A DNA stretch of 64,000 bases. Source: Streptomyces sp. 846.5. Lineage in GTDB: Bacteria; Actinomycetota; Actinomycetes; Streptomycetales; Streptomycetaceae. The DNA lies in NCBI RefSeq assembly GCF_004365705.1, contig NZ_SOBN01000002.1, positions 434,001 through 498,000 of the forward strand, read 5' to 3'. Below are positions 1-64,000 of this stretch, in pieces. The notes below the pieces were generated by a model. It worked only from the letters and a program-made list of their open reading frames with translations. It had not been told where the DNA came from and ran no database searches. Both the position numbers and the translations under genes were made by a program. The number at the start of each line of letters is the position of its first letter. The first letter of the stretch is position 1.

Positions 1-178
1 GCTGCCCGTAGTAGCCGAGGACCGCGTCCACACCCTTGAAGTCACCGGACAGTCGGTGGTTCCCGGGAACGTGGTGGGTGCAGTCGGCCGTCAGGATCGT
101 CCTGAGGGTGTCCATATCGCCCCGAGAGAACGCGTCGTACCCCTTGCGCACGAGTGCTGCGTGCGGATGTTCAGCCAT
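1..178 (-). CDS. SnoaL-like / NTF2-fold protein, 3' end outside the window
   Basis: Only the first 59 codons are in the window. They read MAEHPHAALVRKGYDAFSRG, then a DxxTLR...LTADCTHHVPG segment and a GVDAVLGYYG segment, which is the N-terminal helix and first strands typical of SnoaL/nuclear transport factor 2-like small proteins (usually about 130 residues). Members include polyketide cyclases, isomerases and many proteins of unknown role, so no reaction can be assigned. The start is the ATG at 176-178. The gene runs off the left edge. Confidence 0.7.
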   Translation of the reverse strand, partial: MAEHPHAALVRKGYDAFSRGDMDTLRTILTADCTHHVPGNHRLSGDFKGVDAVLGYYGQ

Positions 179-395
179 GGCGTTTCGCCACCTTCCAAAT
201 CGAACAGGTTTGTGGCTGATCCATCCAGCCTGTCACTGCGCGAGCCGCCGGGCCACTCAGCCGGTTCGAGCGCTCGCAGCCACTGCCCCGACCGGCCGCC
301 CCCGGGTGCGGGAGTCCCTGACCACGACGACGATCGACGGTGAGTGCGGTGCGTCACGCACCGGCCGGAGATGGAGAGCGAGAGTGAGAAAAGCC

Positions 396-683
396 ATGAG
401 GATGCTCTTGACGGTCCAGATGGACACCGAGCTGGCGAACAAGGCGATCAAGGACCAGTCGCTGGCGACGATCATGAAGTCGGCACTGGGGGACCTCCAC
501 CCGGAGGCCGCGTACTTCGGCGCGAAGGACGGCCTGCGCACCGGATACATCGTGTTCGACCTGAAGGACCCGTCCGACATTCCCTCCGTGGCCGAGCCGT
601 TCTTCCAGGCGCTCGGAGCCAAGGTGGCCTTCACTCCCGTGATGAGCTTCGAGGACGTCCAGGCCGGCCTCCAGAAGGCCTGA
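396..683 (+). CDS. small conserved actinobacterial protein (95 aa)
   Basis: A 95-residue protein starting MRMLLTVQMDTELANKAI and continuing with a short alpha/beta pattern (EAAYFGAKDGLRTGYIVFDL, then DIPSVAEPFFQALGAKV). It resembles small soluble DUF3303-like or dimeric ferredoxin-fold proteins common in streptomycetes; its function is unknown. A longer in-frame ORF begins at position 36, but its first 120 codons look like out-of-frame coding sequence, so I chose the ATG at 396 (an ATG two codons on is also possible). A perfect hairpin follows the stop codon. Confidence 0.65.
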   Translation: MRMLLTVQMDTELANKAIKDQSLATIMKSALGDLHPEAAYFGAKDGLRTGYIVFDLKDPSDIPSVAEPFFQALGAKVAFTPVMSFEDVQAGLQKA

Positions 684-692
684 GCGCTCCGC

Positions 693-736
693 GGCTGCGG
701 CCTCTCCCTCCGGAGTCGGAAGGAGAGGCCGCAGCC
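693..736. terminator. bidirectional hairpin between convergent genes
   Basis: A perfect 15-bp stem (GGCTGCGGCCTCTCC at 693-707 paired with 722-736) with a 14-nt loop lies between the convergent stop codons at 683 and 755. No T-tract follows, as is common in high-GC actinobacteria. It probably ends transcripts from both sides. Confidence 0.7.
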
Positions 737-754
737 ATGTCCGGAATCGTGGCT

Positions 755-1624
755 CTACGACCGCTGGTCCGGCGGGAACATGGCGGGGTAGGGCTCGGCG
801 AAGTCCGCGGAGCGGCTGACCTCGCGCCACTTCAGGTCGTCCTGCAGCAGCCGCTGGTCGAGCTGGACAGAGCCCTCGGCCGCGGTCACCCCGAGCGGCA
901 GGTGGTCCGGGATGTCGTGCCGCTTGGCCACCGCCACCAGGATCTCCGCGGCCCGGACCGGATCCCCCGCCGCTCCGTCGGTGGACTGGCGGACGCGGGT
1001 GTTCATGGCGCCGACCGTTTCGGCGTAGGCCGGCGGGATGTCGTGGACGGCCATCGAGGAGCCCGCCCAGTCGGTCCGGAACCCGCTCGGCTCGACGACC
1101 AGCACCTTGACCCCGAAGGGCGCGGTCTCGGTGCGCAGCACCCGGCTGAAGCCGTCGATGGCGAACTTGGCCGCCTGGTACGAGGCGATTCCCGGGGAGC
1201 CGCCGACCCGGCCGCCCATCGAGGAGACCTGGATGACCAGCCCTCCCTTCTGTTCGCGCAGGATCGGCACGGCCGCCTTGGTGACGTTGTACACGCCCCA
1301 GAAGTTGGTCTCGAACTGCGCCCGGAAGTCGTCGTCGCTCACGGTCTCGATGGGCGCGACATTGGCGTAGCCGGCGTTGTTGACCAGCACGTCGATGCGG
1401 CCGAAGCGCTCCCGTGCCTCGGCGAGGGCCGAGCGCGCGGCCGCGGGGTCGGTCACGTCGAGTCGGATGGGCTGAACCCGGTCGCCGAATTCCGCGACCA
1501 GGTCGGCCAGCTGCTCGGGGCGCCGGGCCGTCGCGGCGACGAGGTCGCCGGCTTCGAGGGCGGCGCGGACGAGAGCGCGGCCCAGGCCGCGCGATGAGCC
1601 GGTGATGAACCAGATCTGTTGCAT
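755..1624 (-). CDS. short-chain dehydrogenase/reductase (SDR)
   Basis: A 289-residue classical SDR. The nucleotide-binding motif TGSSRGLG is at residues 8-15, NNAG at 82-85, and the catalytic Ser (S134/S135), Tyr149 and Lys153 of the YxxxK motif are all present. The long C-terminal part resembles the 'oxidoreductase with SSRGLG' subgroup that acts on small carbonyl compounds with NAD(P)H; the substrate is unknown. I chose the ATG at 1624 because MQQIWFITGSSRGLG is the usual family N-terminus; an in-frame GTG at 1648 would add eight residues and sits inside an operator. No Shine-Dalgarno sequence is visible. The gene is divergent from a TetR gene and shares two tandem operators with it. Confidence 0.85.
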   Translation of the reverse strand: MQQIWFITGSSRGLGRALVRAALEAGDLVAATARRPEQLADLVAEFGDRVQPIRLDVTDPAAARSALAEARERFGRIDVLVNNAGYANVAPIETVSDDDFRAQFETNFWGVYNVTKAAVPILREQKGGLVIQVSSMGGRVGGSPGIASYQAAKFAIDGFSRVLRTETAPFGVKVLVVEPSGFRTDWAGSSMAVHDIPPAYAETVGAMNTRVRQSTDGAAGDPVRAAEILVAVAKRHDIPDHLPLGVTAAEGSVQLDQRLLQDDLKWREVSRSADFAEPYPAMFPPDQRS

Positions 1625-1629
1625 GCATT

Positions 1630-1672
1630 TAGCAAAACACTGTTGCACTAATAGCGCAACCCCGTTGCGCTA
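1630..1672. promoter_or_regulatory. two tandem 21-bp TetR operators
   Basis: Two 9-3-9 inverted repeats lie one base apart. The right copy, TAGCGCAAC-CCC-GTTGCGCTA (1652-1672), is perfect. The left copy, TAGCAAAAC-ACT-GTTGCACTA (1630-1650), matches the same half-site with mismatches. They fill the divergent SDR/TetR promoter region and end about 10 bp before the TetR start. By analogy with TetR-SDR pairs, the TetR protein probably represses both genes, with dimers spaced 22 bp centre to centre. Confidence 0.75.
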
Positions 1673-1682
1673 CCATCGGGCC

Positions 1683-2339
1683 ATGGACCAGTTTCAGCGC
1701 GCACGCTCACCCGAGGCCAAGCGGCAGCGCGAGGCCGCCATCCTCGACGCGGCCCGGGCGCTGGGGGCCGAGCAGGGCATCAGGCAGGTCACCCTGACGG
1801 ACATCGCCGCCAGGACGGGGATGCACAAGTCGGCGCTGCTGCGGTACTTCGAGACGCGCGAGCAGATCTTCCTGCGGCTGACGGCCGAAGGCTGGCAGGA
1901 GTGGTCCATCGCCCTGGCCGCCAGGCTCCGGGAGATCGCCGAGCCCGATCCGGCGGCTGTGGCTCAGGCCTTCGCGGCCTCGCTCGCGCAGCGCGGAATG
2001 TTCTGCGACCTGCTCGCCCAGGCGCCGCTCAACCTGGAGCGCAACGTCTCGGTCGACGCGGTGCGCGACTTCAAACTGGCCACGCTCGCCGCCCGCCAGT
2101 CCATCTTCGCGGCGCTCGACGAGCGGCTCCCCGCCCTGGACTGCGGCGACGGCCTCGACCTGATCGCCACCGCGGTCTCCCTCGCCGGTGCGTTCTGGCA
2201 GATAGCGACGCCAGGCCCGGAGATCGCCGCGCTCTACCGCAGCGACCCCCGGCTGGCCCACGCCGTCGTCGAGGTCGAACCCCGCCTCGCCCGCATCCTC
2301 ACCGCGACGCTCAGGGGCATGCTGCTGGCGCCGGCGTAA
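1683..2339 (+). CDS. TetR-family transcriptional regulator
   Basis: A 218-residue TetR protein. The N-terminal helix-turn-helix spans about residues 17-63 (AILDAARALGAEQGIRQVTL, then DIAARTGMHKSALLRYFETR). The C-terminal ligand domain ends in a helix with RLARILTATLRGML. The start is the ATG at 1683, ten bases downstream of two tandem palindromes. Its divergent partner is an SDR oxidoreductase, so the likely role is ligand-released repression of that enzyme and of itself. The ligand is unknown. Confidence 0.85.
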   Translation: MDQFQRARSPEAKRQREAAILDAARALGAEQGIRQVTLTDIAARTGMHKSALLRYFETREQIFLRLTAEGWQEWSIALAARLREIAEPDPAAVAQAFAASLAQRGMFCDLLAQAPLNLERNVSVDAVRDFKLATLAARQSIFAALDERLPALDCGDGLDLIATAVSLAGAFWQIATPGPEIAALYRSDPRLAHAVVEVEPRLARILTATLRGMLLAPA

Positions 2340-2344
2340 CCCGG

Positions 2345-2953
2345 TCAGGGATCGCCGGAGCGGTCCCGGGCACCGCGCAGGGTGACAGCCGCGACCCCGC
2401 AGACGAACACCAGTCCGGCGCACAGGGCACCGCCCAGGTCGTGCGGCGGGCGGGCGGGCCAGAGCCACGGGGTGGTCTGCGCGGGTGGATGCCACTGCGT
2501 GTAGAGCGCGTACACCGCTGCGACCAGATATCCCGTCGGCCCGGTCCAGGACAGGCCGCCGTCGAGAGCCGCGGCGCACAGCAGGCCGATGCCGGTGATC
2601 CCGGCGACGTTGCGCAGCACGTCGAGCGTGCCGCCGGCGAGGTGCCCGCCGGTTCCGGCCGCGGCCAGCAGGGCGATCGCCGTCACGGTCAGCGCGACCG
2701 TGACGGCCATCCGCAGGTACGGGAGCCACCGGCCGGCCACGCGTTCCGGCTCGCCGAGCGGGCTCGGCGCGGTGGCCGCGATGCTCACCGCGGCGGCGGC
2801 CTCGAAGATCAGCGGCAGTTGCAGCGCGCCGTACGCGTCCCAGTGCCCGAGGAGTGTGAGCCGCAGCCCGACGGCGCAGGCCGCGATCGCCAGCAGGGCC
2901 ATCGGGACTCTGCGGCCCACGGCGTACAGCCGCACCAGCCGGACGCCGGTCAC
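2345..2953 (-). CDS. integral membrane protein of the ABC exporter operon
   Basis: A 202-residue hydrophobic protein starting at GTG 2953 (VTGVRLVRLYAVGRRVPMAL), a start that overlaps the TGA of the upstream permease by four bases (GTGA), so translation is probably coupled. It has about five or six membrane segments (for example MALLAIAACAVGLRLTLL and VALTVTAIALLAAAG) and ends in a basic tail. No named domain is recognised. Given the gene order ATPase-permease-this gene, it is probably an auxiliary membrane subunit of an ABC-2 type exporter. An upstream GTG would lengthen it by 47 residues, but that part is out-of-frame shadow sequence. Confidence 0.7.
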   Translation of the reverse strand: MTGVRLVRLYAVGRRVPMALLAIAACAVGLRLTLLGHWDAYGALQLPLIFEAAAAVSIAATAPSPLGEPERVAGRWLPYLRMAVTVALTVTAIALLAAAGTGGHLAGGTLDVLRNVAGITGIGLLCAAALDGGLSWTGPTGYLVAAVYALYTQWHPPAQTTPWLWPARPPHDLGGALCAGLVFVCGVAAVTLRGARDRSGDP

Positions 2954-4500
2954 GGGATCTGCGCCAGGGTGATCCGGCCCGCGCGCAGCGCCGCCAGGTG
3001 CTGCACCAGCCAGGCGTGCCGCGCGGGGGCCGGCAGCGCGGCGAAGCGTTCGGCCGCCGCGTAGGCCGCAGTCCCCGGCGTCAGGTCCGGCCACGGGTTC
3101 GGGTCCGGTTGGCCCGGTCCTGTGGACGGCGCCTGGGCCGCGGGGCCCGCTTGCCGTGCCGCCACCAGCAGCAGCGCCTTGGCCACCGCATCCTGTGCCT
3201 GGGATTCGCCGGGCTGGTAGTCGACGAGACGGGCGACCAGGTTCGGGCCGTACGACTCAGCCACCTGACCCTCTATCCGGCCTGCCAACTGTTCGACCGT
3301 CATGGAGGGACCCGGCTGCTGATCGGGAAGCACCAGGGGGACCACTCCCGGAGTGCCATTGACTCCCGGTGCGCCCGGCCGGATGCTGATGCCGTTGGCG
3401 GTGTCCTGCCGGTAGCTGACGGCCACTTGGAGGATTCGGGACGGCGCGCCCGGCAGGCCGGCCAGTTGGTCGAGCAGGGGGGCCAGGGCGTTCGTCGCGA
3501 GGGGCAGGTCGGCGGCGTAGGCGGGATTGAGGCAGATCGGGATCGCCGTGTCGCTGCATACCGGCGTGAACCGGAGCGGCTGATCGTCGGCGGCGTTGTG
3601 CAGCGCCGGGATGTCGATCATGCCCTGCCCGTCCATGGTGCCGGTCCCGGCCAGCACGACCGCGGTCCCGGCCGCCAGCAGACCGGCCCCGGTGAGGCCG
3701 GCCGCGGCCACCCGCACCGACCGGCGCGCCCAGCCTGCGGGCAGCGCGAGTCCACCGAGCAGCGCGGCGGTGACCCCGACGAGGAACATCACCTGAGCGA
3801 TGGGCAGGTCGGGAACGAACGGGTAGAAGGTCGCCCCGCCCGCCTGCGGGCCCAGGTCCCAGGGCCCCGTGACGACGGGAGAGATCTGCCAGGCGGACTG
3901 GCTGCCGTGGATCGGCTGGGTGCTGAGCGCGAGGAGGAAGAACGAGGCGATGGCCGCCGGCGGCGCGGTGAAGCGGCTGGCCAGGAAGGTGCCGATGGCG
4001 AAGCCGAGGGCCGAGAACGCGGGCAGGCTCGCGGCGCCGACCACGGCCGGCCACCACAGCGGGCCGCCCCAGCTCGCCTGATGCTCCGTCACCCCGTACA
4101 GCACGGCCACGCAGCCCAGGTAGGCCGCCATGGCCCAGATCGTGGTGGCGGCCCAGGGGGCGAGCAGCCGCGCCCAGCGCGGCCGGGCGGTGGTCGTCAC
4201 CTGCTCGGCGACCCGGCGCCGGGCCTCCCGCGACCCCATCCAGGCCGCGGCTCCGGTCACCGGTACGGCGAAGTCGAGCACCGCGCCGCTCTGCAGTCCG
4301 GCCGCGCGCAGGCTCCACAGCGGCAGCATGGCCATGTCCTTGCGGTACGTGGTGAGCCAGAACAGCCCGATCGCCACCGGCAGCAGCCACGCCATCGCGT
4401 TGTGGCGCAGTTCCAACCGCAGCAGCCGCAGCACCGCCGGCCCCCGGGCCCCGGCGGGCCGAAGCCGGGCAGCTGCGGGGGCCGTCGTCGCCGCGCTCAT
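2950..4500 (-). CDS. ABC-2 type transporter permease
   Basis: A 516-residue membrane protein. Residues about 35-260 carry six hydrophobic segments (for example AMAWLLPVAIGLFWLTTY and LPAFSALGFAIGTFLASRF), followed by a last segment near 265-290 and a long extracytoplasmic C-terminal region (about 290-516). That tail has no recognisable enzymatic motif. It starts with ATG 4500, overlapping the TGA of the ATPase gene (ATGA), and overlaps the next gene by four bases. This is the classic arrangement of an ABC-2 exporter controlled by a neighbouring two-component system; the substrate is unknown. Confidence 0.8.
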   Translation of the reverse strand: MSAATTAPAAARLRPAGARGPAVLRLLRLELRHNAMAWLLPVAIGLFWLTTYRKDMAMLPLWSLRAAGLQSGAVLDFAVPVTGAAAWMGSREARRRVAEQVTTTARPRWARLLAPWAATTIWAMAAYLGCVAVLYGVTEHQASWGGPLWWPAVVGAASLPAFSALGFAIGTFLASRFTAPPAAIASFFLLALSTQPIHGSQSAWQISPVVTGPWDLGPQAGGATFYPFVPDLPIAQVMFLVGVTAALLGGLALPAGWARRSVRVAAAGLTGAGLLAAGTAVVLAGTGTMDGQGMIDIPALHNAADDQPLRFTPVCSDTAIPICLNPAYAADLPLATNALAPLLDQLAGLPGAPSRILQVAVSYRQDTANGISIRPGAPGVNGTPGVVPLVLPDQQPGPSMTVEQLAGRIEGQVAESYGPNLVARLVDYQPGESQAQDAVAKALLLVAARQAGPAAQAPSTGPGQPDPNPWPDLTPGTAAYAAAERFAALPAPARHAWLVQHLAALRAGRITLAQIP

Positions 4501-5240
4501 GACCGCGCCTGCGTGAGGACGGCGCTGTACCCGCGCTCGATCGGGGTGTCCCCGGCGTCCTGTCCCTCGCCGCGGGCCGCGAGGCCGTCCGGCGTGCCGT
4601 GGAAGACGATCCTGCCCCCGTCCATCAACGCGACCCGGGCGCAGGCGGTCGCGACGTCCTCGACCAGATGGGTGCTCACCACCACGGTCGCGCGCTGCCC
4701 CAGGTCCCGCAGCAGCGCACGGAACGTCACGCGTTGCTGCGGGTCGAGGCCCGCGGTCGGCTCGTCGAACAGCAGCAGCTCCGGCTCGTTGACGATGGCC
4801 TGCGCGATGCCGACCCGGCGCAGCATGCCGCCGGACAGGGTGCGCAGCCGGGCCTTCCTGCGGTCGCCGAGTTCGACCCTGTCGATCGCGGTCGCGACGG
4901 CGACACGGATCCGGGCCGGCGGCACCTCCTTGAGCAGCGCGAAGTACTCGACGTACTCGGCCACGGTGAACCCCGGGTAGTAGCCGGGGTTCTGCGGCAG
5001 GTAGCCGAGTCTGCGCCTGATCTCGCGACGCGGGCCGTAGCGGCCCGGATCACGGCCGAGCAGCCGCAGGTCGCCCGAGGACGGCGACATCGCCGTCGCC
5101 GTCATCCGCAGCAGCGAGGTCTTGCCCGCGCCGTTCGGCCCCAACAGCCCGAACACCCCCGGCCCCACCTGCAGATCCACCCCGGCCACCGCCGCGACCG
5201 CGCCGAAGCGCCGGGTCAGGCCGGTCATCTCGATGTTCAT
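4497..5240 (-). CDS. ABC transporter ATP-binding protein
   Basis: A 247-residue ABC ATPase with Walker A GPNGAGKT near residues 34-41, a Q-loop in LGYLPQNPGYYPGFTV, the signature LSGGM, Walker B LLLFDEPTAGLDP and the H-switch in VVSTHLVEDV. It powers the exporter made by the two overlapping downstream membrane genes. The ATG at 5240 is followed by MNIEMTGLTRRFGAVAAV. Divergent from it, 209 bp away, is a sensor kinase/response regulator pair with a perfect palindrome between, so the operon is probably induced by that system. Confidence 0.9.
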   Translation of the reverse strand: MNIEMTGLTRRFGAVAAVAGVDLQVGPGVFGLLGPNGAGKTSLLRMTATAMSPSSGDLRLLGRDPGRYGPRREIRRRLGYLPQNPGYYPGFTVAEYVEYFALLKEVPPARIRVAVATAIDRVELGDRRKARLRTLSGGMLRRVGIAQAIVNEPELLLFDEPTAGLDPQQRVTFRALLRDLGQRATVVVSTHLVEDVATACARVALMDGGRIVFHGTPDGLAARGEGQDAGDTPIERGYSAVLTQARS

Positions 5241-5384
5241 CGCACTCCTCCCCTACCGGATCCGGTTCCCTGCTGGACCGGTGATGGGCTCAAGGCTGCC
5301 CGCCGGGCCGTGCCGGGTCGTCACACCGGGGAGCGCGATACGCGGTGCTACCAGGGTGGGCGGTCCGCCCCGGGAACGGCCGAA

Positions 5385-5402
5385 GTCATACCCGGGTATG
5401 AC
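5385..5402. promoter_or_regulatory. perfect 18-bp palindrome, probable response-regulator operator
   Basis: GTCATACCCGGGTATGAC is a perfect palindrome in the divergent region between the ABC exporter and the histidine kinase gene. Its centre is about 56 bp upstream of the kinase GTG at 5450. That start has TACGCT (5438-5443) seven bases upstream, so the kinase mRNA may be leaderless and the palindrome would sit at an activator position. The NarL/LuxR-type regulator at 6703 is the natural candidate to bind it. Confidence 0.65.
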
Positions 5403-5449
5403 CGTTCAGGAGTGATGGCCGGGCGGCCCCGGCCGCCTACGCTGTGACC

Positions 5450-6706
5450 GTGAAACGGCTGACAGCGATCGCGTCGGCGGCCCGGCACGCCCTCGTCCAG
5501 GTGCTGACCGGACCCGATCCGGCCCCGGCATGGCGCCGGCCCTCGCAGCAGCAGCGCCGGGCGGAGTACGCCGCGCTGGGCGCGGCGACGCTGGCGCTGT
5601 GCCTCGTCAATGCGACCCAGGTGAACCAGGCGGCCGCCGACGGCGCCCAGTCGCCGCCCGGCGCCTGGCAGGTGCTGCTCGCCATCGCGGCGGTGCTGCC
5701 GCTGCCGCTCGCGGTGACGTACCCGATGGCGGCCTGGCGGGTCGGATGGCTGGTCCTGCTGCTGTCGCCGCTGCTGCCCGCCGCCTGGTGGGGCGGCTGG
5801 CCGTGGGGGCCGCCGCAGGTGCTCGTGATGCTCGGGGTCTTCTGCCTGGCGGCGGTCCGGCAGCGGCGGGCGGCCGTGGGGTGGATGTGGTCGCTCACGC
5901 TCATCCCCTGGGTCGGGTGGCTGGTGAAGGACATTCCGAATCTTCACGGCCCGGCTGCCGCAACGGCGATCTTCACCGCCGTGGCGATCGCGGTGGACAG
6001 CGTCGGCTCCCGACTGCGCACCCAGCGCGCGCTGGCCGCGCAGACCGTCCGCACCGACACCGAACAGGCGCGGCGCGCGGTGCTCGAAGAGCGCACCCGG
6101 ATCGCCAGGGAGCTGCACGATGTGGTCGCCCATCACCTGTCGCTGATCGCCGTCCAGGCCGAGACCGCGCCCTATCGACTGGGCGAGCTGCCGGAATCAG
6201 TCCGCGCCGAGTTCAGCTCGATGAGCGAGGTGGCCCGCGAGGCGCTGACGGAGATGCGCCGGCTGCTCGGCGTGCTGCGCCAGGACCAGCCGGCCGGGCT
6301 CGCGCCGCAGCCGCAGCTGGCCGAACTGCCCACGCTCATCGACGCCGCCCGGCGCGCGGGCGTGGAGGTCGAACTGTCGGTGCCCGCCGAATTCGGCAAG
6401 GTGCCCGCCGGCATCGGGGTGTGCGCCTACCGGATCGTGCAGGAGTCGCTGTCCAACGCGAGCCGGCACGCCCCGGGCGCAGCGGTCACGGTGTCGGTGG
6501 ATCACGACGCACGCGCCGTCCAGCTCCGGGTCGCCAACGGCCCGGGCAGTGCCGCCGCCCGAGCGGGACGAGAGCGCGGATGCGGCCATGGCCTGAGCGG
6601 AATGCACGAGCGGGTAGCGCTGCTCGGCGGGTCGCTGTCGGCCGGACCGACAGCGGCCGGCGGCTTCCTGGTGTCCGCAGTGCTCCCACTGGGCGAGACC
6701 CCATGA
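5450..6706 (+). CDS. NarL/DesK-type sensor histidine kinase
   Basis: A 418-residue membrane sensor kinase. Four or five hydrophobic segments occupy about residues 35-190 with no large extracytoplasmic domain, so it probably senses membrane or exporter state. The HisKA_3 dimerisation motif RTRIARELHDVVAHHLSLI (about 208-226) contains the phospho-His. A shortened HATPase_c domain (YRIVQESLSNASRHA, then GHGLSGMHERVALLGG) ends the protein. GTG 5450 is chosen because a TACGCT -10-like hexamer lies seven bases before it; GTG 5444 is also possible. Its stop overlaps the regulator start (ATGA), so the pair is co-translated. Confidence 0.85.
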   Translation: MKRLTAIASAARHALVQVLTGPDPAPAWRRPSQQQRRAEYAALGAATLALCLVNATQVNQAAADGAQSPPGAWQVLLAIAAVLPLPLAVTYPMAAWRVGWLVLLLSPLLPAAWWGGWPWGPPQVLVMLGVFCLAAVRQRRAAVGWMWSLTLIPWVGWLVKDIPNLHGPAAATAIFTAVAIAVDSVGSRLRTQRALAAQTVRTDTEQARRAVLEERTRIARELHDVVAHHLSLIAVQAETAPYRLGELPESVRAEFSSMSEVAREALTEMRRLLGVLRQDQPAGLAPQPQLAELPTLIDAARRAGVEVELSVPAEFGKVPAGIGVCAYRIVQESLSNASRHAPGAAVTVSVDHDARAVQLRVANGPGSAAARAGRERGCGHGLSGMHERVALLGGSLSAGPTAAGGFLVSAVLPLGETP

Positions 6707-7392
6707 GCGCCGCCGGCCCCGGCAGCACGCGCTGCCTGGTCGCGGACGACCAGGCCATGGTGCGCGAGGGCTTCGCCGCGGTGCTCGCCGCCCAGCCGGA
6801 CCTGCAGGTCGTGGGCCAGGCCGCCGACGGCGCCGAGGCGGTGTCCCAGGCGCGCCTGCTGTCGCCCGACGTCGTGCTCATGGACGTGCGGATGCCGGTC
6901 ATGGACGGACTCCAGGCCGCCAGGGAGATCCTGTACGGCGCGACGGAGCAGGATCGGCCGCGGGTGCTGATGCTCACCACCTTCGACCTGGACGACTATG
7001 TGTACGAGGCGCTGCGGGCCGGGGCCAGCGGCTTCCTGCTCAAGGACGCCACCGCCGCCGAACTGGTGCAGGCGGTCCGGGTGGTAGCCGGCGGTGAGGC
7101 GCTGCTCGCCCCGTCGGTGACCCGGCGTCTGATCGCCGACTTCGCCCGGCTGCCACGCCCGGACCAGCCCCCCGCGCCCGCGCTCGGCGTACTCACCCGG
7201 CGCGAGACCGAGGTGCTGCGACTGATCGCCCGCGGCCTGTCCAACACCGAGATCAGCAGTGCGCTGGTCATCGCCGAGCAGACCACCAAGACGTACGTCG
7301 GCCGGATCCTGGCCAAGCTCGACCTGCGGGACCGGGCCCAGGCCGTCGTGGCCGCGTACGAAACCGGCCTCGTCACACCGGGCTCCCCGTAG
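6703..7392 (+). CDS. NarL/LuxR-family response regulator
   Basis: A 229-residue response regulator. The receiver domain (about 7-130) has the acidic pair in CLVADDQAMVREGF, the phospho-acceptor Asp in DVVLMDVRMPVMDG, the Thr in MLTTFDLDDYVYEAL and the Lys in GFLLKDA. The LuxR-type HTH follows at about 160-220 (LTRRETEVLRLIARGLSNTE). It overlaps the kinase gene by four bases. It should receive phosphate from that kinase and regulate the divergent ABC exporter and its own operon, probably through the palindrome at 5385-5402. Confidence 0.9.
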   Translation: MSAAGPGSTRCLVADDQAMVREGFAAVLAAQPDLQVVGQAADGAEAVSQARLLSPDVVLMDVRMPVMDGLQAAREILYGATEQDRPRVLMLTTFDLDDYVYEALRAGASGFLLKDATAAELVQAVRVVAGGEALLAPSVTRRLIADFARLPRPDQPPAPALGVLTRRETEVLRLIARGLSNTEISSALVIAEQTTKTYVGRILAKLDLRDRAQAVVAAYETGLVTPGSP

Positions 7393-7393
7393 C

Positions 7394-8248
7394 TCACCGG
7401 TGGCTGCGGTGCGCCGTCGCCGGACCGAGCAGGGCGAGCAGGTCGAGTGCGTCCAGGCCGGACGAGCCGGGCGGCGGGGTGAAGACGAACAGGCGCTGGT
7501 CCTCGGCCGGGGTCAGCAGGACCTCGGAGTCGAAGACGATCGCGCCGATCTCCGGGTGCAGTACCCGCATCCGGCCGCGGCGCCGCACGCCGACCTCGTG
7601 CGCATCCCAGAGCCGGCAGAACTCCGCGCTCGCTCCGCGCAACCGTCTGAGCAGGGCGGCCGACACCTCGTCGGTACCCCGGCGGGCGACGGCCGCGCGC
7701 AGATCGGCGACAGCCTCGCGGCTGTGCTGGTCGTGCTCCTCGGGCGGGTACGCCTCGCGGACGGCCGGGTCGGTGAACCAGCGCCACACGACGTTGCGGT
7801 CCGGCCCCTCGACCGTGCACACGCAGCCGAACAGCGCCTCGGCCAGCGCGTTCATCGCCAATAGGTCGCCGAGGTCCCCGACCAGCTGGGCAGGGGTCTC
7901 CCGCAGGTGGTCCAGCAGGTACAACATGCTCGGCCGCACATGCGTCCCGGCCAGCCGTCCCACCGGCGGCGGGTAGCCCGCCAGCAGGTACAGGTGGTCC
8001 CGCTCGTCCTCGGTCAGCCGCAGCGCCCGGGCCAGGGCGGCCAGGATCTGCGTCGACGGCTGCGGGCTGCGCGCCTGTTCGAGCCGCATCACGTAGTCCG
8101 CCGACATCCCGGCGAGCAGCGCGACCTCCTCCCGCCGCAGCCCCGGCGTCCGCCGGTACCGCCCCTGCGGCAGGTCGGCCTCGCGGGGCTGAAGCCGGTG
8201 GCGCGACTTGCGCAGGAAGTCGGCGAGCTGACGGCGGTCCATGTCCAT
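7394..8248 (-). CDS. XRE-family regulator with MmyB-like ligand domain
   Basis: A 284-residue regulator. The XRE-type HTH (about residues 5-85) contains YRRTPGLRREEVALLAGMSA and YVMRLEQARSPQPST. The remainder matches the MmyB-like ligand-binding domain, with the characteristic LLDHLRETPAQLVGDLGDLL and VVWRWFTDPAVREAYPPEE. Structural studies of this family suggest a fatty-acid-like ligand and a PAS-like fold. ATG 8248 follows a GGGACGC sequence; the ORF can extend to 8260. It is divergent from an esterase, which it probably controls. The 3' end meets the convergent response regulator one base apart. Confidence 0.85.
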   Translation of the reverse strand: MDMDRRQLADFLRKSRHRLQPREADLPQGRYRRTPGLRREEVALLAGMSADYVMRLEQARSPQPSTQILAALARALRLTEDERDHLYLLAGYPPPVGRLAGTHVRPSMLYLLDHLRETPAQLVGDLGDLLAMNALAEALFGCVCTVEGPDRNVVWRWFTDPAVREAYPPEEHDQHSREAVADLRAAVARRGTDEVSAALLRRLRGASAEFCRLWDAHEVGVRRRGRMRVLHPEIGAIVFDSEVLLTPAEDQRLFVFTPPPGSSGLDALDLLALLGPATAHRSHR

Positions 8249-8302
8249 GCGTCCCATCATGCGACGTCAGTCGGCCGTTTCGGGGGCTTCCGGGCGGCTC
8301 GG

Positions 8303-8323
8303 CCTAGGACGGCTGGTCCTAGG
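8303..8323. promoter_or_regulatory. 8-5-8 inverted repeat, probable MmyB-like regulator operator
   Basis: CCTAGGAC-GGCTG-GTCCTAGG is a perfect 8-bp inverted repeat with a five-base spacer. It lies midway between the divergent regulator (start 8248) and esterase (start 8372), about 50 bp upstream of the esterase ATG. Placement and symmetry make it the best candidate operator for the divergent MmyB-like protein. Confidence 0.65.
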
Positions 8324-8371
8324 GAATCGCGTCCGATTCACACGGCGGCACCGTGGTAGCACGGTAAGCGC

Positions 8372-9304
8372 ATGACGCAGACACAGCTCGAAGCCGTTCA
8401 GTACATGTTGCGCAACCGCCCCGTGCTCGACCTCGCCGCCGACCTGACCGAGCAGCGGCGACTGTTCGACGCGATGCGGGAGTCCACCCCGCTTCCGAAG
8501 GGCACCACGACCGCCGACGGCCAACTCGGCGGCGTGCCGGTCGTCCTCACCGGCTCCTCCATTTCCTCCGGTTCCTCGGAGCCGGTCGTCCTGTACTTCC
8601 ACGGCGGCGGCTACGTGCTCGGCACTGCTGCGACCGGAGTCGCACTCGCGGCGGGCCTGGCGGCCCGCGCGGGAGGACGGGGCATCTCGGTCGGATACCG
8701 GCTGGCGCCCGAGCACCCCTTCCCCGCGGCGGTGGAGGACGCGCTGGCCGCCTACCGCGCCCTGCTCGACGACGGAGTGCCGCCGTCGCGGATTGCCTTC
8801 GCGGGCGACTCGGCGGGCGGCGGCCTCGCGGTGGCGGCCCTGATCGCCGCGCGGGACGCCGGGCTGCCGCTGCCGTCGGCCGCGGTGGCCTTCTCCCCCT
8901 GGACCGACCTCACCCTCGCCGGAGCCTCCATCACCGGCAGGGCCCACGACGACCTCATCCTCACCGCGGACATCCTCGTCAACGCAGCCGCCGACTACCT
9001 CGGCTCCGCCGACCCCCGGTCCGCCCTCGCCAGCCCCGGCCTCACGGCCGACCTCCGCGGCCTGCCCCCGCTGCTGATCCAGGTCGGCTCGCACGAGATT
9101 CTCCTCGACGACGCGATCGCACTGGCCGCCCGCGCCGCCGCCTTCGACGTCGCGGTCGACGTCCAGATCGGCCCCGGACTCCCGCACGTCTTCCAGCGCT
9201 TCGCCGGCACCGGCCGACTGGACCAGGCGGACGCCGCGATGGACGCCGCAGGCGACTTCCTCCAGCGCGCCCTCGCGCTCGCCCCGGAGCCTGCGATTCC
9301 CTGA
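8372..9304 (+). CDS. HSL-family alpha/beta hydrolase (esterase)
   Basis: A 310-residue cytoplasmic esterase of the hormone-sensitive-lipase family. The oxyanion-hole motif HGGG is at residues 77-80, the nucleophile Ser147 is in GDSAGG (145-150), and Asp246 (HEILLDD) and His272 (GLPHVF) complete the triad. Such enzymes hydrolyse short-chain acyl esters or lactones. The ATG at 8372 has no Shine-Dalgarno sequence. The gene is divergent from an MmyB-like regulator with a palindrome between them, so expression is probably ligand-controlled. Confidence 0.9.
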   Translation: MTQTQLEAVQYMLRNRPVLDLAADLTEQRRLFDAMRESTPLPKGTTTADGQLGGVPVVLTGSSISSGSSEPVVLYFHGGGYVLGTAATGVALAAGLAARAGGRGISVGYRLAPEHPFPAAVEDALAAYRALLDDGVPPSRIAFAGDSAGGGLAVAALIAARDAGLPLPSAAVAFSPWTDLTLAGASITGRAHDDLILTADILVNAAADYLGSADPRSALASPGLTADLRGLPPLLIQVGSHEILLDDAIALAARAAAFDVAVDVQIGPGLPHVFQRFAGTGRLDQADAAMDAAGDFLQRALALAPEPAIP

Positions 9305-9450
9305 CCGGCAACCGGAGAACGGCATGTGACGGATCATCACAGACCAGGGGCCGTCCGGATCGGACCGCTTGTTGGCGCCGTGGCGACAGGTCTACGGTGC
9401 GATGGCACACGCCGCACGCGTCCGACCCGAGCCGTCAAGGGGACTGCCAC

Positions 9451-10920
9451 GTGGATGCTGATGTCGTCATCGTCGGAGCCGGTCCGACCGGACTCGTGCT
9501 CGCCTGCGAACTGCGACTGGCCGGGGTGCGTCCGGTCGTGCTGGAGCGGCTCGTCGAACCCACCGGCCTGTCCAAGGCGCTCGGCCTGATCGGACGGTCG
9601 GTGGACTCGCTCGACCATCGGGGCCGGCTCGACCGGTTCCGGGAACGCGCCGCCGTCGCGTTCCCGAACTCCGCGCACTTCGCCCTCATCCCCCTGGACG
9701 CGGGGAAGGTGGACAACCTCGGCCTGCGCGGGCTGTTCATCCAACAGGCGGCCACCGAGGAACTGCTGAACGAATGGGCACGCGACCTCGGCGTGGAGAT
9801 CAGGCGCGGCCACGAGGTCACCGCGCTGCGGCAGGACGACGCCAGGGTGAGCGTCGAGGTCCAGGGTCCGCAGGGCCCCTACGGGCTCCGGGCCCGTTAC
9901 ACCGTCGGCTGCGACGGCGGCACGAGCGTCGTCCGCAAGCAGGCGGAGATCGGGTTCCCCGGCATCCCGCCCACATTCCTGCTGCGGCTGGGGGACGTCA
10001 CGCTCGAAGGCGATCTGACGCCTCGGGACCTTCCCGATGTGCGGGTCCCGCTGATCCCGCTCGGAGCGGGGTACTACCGGGTGATCGTCACCGAGCCCTA
10101 CCCCGCCGACCTGGACCGCGACGCCCCGATGACGCTGGACGAGCTCCGCGCCGCGATCCGCAGGGCGAACGGCGGCGCCGACCTGCCGATCAGCGGCACG
10201 CGGTGGCTCTCGCGGTTCACCGACTCCAGCCGCCAGGCGGCGCGGTACCGCAGCGGACGCGTCCTGCTGGCCGGCGACGCAGCCCACATCCACCTGCCCG
10301 CCGGCGGACCGGGGCTGAACACCGGTCTGCAGGACGCCTTCAACCTGGGCTGGAAGCTGGGTGCCGTGGTCGCCGGCTGGGCGCCGCCCGCGCTGCTCGA
10401 CAGCTACCACACCGAGCGGCACGCGGAAGGCGAACGCGTCCTGCTGCACACCCGGGCCCAGGGCGCGCTGATGGGCGCGGGCGGAGACGCCCGGGTCGCC
10501 GCCCTCCGTGAGGTCCTCGGGCAGCTGTTCCAGTACGAGCAGCCGCTGCGCCATCTGCTCAACCTGATGTACGCGCTCGACACCTGCCACGACATGGGCG
10601 TGGCTGATCCGCACCCCCTGGCCGGCCGGTGGGCACCCGATCTCACCCTCACCACCTCCTCCGGGACCACCGGCGTGGCGGAACTGCTGCACCCTGCCCG
10701 GGGCGTCCTGCTCGATCTCACCGGGACGGGTGCCTTCGCCGGCGCCGGGTCCGGCTGGAAGGACCGGGTCAACGTCGTCACCGCCGACTGCGACGAGCCG
10801 CCCGCGGCTGCTCTGCTGATCAGGCCCGACGGTTACGTCGCCTGGGCGGCGGCGACGGACGCGGACCCGGTCGAAGGACTTGACCAGGCCCTCACCACCT
10901 GGTTCGGCGCCCCGAACTGA
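9451..10920 (+). CDS. FAD-dependent aromatic monooxygenase (PHBH/RdmE-like)
   Basis: A 489-residue flavoprotein monooxygenase. The dinucleotide-binding motif VIVGAGPTGL is at residues 5-14, the DG-type motif VGCDGGTSVVRK near 152-163, and the second FAD motif LLAGDAAHIHLPAGGPGLN near 272-290. The C-terminal thioredoxin-like part (about 400-489) is typical of anthracycline-type hydroxylases such as RdmE or PgaE. It would hydroxylate an aromatic substrate with NAD(P)H and O2. GTG 9451 is chosen for the AAGGGGA ribosome site about nine bases upstream; upstream in-frame starts lack this. No biosynthetic partner genes are nearby, so the substrate is unknown. Confidence 0.88.
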   Translation: MDADVVIVGAGPTGLVLACELRLAGVRPVVLERLVEPTGLSKALGLIGRSVDSLDHRGRLDRFRERAAVAFPNSAHFALIPLDAGKVDNLGLRGLFIQQAATEELLNEWARDLGVEIRRGHEVTALRQDDARVSVEVQGPQGPYGLRARYTVGCDGGTSVVRKQAEIGFPGIPPTFLLRLGDVTLEGDLTPRDLPDVRVPLIPLGAGYYRVIVTEPYPADLDRDAPMTLDELRAAIRRANGGADLPISGTRWLSRFTDSSRQAARYRSGRVLLAGDAAHIHLPAGGPGLNTGLQDAFNLGWKLGAVVAGWAPPALLDSYHTERHAEGERVLLHTRAQGALMGAGGDARVAALREVLGQLFQYEQPLRHLLNLMYALDTCHDMGVADPHPLAGRWAPDLTLTTSSGTTGVAELLHPARGVLLDLTGTGAFAGAGSGWKDRVNVVTADCDEPPAAALLIRPDGYVAWAAATDADPVEGLDQALTTWFGAPN

Positions 10921-10955
10921 CAGTCCCAAAGGTGCCCGGGGTGCGCGAGACGGTG

Positions 10956-11987
10956 TCAGAGTTGCGCGGCCAGCCGGGTCAGCGTCTGTTCGGCAGGCTC
11001 GCGACGTGCTTCGCGGTGGCCGGTGCCGGCCCACAGGTGCACCGCGCCGGGGTCGCCCGCAGCCGCGGCGGCCTTGCGCAGCGGGCTCGTCAGGTGGTGC
11101 AGTGCCGGGTAGCCGTACGGGGCGCGGTCGTCGAAGAGGTCCGTGAAGCGGTTGCGCAGGGCGCGGGCGGGGCGGCCGGTGAAGGCCCGCGTCAGCACGG
11201 TGCCCCGCCCCTGCGGGTCGGCAAGGGCGGCCTGATGGACGGGCGAGGCGCCGCTCTCGTCGGTGCGCAGCAGCACGGTGCCGACCATGGCCGCCCGCGC
11301 ACCGGCGGCCATGACCCGGGCCACGTCGCCGGCCGTAGCCAGGCCGCCGGCGGCGATCAGCGGACGGTCGACGCTGTGGGCGATCAGCGCGACCAGGTCG
11401 GCGATCGGCGCCTCGGTCAGCGGCAGCTTCGGAGTCAGCGTGCCGCTGTGGCCACCGGCGGCGGCGCCCTGCACCACCAGCACGTCCGCCCCGGCCTCGA
11501 CCGCGGCGCGGGCCTCGTCCAGGTTGGTGACGGTCTGCGCCACCAGGGTTCCCGCGCGTCGCAGCCTCGCCGTCACGGCGGGCCCGGGGATGCCGAAAGT
11601 GAAACTGACCAGGGCGACGGGGTCGGCGGTGAGCCGGTCGATCTTCTCCTCGAAGGCGTCGTCGTCCTCGACCGGTCCTTCTCCGAGGTCCAGGCCCTAG
11701 TGGTCGGCCTCGGGCTGGATGAGGGCGCGGTACCGGCGGAACGCACCACGCTCCACCGGCAGCGGGTTGGGGGCGAAGAGGTTGACCCCGAAAGGGACCC
11801 CGTGGGCCCGGACGGCGGCGATCCGTTCGGCCAGGGTCTGCGCGTCGGTGTAGCCGGCGGGGACGAAGCCGAGACCGCCGCTGCGGGCCGCCGCGGTGGT
11901 CAGCGCGGTCGTGGTCGCGCCGCCGGCCATCGGGGCGGCCAGGACCGGCACAGTGATCCCGAGCGCGCGCAGCAGGCTGTTCGTCAT
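10956..11987 (-). pseudogene. nitronate monooxygenase gene interrupted by an in-frame TAG
   Basis: The reading frame from ATG 11987 (after GAAGGGAC, MTNSLLRALGITVPVLAAPM) to the stop at 10956 would give a full-length nitronate monooxygenase (FMN-dependent 2-nitropropane dioxygenase fold). One TAG at 11697-11699 breaks it after PEADH. The frame is unchanged beyond it: GLDLGEGPVEDD, then the FMN/phosphate-binding parts DVLVVQGAAAGGHSGT, RPLIAAGGLATAGD and MVGTVLLRTDES. The lost residue probably was Tyr (TAC or TAT). There is no frameshift and no other stop. It is a recent nonsense mutation, a sequencing error, or, less likely, a suppressed codon. It would otherwise oxidise alkyl nitronates. Confidence 0.8.
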
Positions 11988-12017
11988 CGATCGTCCCTTC
12001 AATCCTCTGAGACGAGG

Positions 12018-12560
12018 TCAGACCCGGTCGAGCGGACGGTGGGGCTCGTCCGGGAGTTCCGCGGTGATCGTGTCGCCGGGGCGGACCACGCCGCCCGTCC
12101 GAACCACGCCCATGATTCCGGCCCGGCGCACGATGTTCCCGGCCTTGTCCCGGCCGACGACCTGCTTCAGCAGTCCGTCCTGGAAGGTGTCGATCTGCAG
12201 GCAGGGATTGCGCAGGCCGGTGACCTCCACGACGGCCTTGTCGCCGACACGCAGCAGGGTCCCGACGGGCAGGGCGAGCAGATCGATGCCGCTGGTGGTG
12301 ATGTTCTCGCCCAGATCGCCGGGCGTCACGTCGAACCCCTCCCCGCCGACCTCGGCGAAGAGTTCCTCGTGGATGAGGTGGACCTGGCGCAGGTTCGGCT
12401 GGGTGGGGTCCTGCGCGACACGCGAGCGGTGCTTCACCGTGACGCCGGCGTGAATGTCTCCCTCCACGCCGAGCCCGGCAAGCAGGGTGATGCTGGCCCG
12501 GTTGGGCTTGGTGAACGAATACTGCCCGTTGCTGCTGACCGCCGTTACTGCCCCGCCCAC
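12018..12560 (-). CDS. MOSC-domain protein
   Basis: A 180-residue single-domain MOSC protein. It carries GLGVEGDIHAGVTVKHR near the N-terminus, then GDLGENITTSGIDL and the Cys-containing VTGLRNPCLQID, the conserved Cys that in molybdenum-cofactor sulfurase C-terminal domains handles sulfur. Stand-alone MOSC proteins are thought to transfer sulfur or bind molybdopterin, but specific roles are mostly unknown. GTG 12560 is chosen because GGAGGG lies about eight bases upstream; a GTGGTG pair near 12594 is the alternative. The neighbouring nitronate monooxygenase gene is in the same direction, 30 bp downstream. Confidence 0.82.
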   Translation of the reverse strand: MGGAVTAVSSNGQYSFTKPNRASITLLAGLGVEGDIHAGVTVKHRSRVAQDPTQPNLRQVHLIHEELFAEVGGEGFDVTPGDLGENITTSGIDLLALPVGTLLRVGDKAVVEVTGLRNPCLQIDTFQDGLLKQVVGRDKAGNIVRRAGIMGVVRTGGVVRPGDTITAELPDEPHRPLDRV

Positions 12561-12616
12561 CAGTGGACCCTCCGCTCGGTAGTGATGGATCACCACGAGC
12601 CTAGTCCGCGGGTGCC

Positions 12617-12649
12617 GGGCGAGCGGACCGGGTGCTGGTCCGCTCGCCC
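12617..12649. terminator. 13-bp hairpin after the GH27 gene
   Basis: GGGCGAGCGGACC (12617-12629) pairs perfectly with 12637-12649 around a seven-base loop. It lies 15 bp beyond the stop of the leftward GH27 gene and before the MOSC start. No T-tract. Confidence 0.65.
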
Positions 12650-12663
12650 ACGACAGGGCGACG

Positions 12664-14436
12664 TCAGGCCTTCGTCCATTTCTGGTTGGAGCCGCCGTTG
12701 CAGGTCCAGAGTTCGACGCCGGTGCCGTTGGCGCTGGCGCCGCCGCCCTTGACGTCCAGGCACAGGCCGGACTGGACGCCGGTGATGGTGCCGTCGGCGT
12801 TGACGTTCCACTGCTGGTTGCTCTGGCCGTTGCAGGTGTACAGGTCGACGTTGGTCCCGGAGGTGGTGCCCTGGTTGTAGGCGTCCAGGCACAGGCCGAG
12901 CGAGCGCAGCGTCCCGCCGGAGTAGGTCCACTCCTGGTTGGGGCTGTGGTGGCAGTCCCAGATCTCCTGGAGGGTGCCCGGGGTGGTGTTGGAGTTGGGG
13001 TCGTCAAGGCAGCGTCCGGAGGCGGTGCTCACGTACTCGGTGGCGGTGCTGGTGCCGGGCGGGGTGCGCAGCAGCTGGACCGCTCCGGGGCCGAGGTTGA
13101 CGCTGTAGGTGCCGCTGATGGTGCCGATCGAGGAGCCGGTCCACAGGTCGGTGGCGGTCGGCGAGCCGGTGATCCCGGCGGCGGCCAGGTTGACGCTGAC
13201 GGTCTGGCTGCTGCTGCCGGAGTAGTTGAACAGCCCGATGATCACGCTGCCGTCCGACTCGGTCTTGCTGAACACCTGCTGGTTGCCGTTGCTGACGATC
13301 CGTGAGGCGTCGATGGCGTCCTGGTCCACGGCCAGCACGGCCGTGTTCTTGAGGTAGCCGAGGTCGGTGGCATCGAGGTGGGTCAGGTCGGTGCCCAGGA
13401 TCAGCGGGGAGGCGGCCATCGCCCAGAGGCTGAGCTGCGACTGCCGCTCCGGCGCGGTCAGCCCGTCGTTGGAGCCGTTGCCGACCTCGATCGAGTCGTA
13501 GTCGTTGAACGCCCCCGGGCCGCCGTAGGGCTGCCACGCCGCGACCTGGGCGTAGCGCTGCTGGATGTTGCCCCAGTCCGTCAGCGGAAAGCTGCTGCCG
13601 TTCGAGCCGCAGTAGCACTCGACGTCCCCGCCGGTGCGCCAGCCGTTGGAGTACTTCGCCCAGGTGCCCGCGCTGCCGATGGCGAGGTTGTTGGACAGCT
13701 CCAGGTGGATCGGGCGGCCGCTCTGCTGGAGCGCGGTCGACCAGGCCGTGACGTCGCCGACGTCGCCGGTCCCGACGCCGTCGATCTTGACGTAGTCGAC
13801 GCCCCAGGAGGCGAACTCATTGGCCCAGGAGTTGATGAACGCCTGCGCGCCGGGCTTGCTGTAGTCGATGCCGACCATGCCGCCGCAGTTGTAGTTGCTC
13901 TCGGAGCTCGTGGTGGCGATGTCGTCCGCGTGGTAACTCGTGCCCTGGATGGGGGTGTTCTGGGCGACGGCCTGCTTGGAGATGCCCGGGGTGACGTAGA
14001 TCCCGAACTTCAGCCCGTCGGCGTGCACATGGGCGGCGACCACGGCGATCCCGTCGGTGGAGCCCGAGGAGGGGAACTTGGTGGTGTCGGTCGCCCAGCG
14101 GCCGTACTGGTCCACCGCCGGGCCCTGGCTGCCGGGGCACTGGTAGTAGAAGTCGTCGATGTTGACGTACTGGTAGCCGATGGCCGCCAGCCCGCTGCTC
14201 TTCATGGCGTCGGCCTGGGCGTCGATCACGGCGGCGGTCGGCGCGTAGCGGACATAGCTCCAGCTGCTCCAGCCCAGCACCGGGGTCAGGCCGACGCCGT
14301 TGCTCTCGGCCTGGGCCTGCGGCATCGGCAGCAGCGCACCGGCCAGAGCCGCCGCGCCCGCGGTCAGCACGGCCACCAGCCCGCGGGCCCTTCGGCCGAC
14401 GCGCCTGGGGATTCGCCTGGGGATTCTTGAACGCAT
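12664..14436 (-). CDS. secreted GH27 glycosidase (alpha-galactosidase type) with C-terminal RICIN/CBM13
   Basis: A 590-residue secreted enzyme. The signal sequence (about 1-43) is Arg-rich (MRSRIPRRIPRRVGRRARG) and ends near AQAES; export by Tat is possible. The GH27 catalytic domain shows VLGWSSWSY, GYQYVNIDDFYY, the nucleophile Asp in GVDYVKIDGVG, and the probable acid/base Asp in GWRTGGDVECYC. A C-terminal RICIN-type beta-trefoil (about 465-590) has QEW, QQW and QKW repeats. Family members are alpha-galactosidases, but streptomycete GH27-CBM13 enzymes also include beta-L-arabinopyranosidases. ATG 14436 has GGAGA five to six bases upstream. It is divergent from a LAL regulator. Confidence 0.88.
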   Translation of the reverse strand: MRSRIPRRIPRRVGRRARGLVAVLTAGAAALAGALLPMPQAQAESNGVGLTPVLGWSSWSYVRYAPTAAVIDAQADAMKSSGLAAIGYQYVNIDDFYYQCPGSQGPAVDQYGRWATDTTKFPSSGSTDGIAVVAAHVHADGLKFGIYVTPGISKQAVAQNTPIQGTSYHADDIATTSSESNYNCGGMVGIDYSKPGAQAFINSWANEFASWGVDYVKIDGVGTGDVGDVTAWSTALQQSGRPIHLELSNNLAIGSAGTWAKYSNGWRTGGDVECYCGSNGSSFPLTDWGNIQQRYAQVAAWQPYGGPGAFNDYDSIEVGNGSNDGLTAPERQSQLSLWAMAASPLILGTDLTHLDATDLGYLKNTAVLAVDQDAIDASRIVSNGNQQVFSKTESDGSVIIGLFNYSGSSSQTVSVNLAAAGITGSPTATDLWTGSSIGTISGTYSVNLGPGAVQLLRTPPGTSTATEYVSTASGRCLDDPNSNTTPGTLQEIWDCHHSPNQEWTYSGGTLRSLGLCLDAYNQGTTSGTNVDLYTCNGQSNQQWNVNADGTITGVQSGLCLDVKGGGASANGTGVELWTCNGGSNQKWTKA

Positions 14437-14763
14437 GAGTGTCTCCGTCCTCGGTGTGCATGGGTGGGGGACATGCCGAGAGGAGCCTCTGGTCAGAGCA
14501 GCCGACCGGGGTCGGCGATGCTGCCCTGTCATGTGCGAGGCGACTGGAACTCAACCTCACAGCTGACGCAAAGTCAATATATGTTGCAGCATGGGCGAAC
14601 CGGCTCTTGGATTTGTTTGATTGTGGCCACCAGGGGGCTCGTCGCCCAGCCCTGGGGCTGACCCCGCCCCGGGGTCCGAAATGCGGGCGGACTCATGCAC
14701 GACATGTGAAAGTGTCACAATACCGGCCGGTATCAGCACTGTGGTCGGTTGAAGGGACGTCGT
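14437..14763. other. 327-bp divergent intergenic region between the GH27 and LAL genes
   Basis: No gene is seen. The segment holds an AT-rich patch (AATATATGTTG near 14574-14584) unusual for this DNA, which reads TATATT on the minus strand and could be a -10 box for the GH27 gene. Overlapping it upstream is GAACCGGCTC (14597-14606), one base from the LacI-type operator at 61114-61123. Two palindromes near 14705-14733 lie close to the LAL start and are listed separately. Confidence 0.5.
14705..14733. promoter_or_regulatory. adjacent TGTGA-N5-TCACA and ATACCGGCCGGTAT palindromes
   Basis: TGTGAAAGTGTCACA (14705-14719) has the half-sites of a CRP-type operator, but with a five- rather than six-base spacer. 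It is directly followed by the perfect 14-bp palindrome ATACCGGCCGGTAT (14720-14733). Both lie 30-60 bp upstream of the LAL regulator GTG at 14764, where a promoter would be, so two regulators may act here. Confidence 0.5.
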
Positions 14764-17520
14764 GTGAGCGATAACAACCTGGGGTCCGCGGCCCGGGACG
14801 ACCTCCGGCGCACCGCCCTGGACGGCCTGCGGGACGCCCCCGGACTGCTGCTCACCGGCCCGACCGGGATCGGGAAGTCCCACCTGCTGGACCAACTCGT
14901 GCAGCAGGCACTGGCCGAGGGTGTGCGGGTGCTGCGCTGCTCCCCGGCGGAGGCCGAGCTCCCGCTGCCGTTCATGTGCCTGATCGACCTGCTCGAACCG
15001 GTGTCGGACGACGCGGTCGGCGCCCTGCCCGCCGGGCAGCGGGAGGCGCTGCGCGCGGCCCTGCTGCGCGGCGACGGCCCGGAGGCGGAGGCAGGCGGGG
15101 CACGGGTGCACCTCGCGGTGCTCACCCTGCTGCGCGGGCTCTGCGCCGAGGGCCCGGTGTGGCTGGTGGTCGACGACATCCAGTGGATGGACGAGCCGAC
15201 GGCGCAGATCCTGGGGTTCGTGTCGCGCCGCGCCGCCGGTCTCGACCTCCGGGTGCTGGCCGGCGAGCGGGTGCCGCAGGGGCAGCCGTCCGCGCACGCG
15301 GGCCTGTGCCCGCCCGGGAGCCTGCAGCTGACGGTCCCGCAGATGGGCCCCGCCGACCTGGCCCGGCTGCTCGAACAGAGCGCCGGGGCGCCGGTCCCGG
15401 CCGGGACGGTGCGGGAGATCGCCGAGGTCACCCAGGGAAACCCGCTGTACGCGCTGGAGCTGCTGCGCTCACTGCCGCCCGCCGAGGACCGGACCCGGGT
15501 CCCGGCCGATGCCCCGGGGCCGCTGCGCGGCCTGCTGCTGGACCGTCTGCGCGCCGTGCCCGAGGAGGTGGTCGAGGCCCTGGTACTGGCCAGCGCCGCG
15601 GCCCGCCCCGACCTCACCCTGCTCGCGACCGCCGGGGACGAATCGGTCGCCGTGCACCTGGAGACCGCCGAACGCCTGGGGCTGCTGCGGATCGGCCTGG
15701 ACGGGCAGATCCAGTTCGACAACCCGCTGATCAGGTCAGCCGTGTACGCCCAGGCGTCCGGGCAGGCCCGCCGGGCCGCGCACGCACGGCTCGCCACCGC
15801 CGTGACCGAACCGGTGGAGCGGGCCAGGCACCTCGCGCTGGCCAACCCGGCCAGGGACGAGGGGGTGGCCCTGACCCTGGCCGTCGCCGCCGCCTCGGCC
15901 CGGCGCCGCGGGGCTCCGGTCACCGCGGCGGAGCTGGCCGCCCTCGCCCTGGCCCGCACCCCCGCCGACGCCGGCCCGGTGCGCGCGGAGCGGCGCATCG
16001 CCAGCGCCCAGTACGCCTGCGACGCCGGGCTCTGGGACGACGCCCGGCGCGAGGCCCAGGGCGTGCTGAACGAGGAGGACGACCCTGCCACCAGGGTCCG
16101 GGCCCGGATCCTGCTGCTCATGTGTGCCGGCCAGGCGCTGGAGGGCGAGGGACAGCTGATCGCCGACGGGCTGGTCGAAGCCGCCGGCTCCCCCGCCCTG
16201 GAGGCGGAGCTCCGGTGCTGGGCCTCGGACCGGGACCTGCTGGCCGGACGGGTCGGGCAGGCGGCCGTCGAGGCGCGCCGGGCGGCCGGGTTGGCCGAGT
16301 CCGCGGGCGAGACCGCGGCGATGATCCGGGTCGAGGCGCTGACCTCGCTCGCCTACCTGCAGCGCCTCGGCGGCGACCAGGACGCGGAGACCACGCTGGC
16401 GCAAGCGCTGGACGTCGCCCGGGACCACCGCATCGACTATCTGCGGCTGTGGGAGACGCTCTCCACCGAGGCGATCTTCCATCTGCACGCGAACCGGCTC
16501 GCCGAGGCGGAGGCGTCGATCCTGGCGACCCTGGACCGCTTCGGCGACCAGGTGGGCGTCGAGGACGCGCTGCGGGCGCAGATCCTGCTCACCGACATCC
16601 GCAACCGGGCCGGCGACTGCGCGGGCGCGCTCGACGCGGCCCGCCGCGCCGCCGCCCTGAGCAAGGACATCGACGGCCTGGACGGTCCGGTGGCGTACGC
16701 GGCCGCCGCGGCCGAGTCCACCAACGGCTCGCTGGACCGGGCCCGGGAGCTCGCCGAGGAGGGCGCCCGGAACGCGCAGCGGGACGGCGACCGCTTCTGG
16801 TTCCTCTGGAACACGACCGTGCTGGGACGGGTGCACCTGCTCGCGGACGAGCCGGGACGGGCCGCGGAGGTCCTGCGCGAGGTGCGGGCCGTCGAGCAGT
16901 CGATGGGCATCGTGGACCCCGGCATCGGGCGCTGGCACCCCGACCTCGCCGAGGCACTGGTCGGCGAGGGGTCGCTGGCGGAGGCCGGGGAGTTCATCGA
17001 GGAGGTGTCGGCCACCGCTCGGCGGCTCGGCCGACTCAGCGTACTGGCCTGCCTGCAGCGCTCCGCCGCGCTGCGCTGCCTGGCGCTGGGCCAACTCACC
17101 GAGGCCGCGGCCCTCTTGGAGTCGTCCATCGCCCGGTTGCGGCAGGAGGCAATCCCGCTCGAACTGGCCCGGGCCCTGGTCGCCCTCGCCGACCTGGAAC
17201 GCCGCCGACGCCGTCATGCCGCGGCCCGGCGGGCCACCGACGAGGCCTGGGAGCTGTGCCGGACCGCCGGGGCTCTCCCCTGGCTCGGGCGGATCGAACA
17301 GGGCCGGGTGCCGCGTTCGGGCCGCCGGGCGGAGGAGGTCTCCGCACTCACCGCTCCGGAGCAGCGGATCGCGGCGCTGGCCGCCGGGGGCTCCACCAAC
17401 CGGGAGATAGCGGCGGCGTGCTTCGTCAGCGTGAAGACGGTCGAGGCCTCCCTGTCGCGGGTCTACCGGAAGCTCGGAGTGCGGTCGCGCACCGAACTGG
17501 TCAAGACGCTATCGGGCTGA
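14764..17520 (+). CDS. LAL-family LuxR-type transcriptional regulator
   Basis: A 918-residue large ATP-binding regulator. The N-terminal AAA-type ATPase has Walker A GPTGIGKS (about 30-37) and Walker B VWLVVDDIQWMD (about 133-144). A long helical TPR-like middle follows, then a C-terminal LuxR HTH (about 860-918: RIAALAAGGSTNREIAAACF, VSVKTVEASLSRVYRKLGV). LAL proteins are pathway activators for sugar use (MalT) or secondary metabolism (PikD). GTG 14764 is chosen for GAAGGG seven bases upstream. Its divergent neighbour is a secreted GH27 enzyme, which makes control of a galactoside pathway a reasonable guess. Confidence 0.88.
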   Translation: MSDNNLGSAARDDLRRTALDGLRDAPGLLLTGPTGIGKSHLLDQLVQQALAEGVRVLRCSPAEAELPLPFMCLIDLLEPVSDDAVGALPAGQREALRAALLRGDGPEAEAGGARVHLAVLTLLRGLCAEGPVWLVVDDIQWMDEPTAQILGFVSRRAAGLDLRVLAGERVPQGQPSAHAGLCPPGSLQLTVPQMGPADLARLLEQSAGAPVPAGTVREIAEVTQGNPLYALELLRSLPPAEDRTRVPADAPGPLRGLLLDRLRAVPEEVVEALVLASAAARPDLTLLATAGDESVAVHLETAERLGLLRIGLDGQIQFDNPLIRSAVYAQASGQARRAAHARLATAVTEPVERARHLALANPARDEGVALTLAVAAASARRRGAPVTAAELAALALARTPADAGPVRAERRIASAQYACDAGLWDDARREAQGVLNEEDDPATRVRARILLLMCAGQALEGEGQLIADGLVEAAGSPALEAELRCWASDRDLLAGRVGQAAVEARRAAGLAESAGETAAMIRVEALTSLAYLQRLGGDQDAETTLAQALDVARDHRIDYLRLWETLSTEAIFHLHANRLAEAEASILATLDRFGDQVGVEDALRAQILLTDIRNRAGDCAGALDAARRAAALSKDIDGLDGPVAYAAAAAESTNGSLDRARELAEEGARNAQRDGDRFWFLWNTTVLGRVHLLADEPGRAAEVLREVRAVEQSMGIVDPGIGRWHPDLAEALVGEGSLAEAGEFIEEVSATARRLGRLSVLACLQRSAALRCLALGQLTEAAALLESSIARLRQEAIPLELARALVALADLERRRRRHAAARRATDEAWELCRTAGALPWLGRIEQGRVPRSGRRAEEVSALTAPEQRIAALAAGGSTNREIAAACFVSVKTVEASLSRVYRKLGVRSRTELVKTLSG

Positions 17521-17711
17521 ACGGCGCAGGCAAACCCTCGTCCGCCGATCGGGGTCCCTACATTCCCGGACAAGTGACGGGGCATGGAGAGCAAGGGAGG
17601 GGTCGCCGGGAGCAAGGGTTTTCTCGGCTTATGTGACATGGCCACGCCTTCCTAGGTTGGGAGCCGCACCCCCTGCTCAGCAGGGCCCTCTCCCCCTGGA
17701 GGACACACCCC

Positions 17712-19352
17712 ATGACCGCTCGTCGTCTCAAGGTCCTCGGCGCCCTCATGGCTCCGCTGCCCGTCCTGGCCGTCCTCGGCTCCCCCGCGGCCCAGGCCGC
17801 CCCGGTCCCGAATGTGGCGGTGCACGGCGATGTGATCCCGGCTGTCCAACAGGCGGTGCGCCACGGCGCGGTGGCCCCGTCCCAGCGGATATCCGTCACC
17901 GTGAGCCTGGCCGCGCGCAACGAGGCGGGCCTGGACGCCTTCCTGAAGCAGGTCGCGGACCCCAAGTCCAAGCTCTACAAGCACTACCTGACGGTCGCTC
18001 AGTTCGCGGCCCGCTACGGCGCCTCCGACGCCTCCGTGGCCCAGGTGACCGGCTACCTCAAGTCGCAGGGCCTCACCGTCGCCCCCGTTACCGGCGGGCA
18101 CCTGTCGGTGACCGCCTCCGGCACCGCCCGGCAGATCGGCAAGGCCTTCGGGGTCAACCTGGTCAACTTCACCGACAAGAAGACCAAGCAGGCCTTCTAC
18201 GCCAACGACGCCGACCCCAAGGTGCCCGCCGCCCTCGCGGCGAACGTCGTGGACGTGGCCGGCCTGAACAACCACGCCCAGCACACGCACTTCGCCCAGC
18301 GCAAGGTCACCCCGAACGCCGTCTCGCACGCCATCTCGGGTCTGACGCCCACTCAGGCGCGCAAGGCCTACGACCTGACCTCCCTGGTCAGCGGCGGCTA
18401 CGACGGCACCGGCCAGACCATCTCGCTGGTCGAGTTCTCCACCTTCACCCAGTCGGACGTCACCGCCTACGACAGCCACTTCGGGCTCAGCCCCTCCACC
18501 CCCACCGTGGTCAAGGTCAGCGGCGGCACCACGGACAGCTCCGGCAAGGACGAGGTCGAGCTCGACATCGAGGTCATCCAGGCCCTGGCCCCCGGCGCCA
18601 AGATCAAGGTCTACGAGGCCCCCAACACCGTGGCCGGCGACGAGGCCATGTACTCCGCGCTGGCCTCTTCGGCCGCGCCGATCGTCTCGATCAGCTGGGG
18701 TGAGAACGAGGCGGCCATGACCTCCGCCAACCGCAGCGCCGACAACACCACCTACAAGGAGGACGCCGCCCAGGGCCAGTCCGTCTACGCCGCCTCGGGC
18801 GACAGCGGCTCGGACGACGCGGGCAACGGCGGCACCTCGGTCGACTTCCCGGCGGCCGACCCCTACGTGACCGGCGTCGGCGGCACCACGCTCTCGCTGA
18901 CCTCGTCCAACGCCTGGAGCGACGAGACCGCCTGGTCCGGCAGCGGCGGCGGTGTCTCCTCCTACTACGCCACGCCGTCCTACCAGTCCTCGGTGAACAG
19001 CGGATCCAAGCGCACCGTGCCGGACGTGGCCGCGGTGGCCGACCCGAGCACCGGCTGGGCGATCTACGAGGCCGGCTCCTGGCAGGAGTTCGGCGGCACC
19101 AGCGCCGCCGCGCCGAACTGGGCCGCCTTCACCGCCATCTACGACGACTACGCGGCCGCCTCCAGCGAGTCGTCCCTCGGCTACGCCAACTCGGCCATCT
19201 ACACCGACGCGACGGGCTCGAACTACAGCAACGACTTCCACGACGTCACCAGCGGCAGCAACGGCGCCTACAGCGCGGACACCGGCTACGACGAGGTGAC
19301 CGGCTGGGGCTCGTACGACGGCGCCAACTTCATCACCGACAACCTCGGCTGA
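17712..19352 (+). CDS. secreted S53-family peptidase (sedolisin, kumamolisin-like)
   Basis: A 546-residue secreted pro-protease. The signal peptide spans residues 1-29 (ending PAAQAAP). The Pro-kumamolisin activation domain (about 35-200) includes YKHYLTVAQFAARYGAS. In the catalytic domain the Glu/Asp pair is in KDEVELDIEV (about 280-289), the oxyanion Asp is in ASGDSGSDD, and the Ser nucleophile is in FGGTSAAAP (about 460-468). The C-terminal calcium-site motif is FHDVTSGSNG...GYDEVTGWGS. It is an acid-active endopeptidase secreted for protein turnover. GGAGG precedes the ATG, and a strong terminator follows. Confidence 0.95.
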   Translation: MTARRLKVLGALMAPLPVLAVLGSPAAQAAPVPNVAVHGDVIPAVQQAVRHGAVAPSQRISVTVSLAARNEAGLDAFLKQVADPKSKLYKHYLTVAQFAARYGASDASVAQVTGYLKSQGLTVAPVTGGHLSVTASGTARQIGKAFGVNLVNFTDKKTKQAFYANDADPKVPAALAANVVDVAGLNNHAQHTHFAQRKVTPNAVSHAISGLTPTQARKAYDLTSLVSGGYDGTGQTISLVEFSTFTQSDVTAYDSHFGLSPSTPTVVKVSGGTTDSSGKDEVELDIEVIQALAPGAKIKVYEAPNTVAGDEAMYSALASSAAPIVSISWGENEAAMTSANRSADNTTYKEDAAQGQSVYAASGDSGSDDAGNGGTSVDFPAADPYVTGVGGTTLSLTSSNAWSDETAWSGSGGGVSSYYATPSYQSSVNSGSKRTVPDVAAVADPSTGWAIYEAGSWQEFGGTSAAAPNWAAFTAIYDDYAAASSESSLGYANSAIYTDATGSNYSNDFHDVTSGSNGAYSADTGYDEVTGWGSYDGANFITDNLG

Positions 19353-19380
19353 ACGACGCCGGGCCCTAGCCCGTCCGCCT

Positions 19381-19415
19381 GTGACTGCCCGCCGACCCCG
19401 TCGGCGGGCAGTCAC
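19381..19415 (+). terminator. 16-bp-stem intrinsic terminator of the sedolisin gene
   Basis: GTGACTGCCCGCCGAC pairs perfectly with GTCGGCGGGCAGTCAC around a CCC loop, followed by GCGTTTTTC. Stem plus T-run makes it a convincing intrinsic terminator, 28 bp after the stop codon. Confidence 0.9.
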
Positions 19416-19429
19416 GCGTTTTTCACGAG

Positions 19430-19490
19430 TCCTGGTGCCGCAGGCGTTAGCGCCGCGTCGGCGCGGCGTTAGCGGGGCGCACCAGGCTCT
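19430..19490. repeat. nested inverted/direct repeat with GCGTTAGCG units
   Basis: Outer arms CCTGGTGC (19431-19438) and GCACCAGG enclose two direct copies of GGCGTTAGCG, which themselves flank an inner stem CGCCGCG-TCGG-CGCGGCG. The whole can fold into one large branched hairpin. It lies just beyond the sedolisin terminator and about 100 bp before the next gene. It may be a second terminator, a mobile extragenic repeat or an RNA element; I cannot decide from one copy. Confidence 0.45.
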
Positions 19491-19588
19491 GTCCCAGGAA
19501 GCCCGGGACGGGGGACGGGGCGGCCTAACGACCTGTCAGGCACATGCATCCCGGCGGAGTTTCGGGATCTACCCCCCATGGAGTGACC

Positions 19589-20125
19589 ATGCAGGCAACC
19601 CGCCGACGCATAGCCGCGTCAGGCCTGGCCCTCGCCCTCAGCGGCGCCGTTCTCGTCCTCGGCACCGGCGGCAGCGCCCACGCTGCCACCACCTGCTCGC
19701 AGGACTACCTCCCGCTGCCCGACCCGGTCTGCACCCCGGGCGCGCTCAACCCGAGCGTCACCCAGAGCACGATCGGCAGCACCATCTGCGTGTCCGGCTG
19801 GACCGCCACGGTGCGCCCGTCCTCCTCCTACACCACCGCGCTGAAGATCACTCAGATCGCCGAGTACGGCTACGCCGACACCTCCACGGCCGACTACGAG
19901 GAGGACCACTTCATCCCCCTCGAACTGGGCGGCGCTCCGAAGGACCCCAAGAACCTGTGGCCCGAGCCGCACTCCGCCGCCAGCGGCGGCAGTTCCAGCG
20001 GGAAGGACTCGGTCGAGAACAAGCTCAAGAAGGCCGTGTGCGCCGGAACCGTCACCCTCGCCCAGGCCCGGAACGCGATAGCCACCGACTGGACCACCGC
20101 GCTGGCCGATCTCGGCCTCAGCTGA
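19589..20125 (+). CDS. secreted HNH-like nuclease family protein
   Basis: A 178-residue exported protein. The signal peptide (about 1-32) ends at GGSAHAAT. The mature part has four Cys (TCSQ, PVCTPG, TICVSG, KAVCAG), presumably in disulfides, and the core YEEDHFIPLELGGAPKDPKN followed by LWPEP. The DH...ELGG...N pattern matches a secreted His-Me/HNH-finger nuclease family, with His acting as the catalytic base. A secreted DNase/RNase is a good working idea, but activity of this subfamily is not established. ATG 19589 has GGAG five bases upstream. Its neighbours are a secreted protease and an expansin. Confidence 0.72.
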   Translation: MQATRRRIAASGLALALSGAVLVLGTGGSAHAATTCSQDYLPLPDPVCTPGALNPSVTQSTIGSTICVSGWTATVRPSSSYTTALKITQIAEYGYADTSTADYEEDHFIPLELGGAPKDPKNLWPEPHSAASGGSSSGKDSVENKLKKAVCAGTVTLAQARNAIATDWTTALADLGLS

Positions 20126-20187
20126 CCGGCCTGCCGGCCCCCTGCTGCCACCCGATCCAATCCGCCCACCAGACCTGAGGAGTGACC

Positions 20188-20208
20188 ATGTCGCGCATCT
20201 CGTTCTAG
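20188..20208 (+). other. six-codon mini-ORF (MSRISF) behind a strong ribosome site
   Basis: GAGGAGTGACC is followed directly by ATG TCG CGC ATC TCG TTC TAG. The ribosome site and spacing are as good as those of real genes nearby, and GAGTGACCATG also occurs at the HNH gene start. It may be a leader or attenuation peptide, or a relic left by rearrangement. A hairpin follows at 20265-20297. Confidence 0.3.
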
Positions 20209-20264
20209 ACCGGACCCGACATCGCCGGACCGACCCGTCGCGCCGCCGTTCCCGGCGTGCGCCT

Positions 20265-20297
20265 GTGCCCGGCCCGGCCCCCCTGCGGGCCGGGCAC
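20265..20297 (+). terminator. 12-bp GC-rich hairpin
   Basis: GTGCCCGGCCCG (20265-20276) pairs perfectly with CGGGCCGGGCAC (20286-20297) around a nine-base loop. There is no T-tract. It lies 140 bp after the HNH-like gene and 57 bp after the mini-ORF, so it may be a terminator or an attenuator of the mini-ORF transcript. Confidence 0.5.
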
Positions 20298-20347
20298 TCC
20301 CCCGCACCACCGACCCCTCCGAGACCCGTCCCGACCGAGGTGCTGCC

Positions 20348-20587
20348 GTGTGCCGACGATGCCCACCCTCAGCCCATGCGCTCTACGGCTGCCCGCTCTG
20401 CGGCGGCTGGGGCGAGGTTCTCCAGCTCACCGACGGCCGACTGGTGGCCGGTTCCGGTGGACCCGGGTGCCGTCGCTGCCCGCACTGCGGGCCCGCGTCG
20501 GACCCGGGACTGCCCGGTATCTCGGACTCACCCGCGCAGTCCGGCCGGTCCGGTCACGAATCGTCGGCGCCGTCGATCGCCTGCTGA
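20348..20587 (+). CDS. possible small zinc-ribbon protein
   Basis: A 79-residue ORF starting GTG with CxxC pairs typical of zinc sites: MCRRCP, then CPLCGGWGEV (which fits the DnaJ-type CxxCxGxG pattern) and CRRCPHCG. The middle, LTDGRLVAGSGGPG, looks like a real beta-hairpin linker. The last 30 residues are low in features and overlap the 3' end of the AfsR-like gene on the other strand by 34 bp. It could be a genuine zinc-binding protein or chance in GC-rich sequence. Confidence 0.35.
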   Translation: MCRRCPPSAHALYGCPLCGGWGEVLQLTDGRLVAGSGGPGCRRCPHCGPASDPGLPGISDSPAQSGRSGHESSAPSIAC

Positions 20588-23466
20588 CCCCCGGGCGCGG
20601 TTCCGCCGTCCGGAGCGAGCAGGGCGTTGATGGCCTGGGCCTCGGGACGTCCGAGCGGGGCCAGCAGGTCCAGCGACTGCCGCAGCGTCTCCGCCGCCTC
20701 GTCCGGTCGGCCCAGGTCCTTCTGGAACTGCCCGATCAGGTGCAGCGCCTGCGCCTCGTAGGCCGGGTTGCCGTACTCGCGGGCGAGCCTGACCGCCTCC
20801 CTGGCGCAGGCGATCGCCTCCTCCTTCCTGCCGAGCGCATGCAGCGCGTCGGCCGTGGTGACCAGCGAGGCGAGATGCGTGTGCGAGGACGGCGCGTCCG
20901 CGGTCAGCGACCGTGCCTGCTCGGCGCGGTCGAGCGCCTCGCCGGGCCGGCCCAGCAGATTGAGCACATGGCCGAGGTTGTTGAGGTTCTGGGCCTGCGC
21001 GGGAATGTCCCCCAGCTCCCGGGCCTCGCTCAGGGCCGCTTCCATCGTCTCCCTGGCCCGTTCCAGAGCGCCCGTCCCCATGTACCCGATGGCGAGCCGG
21101 AAGAGCGCCAGGTAGCGGGTGGCACGGCTGCCGGACTCCTGCGCCAGCTCCACCGCACGCTCCAGGTAGTGCAGCGCGGACGCATGGTCGCCGCGCTCGT
21201 CCAGGGCCATGCCGACGTCGGCGTGCAGCCGGGACCGGCCGGTCAGATCACCGTGGAACTCCGCGGCTCGCAGCCCGGCGAGGCTGGCGGCCACCCAGTC
21301 GTCAACATGCTCCGTGCCGAAGTACAACGGCATGCTGTTGCAGGCGAGTTGCCAGGCCTGGCGGGCCCGCGGCCCCTCCGCGGCGGCCAACACCAGCGCC
21401 CGCACCGCCGCCGCCTCGGTCCGGAACCAGATCGCCGAGGCCTCGGCGCCGGACTCCTCCGCCGGGGGCTCGGTGGAGAGTTCGCGGGCCTCCGCGGTCT
21501 CCGGCCGGTAGAGCAGGTGCTTCTGCGAGCTGACCCGCTCCGCGGCGGCGGCCGTCGCGGCGAGGTAGTGGTCGAGCAGCCGGCTCTGCACGCTGTCCCG
21601 CTCTGCGGCGCCCAGGCTCCGCTCCGCGAGCTGCACGGTGTAGAGCCGGACCAGGTCGTGGCGGGCGAAGCGCCCGGCTGTGGTCTCCTGCACGAGATGC
21701 GCCGACGCCAGCGCGGCCAGCGCCTGCCGGGCGTCGGACCGAGTCCCGCCGATGAGGGCTGCCGCGGTCCGGCGGTCCACGTCGGGGCCGGCGTGCAGGC
21801 CCAGCAGTCGGAACAGTTCGGCGGCCGGTCCCGGCAGCGCGCGGTACGACAGTTGCAGGGCGGCCTCCACTCCGAGATCGGCGTCGTCGGTGGTGAGCGA
21901 GGCCAACCGGGCCTGCTCGTCGGAGAGTTCTTCGACCAGGTCGGAGACCGTCCAGTTGGGATGCATCGCGAGCCGGGCCCCGGCCACCCGCAGCGCCAAC
22001 GGCAACCCGTCGCACAGGCGCGCGAGTTCGCGGGTGGCCTCGGCCTCGGCGGTGACCCGGTCGCGGCCGACGGTGCCGGCCAGCAGGTCGCGCGACGCGT
22101 CCGGAGGCAGCGCCTCCACCCGCAGCACCGTCGCCCCCTGCCGGGCCACCAGACCGCCGAGCAGATTCCTGCTGGTCACCACCACGGCGCAGCCCGCGCC
22201 CGAGGGCAGCAGCGGCAGCACGTCGGAGACCGCCCGCACATTGTCCAGGACCACCAGCACCCGGCGCTCGGCCAGCAGCGACCGGTAGAGGGCGACCCGC
22301 TGGTCGAGCCCGGACGGGATGTCCGCCTCGCGGGTGCCGAGCGCGTGCAGGAACCCGGTGAGCACGGAGGCGGTGGTCACCTGGGGAGCGGCGGAGAAGC
22401 CACGCAGGTCCGCGAAGAGCTGGCCGTCGGGGAATCCCGGGGCGCTCCGGTGCGCCCAGCGCAGCGCGAGCGAGGTCTTGCCGACCCCCGCGGGTCCGAC
22501 CACCAGGGCGAGGCCCGGATCCGCGGGACCGCCGACGCCGCAGACCGCTTCGAGAGCACCGATCTCGGCAGTGCGTCCGACGAAACCCGCGCCCTCACTG
22601 GGCAGTTGGGCCGGTGCCGGCGGACGTCCCGGCGGGGGCGGGGGCGGGCCGAGCAGCACGGTGCCGGCCATGTCGAGGGAGCCGGCTCTGGAGACGGACG
22701 CCGTGGCCGGTTCGGCGCGCAGCACCGTCTCGTACGCGGCCCGGAGCGGGGCGCCGGGGTCGAGACCGAGCTCGGTGCTGAGCAACTCGCGTGTGCGGTG
22801 GAAGAGTTCGATGGCGTCGCTCTGCCGGTCTGCCTGGTAGAGGCCGAGGACCAGCAGCCGGACCAGCGGCTCGCGGAACGGGTCCTCCCGTACCGCCTGC
22901 TCCAGCGCGGTCACCGCCTCCTGCCCCCGGGAGAGCCTCAACTTGCGTTCGGCCCATGCCTCCAGGGCGGATATTCGTGACCCCGCGAGTTGCTCGGCCA
23001 CGCCGTGCCGCAGCGCGCTGCTGGACAGGTCCGCGAGTGGAAGACCCTGCCACAGGTCCAGGGCCCGGCCGAGCAGGTCCGCGGCGGCCCGGTCGTCCTC
23101 GGTCCCTGCGGCCTGCTCGCACAGGGACCGGAACGCGTGCAGATCGACGTCCGAGTCGGCGCCCAGGAGGGCGTAGCCGGGGTCCCGGGTCACCAGGACC
23201 AGGCCGGGTGCGGTTCCGGTCCCCTCCTCCGCCCCGGTCTCGGCCAGCAGCCGTCGGAGTGCGGACACATGCCCCTGCAGCGCGGTGCGCGCCCGCGGCG
23301 GTGGCGCGCCGTCCCAGATCAGGTCGAGCAGCCGCTCGACGGGCACCACCCGGTTCAACTCCAGTGCGAGCACAGCCAGCACGGCGCGACGTTTGGGCGC
23401 GGCGATCGGCACCGTCGCGCCCTCACCGTCGGACAGTTCCACCGGACCCAGCAACCGCACCCGCAT
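20554..23466 (-). CDS. AfsR/SARP-family regulator with NB-ARC and TPR domains
   Basis: A 970-residue regulator. The N-terminal OmpR-like DNA-binding domain (about 1-95: MRVRLLGPVEL, APKRRAVLAVLALELNRVV) is followed by the bacterial transcriptional activator domain (about 100-250). An NB-ARC STAND ATPase has the P-loop VVGPAGVGKTSLALRW near residue 318-333 and the Walker B-like RRVLVVLDNV. C-terminal TPR repeats cover about 690-950. AfsR-type proteins integrate signals to switch on secondary metabolism. ATG 23466 is preceded by GAGAGGTGATC; an upstream in-frame start lacks this. No antibiotic cluster lies in the window, so its target is probably elsewhere. Confidence 0.92.
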   Translation of the reverse strand: MRVRLLGPVELSDGEGATVPIAAPKRRAVLAVLALELNRVVPVERLLDLIWDGAPPPRARTALQGHVSALRRLLAETGAEEGTGTAPGLVLVTRDPGYALLGADSDVDLHAFRSLCEQAAGTEDDRAAADLLGRALDLWQGLPLADLSSSALRHGVAEQLAGSRISALEAWAERKLRLSRGQEAVTALEQAVREDPFREPLVRLLVLGLYQADRQSDAIELFHRTRELLSTELGLDPGAPLRAAYETVLRAEPATASVSRAGSLDMAGTVLLGPPPPPPGRPPAPAQLPSEGAGFVGRTAEIGALEAVCGVGGPADPGLALVVGPAGVGKTSLALRWAHRSAPGFPDGQLFADLRGFSAAPQVTTASVLTGFLHALGTREADIPSGLDQRVALYRSLLAERRVLVVLDNVRAVSDVLPLLPSGAGCAVVVTSRNLLGGLVARQGATVLRVEALPPDASRDLLAGTVGRDRVTAEAEATRELARLCDGLPLALRVAGARLAMHPNWTVSDLVEELSDEQARLASLTTDDADLGVEAALQLSYRALPGPAAELFRLLGLHAGPDVDRRTAAALIGGTRSDARQALAALASAHLVQETTAGRFARHDLVRLYTVQLAERSLGAAERDSVQSRLLDHYLAATAAAAERVSSQKHLLYRPETAEARELSTEPPAEESGAEASAIWFRTEAAAVRALVLAAAEGPRARQAWQLACNSMPLYFGTEHVDDWVAASLAGLRAAEFHGDLTGRSRLHADVGMALDERGDHASALHYLERAVELAQESGSRATRYLALFRLAIGYMGTGALERARETMEAALSEARELGDIPAQAQNLNNLGHVLNLLGRPGEALDRAEQARSLTADAPSSHTHLASLVTTADALHALGRKEEAIACAREAVRLAREYGNPAYEAQALHLIGQFQKDLGRPDEAAETLRQSLDLLAPLGRPEAQAINALLAPDGGTAPGGQQAIDGADDS

Positions 23467-23585
23467 GATCACCTCTCGACTGCCCACCCACCCGGCCCCG
23501 GTACGGGCGCCGATCGGCATGAGCAGACTAGCCAGGTCCGGGTCCGGTCGCAGCCGTGGGGGCCGTCGGTGCCGCCGGGTCCGGG

Positions 23586-24503
23586 TCAGTGCTGGGCGAA
23601 CTGAACCCGGGTCGCCTGCACGACGTCAGGTCGCACTGCGATGCCGTCGACGACCAGTTGCTCTCCGTAGATGTCGGTGATCCTGATCGCGGCACCGCAG
23701 CCGCTGCCCTGGGCGGAGAGGAAGTAGTTGTAGTCGGTGCGGGGCAGTTGCAGCCAGCCGCTACCGGTCCGGACCTCCAGCAGCGCCACCGGGTTCCGGT
23801 GACCGATCACCTGGATGCCGCACCAATAGCGGCTGGACCCGGCCTTGTACCGGATCGAGATGGTGCCGGACGAGCTGGGGCTCAGCAAGCTCCAGGTGAT
23901 CGGGATCCGACCGCGGGAAATGGGAGCGAGCTTGGCGAACGCCTGGGTGCTGAGGTCGAGTTGCCCGGGTGCGCAGGGCGCCGGGCACTCGTTGGTGATC
24001 CGGACCGTGATGGAGGCGCCGCCGGCCGCGCGGACCAGCACATACGCTCCGCAGGCCTTGGACGACTCGTAGTCGGTGTAGTTCATCGCCGCGATCATGA
24101 GGTCGGCGCTCGGGCCGTACAGGCAGGCGCCGTCGCCGTTCCCGGCGGCATAGGCGGTGGCGACTCCCTGATAACCGACCCCGGGCCGAATCCGTCCCGC
24201 CAACGACGCTGCGGCCGTCCCCTTCTGCTTCTGCGCGGTGCTCGCAACCGACGGCCGAGCCGCCGCAGTGCTCGCCACCGGCTTCGCCTTCGGAGACGGG
24301 GACGCCGCCGACGACTGCCGCCCTGACGCGGTCGACGGGACGACCACCGGCTCGGACGCCACCGTCGTCACCGTGGCCTGCCCGACCGCGGCCACCCGGT
24401 CGGAGCTTCCACCCATGACCAGGTAGGCGACGAGTCCGACCACCGCCACGGCAACGGCGGAGACGAGGGCGACGCGCCGCCGGCGGCGGGAGATGGGTTC
24501 CAC
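23586..24503 (-). CDS. bacterial expansin-like protein (DPBB plus CBM63-like)
   Basis: A 305-residue exported protein. After the basic RRRRR stretch comes one membrane/signal segment (about 9-32), then a Ser/Ala/Pro-rich linker to about residue 95. A double-psi beta-barrel follows (GVATAYAAGNGDGACLYG to about 205) with three or more Cys and the expansin Asp in GQLDLS. The last 100 residues match the expansin C-terminal cellulose-binding fold (YWCGIQVIGHRNPVALLEV, GWLQLPRTDYNYF). Expansins loosen cellulose/hemicellulose non-hydrolytically. GTG 24503 is preceded by AAGGACTCAATC. The neighbouring secreted hydrolases fit a plant-polymer lifestyle. Confidence 0.85.
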   Translation of the reverse strand: MEPISRRRRRVALVSAVAVAVVGLVAYLVMGGSSDRVAAVGQATVTTVASEPVVVPSTASGRQSSAASPSPKAKPVASTAAARPSVASTAQKQKGTAAASLAGRIRPGVGYQGVATAYAAGNGDGACLYGPSADLMIAAMNYTDYESSKACGAYVLVRAAGGASITVRITNECPAPCAPGQLDLSTQAFAKLAPISRGRIPITWSLLSPSSSGTISIRYKAGSSRYWCGIQVIGHRNPVALLEVRTGSGWLQLPRTDYNYFLSAQGSGCGAAIRITDIYGEQLVVDGIAVRPDVVQATRVQFAQH

Positions 24504-24708
24504 GATTGAGTCCTTACCTGTTTCTGGAGAACACGCGGTCCGTGTGAGACTCCGGCGAAGAGAACTTCCCACACACCAGTGGCCGCCCGGCCCAGAAAGG
24601 TTGCCTCCGGTCCGGCACCACGTTTCAGGTCGCACTCCGCGCGAGGCCCGAGCACAGCCAGGACCGCGCCGAGCAGCAGCCACCCTGCCCGGTGCCGCGT
24701 GGTCGTTC

Positions 24709-25686
24709 TCAGCGCCAGGGGTCCAGGGCCTGCTTGCCGCTGCTCCGGCCTTCTTCGAGCTGTCGCAGCACGTCCGGCCCCAGGGCCAGGGGGTGGATCT
24801 GCGGGGTGCCGGGCGGGTAGACGCCCTGGTCGATGAGCGCCTTGAGCTCGATGAGCAGCTCCTTGAAGGCGGCCGGGGCTGCGGCTGCCCAGTTGAAGAT
24901 GTGCAGGCCCCTGACCTGGGCGTAGTGGGTGAACAGCAGGTCGCGGGTGGAGAGTTCGGCGTGCCCGGAGGCGGCCCCGAGGACGATGACGCGTCCGGAG
25001 AACGGCTTGGCGACCGTCAGGCTGGCCTCGAAGGTGGCCTCCCCCACCGATGCAAGGACCAGGTCGACGCCGCCGGTCAGGCGCAGGATCTCCTCGGCGA
25101 GATCGGGGCGTCGGCTGTCCAGGACCTCGTCGGCTCCCAGGGCCTTGACGATGGCGTGCTTGGCCGGGGAGGCCGTGGCGATGACGCGGGCGCCGTAGTG
25201 GCGCGCGAGGCGGACCGCGGCCTGGCCCACGCCCCCTGCCGCCGCGTACACGAGCACCGCCTGGCCCGGCTCGATCCCGCCCAACGGCTTCAGTGCCGCC
25301 AGCGCGGTCGCCCAGTTCAACACCAGGCCCAGGGATTCGGCGTCACTCCAGCCGGAGGGCACGGGGAGCACGCCGGCGGAGTGCATGGTCATGTACTGCG
25401 CGAATGCGCCCGCACCGACCCCCACGACGTGGGTGCCGAGCGGAAGCGGGCCCTCGACGTCCGGGGCGGCGGCCACGATCTCGCCGGCGGCTTCGAAACC
25501 TGCCGCGTAGGGCGCCTGCGGCCCACCCTGGTAGCTGCCACGGCTCTGCATGACATCCGCGAAGTTGACCCCTGCGGCACCCACACGGATCAGGTATTCA
25601 CCTGGCCCCGGGACCGGGCGGGGCCGGTCGGCCGTGAGGACCAGGTCCTCTGGACCCCGGTGCGACTGCTGGACCAGGGCCTTCAT
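24709..25686 (-). CDS. zeta-crystallin-type quinone oxidoreductase (MDR family)
   Basis: A 325-residue zinc-independent medium-chain reductase. It begins MKALVQQS and has AGVNFADVMQSRGSY (residues about 37-51), which lacks the zinc ligands of alcohol dehydrogenases, and the NADPH-binding VYAAAGGVGQAAVRLARHYG. It likely reduces quinones or enones with NADPH. The ATG at 25686 is 11 bases after the stop of a truncated MerR gene; an in-frame GTG at 25728 lies inside that fragment. The MerR fragment reads into this gene and may serve only as a leader. Confidence 0.85.
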   Translation of the reverse strand: MKALVQQSHRGPEDLVLTADRPRPVPGPGEYLIRVGAAGVNFADVMQSRGSYQGGPQAPYAAGFEAAGEIVAAAPDVEGPLPLGTHVVGVGAGAFAQYMTMHSAGVLPVPSGWSDAESLGLVLNWATALAALKPLGGIEPGQAVLVYAAAGGVGQAAVRLARHYGARVIATASPAKHAIVKALGADEVLDSRRPDLAEEILRLTGGVDLVLASVGEATFEASLTVAKPFSGRVIVLGAASGHAELSTRDLLFTHYAQVRGLHIFNWAAAAPAAFKELLIELKALIDQGVYPPGTPQIHPLALGPDVLRQLEEGRSSGKQALDPWR

Positions 25687-25696
25687 CAGCTGCTCA

Positions 25697-25834
25697 TCAG
25701 TGCTCAATGGTCGACTGGCAGTAGTCACGGAACCCGTTCGCGCACCGGCCGGAGACGATCAGGCCCTCGGCCTCGTAGTACCGCAACGCGCGTGCGCTGA
25801 CACCACTGACTCGGGAAGCTTCGCCGATCTGCAT
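25697..25834 (-). pseudogene. truncated MerR-family regulator
   Basis: Forty-five codons starting at ATG 25834 encode only the HTH and first wing of a MerR protein (MQIGEASRVSGVSARALRYY, then EAEGLIVSGRCANGFRDY), after which QSTIEH-stop replaces the rest. Working MerR regulators need another 60 or more residues for the dimerisation helix and sensor. The fragment lies directly upstream of a quinone oxidoreductase, a usual MerR target, so a deletion probably removed its 3' part and fused the promoter to the reductase. In-frame codons upstream to 26047 are shadow sequence. Confidence 0.75.
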
Positions 25835-25917
25835 ACCCGCCGACAACGTCCCCGCGCACCCCGATCTTCCGATACCCGGCCCCGTCGGCCCGCCGGATCG
25901 CACAGCCGTTGGCCCCG

Positions 25918-26384
25918 TCACCGCGGCTCGATGCCTTTGATCCTGGTCGGAGTTCCGTCCGGGGCGAATGCGGGGTGGAAGGTGAAGGCGTGCGGCGCGG
26001 AGCCGTGGTCGTGGAGGTGTTCCAGCCTGGAAACCCCGTCCTGCCATGCGGGTGTCACACCGTCAGGTACCCACCAGCACACGTAACCCGGATGTCCTGT
26101 CTTCTCGAACCAGTCGTAACGCCTGTTCAGCGCCTCACGGTGCAGACCGGAATAGATGGCGTCGAAGGCGGGGCGCAGATCGGTCCAGAGTGAGAGGGTC
26201 GCGGCCAGTGCGGTGGTTTCCACCGTACGGCCCTTGCCGTACCAGGTCGGTACGGCGAACTCTCCCCATGCACCCCAGTCCGCCTCGAAGAGCGTGCCCC
26301 GGTCACCGTCTGCCGCTTCAGCACGCGCGAGGTACCCGGGGTGCCGGCTGATCTTCCGGTAGACGGCCTCACCAATCTCTTGAC
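25918..26384 (-). pseudogene. 3' part of a DUF3291-type gene disrupted by an IS200/IS605 element
   Basis: Codons from the element edge at 26384 down to 25918 read continuously as EIGEAVYRKISRHPGYLA, then DWGAWGEFAVPTWYGKGRTV, LHREALNRRYDWFEKTGHP and YVCWWVPDG to a stop. This is the body of a DUF3291-type protein of unknown function. A GTG at 26223 might start a shorter product, but without the N-terminal half. The missing 5' part is 1.8 kb away at 28187-28267. Confidence 0.8.
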
Positions 26385-26396
26385 ATCCTCTCCGCT

Positions 26397-27632
26397 CTAA
26401 AGGGTGGAGGTTCCCGCCTGGTCCGCCGTTGTCCGGCGTCCCTTCGGGTGGGTTCCTGCTTCGCCGCGCTGTGCCGGGACAAGTCCCGGTCTTACCCGCG
26501 CTCCACAGGCTGAGACCGCAAGTCCTGCGGCCTTGGCGACGTTGACCGCCGCGTTCACGTCCCGGTCAAGGACTGCCCCGCACGCTCCGCACGTCCATTC
26601 CCGGACGTTGAGGGGCTTGGGGCCGTCCTTGACCCCGCACTGCGAGCACACCTGAGAGGTCGGCTCGAACCGTCCGATCCGTTTGAAGGTGCGGCCCATC
26701 TTGATGGCCTTGTACTCCAGCATGGTGACGAAGGCCGACCATCCGGCGTCGTGAACGGACTTGGCCATACGCGTACGGGCGAGGCCCTTGACCGCCAGAT
26801 CCTCAACGGCGACCGCTTGGTTCTCGCGGATCACCTTCGTTGAGAGCTGGTGGTGGAACTCGCGCCGCGCGTCGGCCACCCGGGCGTGCTGCCGGGCGAC
26901 CTTCAAGCGGGCCTTGTCGCGGTTGCTGCTGCCCTTCGCCTTGCGACTGAGGGACTGCTGCGCGCGCTTCAACTTCTTCTCGGCGCGGCGCAGGAACTTG
27001 GGGCTGTCGATCTTCGTGCCGTCGGAGAGGATCGCGAAGTGCGTCAGGCCGAGGTCGATTCCGACGGCGCCGGTCCTCTGTGGCAACAGGTCGGCTGCCG
27101 GGTCGGTCTCCACGACGAAGCTCGCGAAGTACCTCCCGGAAGCGTCCTTGACCACGGTGACGGTGGACGGCGTGGACGGGAGCGCCCGGGACCACTTCAC
27201 CGACACGTCACCGACCTTCGGCAGGCGCAGTTTTCCGCCCATGGTGATCTTCCATCCTGCGTTCGCGGTGAACCGGATCGACTGCCGGTTGTCGCGTCGG
27301 GACTTGAACCGGGGAGCGCCCATCTTCGGACGTTTGCCCTTGAGGCCGTCGAAGAAGTTCCGGTAGGAGGTCTCCAGGTCCCGGAGGGACTGTTGCAGCA
27401 CCACCGATGACACTTCCCCGAGCCAAGCGCGATCCGGGGTCTTCTTCGCCGCCGTCAGCCGCTTGGACAGATCGGCGGCGGTGACGAACGGCAGCCCAGC
27501 CGCGCGGGCTTCCTCGCGGACGCGAAGCGCGTCGTTGAAGACAACCCGGGCGCACCCGAACGCGCGGGCCAGCGACGAACACTGACTGGCGGTCGGGTAC
27601 ACGCGGAACGAGTACCTGAGCTGCATACCCAT
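26397..27632 (-). CDS. tnpB: IS605 TnpB RNA-guided nuclease
   Basis: A 411-residue TnpB. The RuvC-like catalytic residues are all present: Asp in AVGIDLGLTHF (about 192), Glu in VEDLAVKGLART (about 277) and Asp in DRDVNAAVN (about 353). The zinc ribbon has CSQCG and CGACG. The N-terminal region begins MQLRYSFRVYPT. TnpB proteins of this type cut DNA guided by an omega-RNA made from the right end of the element. Here that RNA would run leftward through about 26550-26385 and take its guide from minus-strand bases 26384 to about 26365. The protein looks intact. It is 20 bp from the divergent tnpA. Confidence 0.93.
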   Translation of the reverse strand: MGMQLRYSFRVYPTASQCSSLARAFGCARVVFNDALRVREEARAAGLPFVTAADLSKRLTAAKKTPDRAWLGEVSSVVLQQSLRDLETSYRNFFDGLKGKRPKMGAPRFKSRRDNRQSIRFTANAGWKITMGGKLRLPKVGDVSVKWSRALPSTPSTVTVVKDASGRYFASFVVETDPAADLLPQRTGAVGIDLGLTHFAILSDGTKIDSPKFLRRAEKKLKRAQQSLSRKAKGSSNRDKARLKVARQHARVADARREFHHQLSTKVIRENQAVAVEDLAVKGLARTRMAKSVHDAGWSAFVTMLEYKAIKMGRTFKRIGRFEPTSQVCSQCGVKDGPKPLNVREWTCGACGAVLDRDVNAAVNVAKAAGLAVSACGARVRPGLVPAQRGEAGTHPKGRRTTADQAGTSTL

Positions 27633-27652
27633 GATCGTACTACAGTTGGCTT

Positions 27653-28084
27653 ATGTCACCACGATGGAACCCAGATCCCGATGTACGCACCGGACGCCAT
27701 GTCGTCTACAACCTGCACGTCCACTTGGTTTTCGTCACCAAGTACCGGCGGAAAGCGTTCACCGACGCCATGCTGACGCGCTGCGAGGGGATCATGCGTG
27801 AGGTCTGCGCAGACTTCGAAGCCGAGTTGAAGCAGTTCAACGGCGAGCAGGATCACGTACACCTACTGGTCCACTACCCGCCGAAGGTCCAGCTGTCCAA
27901 GCTGGTCAACAGCTTGAAGGGCGTCAGCTCACGCCGCCTTCGCCAGGAGTACGACAGCCACGTCCGCCGGTACCTGTGGGGCGGACACTTCTGGTCCGGT
28001 TCCTACTTCGCTGGTTCCTGCGGCGGCGCACCGCTCACCGTCGTCCGCCAGTACATCGAGAACCAGCAGCGCCCCACGTCGTGA
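27653..28084 (+). CDS. tnpA: IS200-type HUH transposase TnpA (Y1)
   Basis: A 143-residue single-strand transposase. The metal-binding HUH motif is in QDHVHLLVHYPP (about residues 66-77), and the catalytic Tyr is in TVVRQYIENQQ (about 133). The fold-defining start VYNLHVHLVFVTKYRRKAF is intact. It cuts and joins element ends as single-stranded DNA at hairpins, matching the subterminal hairpins of this element. Both IS genes appear intact, so the element may still be active. Confidence 0.93.
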   Translation: MSPRWNPDPDVRTGRHVVYNLHVHLVFVTKYRRKAFTDAMLTRCEGIMREVCADFEAELKQFNGEQDHVHLLVHYPPKVQLSKLVNSLKGVSSRRLRQEYDSHVRRYLWGGHFWSGSYFAGSCGGAPLTVVRQYIENQQRPTS

Positions 28085-28186
28085 TCCTCACCCCGGAGCC
28101 GCAGAGAACTCCGCCGCTTCGCGGCTCCGGGTCAAGGATGCGCTTCACCCCCGGCCTAAAGGCCGGAGCACTACGCAAGATCAGAG

Positions 28187-28267
28187 GTAGAACTCGTTCG
28201 TGAGAGGTGCGGGATCGGCGAGAGGTGACTTCAGGACACCGAATGTGTACAGAGCAAGACGGGGCAT
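28187..28267 (-). pseudogene. 5' part of the DUF3291-type gene split by the IS element
   Basis: ATG 28267, with AGGAAGA seven bases upstream, starts MPRLALYTFGVLKSPLAD, then PAPLTNEFY up to the element edge. Reading on into the element gives one Leu and a stop. Joining codon 27 to the fragment at 26384 with a single base between restores one open frame (..NEFY-x-QEIGEAVYRKI..), so the gene was intact until insertion. Confidence 0.8.
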
Positions 28268-28419
28268 GTGTCTCTTCCTGGTTGGGGTGCCTGGTTCAGA
28301 CCCGGGTCGGTGGCTTACGCATGGGGCGAGGATTCGTGGGGCGTGACCGACTCGTCCCGTCGCGGGGTGCCCAGCCTGAAGGAACCCCTGCGCGACCGTG
28401 GGCGACGACCGAAGTCCAG

Positions 28420-28850
28420 GTGAAGGTAGCTGCCTCTGCGAGCCATGTCGAAGTTGCGATTTCCCTGCCCACGTGGCCTCTTGCACAGGCTCAAGCCGGC
28501 GTGCCGGGGCGACGCCAGCGGTCTCTCGTGCCTTGCGGGGGCTGACGATGGTGGCGGAGGCGACTCGCGCGCGTATCGTCGCCGCGGCCGAGGAACTCGG
28601 CTACGTGGTCGTGCCGTACGTCGACCGCTGGTTCTTCGGTCAGGTCGTCGGCGGCGTGGAACAGGTGCTGCGGGCCCCCGGTTTTGACCTGCTGCTGCAC
28701 AACCTGGGTAGCGACGACGGCCGGGACCCGCTCTTCCGGGAGATGCCGCTGCGTCGGCGGGTGGACGCGGTGCTCGCCATGTCCTTGCGGAGGAACGAGG
28801 TTGGGGTTGACCGGCTCTGCGGGCTTGGGGCGACGGACGCGCAAGGGGTT
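28420..28850 (+). pseudogene. LacI-family regulator pseudogene
   Basis: Translated pieces match a LacI-type sugar regulator: AGVPG in one frame then TPAVSRALRGLTMVAEATRA in another (a frameshift inside the HTH), and RIVAAAEELGYVV joined directly to VPYVDRWFFGQVVGGVEQVL. That joint lacks the hinge and about 15 residues normally between them (SPYASRLA..RT type). FDLLLHNLGSDDGRDPLF and RRRVDAVLAMSL follow, then the frame dissolves and runs into the convergent TrmO gene at 28851. There is no credible N-terminus. It has at least one frameshift, an internal deletion and a 3' truncation. Confidence 0.7.
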
Positions 28851-29255
28851 TCAGCGGTCCGGGGTGAGGAGGGGTTTCACGTCCAGGATCGGGGTCGCGT
28901 CGAGGGCTTCGAGATTGCGGACGTGGACGCGGGTGCCCGCTACGGCGAGGATGTGGACGGTGTGCAGGCCGATCGGGTTGGGCCGGTCGGGTGCACGGGT
29001 GGCGAAGACACCCGTACGCGGCCGACTGGCGTCGCCTCGCGGGTGGACCGTGAGCGTGTCGCGGTCGGCGCGGTCGAGCCAGGTGAGCAGGAGCACGTCG
29101 GTGCCCGGGGTCAGGCCATCCAGGGCCGGGGCGTAGCGGTCCTCGAAGACCAGCCAGGCGTCAGGGGCGCCCTCGTCGGGCTGCCGGGGCGCGGTCGCCC
29201 GGTCGGACAGCGTCGACTCGACGCGCCCGATCGCGTGCAGCGGGTATTCGGTCAA
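28851..29255 (-). CDS. trmO: TrmO-like tRNA (N6-threonylcarbamoyladenosine-37-N6)-methyltransferase
   Basis: A 134-residue TsaA/TrmO-fold protein starting YPLHAIGRVESTL and carrying the family motif TGVFATRAPDRPNPIGLHTV near residues 80-99. It binds S-adenosylmethionine in a beta-barrel; E. coli TrmO methylates t6A37 in tRNA-Thr. The C-terminal extension of some TrmO proteins is absent, so this is the short form. The start is probably TTG 29255, preceded by AGGAAGGA; no ATG/GTG fits. It lies 20 bp after the APC permease on the same strand and may be co-transcribed with the caspase operon. Confidence 0.8.
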   Translation of the reverse strand: MTEYPLHAIGRVESTLSDRATAPRQPDEGAPDAWLVFEDRYAPALDGLTPGTDVLLLTWLDRADRDTLTVHPRGDASRPRTGVFATRAPDRPNPIGLHTVHILAVAGTRVHVRNLEALDATPILDVKPLLTPDR

Positions 29256-29275
29256 GGGTTGTGGATCCTTCCTGA

Positions 29276-30544
29276 TCAGGTGCGGCTCACGGCTGTCCTG
29301 CGCAGGGCGTAGGCTGCGGCGCCGAGGGCGAGCACCGCGCTGCCCCACAGCACCGAGCCCAGCGGCAGGGCGAAGGCCAGCACCAGGCAGCCGAACGCGC
29401 CGACGACCGGCACGATCCTGGCGGGGCGTCCCTCGGCCGGGCTCAGGGTCCAGGCTGAGGCGTTGGCGATGGCGTAGTAGGCCAGCACGCCGAACGAGGA
29501 GAAGCCGATCGCGCCGCGTACGTCCGTGGTGGCGGCCAGGACGGCGACCACGGCGCCGACCGCGAGTTCGGCGCGGTGCGGTATCTGGAAGCGGGGGTGG
29601 ACGGCGGCGAGGCCGTACGGCAGGTGCCGGTCCCGGGCCATCGCCAGGGTGGTTCGTGAGACGCCGAGGATCAGTGCCAGCAGCGAGCCGAGCGCCGCGA
29701 GGGCCGCTCCGACCCGGACCACCGGGGCCAGGCCGGGGACCCCGGCCGCCCGGACGGCATCGGCCAGCGGCGCCGTGCTGCGGGCGAGTTGGTCCGGGCC
29801 GAGCACTGCCAGGACCGCCACGGCCACAGCCGCGTACACGGCCAGGGTGATGCCGAGCGCAATCGGGATCGCACGCGGGATGGTGCGCTTCGGGTCGCGG
29901 ACCTCCTCGCCGAGGGTGGCGATGCGCGCGTAACCGGCGAAGGCGAAGAACAGCAGCCCGGCCGCGCGGAGCACCCCGCCGAACGTGGCATCCGCCCCCA
30001 CGTCCAGGTGCCCGGCCGAGGCGGTGCCGCCGGCCAGGCAGGCGGCGACCACCGCGACCAGCACCGTCAGGACGACCGCGACGATGCCTCGCGTCAACCA
30101 TGCCGCCTTCTGCACACCGACGTAGTTCACCGCGGTAAGCGCCACCACCGAAGCCACCGCGACCGCGTGCGCCTGCCCGGGCCACGCATAGGAACCAACG
30201 GTCAGGGCCATCGCCGCGCAGGACGCGGTCTTGCCGACCACGAACCCCCAGCCTGCCAGATAGCCCCAGAAGTCCCCGAGCCGCTCACGCCCGTAGACAT
30301 AGGTGCCTCCGGACTGCGGGTAGCGGGCAGCCAGCCGGGCGGAGGAGGTGGCATTGCAGTACGCGACCACCGCGGCCAGCGCCAGACCCGGCAGCAACCC
30401 GGACCCTGCCGCCGCCGCAGCCGGCGCGAACGCGGCGAAGACCCCGGCGCCGATCATCGCCCCCAGGCCGATCACCACGGCGTCGAACACGCCCAGGTGA
30501 CGCTTCAGCTCCCCCGCTCCAGCGGCTGCCGCCGACGTGCTCAT
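29276..30544 (-). CDS. APC-superfamily amino acid permease
   Basis: A 422-residue transporter with 12 predicted membrane helices. Helix 1 has the unwound substrate motif GLGAMIGAGVFAAFAP (about 27-42), followed by NATSSARLAARYPQSGGTY and the APC motif ATLGEEVRDPKRTIPRAIP. It imports or exchanges amino acids or amines; the substrate is unknown. ATG 30544 has AGGATCGCGCA upstream and lies only nine bases after the caspase gene stop, so it is probably the third gene of the EACC1-caspase operon. Confidence 0.88.
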   Translation of the reverse strand: MSTSAAAAGAGELKRHLGVFDAVVIGLGAMIGAGVFAAFAPAAAAAGSGLLPGLALAAVVAYCNATSSARLAARYPQSGGTYVYGRERLGDFWGYLAGWGFVVGKTASCAAMALTVGSYAWPGQAHAVAVASVVALTAVNYVGVQKAAWLTRGIVAVVLTVLVAVVAACLAGGTASAGHLDVGADATFGGVLRAAGLLFFAFAGYARIATLGEEVRDPKRTIPRAIPIALGITLAVYAAVAVAVLAVLGPDQLARSTAPLADAVRAAGVPGLAPVVRVGAALAALGSLLALILGVSRTTLAMARDRHLPYGLAAVHPRFQIPHRAELAVGAVVAVLAATTDVRGAIGFSSFGVLAYYAIANASAWTLSPAEGRPARIVPVVGAFGCLVLAFALPLGSVLWGSAVLALGAAAYALRRTAVSRT

Positions 30545-30553
30545 TGCGCGATC

Positions 30554-31825
30554 CTAGCCCGCGTCAGCTTCTCCACGGCTGAGGTCGGGCGCTGCCAGCG
30601 CCTTGAGCGCGTTCAGGTGGTCGGTCACGAGTTCTGCCTCGGTGCCGCTGGACGCCCGGGGGGAGGTCCAGGTGTGCTCCGGGCCGTCGATGGTCATCCA
30701 GTACGCGGTGCCGACATATCCACGGCTCGACTCATGCTCCCAGTGGCTCTCGAAGCGGTAGTCGCCGATACGGGCGTACGGGATGAACAGGCCGGTCTGC
30801 GACTGGAGAATCCTGATGCCCCGCGTCGTCAGGCCGAGCCCCTCCGGACGTCCGCCGATCATTCCGAAGGCGCACAGCCAGACGGCGAGCACCTCCTCCT
30901 GCGCCGGGTCGAGTGCCAGCAGCCGGACGAACTTCCGCATCCTCGCCGGAAGTTCACCCGCTGCCACGATCCGGAACCGGCGCGTGCCGGGCGACGACCG
31001 CAGCCGCTCCCGCACCAACGAGGGCAGCCCCGGCGGCAGTTGCGCGGGTGCCTCGGCCGGGGACGGGTGCGGGGAGGCCGGGGCGAGGTTCCGGGCCAGG
31101 CAGATGCGGTTGACCGAGCCCCGGCCGCGCAGTTCCGGCAGCGGGCGGGCCCGGGACGCCTGCACGGAACGGATGTGCCGGTAGAGGGTCTCCATGTCCA
31201 GGAGTTCCGGGCCACCCGGTAGGCCGTTGGTGAGAACGTCGACGAGGACCCCGGTGAACGCGGTGTAGGTCTCCCCCGGCGGGGCCATCGCCTGTCGGGT
31301 GGCCGCTGCGGCGGCGAGGACGCAGACGCCCTCGACAGCGGCGCCGTCGGCCAGCCCGGCCCCGGCCGACATGGAGCCGAGCGAGGCGCGCCCGGCCCAG
31401 CAGCAGTCCAGGACGACGATCTTGTTCCGGCAGCGAACCGACGGCAGCTCCAGGACCCCGCGCAGATCCTGGTAGCGCAAGGCGGTCGAGGGGCGCATCC
31501 CCCGGGAGTGCGGAAGGGCGAGGCAGAACTCGTCGAAGGCCTCCAGCAGCCCGTGGCCCGCGTAGTACACCAGCAGCGTTCCGGTGGTCCGTGCCGCCAC
31601 CTGCTCGACCACGTCGAGCACCATGGCGGAGCTGCCCGCTGCCTCCTCCGCCACCGTCACGCAGTTGTCGGGCGGCAGGCCCCAGACCCGCGGGTCGCAC
31701 AGGGCGTCAGCCAGGGCGACCAGGTTGTTCCGGACCGCGGGCAGCGCCTCCAGGTGCTGGTACCGGTGGACTCCGATGAGGACGGCATGCGACTGACCGG
31801 GGTCCGCGAGTGCCTGGCCGCTCAC
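30554..31825 (-). CDS. caspase-like (peptidase C14) protease
   Basis: A 423-residue protein. The N-terminal caspase fold (about 1-240) has HAVLIGVHRY, the catalytic His91 in LVYYAGHGLL, and the catalytic Cys142 in KIVVLDCCWAGRA. A linker with Pro/Ala runs to about 275. The C-terminal domain (about 290-410) is beta-rich (RGIRILQSQTGLFIPYARIG, DYRFESHW) and unrecognised; it may sense or bind a partner. Start GTG 31825 overlaps the EACC1 stop (GTGA), so the two are translated together. Bacterial caspases of this kind act as self-killing effectors released by an upstream sensor. The full dyad suggests an active enzyme. Confidence 0.9.
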   Translation of the reverse strand: MSGQALADPGQSHAVLIGVHRYQHLEALPAVRNNLVALADALCDPRVWGLPPDNCVTVAEEAAGSSAMVLDVVEQVAARTTGTLLVYYAGHGLLEAFDEFCLALPHSRGMRPSTALRYQDLRGVLELPSVRCRNKIVVLDCCWAGRASLGSMSAGAGLADGAAVEGVCVLAAAAATRQAMAPPGETYTAFTGVLVDVLTNGLPGGPELLDMETLYRHIRSVQASRARPLPELRGRGSVNRICLARNLAPASPHPSPAEAPAQLPPGLPSLVRERLRSSPGTRRFRIVAAGELPARMRKFVRLLALDPAQEEVLAVWLCAFGMIGGRPEGLGLTTRGIRILQSQTGLFIPYARIGDYRFESHWEHESSRGYVGTAYWMTIDGPEHTWTSPRASSGTEAELVTDHLNALKALAAPDLSRGEADAG

Positions 31826-32202
31826 TCCTCGCCGCCACCCGGCTCAGGCACGGCGGCAGGAGGGCCGAGGAGTTCGCCCGCCAGTCGGCGCACCGTCTCG
31901 TCGTCCGCCCCGCGGATCCGCACCGTGACGCCGTTGGCCTCCAGGTGGACCTCAGGCGGGCGGGACCGGGACGAGCGCCAGGTGGCGACCACCCCGACCA
32001 CGAGGCTGGCGGCGGCGATCGAATTGCTGATGACGACATTGACCAGGTCCAGGCCGCCGTCCATCGACCCGGGTTCCCGGGAACCGGCGGCCAGGGAGAA
32101 TTCCGCCTCGGAGCGCATGCCGGGGTCCGCCGCGAGCCATCTGTGCAGCGCAGCCGTGTCCGCTGCCGCGTCCTCCCCCAAAACCCGCACCAGGACCTGC
32201 AC
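31822..32202 (-). CDS. EACC1 (effector-associated constant component) protein
   Basis: A 126-residue protein starting VQVLVRVLGEDAAAD with ALHRWLAADPGMRSEAEFSL, then one hydrophobic stretch (LDLVNVVISNSIAAASLVV) and VEANGVTVRIRG-like strands ending in an acidic tail. This is the pattern of EACC1, a small component encoded next to effectors such as caspases in actinobacterial conflict systems described by the Aravind group. It is thought to link effector and sensor; no biochemical function is established. GTG 32202 has GGGGGAG just upstream. It overlaps the caspase start by four bases. The 32203-32421 intergenic region faces the Hsp70-dynamin operon. Confidence 0.82.
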   Translation of the reverse strand: MQVLVRVLGEDAAADTAALHRWLAADPGMRSEAEFSLAAGSREPGSMDGGLDLVNVVISNSIAAASLVVGVVATWRSSRSRPPEVHLEANGVTVRIRGADDETVRRLAGELLGPPAAVPEPGGGEE

Positions 32203-32421
32203 AGACCCTCCCCCGGCAATGCGCGGACCCATGGCGCCCTGGATATCTGAGGCACCGTCAACCACGATACGCGCAGCAGGGCCGCAGTCGTCCGGTGACA
32301 GGAAATCCGATCATGGCCGAAGGTGAATCTTCTTACCGGAACCGGATTCGCGGGGCAGCAGATGCGGCAGGATCAGTGCAACGTCCTTGGGACCGCAGCA
32401 GCCTCACCGGGGGGTAAGGCA
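32203..32421. promoter_or_regulatory. shared divergent promoter region of the two conflict-system operons
   Basis: A 219-bp segment separates EACC1 (leftward) from the Hsp70-like gene (rightward). I see no perfect palindrome and no strong sigma-HrdB-type hexamer pair, and no regulator gene is adjacent. Both operons must start here, so a single signal could control both. Confidence 0.4.
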
Positions 32422-34932
32422 ATGAGCGAAGCAATTGTGGCGATCGACTTCGGCACCTCGACCTCTTCCGCGGCCGTCGTCGCGGGCGGCGGCGACTTCA
32501 AACTGATCATGGAACGTGGCACCCATTCCTGGTCCTGGCCGTCCTCCGTCTATCTGCAGGGCGAGACACTGCTGGTGGGAACTCCGGCCGAGCGCCTCAA
32601 GCGTCTCTTCCCCGGGAACTACCGCACCGAATTCAAAAGGGACTTCGCCCAACGGGCCCCGGTCCATCTCGGCGGACGCCCTTTCAGCCCCACCGCGCTG
32701 GTCACCCGGGTCCTGGAGGCGCTGCGCAGCGAGGCCGGGAACGCTGCCACCAGGGCGGTGCTGACCGTCCCCTCGGACTACGCGGGCCCGCACGACCCGC
32801 GCTGGCAGGAGATGATCACCGCAGGCCGGGCAGCCGGATTCGAGGTCGTGGAACTGATCTACGAACCCGTGGCCGCGGCCCTGGAACCGCCCGCCGACGG
32901 ACCCTTCGCACCCGGGGACCTGGTGCTGGTCTACGACTTCGGCGGCGGAACCTTCGATGCGGCGCTGGTGCGGATCAACGACGGCTCGCAGGGGATGGGC
33001 CCCACCCTGCTCGGGCACCGGAGCCGTCCCGACATCGGCGGCATGGACATCGACCGCGACATCTTCACGTGGATCAAGGAGCACGGCCACGCCGACCTGG
33101 CCGACCTCGTCGACGACGCCGCGACGGCCGCGGACCAGGAGCAGCAGCAGGAGCAGAGACTCGCCGCCCAACGCGCCCGGATCGAACTCGGTTCGCTCTG
33201 CGTCCAGTTGAAGATCCAGCTGACCGAGCATCCGGTGGCCATGGAACTGTTCAAGGACCGCTACGAACTGGCCCTGGACCGGCCCACCTTCGACAAGCGG
33301 GCCCAGCCACTGATCGCCGAGACGATCGCCTGCTGCCTGGAACTCCTGGACGCGGCCGGTGTTTCGCCCGATCAGCTGGCGGGGGTGCTGCTCGTCGGCG
33401 GCAGCAGCCAGATGCCGCTGGTCACCGAGGCCCTGCGCAGGGCCTTCCCGGACCAGGACAGAGTGCGGATCTGCACCACCGCCGAACCCGAGTACGCCGT
33501 GGTGCGCGGCGCGGCCCGCTTCGCCGGCCTGGCCCGGCGCCGCTTCGCCTCGCAGTCGGGCCACCGCCCCCATGAGCGCGCGGTGCGCTGGACCCTGCCC
33601 GAGGGCTACGGGGAGCTCCTGCGGCATCGTGTCGGTGTCGGCGAGACCTACCGGGCCGGCATCGATCTGGCCGAGGTGCGGTTGGCCTCGGGTGCGGTGA
33701 TCGGGCTGCGCAGCGTGGAGCCGGGCACCGTGAAGGCCTGGCACGTGGGCCCGGGGGCGGAGGTCCACAGCGGCGACTGGCTGCTGACCGCGCAGACACT
33801 GTTCCGCCCCTGGCGCTCCGGCGTTCCGCAGCCGGTCGGGTCACCGGCGCTGTCCGACGGATCGCTCTTCGTCTCCTCCGGGTCCGGACGGGTGGAGGCC
33901 CGGGTCACGGCCACCGGCGACCTCCACTGGGCGGCCGAGGTCGGCGGAACGCTCTCCACCGGCCCCGTCGTCCGCGACGGCACGGTGTACGTCGGCGACG
34001 CCGAAGGCCGCTGCCATGCGCTCGACGCGGAGACCGGGGCGCCGCGGTGGTCCGCACCGTACCGGGCCGAGGGCGCTGTCTCCTGCCCGCCCGCGGTCTC
34101 CGGACAGCTGGTCTGCTTCGGCTCCGCCGACCGGCGGGTGCACATCCTGGACACGGCGACCGGCAGCGCGGTCCACCGAATCGACGCGGGCGACGCGGTT
34201 CTGTCCCTGGCACTCTCCGGCCGCCTGCTGCAGGTCGTCTCGGCACAGGGCAGGCTGACCGTCCGGGACGTCCAGGACAGCCGCCTGCTCTGGTCCGCTC
34301 CGCTGCCGCTGCACGGCCTGCCGGTGTCGGCAGACGACACCGTGCTCGCCTGCTACCCGGACGGCGAGATGGTCCGGCTGCGCATGGCGGACGGGGAGGA
34401 GCTCTGGCGGGCCCGCTACGGGCCCGCGCCGGGTCAGATCGAAGCGATGCGGCGCAACTGGATCCGCGGCGGGGCGTACCGGGCCACGGCGGCCGCGCCG
34501 ATCCTGGCCTGTGACGGAGCGGAGGTACCGGCGGAGCGCCGCCTGGTCTACCTGGCCGCACCGGACGGCTTCCTGACTGCCCGTACCCTCGCCGACCGGG
34601 AAGGCCGCTGGCAGGTCCGGCTGCCCGCAGCCGCGCTGAGCATGAGTGCCCGGGACGGCGTCCTGTACGTCGCCACGGCCGGTCCCGACCACGAAGTCCG
34701 GGCGTTCACCTCGGACGGACAGCCGACCGGCGCCCGGTACCGGACCTTCGGCCCGGTCGGCGCGGCGCCCGTCGCCGCGGACGGGGCGGTCGCCTTCCTC
34801 TCCGGCGACGGCACCCTCCACGCCCTCGCCGCCACGACCCTGCGCGGTCCCGCCCCGGTCGGCCCGGTCCCCCCGGTGAGCCGGGCGGCCCAGGTGCTCC
34901 CCGACGAGAACGGGGGCGCCCGCCGTGGCTGA
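32422..34932 (+). CDS. Hsp70-like ATPase fused to a PQQ-type beta-propeller
   Basis: An 836-residue protein. Residues 1-380 form an Hsp70/actin ATPase with AIDFGTSTSSAAVV (phosphate 1, about 7-20), VYDFGGGTFDAALV (phosphate 2, about 170-183) and VLLVGGSSQMPLVTEALRR (adenosine, about 322-340). The usual DnaK substrate-binding domain is missing. Instead a small beta segment (GVGETYRAGIDLAEVRL) leads to a PQQ/WD-like propeller (about 465-815) with blades such as GTVYVGDAEGRCHALDAETG and LVCFGSADRRVHILDTATG. The propeller may be the sensing or scaffold part. ATG 32422 follows GGGGGGTAAGGCA. Its last eight bases overlap the dynamin gene. Confidence 0.88.
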   Translation: MSEAIVAIDFGTSTSSAAVVAGGGDFKLIMERGTHSWSWPSSVYLQGETLLVGTPAERLKRLFPGNYRTEFKRDFAQRAPVHLGGRPFSPTALVTRVLEALRSEAGNAATRAVLTVPSDYAGPHDPRWQEMITAGRAAGFEVVELIYEPVAAALEPPADGPFAPGDLVLVYDFGGGTFDAALVRINDGSQGMGPTLLGHRSRPDIGGMDIDRDIFTWIKEHGHADLADLVDDAATAADQEQQQEQRLAAQRARIELGSLCVQLKIQLTEHPVAMELFKDRYELALDRPTFDKRAQPLIAETIACCLELLDAAGVSPDQLAGVLLVGGSSQMPLVTEALRRAFPDQDRVRICTTAEPEYAVVRGAARFAGLARRRFASQSGHRPHERAVRWTLPEGYGELLRHRVGVGETYRAGIDLAEVRLASGAVIGLRSVEPGTVKAWHVGPGAEVHSGDWLLTAQTLFRPWRSGVPQPVGSPALSDGSLFVSSGSGRVEARVTATGDLHWAAEVGGTLSTGPVVRDGTVYVGDAEGRCHALDAETGAPRWSAPYRAEGAVSCPPAVSGQLVCFGSADRRVHILDTATGSAVHRIDAGDAVLSLALSGRLLQVVSAQGRLTVRDVQDSRLLWSAPLPLHGLPVSADDTVLACYPDGEMVRLRMADGEELWRARYGPAPGQIEAMRRNWIRGGAYRATAAAPILACDGAEVPAERRLVYLAAPDGFLTARTLADREGRWQVRLPAAALSMSARDGVLYVATAGPDHEVRAFTSDGQPTGARYRTFGPVGAAPVAADGAVAFLSGDGTLHALAATTLRGPAPVGPVPPVSRAAQVLPDENGGARRG

Positions 34933-36844
34933 CTTCGACGTGCTCCGGGATGCCGCGCTGGTGCAGTTCGCCGAGCTGATCCAGGTCGCCGACCGGGCGG
35001 AAGCGGTGGAGACCAAGCGGCGGCTCATGGCCGCCCGGGCCCGGCTGGCGGACGGCAAGCTGACCGTCGTCGTCTGCGGCGAGTTCAACCGGGGGAAGTC
35101 GACGCTGCTCAACGCGCTGCTCGGCGAACCGGACCTGTTCCCGACCGACGACTTCTACACCACCAACCTGGTGACCCGGGTGGCCCACGGACCGGTCGAA
35201 CGGATCACGGTCCGGATGGACGACGGGCCCGATCAGGAGATCGACCGCGCCCGACTCGCCGACTACGTCACCGAGACCGGCAACCCCGGCAATGCGAAAG
35301 GCGTCCTCGACGTCTCGATCGAGCTCCCCAATCCACGGCTCGGCTCCGGACTGGTGCTGATGGACACCCCGGGTGTGGGCGGCGTCTACAGCGCCCACAC
35401 CGCGGCGACCGACTCGGTGCTGGCTCTCGCGCAGGCCCTGCTGTTCGTGACCGACATCGAGATCCTCACCGCGAGCGAACTCGCCTTCCTCCGCCGCGCG
35501 GCCAGGTCCGCCCGGGCCCTGGACGACCCGGACGCGATCCTGGTCGTGCTCACCAAGACCGACCTGGTCGCCGACCACGACGCCGTCCTGGCCGACACCC
35601 GGGGCAAGATCGCCCGAGCAACCGGGCGGCAGCCGGAACAGGTCACCGTCGTCCCGGTGTCCAGCCGCCTGCGGCTACGGGCGCTCCGGGACGGGACCGG
35701 CGACCAGGACACCGGCAACTTCGGCGAGCTGGAGCAGCTCCTCTGGAGCAGATTGATGCGCCGTCAGGCCGACCTGCTGCTCGGCGAGGCGCTCGCCGCC
35801 CTGGACGAGTCCTCGCTCGCGCTGCTGGAACCGATCGAGGCCGAGGCGGAGTCCCTGCGCACCCGCGCTGAGGACGCGGCCGAGAACCTGCGGGCGGCGC
35901 TGGTCGCGCGAAGGGCGCGGCTGACCGCGCTGGCCTCCGGCGATGCCGACTGGACCGCCGACCTCAAACGCGAGGTGCTCCGGATCGCCAACGAGGTCAA
36001 ACTCCTGGCGCAGGACGACATCGACGCCCTCCGCCGACGGACGGAGGCCGACCGCCTCGGCGACAAGAGACTGCGGAACGACCACGATGCACTGGTCGAG
36101 GAACTCGGCAGGGACGTCGTGGAGGTTCTCGCGGCCGCCGCGAAGCGCCTCGACGACGGCACCGCACGGCTCCAGCAGGAGTTCTCCGAGCGGAACGACC
36201 TCCAGGTGGGGCGCTCCCACGTGGACTCGCTGCCCGCTCCCCCGGTCCCCCCGCTGAAGGTCCGCGAACCCGCCGCCAAGGACCGCAACGGCGCGACCAC
36301 CCAGGGCTGGGTCGAACGCCACAAGCACGCGCAGGCCCTCGGCCTGGCCGGCGGCCGCGGCGGCCAGGTGATCGCGGGCCTGCTGCTGCCCATCCCCGGG
36401 GTCAGCGAATGGATCGGCCTCGCGGTCGGCACCGCCCTGGGCGGGCTCGTCGGCAACCTCCTGGACCAGCGGGCCGGCACGGCCGCCGAACAACGGCAGC
36501 TGCTGCTGGAGGGGATCGACCTGTGGCTCCAGCAGCAGCGCACCTACGCCCAACTGGCGATCGACGCCGCTGCCGACGACTTCAGCGACGCCCTCGTCGT
36601 CGAGCTCAGGAGCCGGATCGTCCAGGCCCGGGACAGCGCCGAGGGGGCGGTGCTGCGCGCACGACGGGCGAGTCGGCGCAGCGCGGTGGAGGCACGGACG
36701 CGTGAGGCGGAGCTCGCCGCGGAGCGGGCGCCGGTCGCCCGGGTGCGCGCCCAGGTGACAGCGCTCACCGAGGCACTGGTCGGGCTGCGGGGCAGCGGGG
36801 CGGAGGGCGACAGCGCCGGCGTCCGGGCAGGTGGGCAGGCATGA
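34925..36844 (+). CDS. dynamin-like GTPase, first of pair (IniA-like)
   Basis: A 639-residue bacterial dynamin-like protein. G1 is GEFNRGKST (about 52-60), the G2 Thr is in DDFYTTNLVTR, G3 is MDTPGVGG (about 145-152) and G4 is LTKTD (about 208-212). Long helices follow, with heptad-like stretches, and a hydrophobic paddle-like segment (VIAGLLLPIPGVSEWIGLAV, about 483-502) that probably touches membrane. C-terminal charged helices (about 545-625) complete the neck/trunk. GTG 34925 lies inside the end of the Hsp70-like gene, and the stop overlaps the next gene (ATGA). IniA/IniC dynamins of mycobacteria also come in adjacent pairs and remodel membranes. Confidence 0.88.
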   Translation: MADFDVLRDAALVQFAELIQVADRAEAVETKRRLMAARARLADGKLTVVVCGEFNRGKSTLLNALLGEPDLFPTDDFYTTNLVTRVAHGPVERITVRMDDGPDQEIDRARLADYVTETGNPGNAKGVLDVSIELPNPRLGSGLVLMDTPGVGGVYSAHTAATDSVLALAQALLFVTDIEILTASELAFLRRAARSARALDDPDAILVVLTKTDLVADHDAVLADTRGKIARATGRQPEQVTVVPVSSRLRLRALRDGTGDQDTGNFGELEQLLWSRLMRRQADLLLGEALAALDESSLALLEPIEAEAESLRTRAEDAAENLRAALVARRARLTALASGDADWTADLKREVLRIANEVKLLAQDDIDALRRRTEADRLGDKRLRNDHDALVEELGRDVVEVLAAAAKRLDDGTARLQQEFSERNDLQVGRSHVDSLPAPPVPPLKVREPAAKDRNGATTQGWVERHKHAQALGLAGGRGGQVIAGLLLPIPGVSEWIGLAVGTALGGLVGNLLDQRAGTAAEQRQLLLEGIDLWLQQQRTYAQLAIDAAADDFSDALVVELRSRIVQARDSAEGAVLRARRASRRSAVEARTREAELAAERAPVARVRAQVTALTEALVGLRGSGAEGDSAGVRAGGQA

Positions 36845-38460
36845 GCAGCGCCGACAGCGGGGCGGCCGCAGCACCAGGTGGCCTTCGGGCCCGTGTCGAC
36901 GCGGCACTGGCCCGCGCCGTCGGACAGCTGCCCGCCGACCCTGCCCTCGCAGAGCCCCGCCGCGTGCTGCAGCAGAACCGCGACCAGTTCGCCCTGCCGA
37001 TCTCGGTCGCCCTGGTGGGGCGCGTCAGCGCCGGAAAGTCGACGCTCGCCAACGCACTGCTGGGCGGCCGGATCGCGCCGACCGGGGTGAGTGAGCTCAC
37101 CTTCAACGTCAACACGTTCCACTACGCGCCGGAGCCCCGGCTGACGGTCCATTACAAGGACCCGGACCGCCCCGTCGAGGTGCTGGCCGACGCCGGACAG
37201 GAGGCGCTCGCCGCGCTCACCGCCCGCCGGACCGGCGCCGACGCGGACCGACTGGACGCGATCGACTTCCTTGAGTTCGCCTACCCGAACCGGCGCCTGC
37301 GCGACTTCGGCCTGATCGACACCCCCGGTCTGGACTCGGTGTTCGGCACCGACTCCGCCAACACCCGCCGGTTCCTGGGGCAGTCGACGGACGACCCCCC
37401 GGACGGCATGCAGGAGCACAGCCGCAGGCATGCCGCCCGGGCCGACGCACTGGTGTACGTCGTCTCCAGTCGCGGCCAGGCCGACCGCGACCTGGACCTG
37501 CTGCGCGACTTCCAGGGCGGCGGCGCGGAGACGGTCAACCCGATCACCGTCCTCGGCGCCCTGACCAAGATCGAGCAGTACTGGCGGCCCGACCGGGAGG
37601 ACGCCCTGGCCCACGCGCGCATGATCGCCCAGCACCACATGCGGCGCGCCGGAGCGCAGCGGCTGCTGCACGATCTGCAACCGGTGGCCGGCCTCGTCGC
37701 CGAGACAGCCGCCACTCTCACCGCCGAGGAGTACGACGACCTCGCCGCGCTGGGCCGCGCCGTCGCCCACGAGCGACTGAAGTACCTGCTGGAGGATGGC
37801 GGGACGTTCGGCCGGGCCGACCTCCCCGAACTGCCGGTCCCGGCCGTGCGCAGACATCGCCTGTTCGATCGGCTGAACGCGTTCGGCATCACCCATGCCT
37901 GCCGGCTGATCCGGGACCGGTGCGTCTCGGACCCGGCCGGGCTGCGCGCCCAGCTGGAGGTGGAGAGCGGACTGGTCGACTTCCGCAAGCTGCTGCTCGA
38001 CCACTTCGGCCGCCGCTCCGACCTGATCAAGCTCCGAGGGCTGATCAACCGGGTCCAGTCGCTGGCCGACGCCCACGACGGCCGGGACCCGCGCGAGCCC
38101 GACTGGGCCCGCGCCGCCCTGCGACGCGCCACCGCCGAGGTCACTCAACTGGCCTTCAGCGAACACGCCTTCCAGGAACTGATGCTGGTTCACGACTACT
38201 ACGCGGGCGCGCTCTCCTTCAGCGAGGCCGACGCGGCCGAGGCGCTGCGCCTGGTCGGCGCCCGCGGCGGCTCCGCCGCGCTCCGCCTGGGCCTGCCCCC
38301 GGACACCCCGGTCGAGCGCCTGGCCGCGTACGCCTACCAGCGGGGCAACCACTGGGCGGTCCAGGTGATCGACCCCGGCCACAGCGGAGCGACCCGCAGG
38401 GCCTGCCGCATCGTGCAGCGCTCGCTCGACGCGCTCATCGCCGAGCTGGGGGCGGAGTGA
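36841..38460 (+). CDS. dynamin-like GTPase, second of pair (IniC-like)
   Basis: A 539-residue GTPase starting four bases before the stop of the first dynamin. G1 is GRVSAGKST (about 60-68), the G2 Thr is in APTGVSELT, G3 is LIDTPGLDSV (about 158-167) and G4 is ALTKIE (about 240-245). It lacks the clear hydrophobic paddle of its partner, so it probably works as the regulatory half of a hetero-oligomer. The GTPase insert QSTDDPPDGMQEHSRR separates G3 from the next strand. A 21-bp hairpin directly after the stop ends the operon. Confidence 0.88.
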   Translation: MSSADSGAAAAPGGLRARVDAALARAVGQLPADPALAEPRRVLQQNRDQFALPISVALVGRVSAGKSTLANALLGGRIAPTGVSELTFNVNTFHYAPEPRLTVHYKDPDRPVEVLADAGQEALAALTARRTGADADRLDAIDFLEFAYPNRRLRDFGLIDTPGLDSVFGTDSANTRRFLGQSTDDPPDGMQEHSRRHAARADALVYVVSSRGQADRDLDLLRDFQGGGAETVNPITVLGALTKIEQYWRPDREDALAHARMIAQHHMRRAGAQRLLHDLQPVAGLVAETAATLTAEEYDDLAALGRAVAHERLKYLLEDGGTFGRADLPELPVPAVRRHRLFDRLNAFGITHACRLIRDRCVSDPAGLRAQLEVESGLVDFRKLLLDHFGRRSDLIKLRGLINRVQSLADAHDGRDPREPDWARAALRRATAEVTQLAFSEHAFQELMLVHDYYAGALSFSEADAAEALRLVGARGGSAALRLGLPPDTPVERLAAYAYQRGNHWAVQVIDPGHSGATRRACRIVQRSLDALIAELGAE

Positions 38461-38468
38461 ACGTACCC

Positions 38469-38511
38469 GTGCGGGGTGGGCCGGGAATCGGATTCCCGGC
38501 CCACCCCGCAC
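38469..38511. terminator. 21-bp-stem bidirectional terminator
   Basis: Bases 38469-38489 (GTGCGGGGTGGGCCGGGAAT + C) are perfectly complementary to 38491-38511, with one central G. It sits between the convergent dynamin operon (stop 38460) and GH16 gene (stop 38520) and should end both. No T-tract. Confidence 0.85.
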
Positions 38512-38519
38512 CGGTGTGA

Positions 38520-40982
38520 TCAGCTGCTGCTGAAGGCCTGCAGCTCCCACAGGGAGTAGCCGTACTGGGTGGCGCGCGCGGTACCGTTCATCCGCAGATA
38601 GCGGCCCGAACCGGTGACATTCAGCGTCTGGACCCCGCCGGTACCGGCCGTGGTGGAGTAGATCGTGGACCAGGTCGTCCCATCGTTGGAGGTCTGCAAC
38701 TGGAACGCCGACGCATACGCCGTCTCCCAGTTCAGAACCACCTGACAAATGCTCTGCACCGAACCCAGATCCACCTGCAACCACTGCGGATCCGAGAACG
38801 CACTCGACCAACGCGTACCCGTATTGCCGTCCACCGCGTTCTGCGCCGGGGTGCCCGCGTTCTCCGCCGAGGACGCCGTTGCCGTCTTGTTCAACGCGAC
38901 GTTCGTGGTCCCGCACGCACCGCCGCTGGTGGTTGCGGCATAAGCCTGCAGCTCCCACAGGGAGTAGCCGTACTGGGTGGCGCGTGCGGTGCCGTTCATC
39001 CGCAGATAGCGGCCCGAACCGGTGACGTTCAGCGTCTGGACCCCGCCGGTACCGGTCGTGGTGGAGTAGATCGTGGACCAGGTCGTCCCGTCGCTGGAGG
39101 TCTGCAACTGGAACGCCGTCGCATAAGCCGTCTCCCAGTTCAGGACCACCTGACAGATGCTCTGCACCGAACCCAGATCCACCTGCAACCACTGCGGATC
39201 CGAGAACGCACTCGACCAACGGGTACCGGTATTGCCGTCCACCGCGTTCTGCGCCGGGGTGCCCGCGTTCTCCGCCGAGGACGCCGTGGCGGTCTTGTTC
39301 AGGGCGATGTTGGTCGTTCCGCACCCGCCGCCGGCGGCGTTCACGACCCAGCTGAAGGCGGTCGATCCGACCGCCGCGGTGCTGTCGGTGGCGGTCACCG
39401 TCACGTTGGAGGTGCCCGCCGCGGTCGGGGTCCCGGAGATCAGGCCGGAGGTGGCGTTGATCGACAGCCCGGCGGGCAGTCCGGTGGCGGTATAGGTCAG
39501 CGTCTGGCCTGACGCCGAGTCAGTTGCGTGCACCTGCACGCTCGCTGCCGTGCCCACCGTCGAGATCTGGCTGCCGGGGCTCGTCACCGTCACCGTGTTG
39601 CCGGTGCCGCCGCTGGGCAGGGTCCACTGCTGCTGGGCGGAGTCGGTGCAGGTCTCGATGTCGAGCCGGGAGGCGGTGTTGCCGCCCGGATCGGTCAGGC
39701 ACAGCCCCGAACTCGGGTTCAACAGCTCGCCGTTGGCCTGGTGGGTCCAACCCTGGGCCGCGGTGCCGTTGCAGGGATACCAGTCGACGTTGGTGCCGCT
39801 GGTCGTCCCGGCGCTGACCACGTCCAGGCAGCCGCCCTGGACCCGGAAGGTGTTGTCGCTGTACGGCGACCACTGCTGGCCCGCGCTGCCGTCACAGCCG
39901 CTGACGGTGATCGGGTTGCCCTCCGTGTTGAGGGAGTTCTGGTTGGCCAGGCAGAGGCTGTTGATCCCCTTGACCGCGCCGGTCGCGGTGGCGGTCCCGG
40001 TGGGGGTGGAGTTGCCGCCCTGCTCGTAGACGGCCACGTAGCCCACGCTCATGGCCGCGCCCGAGGTCGTCGCCGCCGTGGGGGTCGCGGAGCCGTTGAC
40101 CCCGTCCGGGTAGTTGCCGCCCATCGCGAGGTCCCAGATGATGAAGAACCCGTGGTCGATGGCCTGCTGCCAGGCCGTGGTGCCCACCGAGGCCTCGGTG
40201 ATGGTGCTCTCCACCGTGCCGTCCATCAGGAACTGCAGGGTCTCGGCGCTGGTGTCGGTGCGGTCGATGATGACCGAGTAGGTGTGGTAGCCGGTCTGGC
40301 AGGTGGAGCCCGCGCCGGGGCAGGCGATCAGGCCGTGTCCGGGGCTGTTGGCCGAGTCGTGGAGGGTCTGCGAGGCCTGGTTCAGGCCGTTGACGTCCTC
40401 CATCATGTCGATCTCGCCGGACTGGGGCCAGCCGCCGCCGGCCCGCATCGGGGATCCGAGGGCCCAGAACGCCGGCCAGTAGCCCAGGCCGTTGGCGGGA
40501 TTGGGCTGCTGGATCGAGGCGGTCATCTCGAGCTTGCCGCCGGCCGGGGCCTGGAAGTCCTCGCGGGTGCTCTCCAGCCGTGCGGAGGTCCAGGTCCCGC
40601 CGTTGTTGATGGCCTTCAGGACGAGGTGGCCGTTGCCGTCCAGGTAGGAGTTGGCGGTCGAGCTGGTGGTCTGCTCGCTCTCCCCCGTCCCGTAGCCGGT
40701 GCCGATGTCGTAGAACCAGTTCGCCGACGACGGCGCGGAGCCGGCCGCCCCGGCGAAGTTGTCGCCGAACACGGTCGTCCAGCCGGACGGCGCCGGCGGC
40801 ACGGTGTCCGCCTGCGCCGCCGGTGCGGCGACCATCGTGGTGGCGACGGCGCCGGAGAGGCATCCGGCGATGAGTGCCGCCGTGGCCAGGATCGAGCGTC
40901 CTCGCGCCGGCGTCCTGGACGCCTTCTTCCGAGGTTCGCTTCGGCGGCCGACTCCCCGGCCGATACGCGGTATGACGAACAC
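38520..40982 (-). CDS. secreted GH16 glycosidase with RICIN, Ig-like and two discoidin domains
   Basis: An 820-residue secreted enzyme. The signal region (about 1-58) ends AAPAAQADT. The GH16 domain (about 62-325) has the catalytic ExDxxE in SGEIDMMEDVNG (about 186-197) and the LGYWPAFWALG strand. A RICIN-type trefoil (about 330-460) and an Ig-like He_PIG-type domain (about 465-550) follow, then two near-identical F5/8-type C (CBM32-like) domains. The GH16 subtype suggests an endo-beta-1,3(4)-glucanase. GTG 40982 is preceded by AAGGGAAGG. Promoter and operator are visible at 41105-41156. Confidence 0.9.
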   Translation of the reverse strand: MFVIPRIGRGVGRRSEPRKKASRTPARGRSILATAALIAGCLSGAVATTMVAAPAAQADTVPPAPSGWTTVFGDNFAGAAGSAPSSANWFYDIGTGYGTGESEQTTSSTANSYLDGNGHLVLKAINNGGTWTSARLESTREDFQAPAGGKLEMTASIQQPNPANGLGYWPAFWALGSPMRAGGGWPQSGEIDMMEDVNGLNQASQTLHDSANSPGHGLIACPGAGSTCQTGYHTYSVIIDRTDTSAETLQFLMDGTVESTITEASVGTTAWQQAIDHGFFIIWDLAMGGNYPDGVNGSATPTAATTSGAAMSVGYVAVYEQGGNSTPTGTATATGAVKGINSLCLANQNSLNTEGNPITVSGCDGSAGQQWSPYSDNTFRVQGGCLDVVSAGTTSGTNVDWYPCNGTAAQGWTHQANGELLNPSSGLCLTDPGGNTASRLDIETCTDSAQQQWTLPSGGTGNTVTVTSPGSQISTVGTAASVQVHATDSASGQTLTYTATGLPAGLSINATSGLISGTPTAAGTSNVTVTATDSTAAVGSTAFSWVVNAAGGGCGTTNIALNKTATASSAENAGTPAQNAVDGNTGTRWSSAFSDPQWLQVDLGSVQSICQVVLNWETAYATAFQLQTSSDGTTWSTIYSTTTGTGGVQTLNVTGSGRYLRMNGTARATQYGYSLWELQAYAATTSGGACGTTNVALNKTATASSAENAGTPAQNAVDGNTGTRWSSAFSDPQWLQVDLGSVQSICQVVLNWETAYASAFQLQTSNDGTTWSTIYSTTAGTGGVQTLNVTGSGRYLRMNGTARATQYGYSLWELQAFSSS
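38536..39320. repeat. 408-bp tandem duplication of the discoidin domain
   Basis: Two units with a 408-bp offset (38536 and 38944 start the same GCCTGCAGCTCCCAC) are almost identical over about 375 bp. They differ at scattered bases only, while their linkers differ more. The offset is 136 codons, so the reading frame is kept. The high DNA identity suggests recent duplication or gene conversion, and the copies could recombine. Confidence 0.9.
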
Positions 40983-41104
40983 GTTGCCTTCCCTTCAGCG
41001 CGGCTCGCGCCCTCCCGGTTCCAGCAGCAGGCATGGCGGAGCTGCGGCCGGGTGATGCCGCAACACGCTTGCCCGTAGGGCCGGTTGGCGTTGTTCGTGC
41101 AGAA

Positions 41105-41118
41105 GAGAGCGCTCTCTC
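41105..41118. promoter_or_regulatory. LacI-type operator of the GH16 gene
   Basis: AGAGAGCGCTCTCT is a perfect 14-bp palindrome with a central CG, the form used by CebR/BglR-like LacI repressors (consensus TGGGAGCGCTCCCA). It lies about 10 bp downstream of the leftward -10 box, where a repressor would block initiation. No LacI gene is adjacent; the nearest intact one is at 61224 and has a different operator. Confidence 0.7.
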
Positions 41119-41127
41119 GCAGCTGAT

Positions 41128-41156
41128 TTCTACGGTGCATGCACATGCCTGTCAAG
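41128..41156 (-). promoter_or_regulatory. HrdB-type promoter of the GH16 gene
   Basis: On the minus strand TTGACA (41156-41151), a 17-base spacer and TAGAAA (41133-41128) make a near-consensus housekeeping promoter. The expected start is near 41121, giving a leader of about 140 bases. Confidence 0.75.
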
Positions 41157-41419
41157 CGTTCGCACGCACAAGCCCGCCAAATCCGACCCACCATCAGAGA
41201 CCCACCGCCGACGGTGCGCCGAAGCTGTCGCCGCTGGGCGGTCCCAGCGAAGATCACTGCCGTTGTTGATCGGGCGTGCGCGACGCGGATGGTGCCGCCC
41301 TTGGTGCGGTGCCGTCGAGCGGGCTCGTGATAATTTCGCTGCGGAGGCGCGTAGGTGCCCGCCCGGGACGAGATGTGCGCCGTACCCGGCCTGCCAGGAC
41401 GACGCACTCAGGAGGCGTC
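41157..41419. other. intergenic stretch upstream of the MBL hydrolase gene
   Basis: No gene is supported here. Several short frames are open but have no coding signature. CAGGAGG just before 41420 is the ribosome site of the next gene. I see no operator. Confidence 0.5.
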
Positions 41420-42298
41420 ATGGCCGCACGCACATCCTTGATCAATTTCGCGAGCCCGGCTCTCCGCCCTCGCGCGTTGGACATCCGCTGGATCCACGGC
41501 TCACCGTCGTCCAAGCACAACACCGACCCGGACATCCAGGTCCACGCCTACGACGAGCACACGGTCATCCTGCGGCAGAACATGGCGATCGACTACGAAG
41601 CACCGTTCCTGTTCCTGCTGTTCGGCAACGCCCGGGCGGTGCTGATCGACACCGGAGCCACAGCGTCCGCCGAATACTTCCCGCCGCGCAAGGTGGTCGA
41701 CGAGCTCGTCGACGGCTGGCTCGCCCGCCACCCCCGACAGGACTACCACCTGCTGGTCCTGCACACCCACGCCCACGACGACCACATCGCGGGCGACGGC
41801 CAGTTCACCGACCGCCCCGACACCACGGTGGTCAACGCAGATCTCCCCACGGCCTGGCAGTACTTCGGGTTCGACCAGGACCCCACCGCCGTGGCGCGGG
41901 TCGACCTGGGAGGTCGCGTGCTCGAATGCCTGGCCACCCCCGGGCACCACGAGGCAGCCGTCACGTTCTACGACCCATGGACCGGGCTCCTGCTCACCGG
42001 CGACACGGTCTACCCCGGCCGGCTCTACGTCCAGGACTGGTCCGCATTCACCCAGACCATCGACCGCCTGATCGAGTTCAGCGAACACAGAACGGTCACC
42101 CACGTCCTGGGCTGTCACATCGAGATGACCACCGAACCCGGCGTTGACTACCCGGTCCGCACCACCTACCAGCCCCACGAACCCCCACTGCAGATGACCA
42201 CCGGCCACCTCCACGAGATCCGCGCCGCACTCACCGACATCGGCGACCATCCCCACAGACTCGCCCGCCCCCTCTTCGTCATCCGCCCGGACCATTGA
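41420..42298 (+). CDS. metallo-beta-lactamase-fold hydrolase
   Basis: A 292-residue MBL-fold protein. The zinc motif HTHAHDDH is at about residues 114-121, a further His in ATPGHHEAAVTF, the bridging Asp in LLTGDTVYPG and a late His in VLGCHIEM. These complete a two-metal site, so it should be an active hydrolase; substrate unknown. The ATG at 41420 has CAGGAGG five bases upstream. The ORF continues upstream in frame for 48 codons of shadow sequence. Its neighbour downstream is a transposase fragment. Confidence 0.85.
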   Translation: MAARTSLINFASPALRPRALDIRWIHGSPSSKHNTDPDIQVHAYDEHTVILRQNMAIDYEAPFLFLLFGNARAVLIDTGATASAEYFPPRKVVDELVDGWLARHPRQDYHLLVLHTHAHDDHIAGDGQFTDRPDTTVVNADLPTAWQYFGFDQDPTAVARVDLGGRVLECLATPGHHEAAVTFYDPWTGLLLTGDTVYPGRLYVQDWSAFTQTIDRLIEFSEHRTVTHVLGCHIEMTTEPGVDYPVRTTYQPHEPPLQMTTGHLHEIRAALTDIGDHPHRLARPLFVIRPDH

Positions 42299-42356
42299 GC
42301 CCCGCCCAAGGAGCACTGCCGGCCGCCCCTGAAAACGCTGCGCTCGCGGATCACGG

Positions 42357-42635
42357 TCAGGTCGGGGATCCGCGGTGGTCTGCGTGGTGCACCACCGCCT
42401 GGAACATCCGGTCCCAAGTCCCGTCCGCGGACCAGCGCCGATGCCGCTCGTAGACGGTCTTCCAGTTCCCGGACCGCTCGGGCAGGTCACGCCACGGCAC
42501 TCCGGTCCGGACCCGGAACAGGATGCCGTTGATCACCCGCCGATGGTCGCACCAGCGTCCGCCGCGACCACCGGACTTCGGCAGATGCGGCTCAAGTCGC
42601 ATCCACTCGTCATCGGTCAGATCTCTCCGCCCCAC
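42357..42635 (-). pseudogene. IS5-type transposase fragment
   Basis: Ninety-two codons give the N-terminal domain of an IS5-group transposase (MGRRDLTDDEWMRLEPHLPK, GILFRVRTGVPWRDLPER, then WKTVYERHRRWSADGTWDR). The sequence stops right after MFQAVV, before any DDE catalytic residue. No inverted repeats or 3' part are seen, so it is a dead remnant. Confidence 0.8.
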
Positions 42636-42802
42636 GACCAGAACAACGATCCCATCGTCGGACAGTCACAAGATCCGCCGGACAGAGCCCAGGCGGGCCG
42701 TGGCGAATAGCGTCGCAGCCGCCCGCCGATCGCGGTGGCGGCCCCGGCGGGAGTCGATCTCGCCAGAGCCGGCGCCATGCTGAGTGACGTGCGCCTATCG
42801 GG

Positions 42803-43726
42803 CTACCGGGTGCCGCTCGGGCCTTCCTCGAACAGTTCGGCTTCATTGGAGACCGTCACGGCGCGGTCGAGCCAGTTGCCCAGGATTTCCTGGTCTTCGC
42901 AGTCGAGCACCCGCTGCCGGGCTTCCTCGGACAGGTGGACGTTCCGCTTGTCGAGCACGCGGAGCACACTGAATGCGATCCCGTGCACCTGCCCCTCCTC
43001 GCGTCCTTCCTCGCGTCCTTCCTCACGGCCCGCCTCGCGGATGCGTTGGGAGGTCTGAGAGCGGAAGAAATCCAGGTCGACGGTCATCAGGTCCCTCCAG
43101 AGGTCGGCGGCGGGGGCGGTGCCCAGGCCCAGTTCGGTGAGTTCGGCGAAGATCTGGGCGGTGTCCTCGTCGATGGTCTTCAGGGCGGTGGCCAGTGCCT
43201 TCAGTATGGCAGCGGCGTTCGGGTCCTTACCATGCGTGATGACGGAGAAGGTCGCCAGGGGGATGTCCGCGGCCGCGACCGCCGGATCGGTGATCGCGGG
43301 GACGTTGTGCGGGCCCAGGACCAGTGGCCGCACGGTGAGGGTGTCCCAGCCGGCGACACCGATGGTGACGGGTTCGGCGGCCCACCTGGCGGTGGCTCGG
43401 TCCTGGCAGGTGACCAGGAGCACAGGGGCCAGGCGGTACTTGGAGTACAGGTGGGCCAGGTAGTAGGCCCAGTTCCCCGGTTTGTCCGGGTCCTTCTTGC
43501 CCTGGGCCTCCACGGCCAGCAGATAGTTGGTCCCCGAGGCCGTGTCGACCTGCAGCAGGCTGTCGACCCGCCGCTCCAGCGGCTGGATCTCGGTGAGGTC
43601 GGTGGGCAGCAGGGAGACCGCGACCGGCTCCGGGAAGGGCAGGCCGAGCGCGGTGAAGGTGCGGGCGAAGATCCCCGGATCCTCCTGGAAGATCCGGTGC
43701 ATCGCCTCATGGGAGGAACTGACCAT
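42803..43726 (-). CDS. Rpn-like PD-(D/E)XK nuclease family protein
   Basis: A 307-residue protein. Residues about 30-90 include RVDSLLQVDTASGTNYLLAV followed by EAQGKKDP, a D-x(n)-ExQ arrangement typical of PD-(D/E)XK nucleases. The C-terminus has the tandem Glu/Gly/Arg repeat EAGREEGREEGREEGQ also seen in Rpn (recombination-promoting nuclease)/YhgA-like proteins. Family members promote RecA-independent recombination or belong to transposon relics; the role here is unknown. ATG 43726 gives MVSSSHEAMHRIF. A further 35 upstream codons are open but unlike the family. It is adjacent to an IS5 fragment. Confidence 0.7.
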   Translation of the reverse strand: MVSSSHEAMHRIFQEDPGIFARTFTALGLPFPEPVAVSLLPTDLTEIQPLERRVDSLLQVDTASGTNYLLAVEAQGKKDPDKPGNWAYYLAHLYSKYRLAPVLLVTCQDRATARWAAEPVTIGVAGWDTLTVRPLVLGPHNVPAITDPAVAAADIPLATFSVITHGKDPNAAAILKALATALKTIDEDTAQIFAELTELGLGTAPAADLWRDLMTVDLDFFRSQTSQRIREAGREEGREEGREEGQVHGIAFSVLRVLDKRNVHLSEEARQRVLDCEDQEILGNWLDRAVTVSNEAELFEEGPSGTR

Positions 43727-43852
43727 GATCGGGACGCTACGACGCCCCCGGCCTACCCCGCTCGCATATGACCAGACCTCACCCGAAGGAGTGGTCCGCA
43801 TCTCGCACCCTGTCTGGTCGCGGCAGGTCACGCGGTGCCTAGGGCCGGTCCC

Positions 43853-46174
43853 TCAGCGGCCCGCCGCGCCTATCGCCGCGGGGTTCGGTCTGGTGGCGGC
43901 GGCGAGGCCGGGCTGGAGGCGGCGGGCGACGTCGACGTGGTCGCCGGTCCAGATGAGGCGCACGGCGGTGGGGGTGGGCTGTCCGCAGTCGTCGCTCAGG
44001 TCCTGCCGGACCGATTCGACCAGGCGCGCGGCGGCCGCCGCGTTGAGCGGGACCGGGCCCGGTACGGGCGTGTGCCCACCGAGGCCGGTGGCCAGGTCGC
44101 GGTACCAGTCGGTCACCCGGGCCGCCGTCCCCAGGATCTGCAGGCCGGCGTCGGTCCGCTCCACACCGGCGCGCTCGCCCCCGGCGTTGTGCCACAGCGA
44201 GACCACGGCGTCCGCCGCCAGGCGCAGCCCGACGACCCCGGTCACCAGGGTGGTCATGTCCGCCAGCGGCACCGGCTTGGTGCCGCGCTCGGCGAGGTAG
44301 CTGCGGAAGGCGTCGTCGAGCCTGCGGGCCGCGGCGGCCGCCTCCCGGCCCTCCGGCAGCGGCAGGTCCACCGGGCCCAGTCCCGGCCCCGGGGCCGGTG
44401 CGGGAGCGCCGAGCGCGTACTCCACGGCGCCGGCCAGGTAGCCGGCCCCGGCGGTGTAGGCGTCGGCGAGCGCCCGGTCGACGGCGGCCTCGGCGCCGCG
44501 CGGCCAGAAGAACAGGGCGACGACCACGCTGACCGCGCAGCCCAGGGCGATGTCCTGGATCCGGAGCAGCACGATGTGCCAGTCGGGGTTCTGGCCGATG
44601 TTGAACAGCACGACCAGGGTGACCGTGAAGGCCGCCTGGCCGGCCGTGAACGAGACCGCCGCCGGGGCGACTCCGGCGATCAGGATCGCCACCGGCAGCA
44701 GGAACCACAGCACGGTCCCGTGATGGCCGATCAGCTGGAGCATCCCGGCGCCGATGACCGAGCCGATCACGGTTCCGGCCACCGCCCGCACCGCGTTCTG
44801 TCCGGTGTTCAGGGCGTTGGAGCGCAGCACGGACAGGGTTCCCAGGCCGACCCAGAAGGAGTGCTGCACGGTCATGACCTGGGCCAGGGTGACCGCGATC
44901 CCCAGGCCGACCGCGCCGCGCAGGCTGTTGTGCAGCCACACCGAGCCCTTCTCCAGGTGGGCCCGTGCCCGTTCCCGGGCCGAGGTCAGCGGGTTGCTGA
45001 GGGCCCCGGGTTCGCGGCCCAGCAGCCGGTCGGGCCAGCTGCGCCGTTCGGCGGCCGCGGCCAGGGAGACGTTGCCCGCGATCTGCAGCACGGCGAATCC
45101 GGTCTCCTGGGCCCGGAAGGACGGGTCCAGGGCGGCGACGAAGGTGTAGGCCTCCGCTATGCCGTTCCCCGTCGGCGGGTCGGCCGGCAAACGCGTGGTG
45201 GAGCTCTGCTCCATGCCGTCCATGGCCGTGCGCAACCGCTCCGCCGCCGTCCCGAGCACCCCGGGATCGCCGTGCAGGTCCCCGAGCAGGTCGGCCGCAC
45301 GGTCCAGGACGTCGGCCGCCGCGCGGCGGACGTCGCGGGCGGCCGGGTCGCAGACGGGGGGGTCGTCGGTGTAGTCGGCCCGGTCGTCCAGGATGGTGCT
45401 CAGCCAGGTCAGCTCGTCGACCAGGCGGACCAGGGCCCGCGAGGTGGTGGACAGTCCGGTGGGCCGGTAGGGGGTGGCGTTGAAGGCGCGCCGCAGGTCC
45501 GCCGCCGCGGCGGCGGCCTGCTTCGCCTTGGCGCGGCACTGCCCCGCGCCGGGAGCGTCCGCTCCCCTGGCCAACTGGGCGGCTTCGGTGCGCAGTCGGG
45601 CCGCGACGGTGCGGCACACCCGCGCGGCCGGGCCGCTGAGGGGATCCGCGCTGGGCCTGGGCCACAGCAGGGAGACCGCGAGCAGCGCGGCGCCGCCGGC
45701 CAGGCCCGCGCCGGCCAGCCGGTCCGGGAGCTGCGACAGCGGCGCCGGCGTGGTCACCGGCAGCACGAAGGCGAGCAGCAGCGCGGTCGCGGTGCCGGCC
45801 AGGACGGAGCTGACCACGCCGGAGAACAGCACCAGGAATCCGACCACGATGGTGACCACGACGGCGAGCCAGGTCACCCGGGCCGTCAGCGTGCCGAGGC
45901 AGATCAGCACCGCCCAGGCCACCGCGAGCCCGGCCTGGGCCCGCAGCCGCTGCACCATCGGGCCGGTGAACTCGACCAGCAGCAGCATCGAGAAGGATCC
46001 GAACGCGGCGAAGCTCGCCATCGCGGTCGAGTGCAGCACCTGGGTGCACAGGGCGAACAGGGCGGGCATGACGATCGCGGTGCGTGCGGCCCGGCGGAAC
46101 GCCGCCAGGCCGGGGTCGTGGGCACGCAGCCACTGAATCGCTTGCGCGGGTCCGATCCGGCTCGGTGCCTGCAT
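43853..46174 (-). CDS. FUSC-family membrane protein
   Basis: A 773-residue protein with two blocks of six hydrophobic helices (about 35-170 and 440-590). A soluble helical region lies between (about 180-420) and another after (about 600-773). The second block begins SLRGAVGLGIAVTLAQVMTV, then HSFWVGLGTLSVLRSNA, the FUSC-like signature. FUSC proteins such as AaeB and YccS export aromatic acids or act in osmotic stress; substrate unknown. ATG 46174 gives MQAPSRIG. It is downstream of a DHA2 exporter on the same strand, so the two may make an efflux unit. Confidence 0.85.
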   Translation of the reverse strand: MQAPSRIGPAQAIQWLRAHDPGLAAFRRAARTAIVMPALFALCTQVLHSTAMASFAAFGSFSMLLLVEFTGPMVQRLRAQAGLAVAWAVLICLGTLTARVTWLAVVVTIVVGFLVLFSGVVSSVLAGTATALLLAFVLPVTTPAPLSQLPDRLAGAGLAGGAALLAVSLLWPRPSADPLSGPAARVCRTVAARLRTEAAQLARGADAPGAGQCRAKAKQAAAAAADLRRAFNATPYRPTGLSTTSRALVRLVDELTWLSTILDDRADYTDDPPVCDPAARDVRRAAADVLDRAADLLGDLHGDPGVLGTAAERLRTAMDGMEQSSTTRLPADPPTGNGIAEAYTFVAALDPSFRAQETGFAVLQIAGNVSLAAAAERRSWPDRLLGREPGALSNPLTSARERARAHLEKGSVWLHNSLRGAVGLGIAVTLAQVMTVQHSFWVGLGTLSVLRSNALNTGQNAVRAVAGTVIGSVIGAGMLQLIGHHGTVLWFLLPVAILIAGVAPAAVSFTAGQAAFTVTLVVLFNIGQNPDWHIVLLRIQDIALGCAVSVVVALFFWPRGAEAAVDRALADAYTAGAGYLAGAVEYALGAPAPAPGPGLGPVDLPLPEGREAAAAARRLDDAFRSYLAERGTKPVPLADMTTLVTGVVGLRLAADAVVSLWHNAGGERAGVERTDAGLQILGTAARVTDWYRDLATGLGGHTPVPGPVPLNAAAAARLVESVRQDLSDDCGQPTPTAVRLIWTGDHVDVARRLQPGLAAATRPNPAAIGAAGR

Positions 46175-46297
46175 ACGACCTGCCCACCTCCCGTCGACGG
46201 GATGCGCTGGTACCCCGTCGGGACCAAGTATCCCGGTGACCGCACCGCCGCGCCTCGCGTATCCGGAGATCGAACGCGCGCGGTGCCGGCGGGAGCC

Positions 46298-48328
46298 TCA
46301 GGCGTCGACCGGTTCGCGCCAGGTCTGCTCCTCGTCGAGCAGCCGGTCGGCGATCCGCCGCACCGCGCCGTCGAGCTGCGCGCGGTCCGCCGGGTCGTCG
46401 CCGTCCCAGCCGTCGAGCTGGGTGCCGAGCCAGGCGCGCCAGGCGGTGGTGAGCCGTTCCACCTCGCTGTGGCCGTCGGGCGTCAGCGAGAGCCGGTCGT
46501 CGTCCAGCCGGGCGTAGCCGGCCCGGGAGACCCCGACGAAGGCCGGCTCCAGCACCTCGGCCGGCATGTGGTGGGCGTGGGCGACCTCGGTGACCGTGGT
46601 CCCGCCGCGGGCCCGGGAGCGCCAATGGATCTGGCCCAGCGCCCAGGCCTGACCGGGCGTCAGCCGGGTGCCGGAATCGGCCAGGATCTGACGGGCCGCC
46701 TGCGGGCCCGCCTTGCGCAGGGCCCGGGAGACCGCCCGCTCCAGCTGCCGGTCCGGGTCGGCGCCGTCCGGGGCCGAGAAGCCGTCGCCCATGTCGCCGG
46801 CGCCGGCCCGGGAGCTGTCCCGCAGCGGAACCTCCTTGAGCAGGAAGGCGATGACGAACCCGGCCAGGGCGACCAGGACCACCCACCGGAACACGAAGTT
46901 GATGGTGTGGGCGTAGGCGTCGATGATCGGCGCGGACTGGGCCGGCGGGAGCGCGTGCAGCAGTTTGGGGTTGAGCGCCGAGGCGGGCGGCACACCCGGC
47001 ACCTTGGCCAGGGCCTTGGCCAGGTTGGGGGTGAACTGGCCGGTGTACAGGGTGCCGAAGACGGCGGTGCCCACCGAACTGCCCAGGGTGCGGAAGAAGG
47101 TGACGCCCGAGGTGGCGGTGCCCATCTCCTGGTAGGCGACGGTGTTCTGGACCGCGATGGTCAGCACCTGCATGGCGGAGCCGATGCCGAGGCCCAGGAC
47201 GAGCATGTAGAGCGACTCCAACCACACCCCGGTGCCGCGCCCCATCGTGGACATCAGGAACAGGCCCACGGCCATCAGCGCGGTCCCGACGATGGGGAAG
47301 ACCTTGTACCGCCCGGTGCGGCCCACCACGGTCCCGGACACGATCGACATCGCCAGCAGCCCGGCCACCAGCGGCAGCGTCCGCAGCCCCGACACGGTGG
47401 CCGAAACACCGTCGACGAACTGCAGGTAGGTCGGCAGGTAGGTCATCGAGCCGAGCATGGCGAAGCCGACGATGAAGCTGAGCACCGAGCAGACCGTGAA
47501 GACCGGGTTGCGGAACAGGTGCATCGGCAGCATCGGCTCCGCCGCGCGCAGTTCGACGAAGACGAAGGCGGTCAGCAGCAGCACCGAGCCAACGAACAGG
47601 CCGATGATGGTAGCCGAGCCCCAGGCGTGCTCGTTGCCGCCCCAGGACAGCCCCAGGATCAGCGCGGAGGCGCCCAGGGCGACCAGCACGATCCCGGCGT
47701 AGTCGATCAGCGGCTTGGCCGCGGACCGGACGGAGGGGATGTACCGGGCGGTCATCGCCAGCATCACCACCGCGACCGGGATGTTGACGTAGAAGCACCA
47801 GCGCCAGGACAGGTGGTCGGTGAACAGCCCGCCCAGGGTCGGGCCGAGCACGGTGGTGACGCCGAAGACCGCGCCCAGCGCCCCCTGGTACTTGCCGCGC
47901 TCGCGCAGCGGGATCACGTCCGCGATCAGCGCCTGCGCGGTGACCATCAGCCCGCCGCCGCCGATGCCCTGCACGGCGCGGGCGGCGATCAGCATCAGCA
48001 TCCCGTTGGAGACGCCCGCGACCACCGAACCCGCGACGAACACCACCGCGCTGATCTGGAAGACCACCCGGCGGCCGAACATGTCGCCGAACTTGCCCAC
48101 CAGCACCGTGGAGACGGTCTCGGCCAGCAGGTACGCGGTCACCACCCAGGACATGTGCCCGCTGCCGCCCAGGTCGTCGACGATGGTCGGCAGCGCGGTG
48201 GACACGATCGTCTGGTCCAGCGCCGCGAGCAGCATCCCCAGCATGATCGTCACAAAGATGACGTTCATCTGACGACGGCTCAACGGCGCCCCCTCGGCCG
48301 TGGACGGTGCAGCGACAGTTGTACTCAT
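46298..48328 (-). CDS. DHA2-family MFS drug exporter with C-terminal winged-helix domain
   Basis: A 676-residue protein. Fourteen membrane helices (about 20-520) carry DHA2 features: LDQTIVSTALPTIVDDLG, GKFGDMFGRR and the antiporter motif C stretch GAVFGVTTVLGPTLGGLF. After helix 14 a cytoplasmic tail of about 130 residues resembles a MarR-like winged helix (LTPGQAWALGQIHWRSRARG, then ARLDDDRLSLTPDGHSEVER). It exports drugs by proton antiport; the tail is probably regulatory. ATG 48328 gives MSTTVAAPSTAE; an ATG at 48394 would add 22 residues. It is divergent from a YciI gene. Confidence 0.87.
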   Translation of the reverse strand: MSTTVAAPSTAEGAPLSRRQMNVIFVTIMLGMLLAALDQTIVSTALPTIVDDLGGSGHMSWVVTAYLLAETVSTVLVGKFGDMFGRRVVFQISAVVFVAGSVVAGVSNGMLMLIAARAVQGIGGGGLMVTAQALIADVIPLRERGKYQGALGAVFGVTTVLGPTLGGLFTDHLSWRWCFYVNIPVAVVMLAMTARYIPSVRSAAKPLIDYAGIVLVALGASALILGLSWGGNEHAWGSATIIGLFVGSVLLLTAFVFVELRAAEPMLPMHLFRNPVFTVCSVLSFIVGFAMLGSMTYLPTYLQFVDGVSATVSGLRTLPLVAGLLAMSIVSGTVVGRTGRYKVFPIVGTALMAVGLFLMSTMGRGTGVWLESLYMLVLGLGIGSAMQVLTIAVQNTVAYQEMGTATSGVTFFRTLGSSVGTAVFGTLYTGQFTPNLAKALAKVPGVPPASALNPKLLHALPPAQSAPIIDAYAHTINFVFRWVVLVALAGFVIAFLLKEVPLRDSSRAGAGDMGDGFSAPDGADPDRQLERAVSRALRKAGPQAARQILADSGTRLTPGQAWALGQIHWRSRARGGTTVTEVAHAHHMPAEVLEPAFVGVSRAGYARLDDDRLSLTPDGHSEVERLTTAWRAWLGTQLDGWDGDDPADRAQLDGAVRRIADRLLDEEQTWREPVDA

Positions 48329-48591
48329 CGCACCACTATCGGGCTTCAGCACCGTGCGCGACACCAGGCGCAGTCCCGCAGTCGAAACGTTCATCCCAAT
48401 GGCACCCTGCCTTCGAGCGACGGTCCTGGCAGACTGCCGCTGACGGCCCGGTCTCGGCGGCCCGGGTGCGTGCGGAGAAAGAATTTCGGCCCGAATCCAA
48501 CAGCCGTGTCGATCCCCGGCCGGCCCGTTCGACCTATGGACGGCCGAGGGACGACCGAGGCGACCGACGACCTGATGGTGAGGAGACGACC

Positions 48592-49011
48592 ATGTCGAAG
48601 TACATGCTGATCATGCGGGGCACCGACGAGTCCATGGCGAAGATGATGCAGACGCCGTTCGAGGAGATGCTGGAGACGGTGGGGCGCTTCAACGAGGAGC
48701 TGATCCGGGCCGGGGTGCTGGTGGCCGCCGAGGGTCTGGACGACCCGACCCAGGGCGTGGTGGTCGACTTCAGCGGCGAGACGCCGGTGGTGACCGACGG
48801 CCCGTACGGTGAGACGAAGGAGCTGTTCGGCGGCTTCTACCTGATCGATGTGGCCTCGAAGGAGGAGGCCGTCGAGTGGGCCAAGCGGCTCCCGGCCGTG
48901 GCGGGCTCCAAGTGCGAGGTGCGCCGGGTGCCGAGCATCGAGGAGTTCCCGCAGGACAACGAGTGGATCGTCAAGGAGCGGGCGTGGCGCGAGCAGACCG
49001 GCCAGCTCTGA
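48592..49011 (+). CDS. YciI (DGPF)-family protein
   Basis: A 139-residue YciI-fold protein starting MSKYMLIMRGTDESMAKM. It has TDGPYGETKELFGGFYLID, the DGPF-type motif region near residues 65-84, with the Asp/Gly/Pro conserved. Such proteins are small, probably dimeric, and are usually encoded next to ECF42 sigma factors. AGGAG is seven bases before ATG 48592. The stop TGA overlaps the likely CTG start of the sigma gene. Function unknown. Confidence 0.9.
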   Translation: MSKYMLIMRGTDESMAKMMQTPFEEMLETVGRFNEELIRAGVLVAAEGLDDPTQGVVVDFSGETPVVTDGPYGETKELFGGFYLIDVASKEEAVEWAKRLPAVAGSKCEVRRVPSIEEFPQDNEWIVKERAWREQTGQL

Positions 49012-50321
49012 CCGCCGCCGACACCCACTGCCCGCCGCACCGCGAGTCGGCGCGGCGGGCGGTGGAGGCCCTGTGGCGGATCGAGTCCGCCCGGATCGTG
49101 GGCGCGCTGGCCCGCTACACCGGGGATCTCGAACTCGCCGAGGACGTCGCCCAGGAGGCGGTGGCCGAGGCGCTGGTCGCCTGGTCCCGCGACGGCGCTC
49201 CGGAGAACCCGGTGGGCTGGCTGCTGGCGACCGCGCGGCGGCGCGCCATCGACGCCTTCCGCCGGCGCTCGGCGCTGGACGAGCGGTACGCCCTGCTGGC
49301 CGGCCGGCTCGCCGAGGGCCAGGCCTACACGGGGGCGGCGGTGCCGGACAGCCGGTCCGACCTGCCGTGGGACCCGGACCAGGTCGACGACGACGTCCTG
49401 GCGCTGATGTTCGTGGCCTGCCATCCGATCCTCGCCCCCGAGGCCCGGGTGGCGCTGACCCTGCGCGCGGTCGCCGGCCTGTCGAGCGAGGAGATCGCCC
49501 GGGCGTTCCTGGTACCCGTGACCACGCTCCAGGCCCGGATCACCCGCGCCAAGAAGACGATCGCCGCAGCCCACGTCCGCTTCGAGCTGCCACCGGCCGA
49601 GGAGCGCCGCGAGCGCCTGGGCGGGGTGCTGAGCGTGCTGTACGTGATCTTCACCGAGGGTTCGACCGCGACCAGCGGCGACCGCCTGCTGCGCACCGAC
49701 CTGGCCTACGAGGCGATCCGGCTGATCCGGACGCTGGCAGCGCTGGTCCCCGACGAACCGGAGGTCCTCGGGCTGCTCGCCCTGTGCGAGCTGACCTGCG
49801 CCCGCTTTCCGGCGCGCACCGGGCCGGACGGCGACCCGGTGCTGCTGGAGGACCAAAACCGGCGGCTGTGGGACCGCTCGGCGATCCGCCGCGGCCTGGC
49901 CGCGCTCGGCCGGGCCGCGACGACGGGGCGCGGCCTCGGACCGTACGGGCTGCAGGCCGCGATCGCGGCCTGTCATGCGTCGGCGCCGTCGGTCCAGGAG
50001 ACCGACTGGGAACGCATCGTGCTGCTGTACGAGGCGCTGGGACGGGTGGCCCCCTCCCCCGTCGTCGAACTCAACCGGGCCGTGGCCGTCGCCATGGCCC
50101 ACGGACCGCAGCAGGCGCTGCCGATCGTGGACGGCCTGGCGGCCGCCGGGCGCCTGGCGGGCTCGCACCTGCTGCCCGGCGTGCGCGGCGAACTGCTCGC
50201 CCGGCTGGGCCGCACCGTCGAGGCCCGCGCCGAGTTCGAACGCGCCGCCGGCCTGTGCCGCAACCTGCCTGAGCGGTCCGTACTGCTGCGCAAGGCGGCA
50301 GCCTTGCACCACCACGACTGA
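49008..50321 (+). CDS. ECF42-type RNA polymerase sigma factor with TPR-like tail
   Basis: About 437 residues. Sigma-2 (EALWRIESARIVGALARYTG, then LAEDVAQEAVAEALVAW) and sigma-4 (ALTLRAVAGLSSEEIARAFL, then TTLQARITRAKKTIA) are clear. A helical C-terminal domain of about 240 residues follows, typical of group ECF42. No ATG is available: CTG 49008 overlaps the upstream TGA (CTGA) and gives LTAADTH, matching the usual MTxADTH start. GTG 49062 is the best standard alternative (419 aa). It is tightly paired with the YciI gene, as in other genomes. No anti-sigma gene is present; the tail is thought to control activity. Confidence 0.88.
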   Translation: MTAADTHCPPHRESARRAVEALWRIESARIVGALARYTGDLELAEDVAQEAVAEALVAWSRDGAPENPVGWLLATARRRAIDAFRRRSALDERYALLAGRLAEGQAYTGAAVPDSRSDLPWDPDQVDDDVLALMFVACHPILAPEARVALTLRAVAGLSSEEIARAFLVPVTTLQARITRAKKTIAAAHVRFELPPAEERRERLGGVLSVLYVIFTEGSTATSGDRLLRTDLAYEAIRLIRTLAALVPDEPEVLGLLALCELTCARFPARTGPDGDPVLLEDQNRRLWDRSAIRRGLAALGRAATTGRGLGPYGLQAAIAACHASAPSVQETDWERIVLLYEALGRVAPSPVVELNRAVAVAMAHGPQQALPIVDGLAAAGRLAGSHLLPGVRGELLARLGRTVEARAEFERAAGLCRNLPERSVLLRKAAALHHHD

Positions 50322-50340
50322 CGCTCCCGGTCTGTTCGAC

Positions 50341-51222
50341 TCAGCCGGGGTAGCCTCCGGCTTCGAGGTCGTCGAGCAGGCTCGGGTGGGTGGGCTGCCA
50401 GTCGAACGTCTCCCGGGTGATCGCGCTGGAGGCCCGCTGGTCCAGGGCGAAGACGTTGCCGAGGAATCCGAAGGATTCCGTCGGCACGGCCTCGGTGGGC
50501 AGGCCGAGCCGACGGCCGATGACCTCGGCGATGGCGCGCATGCTGTCGCCTTCGTCGGCGACCGCGTGCACCACGGTGCCGGGAGCGCCCTCCTCCAGGA
50601 CCAGGCGGACGAGCCGGGCCGCGTCCAGACGGTGCACCGCCGGCCAGCGCTGGGCGCCGTCGCCGACATAGCCGGAGACCCTGGTGCGGCGGGCGGCCCC
50701 GATGAGAACCGACGCGAACCCGTACGGCCCGCCCCGGTCGTGGACCGACCGCGGGAGACGGACGACCCCGGAGCGGACGTCCTGACCGGCCAGATCGAGG
50801 ACCGCTTGGGCGTTGCGTCCGCGACCGCCCGTGGGACCCTCGGTCGGCGCCGGGTCTGCTTCGGTCGAGGGGCGACCGGGAACGGCGGGGGTGCCGGACG
50901 CGATGACCAGCGGCTTCCCGGTCCCCTTGAGGGCGGAGCCGAAGGTCTCGACCGCGAGGGTCTCCTCGGCGACGCACCTCGCGAAGTCGCTGAAGTCGTT
51001 GCCGAAGGCGAGGTGGATCACCCCGTCCGTCTCGGCGGCGCCGGCACGCAGGCTCTCGGGATCGTTGAGGTCACCGCGCAGCGCGGTGGCTCCCGCGGTG
51101 GTGACGGCCCGCGCCGAGGCATCGGAGCGAGCCAGGGCGAGAACCTCGTGGCCGGCGGCTACGAGCTCGGGGACGACCGCGGAGCCGATTCCGCCGCTGG
51201 CACCGGTGATGAAGACACGCAT
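50341..51222 (-). CDS. NAD-dependent epimerase/dehydratase family reductase
   Basis: A 293-residue extended SDR. The Rossmann motif FITGASGGIGSAVV is at residues 4-17, followed by VIHLAFGNDFSDF. The usual YxxxK is not clear, so it fits the atypical NmrA/YeeZ-like group. The substrate is unknown. ATG 51222 has GAGGGAG seven bases upstream. It is divergent from a TetR regulator with two operator-like repeats between, so it is probably repressed by that protein. Confidence 0.82.
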   Translation of the reverse strand: MRVFITGASGGIGSAVVPELVAAGHEVLALARSDASARAVTTAGATALRGDLNDPESLRAGAAETDGVIHLAFGNDFSDFARCVAEETLAVETFGSALKGTGKPLVIASGTPAVPGRPSTEADPAPTEGPTGGRGRNAQAVLDLAGQDVRSGVVRLPRSVHDRGGPYGFASVLIGAARRTRVSGYVGDGAQRWPAVHRLDAARLVRLVLEEGAPGTVVHAVADEGDSMRAIAEVIGRRLGLPTEAVPTESFGFLGNVFALDQRASSAITRETFDWQPTHPSLLDDLEAGGYPG

Positions 51223-51237
51223 GGGAGACTCCCTCAA

Positions 51238-51295
51238 GTGATGGGACTATGGTCTCATCACCGTAGCAGAGTGATGGGAACATGGTCCCGTTGAT
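51238..51295. promoter_or_regulatory. two TetR operator copies 33 bp apart
   Basis: GTGATGGGACTATGGTCTCA + TCAC (51238-51261) is a near-palindrome, and GTGATGGGAACATGGTCCCG + TTGAT (51271-51295) repeats it. Starts are 33 bp apart (three helical turns), placing both on the same DNA face. They fill the reductase/TetR divergent promoter. Confidence 0.65.
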
Positions 51296-51306
51296 AGGAT
51301 GCGGCC

Positions 51307-51879
51307 ATGCCCCGATGGGAACCCGACGCGCGCCAGCGCCTTGTCGCCGCCGCGCTGCACCTGTTCTCCGAGCAGGGCTACGACGACACGACCGTCACCG
51401 AGATCGCCGAGCGCGCCGGGCTTACCAAGAGCACCTTCTTCCGGCACTTCCCGGACAAGAAGGACGTGCTCGCCGCCGGCCAGGAGACGCTGTCGCGGCT
51501 CCTGGCCGAGGGCATCGCCGCGGCACCCGAGGACGCCACCCCCCTGACCGCGGTCACTGCCGGGCTCGAACGAGCAACAGCGGTGATGACACCGTTCAAC
51601 CGCGAGCTCGGGCCCCGGCTTCAGGCCGTCATCGCGACCAGCGCCGAACTCCAGGAACGCAACCAGCTCAAGCAGGTCGGCATGGCCGCAGCCATGGCGG
51701 ACGCGCTCCGCGCCCGCGGAGTGAAGGACGTGGTGGCCACCCTGTCCGCCGAGCTGGGCATGCTGGCCTTCAAAGAGGCATACGCCGCCTGGGTCACCAC
51801 GGACAACCAGCAGGAGTTGGGCGAGCTGGCCCGAACAGCCTTGGACCGGCTGCACAACGCGCTCACCGAGCTCGACTGA
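51307..51879 (+). CDS. TetR-family transcriptional regulator
   Basis: A 190-residue TetR protein starting MPRWEPDARQRLVAAALHLF. The HTH is at about residues 9-55 (SEQGYDDTTVTEIAERAGLT, KSTFFRHFPDKKDVL). The ligand domain is all-helical and ends LDRLHNALTELD. ATG 51307 is 12 bases after the second operator copy. It is likely to repress the divergent epimerase-like reductase and itself. It is 38 bp from the convergent second TetR gene. Confidence 0.87.
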   Translation: MPRWEPDARQRLVAAALHLFSEQGYDDTTVTEIAERAGLTKSTFFRHFPDKKDVLAAGQETLSRLLAEGIAAAPEDATPLTAVTAGLERATAVMTPFNRELGPRLQAVIATSAELQERNQLKQVGMAAAMADALRARGVKDVVATLSAELGMLAFKEAYAAWVTTDNQQELGELARTALDRLHNALTELD

Positions 51880-51917
51880 CCGGCCGCCGCGGCGCGCGAC
51901 GGCCGGCCTTCGACGCC

Positions 51918-52460
51918 TCAGTTCCTCCGGTCCTCGCTGACGTCGATCGCGCGGCGCAGGTGGGCCAGGCCGTAGGCGAAGGCGCGGTCGACGTCTCCCC
52001 CGAGCCGGAAGGCGCCGGACAGCTCCATCCCGATGAAACCGGTGGCCCATGCGGTGATCAGGCGCGCGGCTTCGAGTGCGTCCTGCTCGCCTGCGAGTTG
52101 CCGGGACACGCGCAGTACCGGACCGGCGGCGCGAGCCAGCGCCTCGGGCGGTGCGAGCATCGACATCATCAGCCGGAACCCCTCGGGGCGGTCCCGGGCG
52201 AACCTGCGATATCCGTGCACCAACTCCTCGAGCGAGCCGTCGGTCGCCTCAAGCCGCGCGGTCAGATCGTCGATGGTGGCCTCGGCCACCGCGGCCTGCA
52301 GTGCCGCGCGGTCGCGTACATGCTTGTAGAGGGACGGCGCGCGTACTCCGACGCGCTCGGCGACGCTCCGCATCGTCAGTCCCTGTTGACCGCCCGCCTC
52401 CAGGATGTCGCGTCCCGCCGCCACGATCGCACTCAGCGAAGTCTTCTCAGGAGTCGGCAC
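51918..52460 (-). CDS. TetR-family regulator (TetR_C_13/WHG-like)
   Basis: A 180-residue regulator. The HTH is near residues 8-52 (LSAIVAAGRDILEAGGQQG, LTMRSVAERVGVRAPSLYKH). Its C-terminal domain (EELVHGYRRFARDRPEGFRL and AARLITAWATGFIGMELSGA) is the WHG/TetR_C_13 type. GTG 52460 is preceded by AAAGGGCGGACG; an upstream ATG at 52502 is inside the operator and has no ribosome site. It is divergent from an MBL-fold hydrolase, the probable target. Confidence 0.85.
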   Translation of the reverse strand: MPTPEKTSLSAIVAAGRDILEAGGQQGLTMRSVAERVGVRAPSLYKHVRDRAALQAAVAEATIDDLTARLEATDGSLEELVHGYRRFARDRPEGFRLMMSMLAPPEALARAAGPVLRVSRQLAGEQDALEAARLITAWATGFIGMELSGAFRLGGDVDRAFAYGLAHLRRAIDVSEDRRN

Positions 52461-52500
52461 CGTCCGCCCTTTCCGTCCCCCAAAGCTATTGACCGTAGCC

Positions 52501-52527
52501 ATGATAGCTACCTATCGTAGCCATCAT
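52501..52527. promoter_or_regulatory. 11-5-11 inverted repeat in the TetR/MBL divergent promoter
   Basis: ATGATAGCTAC-CTATC-GTAGCCATCAT is an inverted repeat with one mismatch. A further GTAGCCATGAT half lies at 52495-52505. It is 29 bp upstream of the MBL hydrolase ATG and 41 bp upstream of the TetR GTG, so one repressor could cover both promoters. Confidence 0.7.
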
Positions 52528-52555
52528 ACTGCCCGGAACCCACGAAGGAAAAACC

Positions 52556-53269
52556 ATGAAGCTCGCTCCGCACCTGCACCGCCTCGGCAACGACGTGGTG
52601 GCGTGCTACCTGATCGACACCCCCGAAGGAATCACCCTCGTCGACGCGGGCCTCCCCGGCCACTGGAGCGACCTGCAGCGCGAGCTGCAGTCCCTGGGGA
52701 AGACCGCCGGCGACATCCGCGGACTCGTGCTGACCCACGGGGACTCCGACCACATCGGATTCGCCGAACGCCTGCGGCGTGAGCACGGGGTGCCGGTCTT
52801 CGTGCATGCCGCCGACGCCGTCCGCGCCCGTACCGGTGAGAAGCCCAAGACCGCGTTCGGCCCCATGCGGATCGGCCCCACGCTCGGCTTCTTCGGGTAC
52901 TCCATCCGCAAGAACGGCCTGCGTACCCAGTACATCCAGGAGGTGACCGAGATCGCCGGAGGCGAAACCCTGGACCTTCCCGGAAGCCCGGTGATCGTGC
53001 AGATGCCGGGACACTCGCCGGGCAGCGTCGCGGTGCATGTGCCGCTCGCCGACGCCGTCTTCGTCGGGGACGCCCTGACGACCCGGCACGTGCTGACCGG
53101 GCGCACCGGCCCGCAGCCCGCGCCGTTCACGGACGATCCGGCCGAGGCGCTCGCCTCACTCGAAAGGATCGCCGGGCTGCAGGCCTCCTGGGTTCTCCCC
53201 GGCCACGGCGCCCCCTCGCACGCGTCCCCGGCCGAGGTGACCGAGGCGGTCAAGCAGGCCGGCGCGTAG
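52556..53269 (+). CDS. metallo-beta-lactamase-fold hydrolase
   Basis: A 237-residue MBL protein. The metal motif is THGDSDH (about residues 61-67), an HxDxDH form lacking the middle His's usual partner: T-H-G-D-S-D-H. Then MPGHSPGSVAV (about 150-160), VFVGDALTTR and a late PGHG complete the site. It is likely an active hydrolase of esters, lactones or thioesters. GAAGGAAAAACC precedes ATG 52556. It is divergent from a TetR regulator and probably inducible by its substrate. Confidence 0.85.
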   Translation: MKLAPHLHRLGNDVVACYLIDTPEGITLVDAGLPGHWSDLQRELQSLGKTAGDIRGLVLTHGDSDHIGFAERLRREHGVPVFVHAADAVRARTGEKPKTAFGPMRIGPTLGFFGYSIRKNGLRTQYIQEVTEIAGGETLDLPGSPVIVQMPGHSPGSVAVHVPLADAVFVGDALTTRHVLTGRTGPQPAPFTDDPAEALASLERIAGLQASWVLPGHGAPSHASPAEVTEAVKQAGA

Positions 53270-53338
53270 CCGGGTGTCCCTGGACGTCGGTACCGGCCCG
53301 GGTGGGTCCCCCTGCACGGCGCGTGATCGGCCGTCATC

Positions 53339-54154
53339 TCAGCGATAGACCTGGATGCGGTCGATCGACATGGTGATCGGGTGGGTCGAGGTCGGGAATC
53401 GTCCGGGCTGGGCCGAGACGCTGAGGTTGGCGATCAGATAGGCGTGCCAGTGGGCGCCGACGCCGGTGTGGTCGCTCTGGGCGAGGCGCAGGCTGTGAGT
53501 GTCGTCGCCGAGGTACCAGCTGACGTCGGTCGCGCCGAAGCGCACGGCGACGGTGATCCACCTGCCGAAGCCCACCAGCGGCGAGTGGACAAAGGCAAAG
53601 GTGTCCGCGCCCTCGGAGTGGTTGGCGAACTCGACGATGTCGGGCGTCTCGCTGTGCCACTCCATGAGGTCCACCTCGTTGCCGCCGCGCCAGGTCCACA
53701 CGCCCGGCCAGGCGCCGTGGCCTCCGCCGTCCAGGCGGCCGGGGAGCTTCATCCGGACCAGTGCGTAGTCGCCGGTCCGCAGCTGGAACCCGTTGCCGCC
53801 GTTGGCACCTGAACGCCAGGGCTCCGTGCTCAGCAGACCGGTCTGCCAGGAGCCATGGGCGCTCCTGGCAGTGGCCGTCACCTTCAGCACGCCCCGGCTG
53901 ATCTTCATCGCGGACGGGTCGAGCCGATCGAGCTTGAAGTCCCTGCGGTCGCTCGTCCCGTCCGCGTAGGCGGTGGTGGAGTCGGCCCACACCGCGCCGC
54001 GGTGCCCCCAGCTCTGCGACCCGAACTGCTCGTCGAAGACCAGGGCCTGATGCTGCGCCACTCCTGCCCGGGCCCCCGGAGCGGGGAGGAGCAGGGCCGC
54101 CAGCACTGCTGCGGTCAGTCCGCACAGGACGGATGCATGTGGCACGGCGCGCAT
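53339..54154 (-). CDS. secreted GH16-like glycoside hydrolase
   Basis: A 271-residue protein. The signal peptide (about 1-30) ends GARAG. The GH16 jelly roll has the catalytic ExDxxE in GGNEVDLMEWHSE (about residues 155-167), preceded by HGAWPGVWTWRG. The domain is short and has no binding module. It probably acts on beta-glucan or related glycans. ATG 54154 is preceded by GGGAGCGAT. It follows the GH-A gene in the same direction, after a hairpin, so it may have its own promoter. Confidence 0.82.
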   Translation of the reverse strand: MRAVPHASVLCGLTAAVLAALLLPAPGARAGVAQHQALVFDEQFGSQSWGHRGAVWADSTTAYADGTSDRRDFKLDRLDPSAMKISRGVLKVTATARSAHGSWQTGLLSTEPWRSGANGGNGFQLRTGDYALVRMKLPGRLDGGGHGAWPGVWTWRGGNEVDLMEWHSETPDIVEFANHSEGADTFAFVHSPLVGFGRWITVAVRFGATDVSWYLGDDTHSLRLAQSDHTGVGAHWHAYLIANLSVSAQPGRFPTSTHPITMSIDRIQVYR

Positions 54155-54275
54155 ATCGCTCCCGGTTTTGGTTGAGGTGAGCCAGAGGAACCGGATCGAT
54201 CCTCTCCCTCATTTCCCTGGAGCGAACGACGCGACTCCGCGGTGGTCCCCTGTTCGGCCCAGTCGGCGTGACCGC

Positions 54276-54307
54276 GGCCCCGTCCGCCGACGGCGACGGA
54301 CGGGGCC
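54276..54307. terminator. 11-bp hairpin after the GH-A gene
   Basis: GGCCCCGTCCG (54276-54286) pairs perfectly with 54297-54307 around a ten-base loop. It is 24 bp beyond the stop of the leftward GH-A gene. No T-tract. Confidence 0.65.
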
Positions 54308-54330
54308 ACGGGTCGGCCGAAAGTGACCGG

Positions 54331-56160
54331 TCAGGCCTTGCCGGTCAACCGCCAGATCTGGTTCTTCTTGGTGGCCAGCGCGCTCGCCGCATCGCAGGTC
54401 CACTGGTGGATCAGCGCGCCGGGGGCGGTGGAGACACCGGTGACGTCCACGCACTTGCCGCTGTTGACGGCCACGAGCTGGTAGTCCTGGCTGTTGCCGA
54501 GCGCGGTGACGGGCTGGAGCGTGAACTCCTGGTTGGTGCCGCCGTTGCAGGTCCACTGGTCGACGGCGGCGCCCTCAGCGGTGGAAGCGCCGAGGATGTC
54601 CAGGCACTTGCCGCTGAGTTCGTTGACGACGGTATAGGTGTTGGCCACTCCGGCGACCGGCTTGAAGTCGAGCATCTGCTGGTACCCGCCCTCGCAGTTG
54701 TACTGCTGGTACTGGGTGCCGTTGGCGGTGCTGAGGTTGGTGTCGTCCAGGCACTGGTTGCCACCGTTCTCGCTGATCGCGACGGTGGAGATGGTGGTGT
54801 TGGTCGGCGGCAGCAGGGTGATGGTGTAGCCGTCGCGGGAGTCGGTCCACGGGACGGTCAGCGAGGCGCTGTTGGAGCTGACCGTGAGGTTGGTGTCCGA
54901 GACGGTGACCGGTCCGTTCATGGCCGCGCCGCTGATGTAGGGCAGGCGCTGCAGGATCGCGCGGACCTGCCCGCCGGAGACCACGGAGGTGGTGTTCAGG
55001 CCGGTCAGGTTGACGGTGACATTGCCGGTGTTGCCGTTGCTGCCGAGCAGGATCTTGGCGTTGCCGGCGGTGTTGTCCTTGGTGGCGAAGCCGTCGGTGT
55101 TGGTGCCGGGGATGAAGTTGACGATGTTCCCGGTCTGCGAGCCGTAGAAGCGGTAGGTGAACCACTCGCCCTTGGGCAGGTACTGTCCGGCGCTGTTCTT
55201 GGTGAGCAGCGCCGCCTCGTCGTCGTGCAGGGCCGTGCCGGAGGCCCAGTTGCCGCGCAGGCCGTCGGCGCCCGCGCGCTCCAGGCGGGAGATGAACCAG
55301 CCGCCTCCGCCCGGGGTCTGCATGGAGGCGGTGGCGTACTCGTTGATCTGGTAGGGCCGGGTGTTGGTCAGCCCGTAGCTCGACAGCAGGGTGTTGGCCG
55401 CCGAGGCGTCGGTGACGGGGTCCCCGGGTTCGTCGTGCCAGCTGTAGATGTCGGGGGCGACGTTGTTGGCCTTGACGTAGGCCAGGTAGGTCTTCCACCA
55501 GGTGTTGCTCGAACTGGGCTGGCCGGCGCTGCTGGGGCCGACGATGAGCTGGCTGGGGAAGGCGGCGCGGACGGCGGCGTAGAAACGGGACCACATCGCC
55601 AGGTACTGGGTCTGGGTGCGGGCCCAGAACCCGCTGCCGTCGGGCTCGTTCCACAGGTCCCACTGGACGGTCATGCTGTTGGCCTTGACGTCCCCGATGA
55701 GCTGGGTGACGAAGGCGTCGAACGCGGTCCAGTCGCCGTTGTCGCCGGGGAAGGCCTGGCTGGTGGTGCCGTCGGCACCCCAGAGGTCGTGCGGGAGGAT
55801 CACGAAGGTGCCGCCCAGCGCGGCGGTGCGCTTGTACTGGGCCAGGGTGGAGGCCCAACGGGTCTGGTAGTCGGCCAGGCTGGTGGCGTAGCCGCCGCTG
55901 TTGAGCTGGGCGCCGCCGGCGCGCATGAAGTGCCACTTGATGTCGGTGTAGAAGTGGTCCTGGGGCAGCGACCCGGTGGGGGTCATCCCGTAGATGGTGC
56001 CCGAGGCGTGGTAGCTGGGGGCGCCGCCGGCGGTGGCGAAGGCGACGGTGACGCTGGTGTCGGCGGCGTGCGCGGTGGTGGCGGGCAGGATCCCGGCGGC
56101 CAGGATTCCGGTGGCCAGGGCGGCGAGGGGGACGGTCAGTCTGCGGCGGTGCGGATGCAT
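54331..56160 (-). CDS. secreted clan GH-A glycosidase with RICIN domain
   Basis: A 609-residue enzyme. The signal peptide (about 1-33) ends TTAHAADT. The TIM-barrel has the probable acid/base Glu in WDLWNEPDGSGFW (about 165-177) and the probable nucleophile Glu in PYQINEYATAS (about 267-277). This spacing fits GH39/GH5-like clan GH-A. A beta-sandwich follows (about 370-465), then a C-terminal RICIN-like trefoil (about 470-609) with LDDTN, CLDILG and CVDVTG repeats. It has retaining activity on a beta-glycoside; the substrate is not predictable. ATG 56160 has GGGAG seven bases upstream. It follows the GH63-like gene by 47 bp. Confidence 0.8.
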   Translation of the reverse strand: MHPHRRRLTVPLAALATGILAAGILPATTAHAADTSVTVAFATAGGAPSYHASGTIYGMTPTGSLPQDHFYTDIKWHFMRAGGAQLNSGGYATSLADYQTRWASTLAQYKRTAALGGTFVILPHDLWGADGTTSQAFPGDNGDWTAFDAFVTQLIGDVKANSMTVQWDLWNEPDGSGFWARTQTQYLAMWSRFYAAVRAAFPSQLIVGPSSAGQPSSSNTWWKTYLAYVKANNVAPDIYSWHDEPGDPVTDASAANTLLSSYGLTNTRPYQINEYATASMQTPGGGGWFISRLERAGADGLRGNWASGTALHDDEAALLTKNSAGQYLPKGEWFTYRFYGSQTGNIVNFIPGTNTDGFATKDNTAGNAKILLGSNGNTGNVTVNLTGLNTTSVVSGGQVRAILQRLPYISGAAMNGPVTVSDTNLTVSSNSASLTVPWTDSRDGYTITLLPPTNTTISTVAISENGGNQCLDDTNLSTANGTQYQQYNCEGGYQQMLDFKPVAGVANTYTVVNELSGKCLDILGASTAEGAAVDQWTCNGGTNQEFTLQPVTALGNSQDYQLVAVNSGKCVDVTGVSTAPGALIHQWTCDAASALATKKNQIWRLTGKA

Positions 56161-56207
56161 GGCGGCTCTCCCGACTGGTTGGGGGGTTGTTGGTGGCGGC
56201 GGCGGAC

Positions 56208-57983
56208 CTACCGGTGCAGGGCGCTCCGGTGGCCGTCGTTCTGGGGGTGGGTGCGCCGGATGTGATCGTCGGCAAGCAGCAGGTAACTGCTGGCGGTCCA
56301 GGTGTAGGCGCGGTCGCGCAGCCCCTGGCCGGTGCGGGCGTCGAAGTTCTCGGCGAAGCCGAACTCCTCGCACAGCCGCCGGAACCGGGAGCTGACGGTG
56401 TCGGCGAGTTGAATGTGGCCGGCCCGGCGAAGGCCGTCCTCGATCAGGACGGTGGACGGGGCCCAGATCGGGCCGCGCCAGTAGCCGTCCGCCTCATAGT
56501 GGGGCGAGTCGGGGTGCTCGGTGGCCAGGCCGTGTTCGGTCAGGTGGCCGGCGATCCGCTCGGCGAGTGCGGCGCTGATGTCCCGGGGCAGGTGCTCGCC
56601 CAGCACGATCGGCAGGAGGTCGAGCAGGCTGCGGCTGCCGGAGCTCTCGCCGGTGTGCGGCGACCGCGCCAGGAACCGCTCTCCGTCCCACAGTTGGTCG
56701 ACGAGGGCGTCCAGCACGGTGGTAGCGGTGGCGCCGAACTCGGCGGCGTCGCCCAGGTGCCCGAGCTCGCCGGCCAGCAGCGCGAGTTCCTTCAACTGCA
56801 GGACCAGCAACGCGGCTAGGTCAGGGGTGACCAGAACGCGGTGCGGGTCAAAGGTGGTGGCGTTGTCCCAGCCGCTGTCGTTGCCGTGCTGGTAGTGCGG
56901 GAGCGCCTCACCGGGGGTGCGGCGGGCATCGAGCCAGAACCGGGTCCAACTCTTCAGTCGCCGGTACGCGCTGTCGAGTTGGTCAGCGTCCAGCGGGCGG
57001 GGCAGGCGCTCGCGCAGGCGGCGCAGCGCCCACCCGTGGACGGGCGGCTTGACGAAGTTGTAGAGCACTTCGGAGTGGGTGACCGAGTCCGGCAGCGCTC
57101 CGGTCTCGTCCTGGTGGTCGAAGGGCAACTGGAACTGGTCCCAGGAGAGTTCGGGAGCGGCGCGGGCCAGGGCCAGGGAGTTGAAGCAGTGGTCCCAGCT
57201 CCACACCTTGTCCATCCAGTGCTTGGACATCAGCACCCCGGGCCTGCGCAGGAAGCCGTCGGGACGCACGGTGGCGGACCACAACACATAGGCGGCCAGA
57301 TCGGCGGCGGGCGCCACCCCCGCCAGCGGGGTGGACAGGCCGGCCGCGAAGTCGTCGAACGCCAGGCGGGCCCGGTCCGCCGTCGTGCTGAAGTCCTGTG
57401 CGGGGGCGTAGGGGTGGCGGGCGCTGTCCATCTCCTCCAGCACGGCCTCCCAGTGCGGGGCGCCGTGCAGGGTGAGTCGGCGGTCGCTCCCGGCCAGGCC
57501 CTCGGCGCCGACGACCTCGCCCACGCCGCCGGCCAGGAGGGTGATCCGGTAGCGGCGCCCGGTCTCGTAGGAGCTGAACTGATAGGAGCCGTCGACGGGG
57601 CTGCGGAAGAAGTAGGTGCCGGTGAACGGGGTGAGCCGGCCCTCGGCGGGACTGACGGCCAGGTCCAGGCCGTGGCCGCGCAACCGCAGGGTGTCCGCGT
57701 CCTGGTAGACGATCTCGATGCGGCCCTCGCCGCTGCTCGCCGTCAGCATGCCCGGCGTGGGCCGCCAGTCGGCAGCAGCGCGCTCGCCGGTGTCGGGGAG
57801 TTGGGGCACCAGGCGCAGGACCGGGTGCATGCCGTTCTTGTGGGAGACCAGGTGCAGGTCGGACGAGCGGGTGTGCAGAGCGGTGACCGGCGAGAGGTCG
57901 AACCAGGACCCGTAGTGGCTGAACGGTATGTCCTCTAGGGCGAACGTCGGGCCGTGGGCGGAGTCGGTCAAGGCAGAGCTCAC
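56208..57983 (-). CDS. cytoplasmic GH63-like glucosidase (MGH1-type)
   Basis: A 591-residue protein without signal peptide. The C-terminal (alpha/alpha)6 barrel (about 240-591) carries WSWDHCFNSLALA, HGNDSGWDNATTF, GYWRGPIWAPSTVLIEDGL and FAENFDARTGQGLRDRAYTW, the pattern of GH63-like/mannosylglycerate-hydrolase and amylo-1,6-glucosidase proteins. The N-terminal half is a beta-sandwich. It probably cleaves the imported oligosaccharide. The start is GTG 57983 with a weak ribosome site. It follows the permease gene by 49 bp, so it is part of the ABC sugar operon. Confidence 0.8.
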   Translation of the reverse strand: MSSALTDSAHGPTFALEDIPFSHYGSWFDLSPVTALHTRSSDLHLVSHKNGMHPVLRLVPQLPDTGERAAADWRPTPGMLTASSGEGRIEIVYQDADTLRLRGHGLDLAVSPAEGRLTPFTGTYFFRSPVDGSYQFSSYETGRRYRITLLAGGVGEVVGAEGLAGSDRRLTLHGAPHWEAVLEEMDSARHPYAPAQDFSTTADRARLAFDDFAAGLSTPLAGVAPAADLAAYVLWSATVRPDGFLRRPGVLMSKHWMDKVWSWDHCFNSLALARAAPELSWDQFQLPFDHQDETGALPDSVTHSEVLYNFVKPPVHGWALRRLRERLPRPLDADQLDSAYRRLKSWTRFWLDARRTPGEALPHYQHGNDSGWDNATTFDPHRVLVTPDLAALLVLQLKELALLAGELGHLGDAAEFGATATTVLDALVDQLWDGERFLARSPHTGESSGSRSLLDLLPIVLGEHLPRDISAALAERIAGHLTEHGLATEHPDSPHYEADGYWRGPIWAPSTVLIEDGLRRAGHIQLADTVSSRFRRLCEEFGFAENFDARTGQGLRDRAYTWTASSYLLLADDHIRRTHPQNDGHRSALHR

Positions 57984-58032
57984 TTCGTGTGGTGTGGGGC
58001 CGCGAGCGGAAGGGACAACGGGGGGCGGGGGA

Positions 58033-58845
58033 TCAGTCCTTGACCGCTCCCGTGGTCACCCCTGCGGCGACGTAGCGCTGGGCGAGCACGAGGATGACCG
58101 CGGCGGGGATCGAGGCCACCACGGCGGTAGCCATGATCGCGTTCCACTGCTGGTTGTTGTTGCCGATGTAGTGGTAGATGCCCAGCGTGATGGGCTGGTT
58201 GGCGCCGCCGTTGTCGAGGGTGCTGGCGAAGACGAAGTCGGACCAGGACCACAGGAACGCGAACAGCGATACGGTGACGACCGCGTTGCGGCTCATCGGC
58301 AGCACGATCGACCAGTAGCTGCGGATCGGTCCCGCTCCGTCGATCTGGGCGGCCTGCAGCAGTTCCCCGGGGATGCCCGACATGAACGCGGTGAAGATGA
58401 GGACGGCGAAGGGGACGGCCAGGGTCGAGTCGGCGACGATCAGGCCGGGGACGGAGTCCATCAACCCGAGGCTCAGGTAGATGGCGTAGAAGCCCATCGC
58501 CATGATGATCCCGGGGATCATCTGGGCCACCAGCATCAGGAAGCCGACCAGGCCGCCGCCGCGTGGCCGCAGCTTCGCCAGCGCGTAGCCGGCCGGCGCC
58601 GCGAGCGCGACCGTCAGCACCACGGTCCCCAGACCGATCGTCAGACTGGTCCCCAGGTAGGGAAGTTGCTGAGCGAGGACCAGGCGGTAGCCCTCCAGCG
58701 TGCCGTGCAGAGGCACCAGGTCGGGCGTGGTGCTGCGCATGTTCTGGTCGCGGGTCAGCGAGACGTTGACCATCCAGTAGACCGGGAACAGCATGACCGC
58801 GGTGAACACCAGGCCCAGGGTGGTCTTCCACCATGCCCGGCTCAT
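58033..58845 (-). CDS. ABC sugar transporter permease (MalG-type)
   Basis: A 270-residue inner-membrane subunit with six helices. The EAA-loop motif is in ELLQAAQIDGAGPIRSYWSI near residues 175-194, followed by VLPMSRNAVVTVSLFAFLW. Its ATG overlaps the stop of the first permease gene (ATGA). Together they import a sugar delivered by the binding protein. The ATPase (MsiK-type, shared) is not encoded here, as is usual in streptomycetes. Confidence 0.9.
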   Translation of the reverse strand: MSRAWWKTTLGLVFTAVMLFPVYWMVNVSLTRDQNMRSTTPDLVPLHGTLEGYRLVLAQQLPYLGTSLTIGLGTVVLTVALAAPAGYALAKLRPRGGGLVGFLMLVAQMIPGIIMAMGFYAIYLSLGLMDSVPGLIVADSTLAVPFAVLIFTAFMSGIPGELLQAAQIDGAGPIRSYWSIVLPMSRNAVVTVSLFAFLWSWSDFVFASTLDNGGANQPITLGIYHYIGNNNQQWNAIMATAVVASIPAAVILVLAQRYVAAGVTTGAVKD

Positions 58846-59768
58846 GCGGTGTCCTGCTTGCGCTGGACCCGGATGTACATCAGTCCGAAGGCCAGGGCGA
58901 CCAGGACCAGCAGGTTTCCCACGGCGGCGCCGGGCCCGAACTCGGGCAGCAGGCTGCCGAAGCCCAGCCGGTAGGACCAGGTGGCGAAGGTGGTGGAGGC
59001 GTCGACCGGACCGCCCTTGGTCATGATCCAGATGATGTCGAAGACCTTGAGTGTGTAGACGAGGCCCAGCAGCAGCGTGATCGCCGAGACCGGGCGCAGC
59101 AGCGGGAAGGTGATCCGCCGGAAGCGCTGCCAGGCGTTGGCGCCGTCCAGCGCCGCGGCCTCGTACAGCGAGGCGGGGATGGCCTGCAGGCCGCTGTGGA
59201 GGACGACGAGGTTGAAGGGGACCCCGATCCAGATGTTGGCGATGACGACCGAGGCCAGCGACCAGGAGGGCGAGGTGAGCCAGTCGACCTGGCCCATGCC
59301 CAGGGCGCGCAGCGCTGCGTTGACGATGCCCGAGTCGCTGTTGAGCATCCACGACCAGGTGGAGGCGGACACGATCAGCGGCAGCAGCCACGGCACCAGG
59401 AACAGCGCGCGCAGCGTCGCGGACAGCGGGAAGTGCTGGGTGAAGAACACCGCCAGGGCCAGGCCGATCGTGTACTGGAAGGTCAGCGACACGGCGGTGA
59501 AGACGACGGTGTGGGTCAGCGCGGGCCAGAAGGTGGGGTCCTGGAAGACCTTGGTGTAGTTGTCCCAGCCCGTGAAGGGCGCGCCGCCCTGGACGAAGGA
59601 GCGCACGGTGTAGTTCCGCAGCGACAGGTCGAGGTTGCGGTAGAGCGGGTAGGCGTAGAACACGCCCAGGTAGATCACGACCGGCGCCAGGAACCCCCAG
59701 GCGGTCCATTGCTGCGACGTGCGCGACCGCGTCGGTGCGGCGTCCGCCGCTTGTGCGGTGTGGTTCAT
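58842..59768 (-). CDS. ABC sugar transporter permease (MalF-type)
   Basis: A 308-residue membrane protein with six helices, starting MNHTAQAADAAPTRSRTSQQ. The EAA motif is SLYEAAALDGANAWQRFRRI (about 207-226). It lies 34 bp after the solute-binding protein gene and overlaps the MalG-type permease. Its substrate should be an oligosaccharide matching the operon's glycosidases. Confidence 0.92.
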   Translation of the reverse strand: MNHTAQAADAAPTRSRTSQQWTAWGFLAPVVIYLGVFYAYPLYRNLDLSLRNYTVRSFVQGGAPFTGWDNYTKVFQDPTFWPALTHTVVFTAVSLTFQYTIGLALAVFFTQHFPLSATLRALFLVPWLLPLIVSASTWSWMLNSDSGIVNAALRALGMGQVDWLTSPSWSLASVVIANIWIGVPFNLVVLHSGLQAIPASLYEAAALDGANAWQRFRRITFPLLRPVSAITLLLGLVYTLKVFDIIWIMTKGGPVDASTTFATWSYRLGFGSLLPEFGPGAAVGNLLVLVALAFGLMYIRVQRKQDTA

Positions 59769-59802
59769 CGGCGGTGTGGTCCTTCAGTCGGGCCGGGGCC
59801 TG

Positions 59803-61050
59803 CTACTTGACGGCAGCCTGGGCCGCGGCCAGGGCGTCCTTGGGCGACTTGGATCCGGTCAGCGCCGCCTGGACCGCGCCCCAGAGCTGCTCGGAGATCT
59901 TGGGGTACTTGGTGCCGAGGTCGTCGCTGGTACGGCCCTTGGCCGCTTGGACGGCCTGCACCCACACCTGCAGTTCCGGGTTGGCTGCGACCTGCTTGTC
60001 CTGCACGGCCTTGACCGGCGCGATGTAGGACAGCGTGGTGTCCGTGGCCAGGGAGTTCTCGGCACTGCTCAGGCAGGACACGATCTTGTCGGAGACCGCG
60101 TAGCGCGCGGTGTCGCTCTGGACCGGGACGGTGACGAACTCGCCGCCGGTGGGCGCGGGCGCGGTGCCGCCGTTCTCGGCCGGGATGGCGACGGTGCCGT
60201 AGTCGAAGCCGGCCTTCCTGGCGTTGGCCAGCTGCCAGGTGCCGTTCTCGGCGAAGGCGTACTGGCCGGTGGCGAACTCCTGCCAGCTGGTGGTCTGGGT
60301 GTTGTTGATGACCGAGTTGGGCGCGTAGCCGTTCTTGAGCCAGTCCCGCCACAGGGTGACCGCGGAGACGGCCTGGTCCGAGGAGAGGTCGGTGAGCTTG
60401 GCGCCCGACCCCCAGAACCACGGCAGGAACTGGAAACTTCCCTCTTCGGTGCCGATCGCGGAGAAGGTGATGCCCTTCTTCCCGGCCGCCTTGACCTTGG
60501 CCAGCGCGGCGGTCAGCGACGCCCAGTCCTTGATGGAGGCGGCATCCACGCCCGCGGCCTTCAGCACGCTCTTGTTGTAGTAGAGGGCCAGGGTGTTCGC
60601 GCCGATCGGTGTGCCGAAGGTCTTGCTGCCGCTCTGCCCGGCGGCGAGCAGGTTCGGGGACACCTGCGAGGTGCCGATCTTGTTCTCGGCCGTGCTGGTG
60701 AGCACACCCGCGTCGGCCAGCGTCGACACCACCGGGTTGTCCACGATCAGGACGTCGGGAGAGTTGTTCTGCTGGGCCGCCAACAGCGTCTTGTTGGTCA
60801 GGTCGCTGGTGTCGAAAGCGGTCCGCTTCACCTTGACGCCGGCCGCGCTGCCGCAGCTGTCGAGCAGCTTCACCCACGCCGAGCCGTTGTCGAACTGCGG
60901 GTAGGGGTCCCAGATCGTGAAGGTGCCCTGAGCGGCCGAGCCGGCCGCGCCGGCCTTGGCGCCCGTGGAGCTGCAGGCCGCAGCGCCGGAGAGCACCACC
61001 GCGACCGACAGCGAGGCGAGGGCGAGTCTGCGGGGGATGGATCTGTTCAT
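59803..61050 (-). CDS. sugar-binding lipoprotein of an ABC importer
   Basis: A 415-residue extracellular solute-binding protein (family 1). The lipoprotein signal MNRSIPRRLALASLSVAVVL ends with the lipobox SGAAAC, so it is anchored by lipid at about Cys28. QGTFTIWDPYPQFDNGSAWV begins the mature fold, and LWRDWLKNGYAPNSV is typical of family 1 proteins. ATG 61050 has AAGGGAC upstream; codons to 61152 are shadow sequence. First gene of the operon; its promoter carries LacI operators. Confidence 0.9.
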   Translation of the reverse strand: MNRSIPRRLALASLSVAVVLSGAAACSSTGAKAGAAGSAAQGTFTIWDPYPQFDNGSAWVKLLDSCGSAAGVKVKRTAFDTSDLTNKTLLAAQQNNSPDVLIVDNPVVSTLADAGVLTSTAENKIGTSQVSPNLLAAGQSGSKTFGTPIGANTLALYYNKSVLKAAGVDAASIKDWASLTAALAKVKAAGKKGITFSAIGTEEGSFQFLPWFWGSGAKLTDLSSDQAVSAVTLWRDWLKNGYAPNSVINNTQTTSWQEFATGQYAFAENGTWQLANARKAGFDYGTVAIPAENGGTAPAPTGGEFVTVPVQSDTARYAVSDKIVSCLSSAENSLATDTTLSYIAPVKAVQDKQVAANPELQVWVQAVQAAKGRTSDDLGTKYPKISEQLWGAVQAALTGSKSPKDALAAAQAAVK

Positions 61051-61100
61051 GGCATGTGTCCCTTGTCCGATGCGCTTGGAGCGCGTTACGCGGAGGTGTC

Positions 61101-61180
61101 GAACCGGTTGCGCGAACCGGTTCGACAGGGAACATAAGGCTGGCGAAACCAACCGTCAAGGCTTCTGGTCGAACCGGTTC
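61101..61180. promoter_or_regulatory. three LacI operators in the divergent sugar-operon promoter
   Basis: GAACCGGTTG (61101-61110), GAACCGGTTC (61114-61123) and GAACCGGTTC (61171-61180) are the half-symmetric cores, extended as GTCGAACCGG.. on both sides. The first two sit just downstream of the leftward promoter, centred 13 bp apart. The third lies between the two transcripts, close to the LacI promoter. The LacI protein at 61224 probably binds all three, with looping possible over 57 bp. Confidence 0.8.
61131..61159 (-). promoter_or_regulatory. HrdB-type promoter of the sugar ABC operon
   Basis: On the minus strand TTGACG (61159-61154), a 17-base spacer and TATGTT (61136-61131) form a good housekeeping promoter. 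The start would fall near 61124, at the edge of operator 61114-61123. Confidence 0.75.
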
Positions 61181-61223
61181 GCTGCGCATAGGATGAGGCG
61201 TCGAAGGTGCGAGAGGGAGCTGC

Positions 61224-62255
61224 ATGAACATCGGGGAAATCGCCCGTCGCGCGGGGGTCTCGCGCAGCACGGTCTCGTACGCGCTCAGCGGCAAGCGGCC
61301 GGTGTCGCCGGTGACCCGCAAACGCATCCAGGACGTCATCGACGAACTGGGCTACGTCCCCAACGCGTCCGCCCGCGCCCTGGCCGAGGGCCGCACGCGC
61401 ACCATCGGGCTGGTGATCCCGCCGGCCAGCAAACGTCTGACGCACATGCAGCTCGACTTCGTCGCCAGCGTCGTCGACGCCGCGGCGCAGGTCGACCTGG
61501 ACGTGCTGCTCTCCCCCTCGGGCGGCGACCACGACCAGTCCTTCGAACGCCTCGTCTCGGAGAACCGCGTCGACGGCGTCATCCTGATGGAGATCCGTCT
61601 GGAGGACGCGCGGGTGAGCCGGCTGCGCGAGTCGCGCATGCCCTTCGTCGGCATCGGCCACCCCGCCCAGGACCAGCGGATGTGCTGGGTCGACGTCGAC
61701 TACGCGAGCCTCATCAACCACTGCGTGCAGCACCTGGCCGACCTCGGCCACCGGCACATCGCCCTGCTCAACCGCTCCCCCGAACTGGTCGCCGCCGGAT
61801 ACGGCCCCGGCCACCGGGCCAGGGCCGGATTCATGGACGCCGTACGGGAACGCAATCTGCAGGGCATCGAGCTGCTGTGCGGCGACGATGCCCGCTCGGG
61901 CCAGGAGTGCATCACCGAACTGCTGCGGACCCACCCGGACGTCACCGCCCTCGCCACCATCAACGAGGCCGCGCTGCCCGGCATCCAGCGCGCCCTGGAC
62001 CAGGCCGGCCGGCGTATCCCGCAGGACTTCTCCATCACCGGCGTGGTGGCCAGCCACTGGGCCGAGGACTTCCGTCCGCCGCTCACGGCCGCGGACGTCC
62101 CGGCGACGGAGATGGCCGCTCAGGCCCTCTCACTGCTGACCGAGCGGATCAGCGATCCGTCCACCCCGCCCCAGCACATCCTGATGACCCCGTCCATCAC
62201 CCTGCGCCACAGCACCGCCGCCGCCGGGATCGGATCGGTACGCTCACCGTTGTAG
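61224..62255 (+). CDS. LacI-family transcriptional repressor
   Basis: A 343-residue LacI protein. The HTH and hinge helix are at residues 1-56 (MNIGEIARRAGVSRSTVSYA, LSGKRPVSPVTRKRIQDVID, NASARALAEGRT). The periplasmic-binding-fold sensor runs from about 60 and contains GVILMEIRLEDARVS, ALLNRSPELVAAGYGPGHRA. ATG 61224 has GGGAG six bases upstream. It should repress the divergent ABC/glycosidase operon and itself, released by a sugar. Confidence 0.9.
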   Translation: MNIGEIARRAGVSRSTVSYALSGKRPVSPVTRKRIQDVIDELGYVPNASARALAEGRTRTIGLVIPPASKRLTHMQLDFVASVVDAAAQVDLDVLLSPSGGDHDQSFERLVSENRVDGVILMEIRLEDARVSRLRESRMPFVGIGHPAQDQRMCWVDVDYASLINHCVQHLADLGHRHIALLNRSPELVAAGYGPGHRARAGFMDAVRERNLQGIELLCGDDARSGQECITELLRTHPDVTALATINEAALPGIQRALDQAGRRIPQDFSITGVVASHWAEDFRPPLTAADVPATEMAAQALSLLTERISDPSTPPQHILMTPSITLRHSTAAAGIGSVRSPL

Positions 62256-62334
62256 CCGGTTCGTGATGACGGTCGATCAGTGGCTGCTACGGTCGACAGG
62301 CAACGAGGGCGGGCCAGTGCGGCGAAAGGAACCG

Positions 62335-62769
62335 GTGGCGGTGGAGAGCGCGAGCAGGCATTCGGGCCTCGCCCGGCTGTTCGCGGTGCTCGCGGTCCTG
62401 GTCGGCCTGTTCCTCATGCACGGCGCTCCCACCGCGGCGATGGGCGACTGCCACGAGTCGATGGCTCTGACGCTGCCGGGCGCACATCCCATGGCCGCGA
62501 CAGCCGCGCATACAGCGGCCGGCCCCTCCGTGCAGACGCAGCGGCAGAGCGAGACGGCGACCGGCTCGCAGGGCACCAGTTGCGTCACCACCCCGATCCG
62601 CGGCCACCTGACGCTCCCCGCGCCGGTGCTGGCGTTCGCGGCCCTGGTGGCTCTGACCGTGCTGCTCGGCACCGGTCGGCTCGGGGGTGCGCGCTCCGCG
62701 CGGCGCCGAGGTCCGCCGCCGACCGGCGGTCGGCAACTACTCCTCCAGGTGTGCATCGCCCGGACCTGA
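62335..62769 (+). CDS. DUF6153-like small membrane protein
   Basis: About 144 residues. There is one N-terminal hydrophobic segment (LARLFAVLAVLVGLFLMHG), then a His/Met-containing stretch (HESMALTLPGAHPMAATAAH), a Ser/Thr-rich linker, and a second membrane helix (PVLAFAALVALTVLLG) before a short basic tail. This matches DUF6153-type proteins found near copper genes in streptomycetes; role unknown. GTG 62335 after AAAGGAACC is the likely start; other GTGs nearby are possible. It lies 98 bp upstream of a Met-rich lipoprotein. Confidence 0.6.
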   Translation: MAVESASRHSGLARLFAVLAVLVGLFLMHGAPTAAMGDCHESMALTLPGAHPMAATAAHTAAGPSVQTQRQSETATGSQGTSCVTTPIRGHLTLPAPVLAFAALVALTVLLGTGRLGGARSARRRGPPPTGGRQLLLQVCIART

Positions 62770-62867
62770 CAGGACCACCGGTCCCCTCCTACGTACGCGA
62801 GGGGCGCCGGGGCCGGTCCTGCCCGAAGTCCGTGCGCCGCGAACGGCGCTCACCTGAGAGAGCACCC

Positions 62868-63785
62868 ATGTCTTCCTTCCCCCTGTCCCCGTCCCGTCGG
62901 CGAGCCGCTGCCGTGGCCCTGGCGGCATCCGCCCTCGCGCTGACGCTGGCCGCCTGCGGCTCCAGCGCCGGCACCGGATCGGCCATGCCCGGCATGTCGG
63001 GGATGACCGACAGCACAACGCCGTCCGCGTCCGCGATGCCCACCATGAGCGGCATGGACGCCATGCCCTCGGGCGACGGCCTGTCCGCGACCAGCGGCGG
63101 CTACACCTTCACCTCGAACGCGGCCGCGCCCACCGCCGCCAAGGCGTCCGCCTACCGCTTCACCATCACCGGCCCGGACGGCAAGCCGGTCACCGACTTC
63201 GCCGTCGACCAGACCAAGAAGCTGCACTTCTACGCGATCCGCTCGGACCTGACCGGGTTCCAGCACATCCACCCCACCCTGTCTGCCGACGGCACCTGGA
63301 CCGCGCCCCTGGCCGCCCTCACCCCCGGGACCTGGCGGCTGTTCGCCACCTTCACCCCCGACTCCGGCTCCGGCAAGGGCACCGACTTCGTCCTCAGCCG
63401 TACCGTCACCGTCGCGGGCACATCCACGGACACCGCCCTCCCCAAGGCGGCCACCAGCATCACCGTCGACGGCTACACCGTCACCCTGAGCGGCGAGATG
63501 ATGGCCGGCATGGCCCACCCCCTGACGGTCACCATCACCAGGGGCGGAAAGCCCGTCACCGACCTCCAGCCCTACCTGGGCACCTACGCCCACCTCACCG
63601 CCTTCCACGCGGGCGACAGTGCCTTCGCCCACCTTCACCCCACCACCGCCGTGACCGGTGACCACGGCGGTCCGACCCTGTCCTTCCACGCCGAGCTGGC
63701 CAAAGCCGGCGACTGGCGGCTGTTCCTGCAGTTCCGGACCGCAGGGACGCTGCACACCGCCGCCGTCACCGTCCACGTGAGTTGA
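62868..63785 (+). CDS. Met/His-rich lipoprotein, probable copper binding
   Basis: A 305-residue lipoprotein with signal MSSFPLSPSRRRAAAVALAA and lipobox LTLAAC (Cys about 30). A Met-rich segment follows (SAMPGMSGMTDSTTPSASAM, PTMSGMDAMPSGDG), suited to Cu(I). The body has two repeats of a beta-sandwich with HIHPTLS and AFAHLHPTTAV as possible metal-binding His pairs, and the second repeats the pattern GGKPVTDLQPYLG. It resembles secreted copper-chaperone-like proteins of actinobacteria; a metal role is inferred. GAGAG precedes ATG 62868. Confidence 0.65.
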   Translation: MSSFPLSPSRRRAAAVALAASALALTLAACGSSAGTGSAMPGMSGMTDSTTPSASAMPTMSGMDAMPSGDGLSATSGGYTFTSNAAAPTAAKASAYRFTITGPDGKPVTDFAVDQTKKLHFYAIRSDLTGFQHIHPTLSADGTWTAPLAALTPGTWRLFATFTPDSGSGKGTDFVLSRTVTVAGTSTDTALPKAATSITVDGYTVTLSGEMMAGMAHPLTVTITRGGKPVTDLQPYLGTYAHLTAFHAGDSAFAHLHPTTAVTGDHGGPTLSFHAELAKAGDWRLFLQFRTAGTLHTAAVTVHVS

Positions 63786-63795
63786 CCCCGGAGCG

Positions 63796-63828
63796 GCCGG
63801 GGCGCTGCCCGTGCGGCGGCGCCCCGGC
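63796..63828 (+). terminator. 10-bp GC-rich hairpin after the lipoprotein gene
   Basis: GCCGGGGCGC (63796-63805) pairs perfectly with GCGCCCCGGC (63819-63828), 11 bp after the stop. No T-tract. Confidence 0.55.
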
Positions 63829-63867
63829 CCGCCCTGTCCCGCAGACGGCGATGTGTAGCATGCGAGC

Positions 63868-64000
63868 GTGCCGAAACTGTGGAACGAGACGATCGAGGCG
63901 CACCGCCACGCGGTGCGTGACGCGATCATGGAAACCACAGCGGCCCTGGTCACCGAGCACGGCCTGGCCTCGGTGACGATGACTCAGATCGCCGAGCAGG
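63868..64000 (+). CDS. TetR-family regulator, cut by the window end
   Basis: Forty-four codons from GTG 63868 give VPKLWNETIEAHRHAVRDAI, METTAALVTEHGLASVTMTQ and IAEQ, the first two helices and start of the recognition helix of a TetR HTH. The rest lies beyond the window. It may control the preceding copper-like genes or a downstream one. Confidence 0.8.
   Translation, partial: MPKLWNETIEAHRHAVRDAIMETTAALVTEHGLASVTMTQIAEQ

Follow-up and report, generated by a model that had tools for sequence, protein, structure and literature searches.

The window, by which the whole 64-kb stretch of DNA analysed here is meant, encodes an 836-residue protein that joins an Hsp70 nucleotide-binding domain to a small barrel-like domain and a β-propeller, and two neighbouring genes that carry dynamin GTPase motifs follow it directly (Table 1). 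On a reading whose chances look about even, this protein would be no folding chaperone but an ATP-driven switch, by which a pair of membrane-remodelling dynamins is coupled to a variable recognition module. Its anatomy, its operon with the dynamin pair, the recurrence of such genes beside dynamins and the varied C-terminal modules of its relatives were all computed directly. Work on Hsp70 treats the nucleotide and substrate domains as one machine; if the reading is true, the nucleotide domain has been kept and its partner swapped, which would make the Hsp70 ATP cycle a possible general switch. The three-gene operon would also provide a candidate controller for the dynamins of bacteria, about whose regulation little is understood.

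Table 1. Features of the Hsp70-dynamin operon and the divergent gene pair, in window coordinates
Feature	Position	Strand	Evidence
EACC1-associated caspase-like peptidase, 423 aa	30554..31825	-	NF047832 E 5.2e-65; PF00656 E 4.8e-8
EACC1 membrane protein (predicted)	31822..32265	-	PF19953 E 4.3e-21; hydropathy peak 2.01
Divergent intergenic stretch EACC1/Hsp70, 156 bp	32266..32421	.	Sequence
Hsp70-propeller gene	32422-34932	+	ATG 32422 to TGA 34932, 836 aa
Hsp70 nucleotide-binding domain, residues 1-372	32422..33537	+	Pfam HSP70; alignment to own DnaK; fold match Z 41
Biotinyl/lipoyl-like (barrel-sandwich hybrid) domain, modelled, residues 384-459, without attachment lysine	33571..33798	+	AF2, Foldseek, VIA-align, family alignment, lysine count
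PQQ_2/BamB-type β-propeller (predicted), residues 469-806, eight readable blades	33826..34839	+	PF13360; AF2 strands; repeat reading
C-terminal tail, residues 807-836, low confidence	34840..34929	+	AF2 pLDDT
Dynamin-like GTPase A, 639 aa	34925..36844	+	Dynamin_N E 1.3e-18; IniA 6j72; PADLOC LeoA
Dynamin-like GTPase B (dynB), 539 aa	36841..38460	+	Dynamin_N E 2.6e-14; family profile

The Hsp70-propeller gene is a single open frame without an internal stop, and an alternative in-frame GTG at 32323, upstream of the ATG, would lengthen it by 33 codons. A gene-model error joining two genes, a risk raised in the original prediction, is not what the DNA resembles: third-position GC is even over the three parts of the gene (0.88, 0.92 and 0.91), stops are present in both other frames at the Hsp70/propeller junction, and independent relatives share the order nucleotide domain, barrel, propeller. 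A fusion of this kind was rejected on these grounds, and with no supporting point found for it, the chance that an artefact of sequencing or gene modelling joins an Hsp70 gene to a propeller gene is negligible. The AlphaFold2 (AF2) model of the whole protein, made from an alignment of 23 rows, has a mean pLDDT of 77 and a pTM of 0.53. Ten-residue pLDDT means are 72-97 in the nucleotide domain, 80-91 over residues 391-460 and 66-86 over residues 471-620, falling to only 30-73 over residues 621-800; confidence is modest for the arrangement of the domains (given the pTM) and for how the propeller is modelled in its second half. The means drop to 27-37 over residues 811-836, and the tail from residue 807 onwards is probably disordered. 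By hydropathy the protein has no transmembrane stretch (maximum 1.48).

The Hsp70 nucleotide motifs and the lack of a DnaK substrate-binding domain or lid, both claimed from the first reading of the sequence, were borne out. Pfam HSP70 matches with an E-value of 2.4e-34, and since its best stretch runs from profile position 100 to 374 of 599, the match leaves out the positions that cover the substrate domain. Alignment to the genome's own DnaK finds the nucleotide-site residues D9, K72, E148, D172 and T177 kept, and nothing aligns with the linker, substrate domain and lid of DnaK. A structural comparison of an AlphaFold-type model had been proposed as a check: by VIA-align, the nucleotide domain of the AF2 model superposes on DnaK 4b9q with Z 41.1 and an rmsd of 2.2 over 348 residues, and with the whole model the alignment took in residues 2-424. 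Nucleotide-binding fold and catalytic-site residues are thus common to the window protein and the DnaK/Hsp70 chaperones, but the linker, peptide-binding domain and lid are theirs, with a barrel and a propeller in the window protein instead, and membership of the DnaK chaperones was rejected for that reason. Could it still be an ordinary DnaK-type chaperone whose propeller is merely a client-binding surface? The retained catalytic site would suit such a protein; with the DnaK-specific parts all missing, a separate DnaK encoded in the same genome and the barrel group lying outside the tree branch that holds the DnaK rows, this is very improbable.

The nucleotide domain also departs from DnaK at two positions of functional weight. 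R151 and R167 of DnaK take part in coupling its domains and in docking J-proteins, and their equivalents here are W128 and E144; E144 replaces the J-docking arginine. Judged from these substitutions, the ATP switch may not cycle exactly as DnaK does.

Residues 372-469 hold a separate conserved domain and are no mere linker. Relatives carry this barrel with 31-42% identity to the window protein, and the parts that follow it are unlike. Folded on its own with three relatives, the barrel reaches a pLDDT of 86 in AF2, and Foldseek matches the model to BCCP/lipoyl domains (E 1.7e-4, TMt 0.87), the first 20 PDB matches all being lipoyl domains, biotin carrier domains or enzymes that include one of these. 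VIA-align superposes it on 5gua with Z 12.3 and an rmsd of 1.2 over 71 of the 71 residues of that structure, the best rows having Z 12-13. Residues 384-459 model as a biotinyl/lipoyl-like barrel-sandwich hybrid fold. Unlike the carrier domains, which share this fold and have a cofactor-attachment lysine, the barrel family shows no conserved lysine column among 33 distinct sequences, which argues for a structural and not a carrier domain; sequence profiles match only weakly (Biotin_lipoyl_2 E 0.05, Biotin_lipoyl 0.14, HlyD_3 0.15).

The C-terminal half had been described as filled by a propeller. The barrel at residues 384-459 had been missed, but the PQQ-type propeller itself stands: the PQQ profile search that had been suggested returns PF13360 (PQQ_2) with an E-value of 1.3e-45, in three stretches; eight blade-like repeats can be read in the sequence at residues 469-806; and the strands of the propeller are visible in the AF2 model. 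The repeat motif, chosen after the sequence had been read, occurs five times compared with 0.42 in shuffles, none of 2000 shuffles scoring as high. Residues 469-806 are on this evidence predicted to form a propeller of the PQQ_2/BamB type with eight readable blades. NCBIfam models for BamB and AfsK match it below their cut-offs; the PQQ_2 match is common to propellers of this type, but the one in the window shares its polypeptide, which has no transmembrane stretch, with an Hsp70 nucleotide domain. Profiles of PQQ dehydrogenases score far below cut-off, and from sequence comparison the protein is unlikely to be a PQQ enzyme. A phmmer search for relatives of the propeller over 63 regions matched only the window.

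Proteins with the nucleotide domain and the barrel recur in other genomes. They were found in Actinospica (G044), Dactylosporangium, Frankia sp. R82, G314 and G106, four such genes lying within one stretch of the last, and in 27 genomes of a Frankia-type family, f20, which seems to include Frankia sp. R82. In the order sample, the Hsp70-propeller protein was matched in 4 of 391 genomes (E <= 1e-36), and in the three other matching genomes no match extends past residue 509; of the 394 genomes in the class sample, 30 match (E <= 1e-34), 27 of them f20, and some f20 matches extend into the propeller (to residue 765 in G559). No second protein ordered nucleotide domain, barrel and PQQ propeller was found in the order (391) and class (394) samples. 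A single-protein search of genome contigs gave no relatives of the window Hsp70, viral contigs gave no match to the propeller or to the whole protein, and tblastn against plasmids gave one record for the Hsp70 and 11 for dynB.

The C-terminal modules of these relatives vary. Pfam finds WD40 C-termini in all four f20/Frankia proteins scanned (three f20 and Frankia sp. R82), in the Actinospica protein and in one G106 protein, and weak propeller signals in two further G106 proteins and in G314; the Dactylosporangium protein has a transmembrane end, read by eye, with no Pfam match after its Hsp70 part. Among 26 distinct barrel proteins listed, 19 contain five or six SPDG-type repeats, which the window protein lacks; PQQ-type motifs occur more than once in the window protein and in no other of the 26. 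A nucleotide-domain-only tree, made by a quick method without bootstrap, places 11 barrel proteins, including that of the window, in one group with an SH-aLRT of 99. Because of this tree and the shared front half, the PQQ propeller seems, as far as sequence can tell, to have taken the place of a WD40 propeller. Dynamin-linked Hsp70-like proteins do not form one clade: the label needs five changes on the tree, at least three of them forced by well-supported branches. Elsewhere their C-termini are WD40, β-helix or Sel1-like, or a transmembrane stretch followed by a Vgb-like propeller, and some have no such module. The barrel proteins of f20 present another arrangement, as in 10 stretches with barrel-domain Hsp70s the called genes match neither of the window's dynamins, so that the front half can serve another role. 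Two of the f20 stretches had their neighbours scanned, and two-component genes and MscL are among them.

In the window, the GTG start of dynamin A lies inside the last codons of the Hsp70 gene, and dynamins A and B overlap by ATGA. The nearest solved structure to dynamin A is IniA (6j72, E 2.9e-27 over residues 20-503), and the dynB family profile matches the GTPase region of 5owv, of the Nostoc BDLP 2j68 and of IniA 6j72. Relatives of dynB (E <= 1e-25) occur in 10 of the 391 order genomes and 51 of the 394 class genomes, two of them common to both samples, giving 59 genomes whose neighbourhoods were taken to about 20 kb, or less at contig ends. An Hsp70-like nucleotide domain without a substrate domain, defined by the lack of a blastp match (E <= 1e-3) to the own DnaK substrate domain, is present in 48 of the 59 neighbourhoods; many of these genomes are closely related and the counts are not independent, and the linked cases spread across 12 of 14 family codes by tally. 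Eight DnaK-type matches had been removed before this count, seven by their substrate-domain match and one, truncated at a stretch end, by score. The same profiles found no such gene in any of 40 control stretches, each 19.9 kb long and placed at round coordinates in 21 genomes, 17 of them among the 59. The 11 neighbourhoods without such an Hsp70 (L067, L068, L226, L227, L269, L272 and L278-L282) include several cut by contig ends; L067 is an 8.8-kb contig, and in G049 (L068) an Hsp70-like gene lies about 11 kb off, outside the stretch. The Hsp70-like gene is within 200 bp of a dynamin ORF in 18 of the 48 cases. Over the 48, the median distance is 1.7 kb, with the nearest one on the same strand as the dynamin in 19 and on the opposite strand in 29; three of the zero distances are overlapping opposite-strand ORFs.

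Further cases extend the linkage. On the Anabaena plasmid pANA01, a pair of dynamins is accompanied by a C39-type peptidase and by an Hsp70 with little beyond its nucleotide domain. Within actinobacteria, the Rhodococcus plasmid pRWAY01 has a C39 peptidase too, along with two dynamin-type genes and an Hsp70 whose end is transmembrane; relatives of the C39-type peptidase occur in 6 of the 63 regions. Two MAGs of gammaproteobacterial Lamellibrachia symbionts have an Hsp70 nucleotide domain upstream of two dynamins, followed by a β-helix in the one scanned (Beta_helix E 3e-75), and in a Clostridia MAG a dynamin has two Hsp70-like genes nearby, in which Sel1-like repeats were read by eye. Linkage in actinobacteria, on a cyanobacterial plasmid, in the symbionts and in Clostridia lifts the arrangement beyond a one-genome curiosity. 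The original prediction had suggested a sensor or scaffold for the two downstream dynamins: the link to dynamins is upheld by the gene overlap and by the contrast of 48 of 59 with 0 of 40, and the sensor or scaffold role itself is a reasonable proposal.

Does the Hsp70 act before the dynamins or after them? Hsc70 uncoats clathrin, and Hsp70s are known disassembly ATPases. By analogy, the window protein could be a dynamin recycling factor that uses ATP to pull oligomers apart with its propeller as a clamp, and besides that precedent the shared operon, the conserved dynamin linkage and a GrpE-like partner in some operons would all suit it. This GrpE-like gene (25.9 bits in Pfam, cut-off 25.8; relatives in 3 of the 63 regions) fits a working nucleotide cycle and so speaks for the switch reading as well. 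A clamp on a conserved partner would itself be expected to be conserved, however, and the C-terminal module changes wholly between loci while the dynamins stay recognisably alike; together with the replacement of the J-docking arginine by E144, this exchange makes a recycling factor unlikely.

The switch reading, in which the protein acts upstream of the dynamins, can be put as a series of steps. The C-terminal module, here the PQQ-type propeller, would recognise a ligand (a protein or an envelope component) that arises during an attack on the membrane or envelope; the barrel, taking over from the linker and substrate domain of DnaK, would carry the signal towards the nucleotide domain or away from it; depending on whether ATP or ADP is bound, both dynamins would be licensed for assembly at the cytoplasmic membrane; and the assembled dynamins would tether, seal or remodel it. 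Damage to the envelope or membrane would be the likeliest trigger, since IniA/IniC, to which the dynamins are related, sit in an envelope-stress operon. In relatives the same kind of motor and dynamins comes with different end domains, which points to a sensor for trouble at the membrane or cell envelope that can be exchanged. More tentatively, there could be a class of bacterial Hsp70-like switches in which interchangeable modules (PQQ or WD40 propeller, β-helix, Sel1, transmembrane receptor) stand in for the peptide-binding domain and the ATP state commands a dynamin pair. An equally tentative analogy would make such a switch logically NLR-like, with a variable sensor, an NTPase switch and a membrane effector.

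Linkage of Hsp70 and dynamin genes is itself already known. The available text of PMC5827413 describes a 'chaperone group' of cyanobacterial dynamins with Hsp70-type genes adjacent, and that of PMC5760070 a dnaK-like gene that adjoins iniR in M. smegmatis. Both have an Hsp70-type gene beside dynamin-type genes, as in the window, but neither text, in the parts available, reports a propeller, a biotinyl-like domain or C-terminal exchange. The mycobacterial IniA/IniC operon, linked to cell-envelope stress in the available part of PMC5760070, has paired genes in common with the window, and dynamin A matches IniA; the window differs in its Hsp70 within the operon and in having no IniR relative within its 64 kb. 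IniR relatives are present in 37 of the 63 regions, and in 33 of these the E-value is 1e-60 or lower. The GAP1-N2 GTPase systems of actinobacteria, in the accessible portion of Kaur et al. 2020 (PMC7159879), comprise a substrate-domain-less HSP70, GrpE and paired GTPases, a set that recalls the dynamin-linked loci, but those GTPases are DO-GTPases accompanied by GAP1 and FNIII proteins, whereas the window GTPases match Dynamin_N, and the word dynamin is absent from the main text as available. Neither the architecture of nucleotide domain, barrel and propeller nor module exchange beside dynamins was found in a literature search made mostly at title and abstract level, with subscription literature largely outside it. 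A new class of Hsp70-like protein is plausible.

Divergently from the operon run the genes for EACC1 and its caspase-like peptidase, a pair that, like the barrel domain and the interchangeable C-terminus of the relatives, was absent from the original prediction. The membrane segment of EACC1 is read from hydropathy only. In the available text of Kaur et al. 2020 (PMC7159879), EACC1 and, encoded 3' of it, an EACC1-type caspase make up a two-gene predicted conflict system; the window pair keeps that gene order but adjoins the Hsp70-dynamin operon, and about 200 residues after its caspase domain have no Pfam match. The whole locus might be an anti-phage or cell-suicide module, in which EACC1 and the caspase would sense infection at the membrane and cleave or release the Hsp70-dynamin machinery so that the membrane is damaged. 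The one EACC1 match in the 9-Mb genome is indeed that beside the Hsp70 gene; dynamin A is matched broadly by the LeoA (E 5.8e-23) and LeoBC models of PADLOC; a PycTM effector gene adjoins the Actinospica copy; and there are copies on plasmids. The best LeoA stretch of dynB, by contrast, is only its P-loop region (residues 48-95), the relatives IniA/IniC appear as envelope-stress genes in the portion of PMC5760070 available, and of 63 regions the window alone has EACC1 and caspase relatives, which none of the 62 others contains; all of this leaves a defence module unlikely. A constant-partner role for the pair was rejected on the same count. Since the pair is missing from the other regions, it is read as a possible local add-on to the proposed Hsp70-dynamin switch, one that may supply a membrane sensor and a protease and share the divergent promoter region.

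The front half of the protein, that is the Hsp70 nucleotide domain and the biotinyl/lipoyl-like barrel that follows it, also occurs apart from dynamins. In neighbourhood stretches L209-L218 from Frankia-type genomes (family f20), Hsp70s of barrel-WD40 architecture have recurring neighbours and no dynamins within the stretch; in the two of these stretches that were scanned, two-component genes and MscL are among those neighbours. In these proteins the front half may serve a second purpose. The C-terminal module is absent from the Hsp70 of the G092 operon (L065). Genome G106 has two complete Hsp70-dynamin operons, on the strand opposite a tandem pair of additional barrel-type Hsp70 ORFs. Nucleotide motifs read by eye are degenerate in the first of these ORFs, and the second seems to stop directly after the barrel.

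Genes next to or within these loci are listed in the table. The 872-aa protein at the Actinospica locus (L039) has no match in Pfam; our guess from reading its sequence is that it may be a DO-GTPase.

Features in the window and in related loci
Feature	Location	Strand	Context or match
Lectin-type protein	window 38520-40982	-	ricin-B, putative Ig, two F5/8-type C domains
TnpB/OrfB_IS605	window 26397-27632		divergent to IS200/IS605 transposase; profile match
IS200/IS605 transposase	window 27653-28084		divergent to TnpB/OrfB_IS605; NF033573, E 8e-47
PycTM (Pycsar effector) gene	L039 5523-6125		immediately upstream of dynamin pair; E 7.4e-15
872-aa protein	L039 11991-14609	-	adjoins Actinospica Hsp70; CPxC motif, P-loop-like stretch
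C39-type peptidase + GrpE-like gene	L065 10611-12000		between two dynamins of one operon
Barrel-type Hsp70 ORF, first of tandem pair (G106)	L063 16123-18426	opposite to operons	
Barrel-type Hsp70 ORF, second of tandem pair (G106)	L038 862-2823	opposite to operons	

Direct repeats of 300 bp, 96% identical and spaced 408 bp start to start, underlie both F5/8 domains of the lectin-type gene, a pair that looks like a recent internal duplication. The duplication site lies immediately 3' of the Hsp70-dynamin operon. On the divergent side, the EACC1-associated caspase-like peptidase gene lies about 2.5 kb from the IS605-type element (26397-28084).
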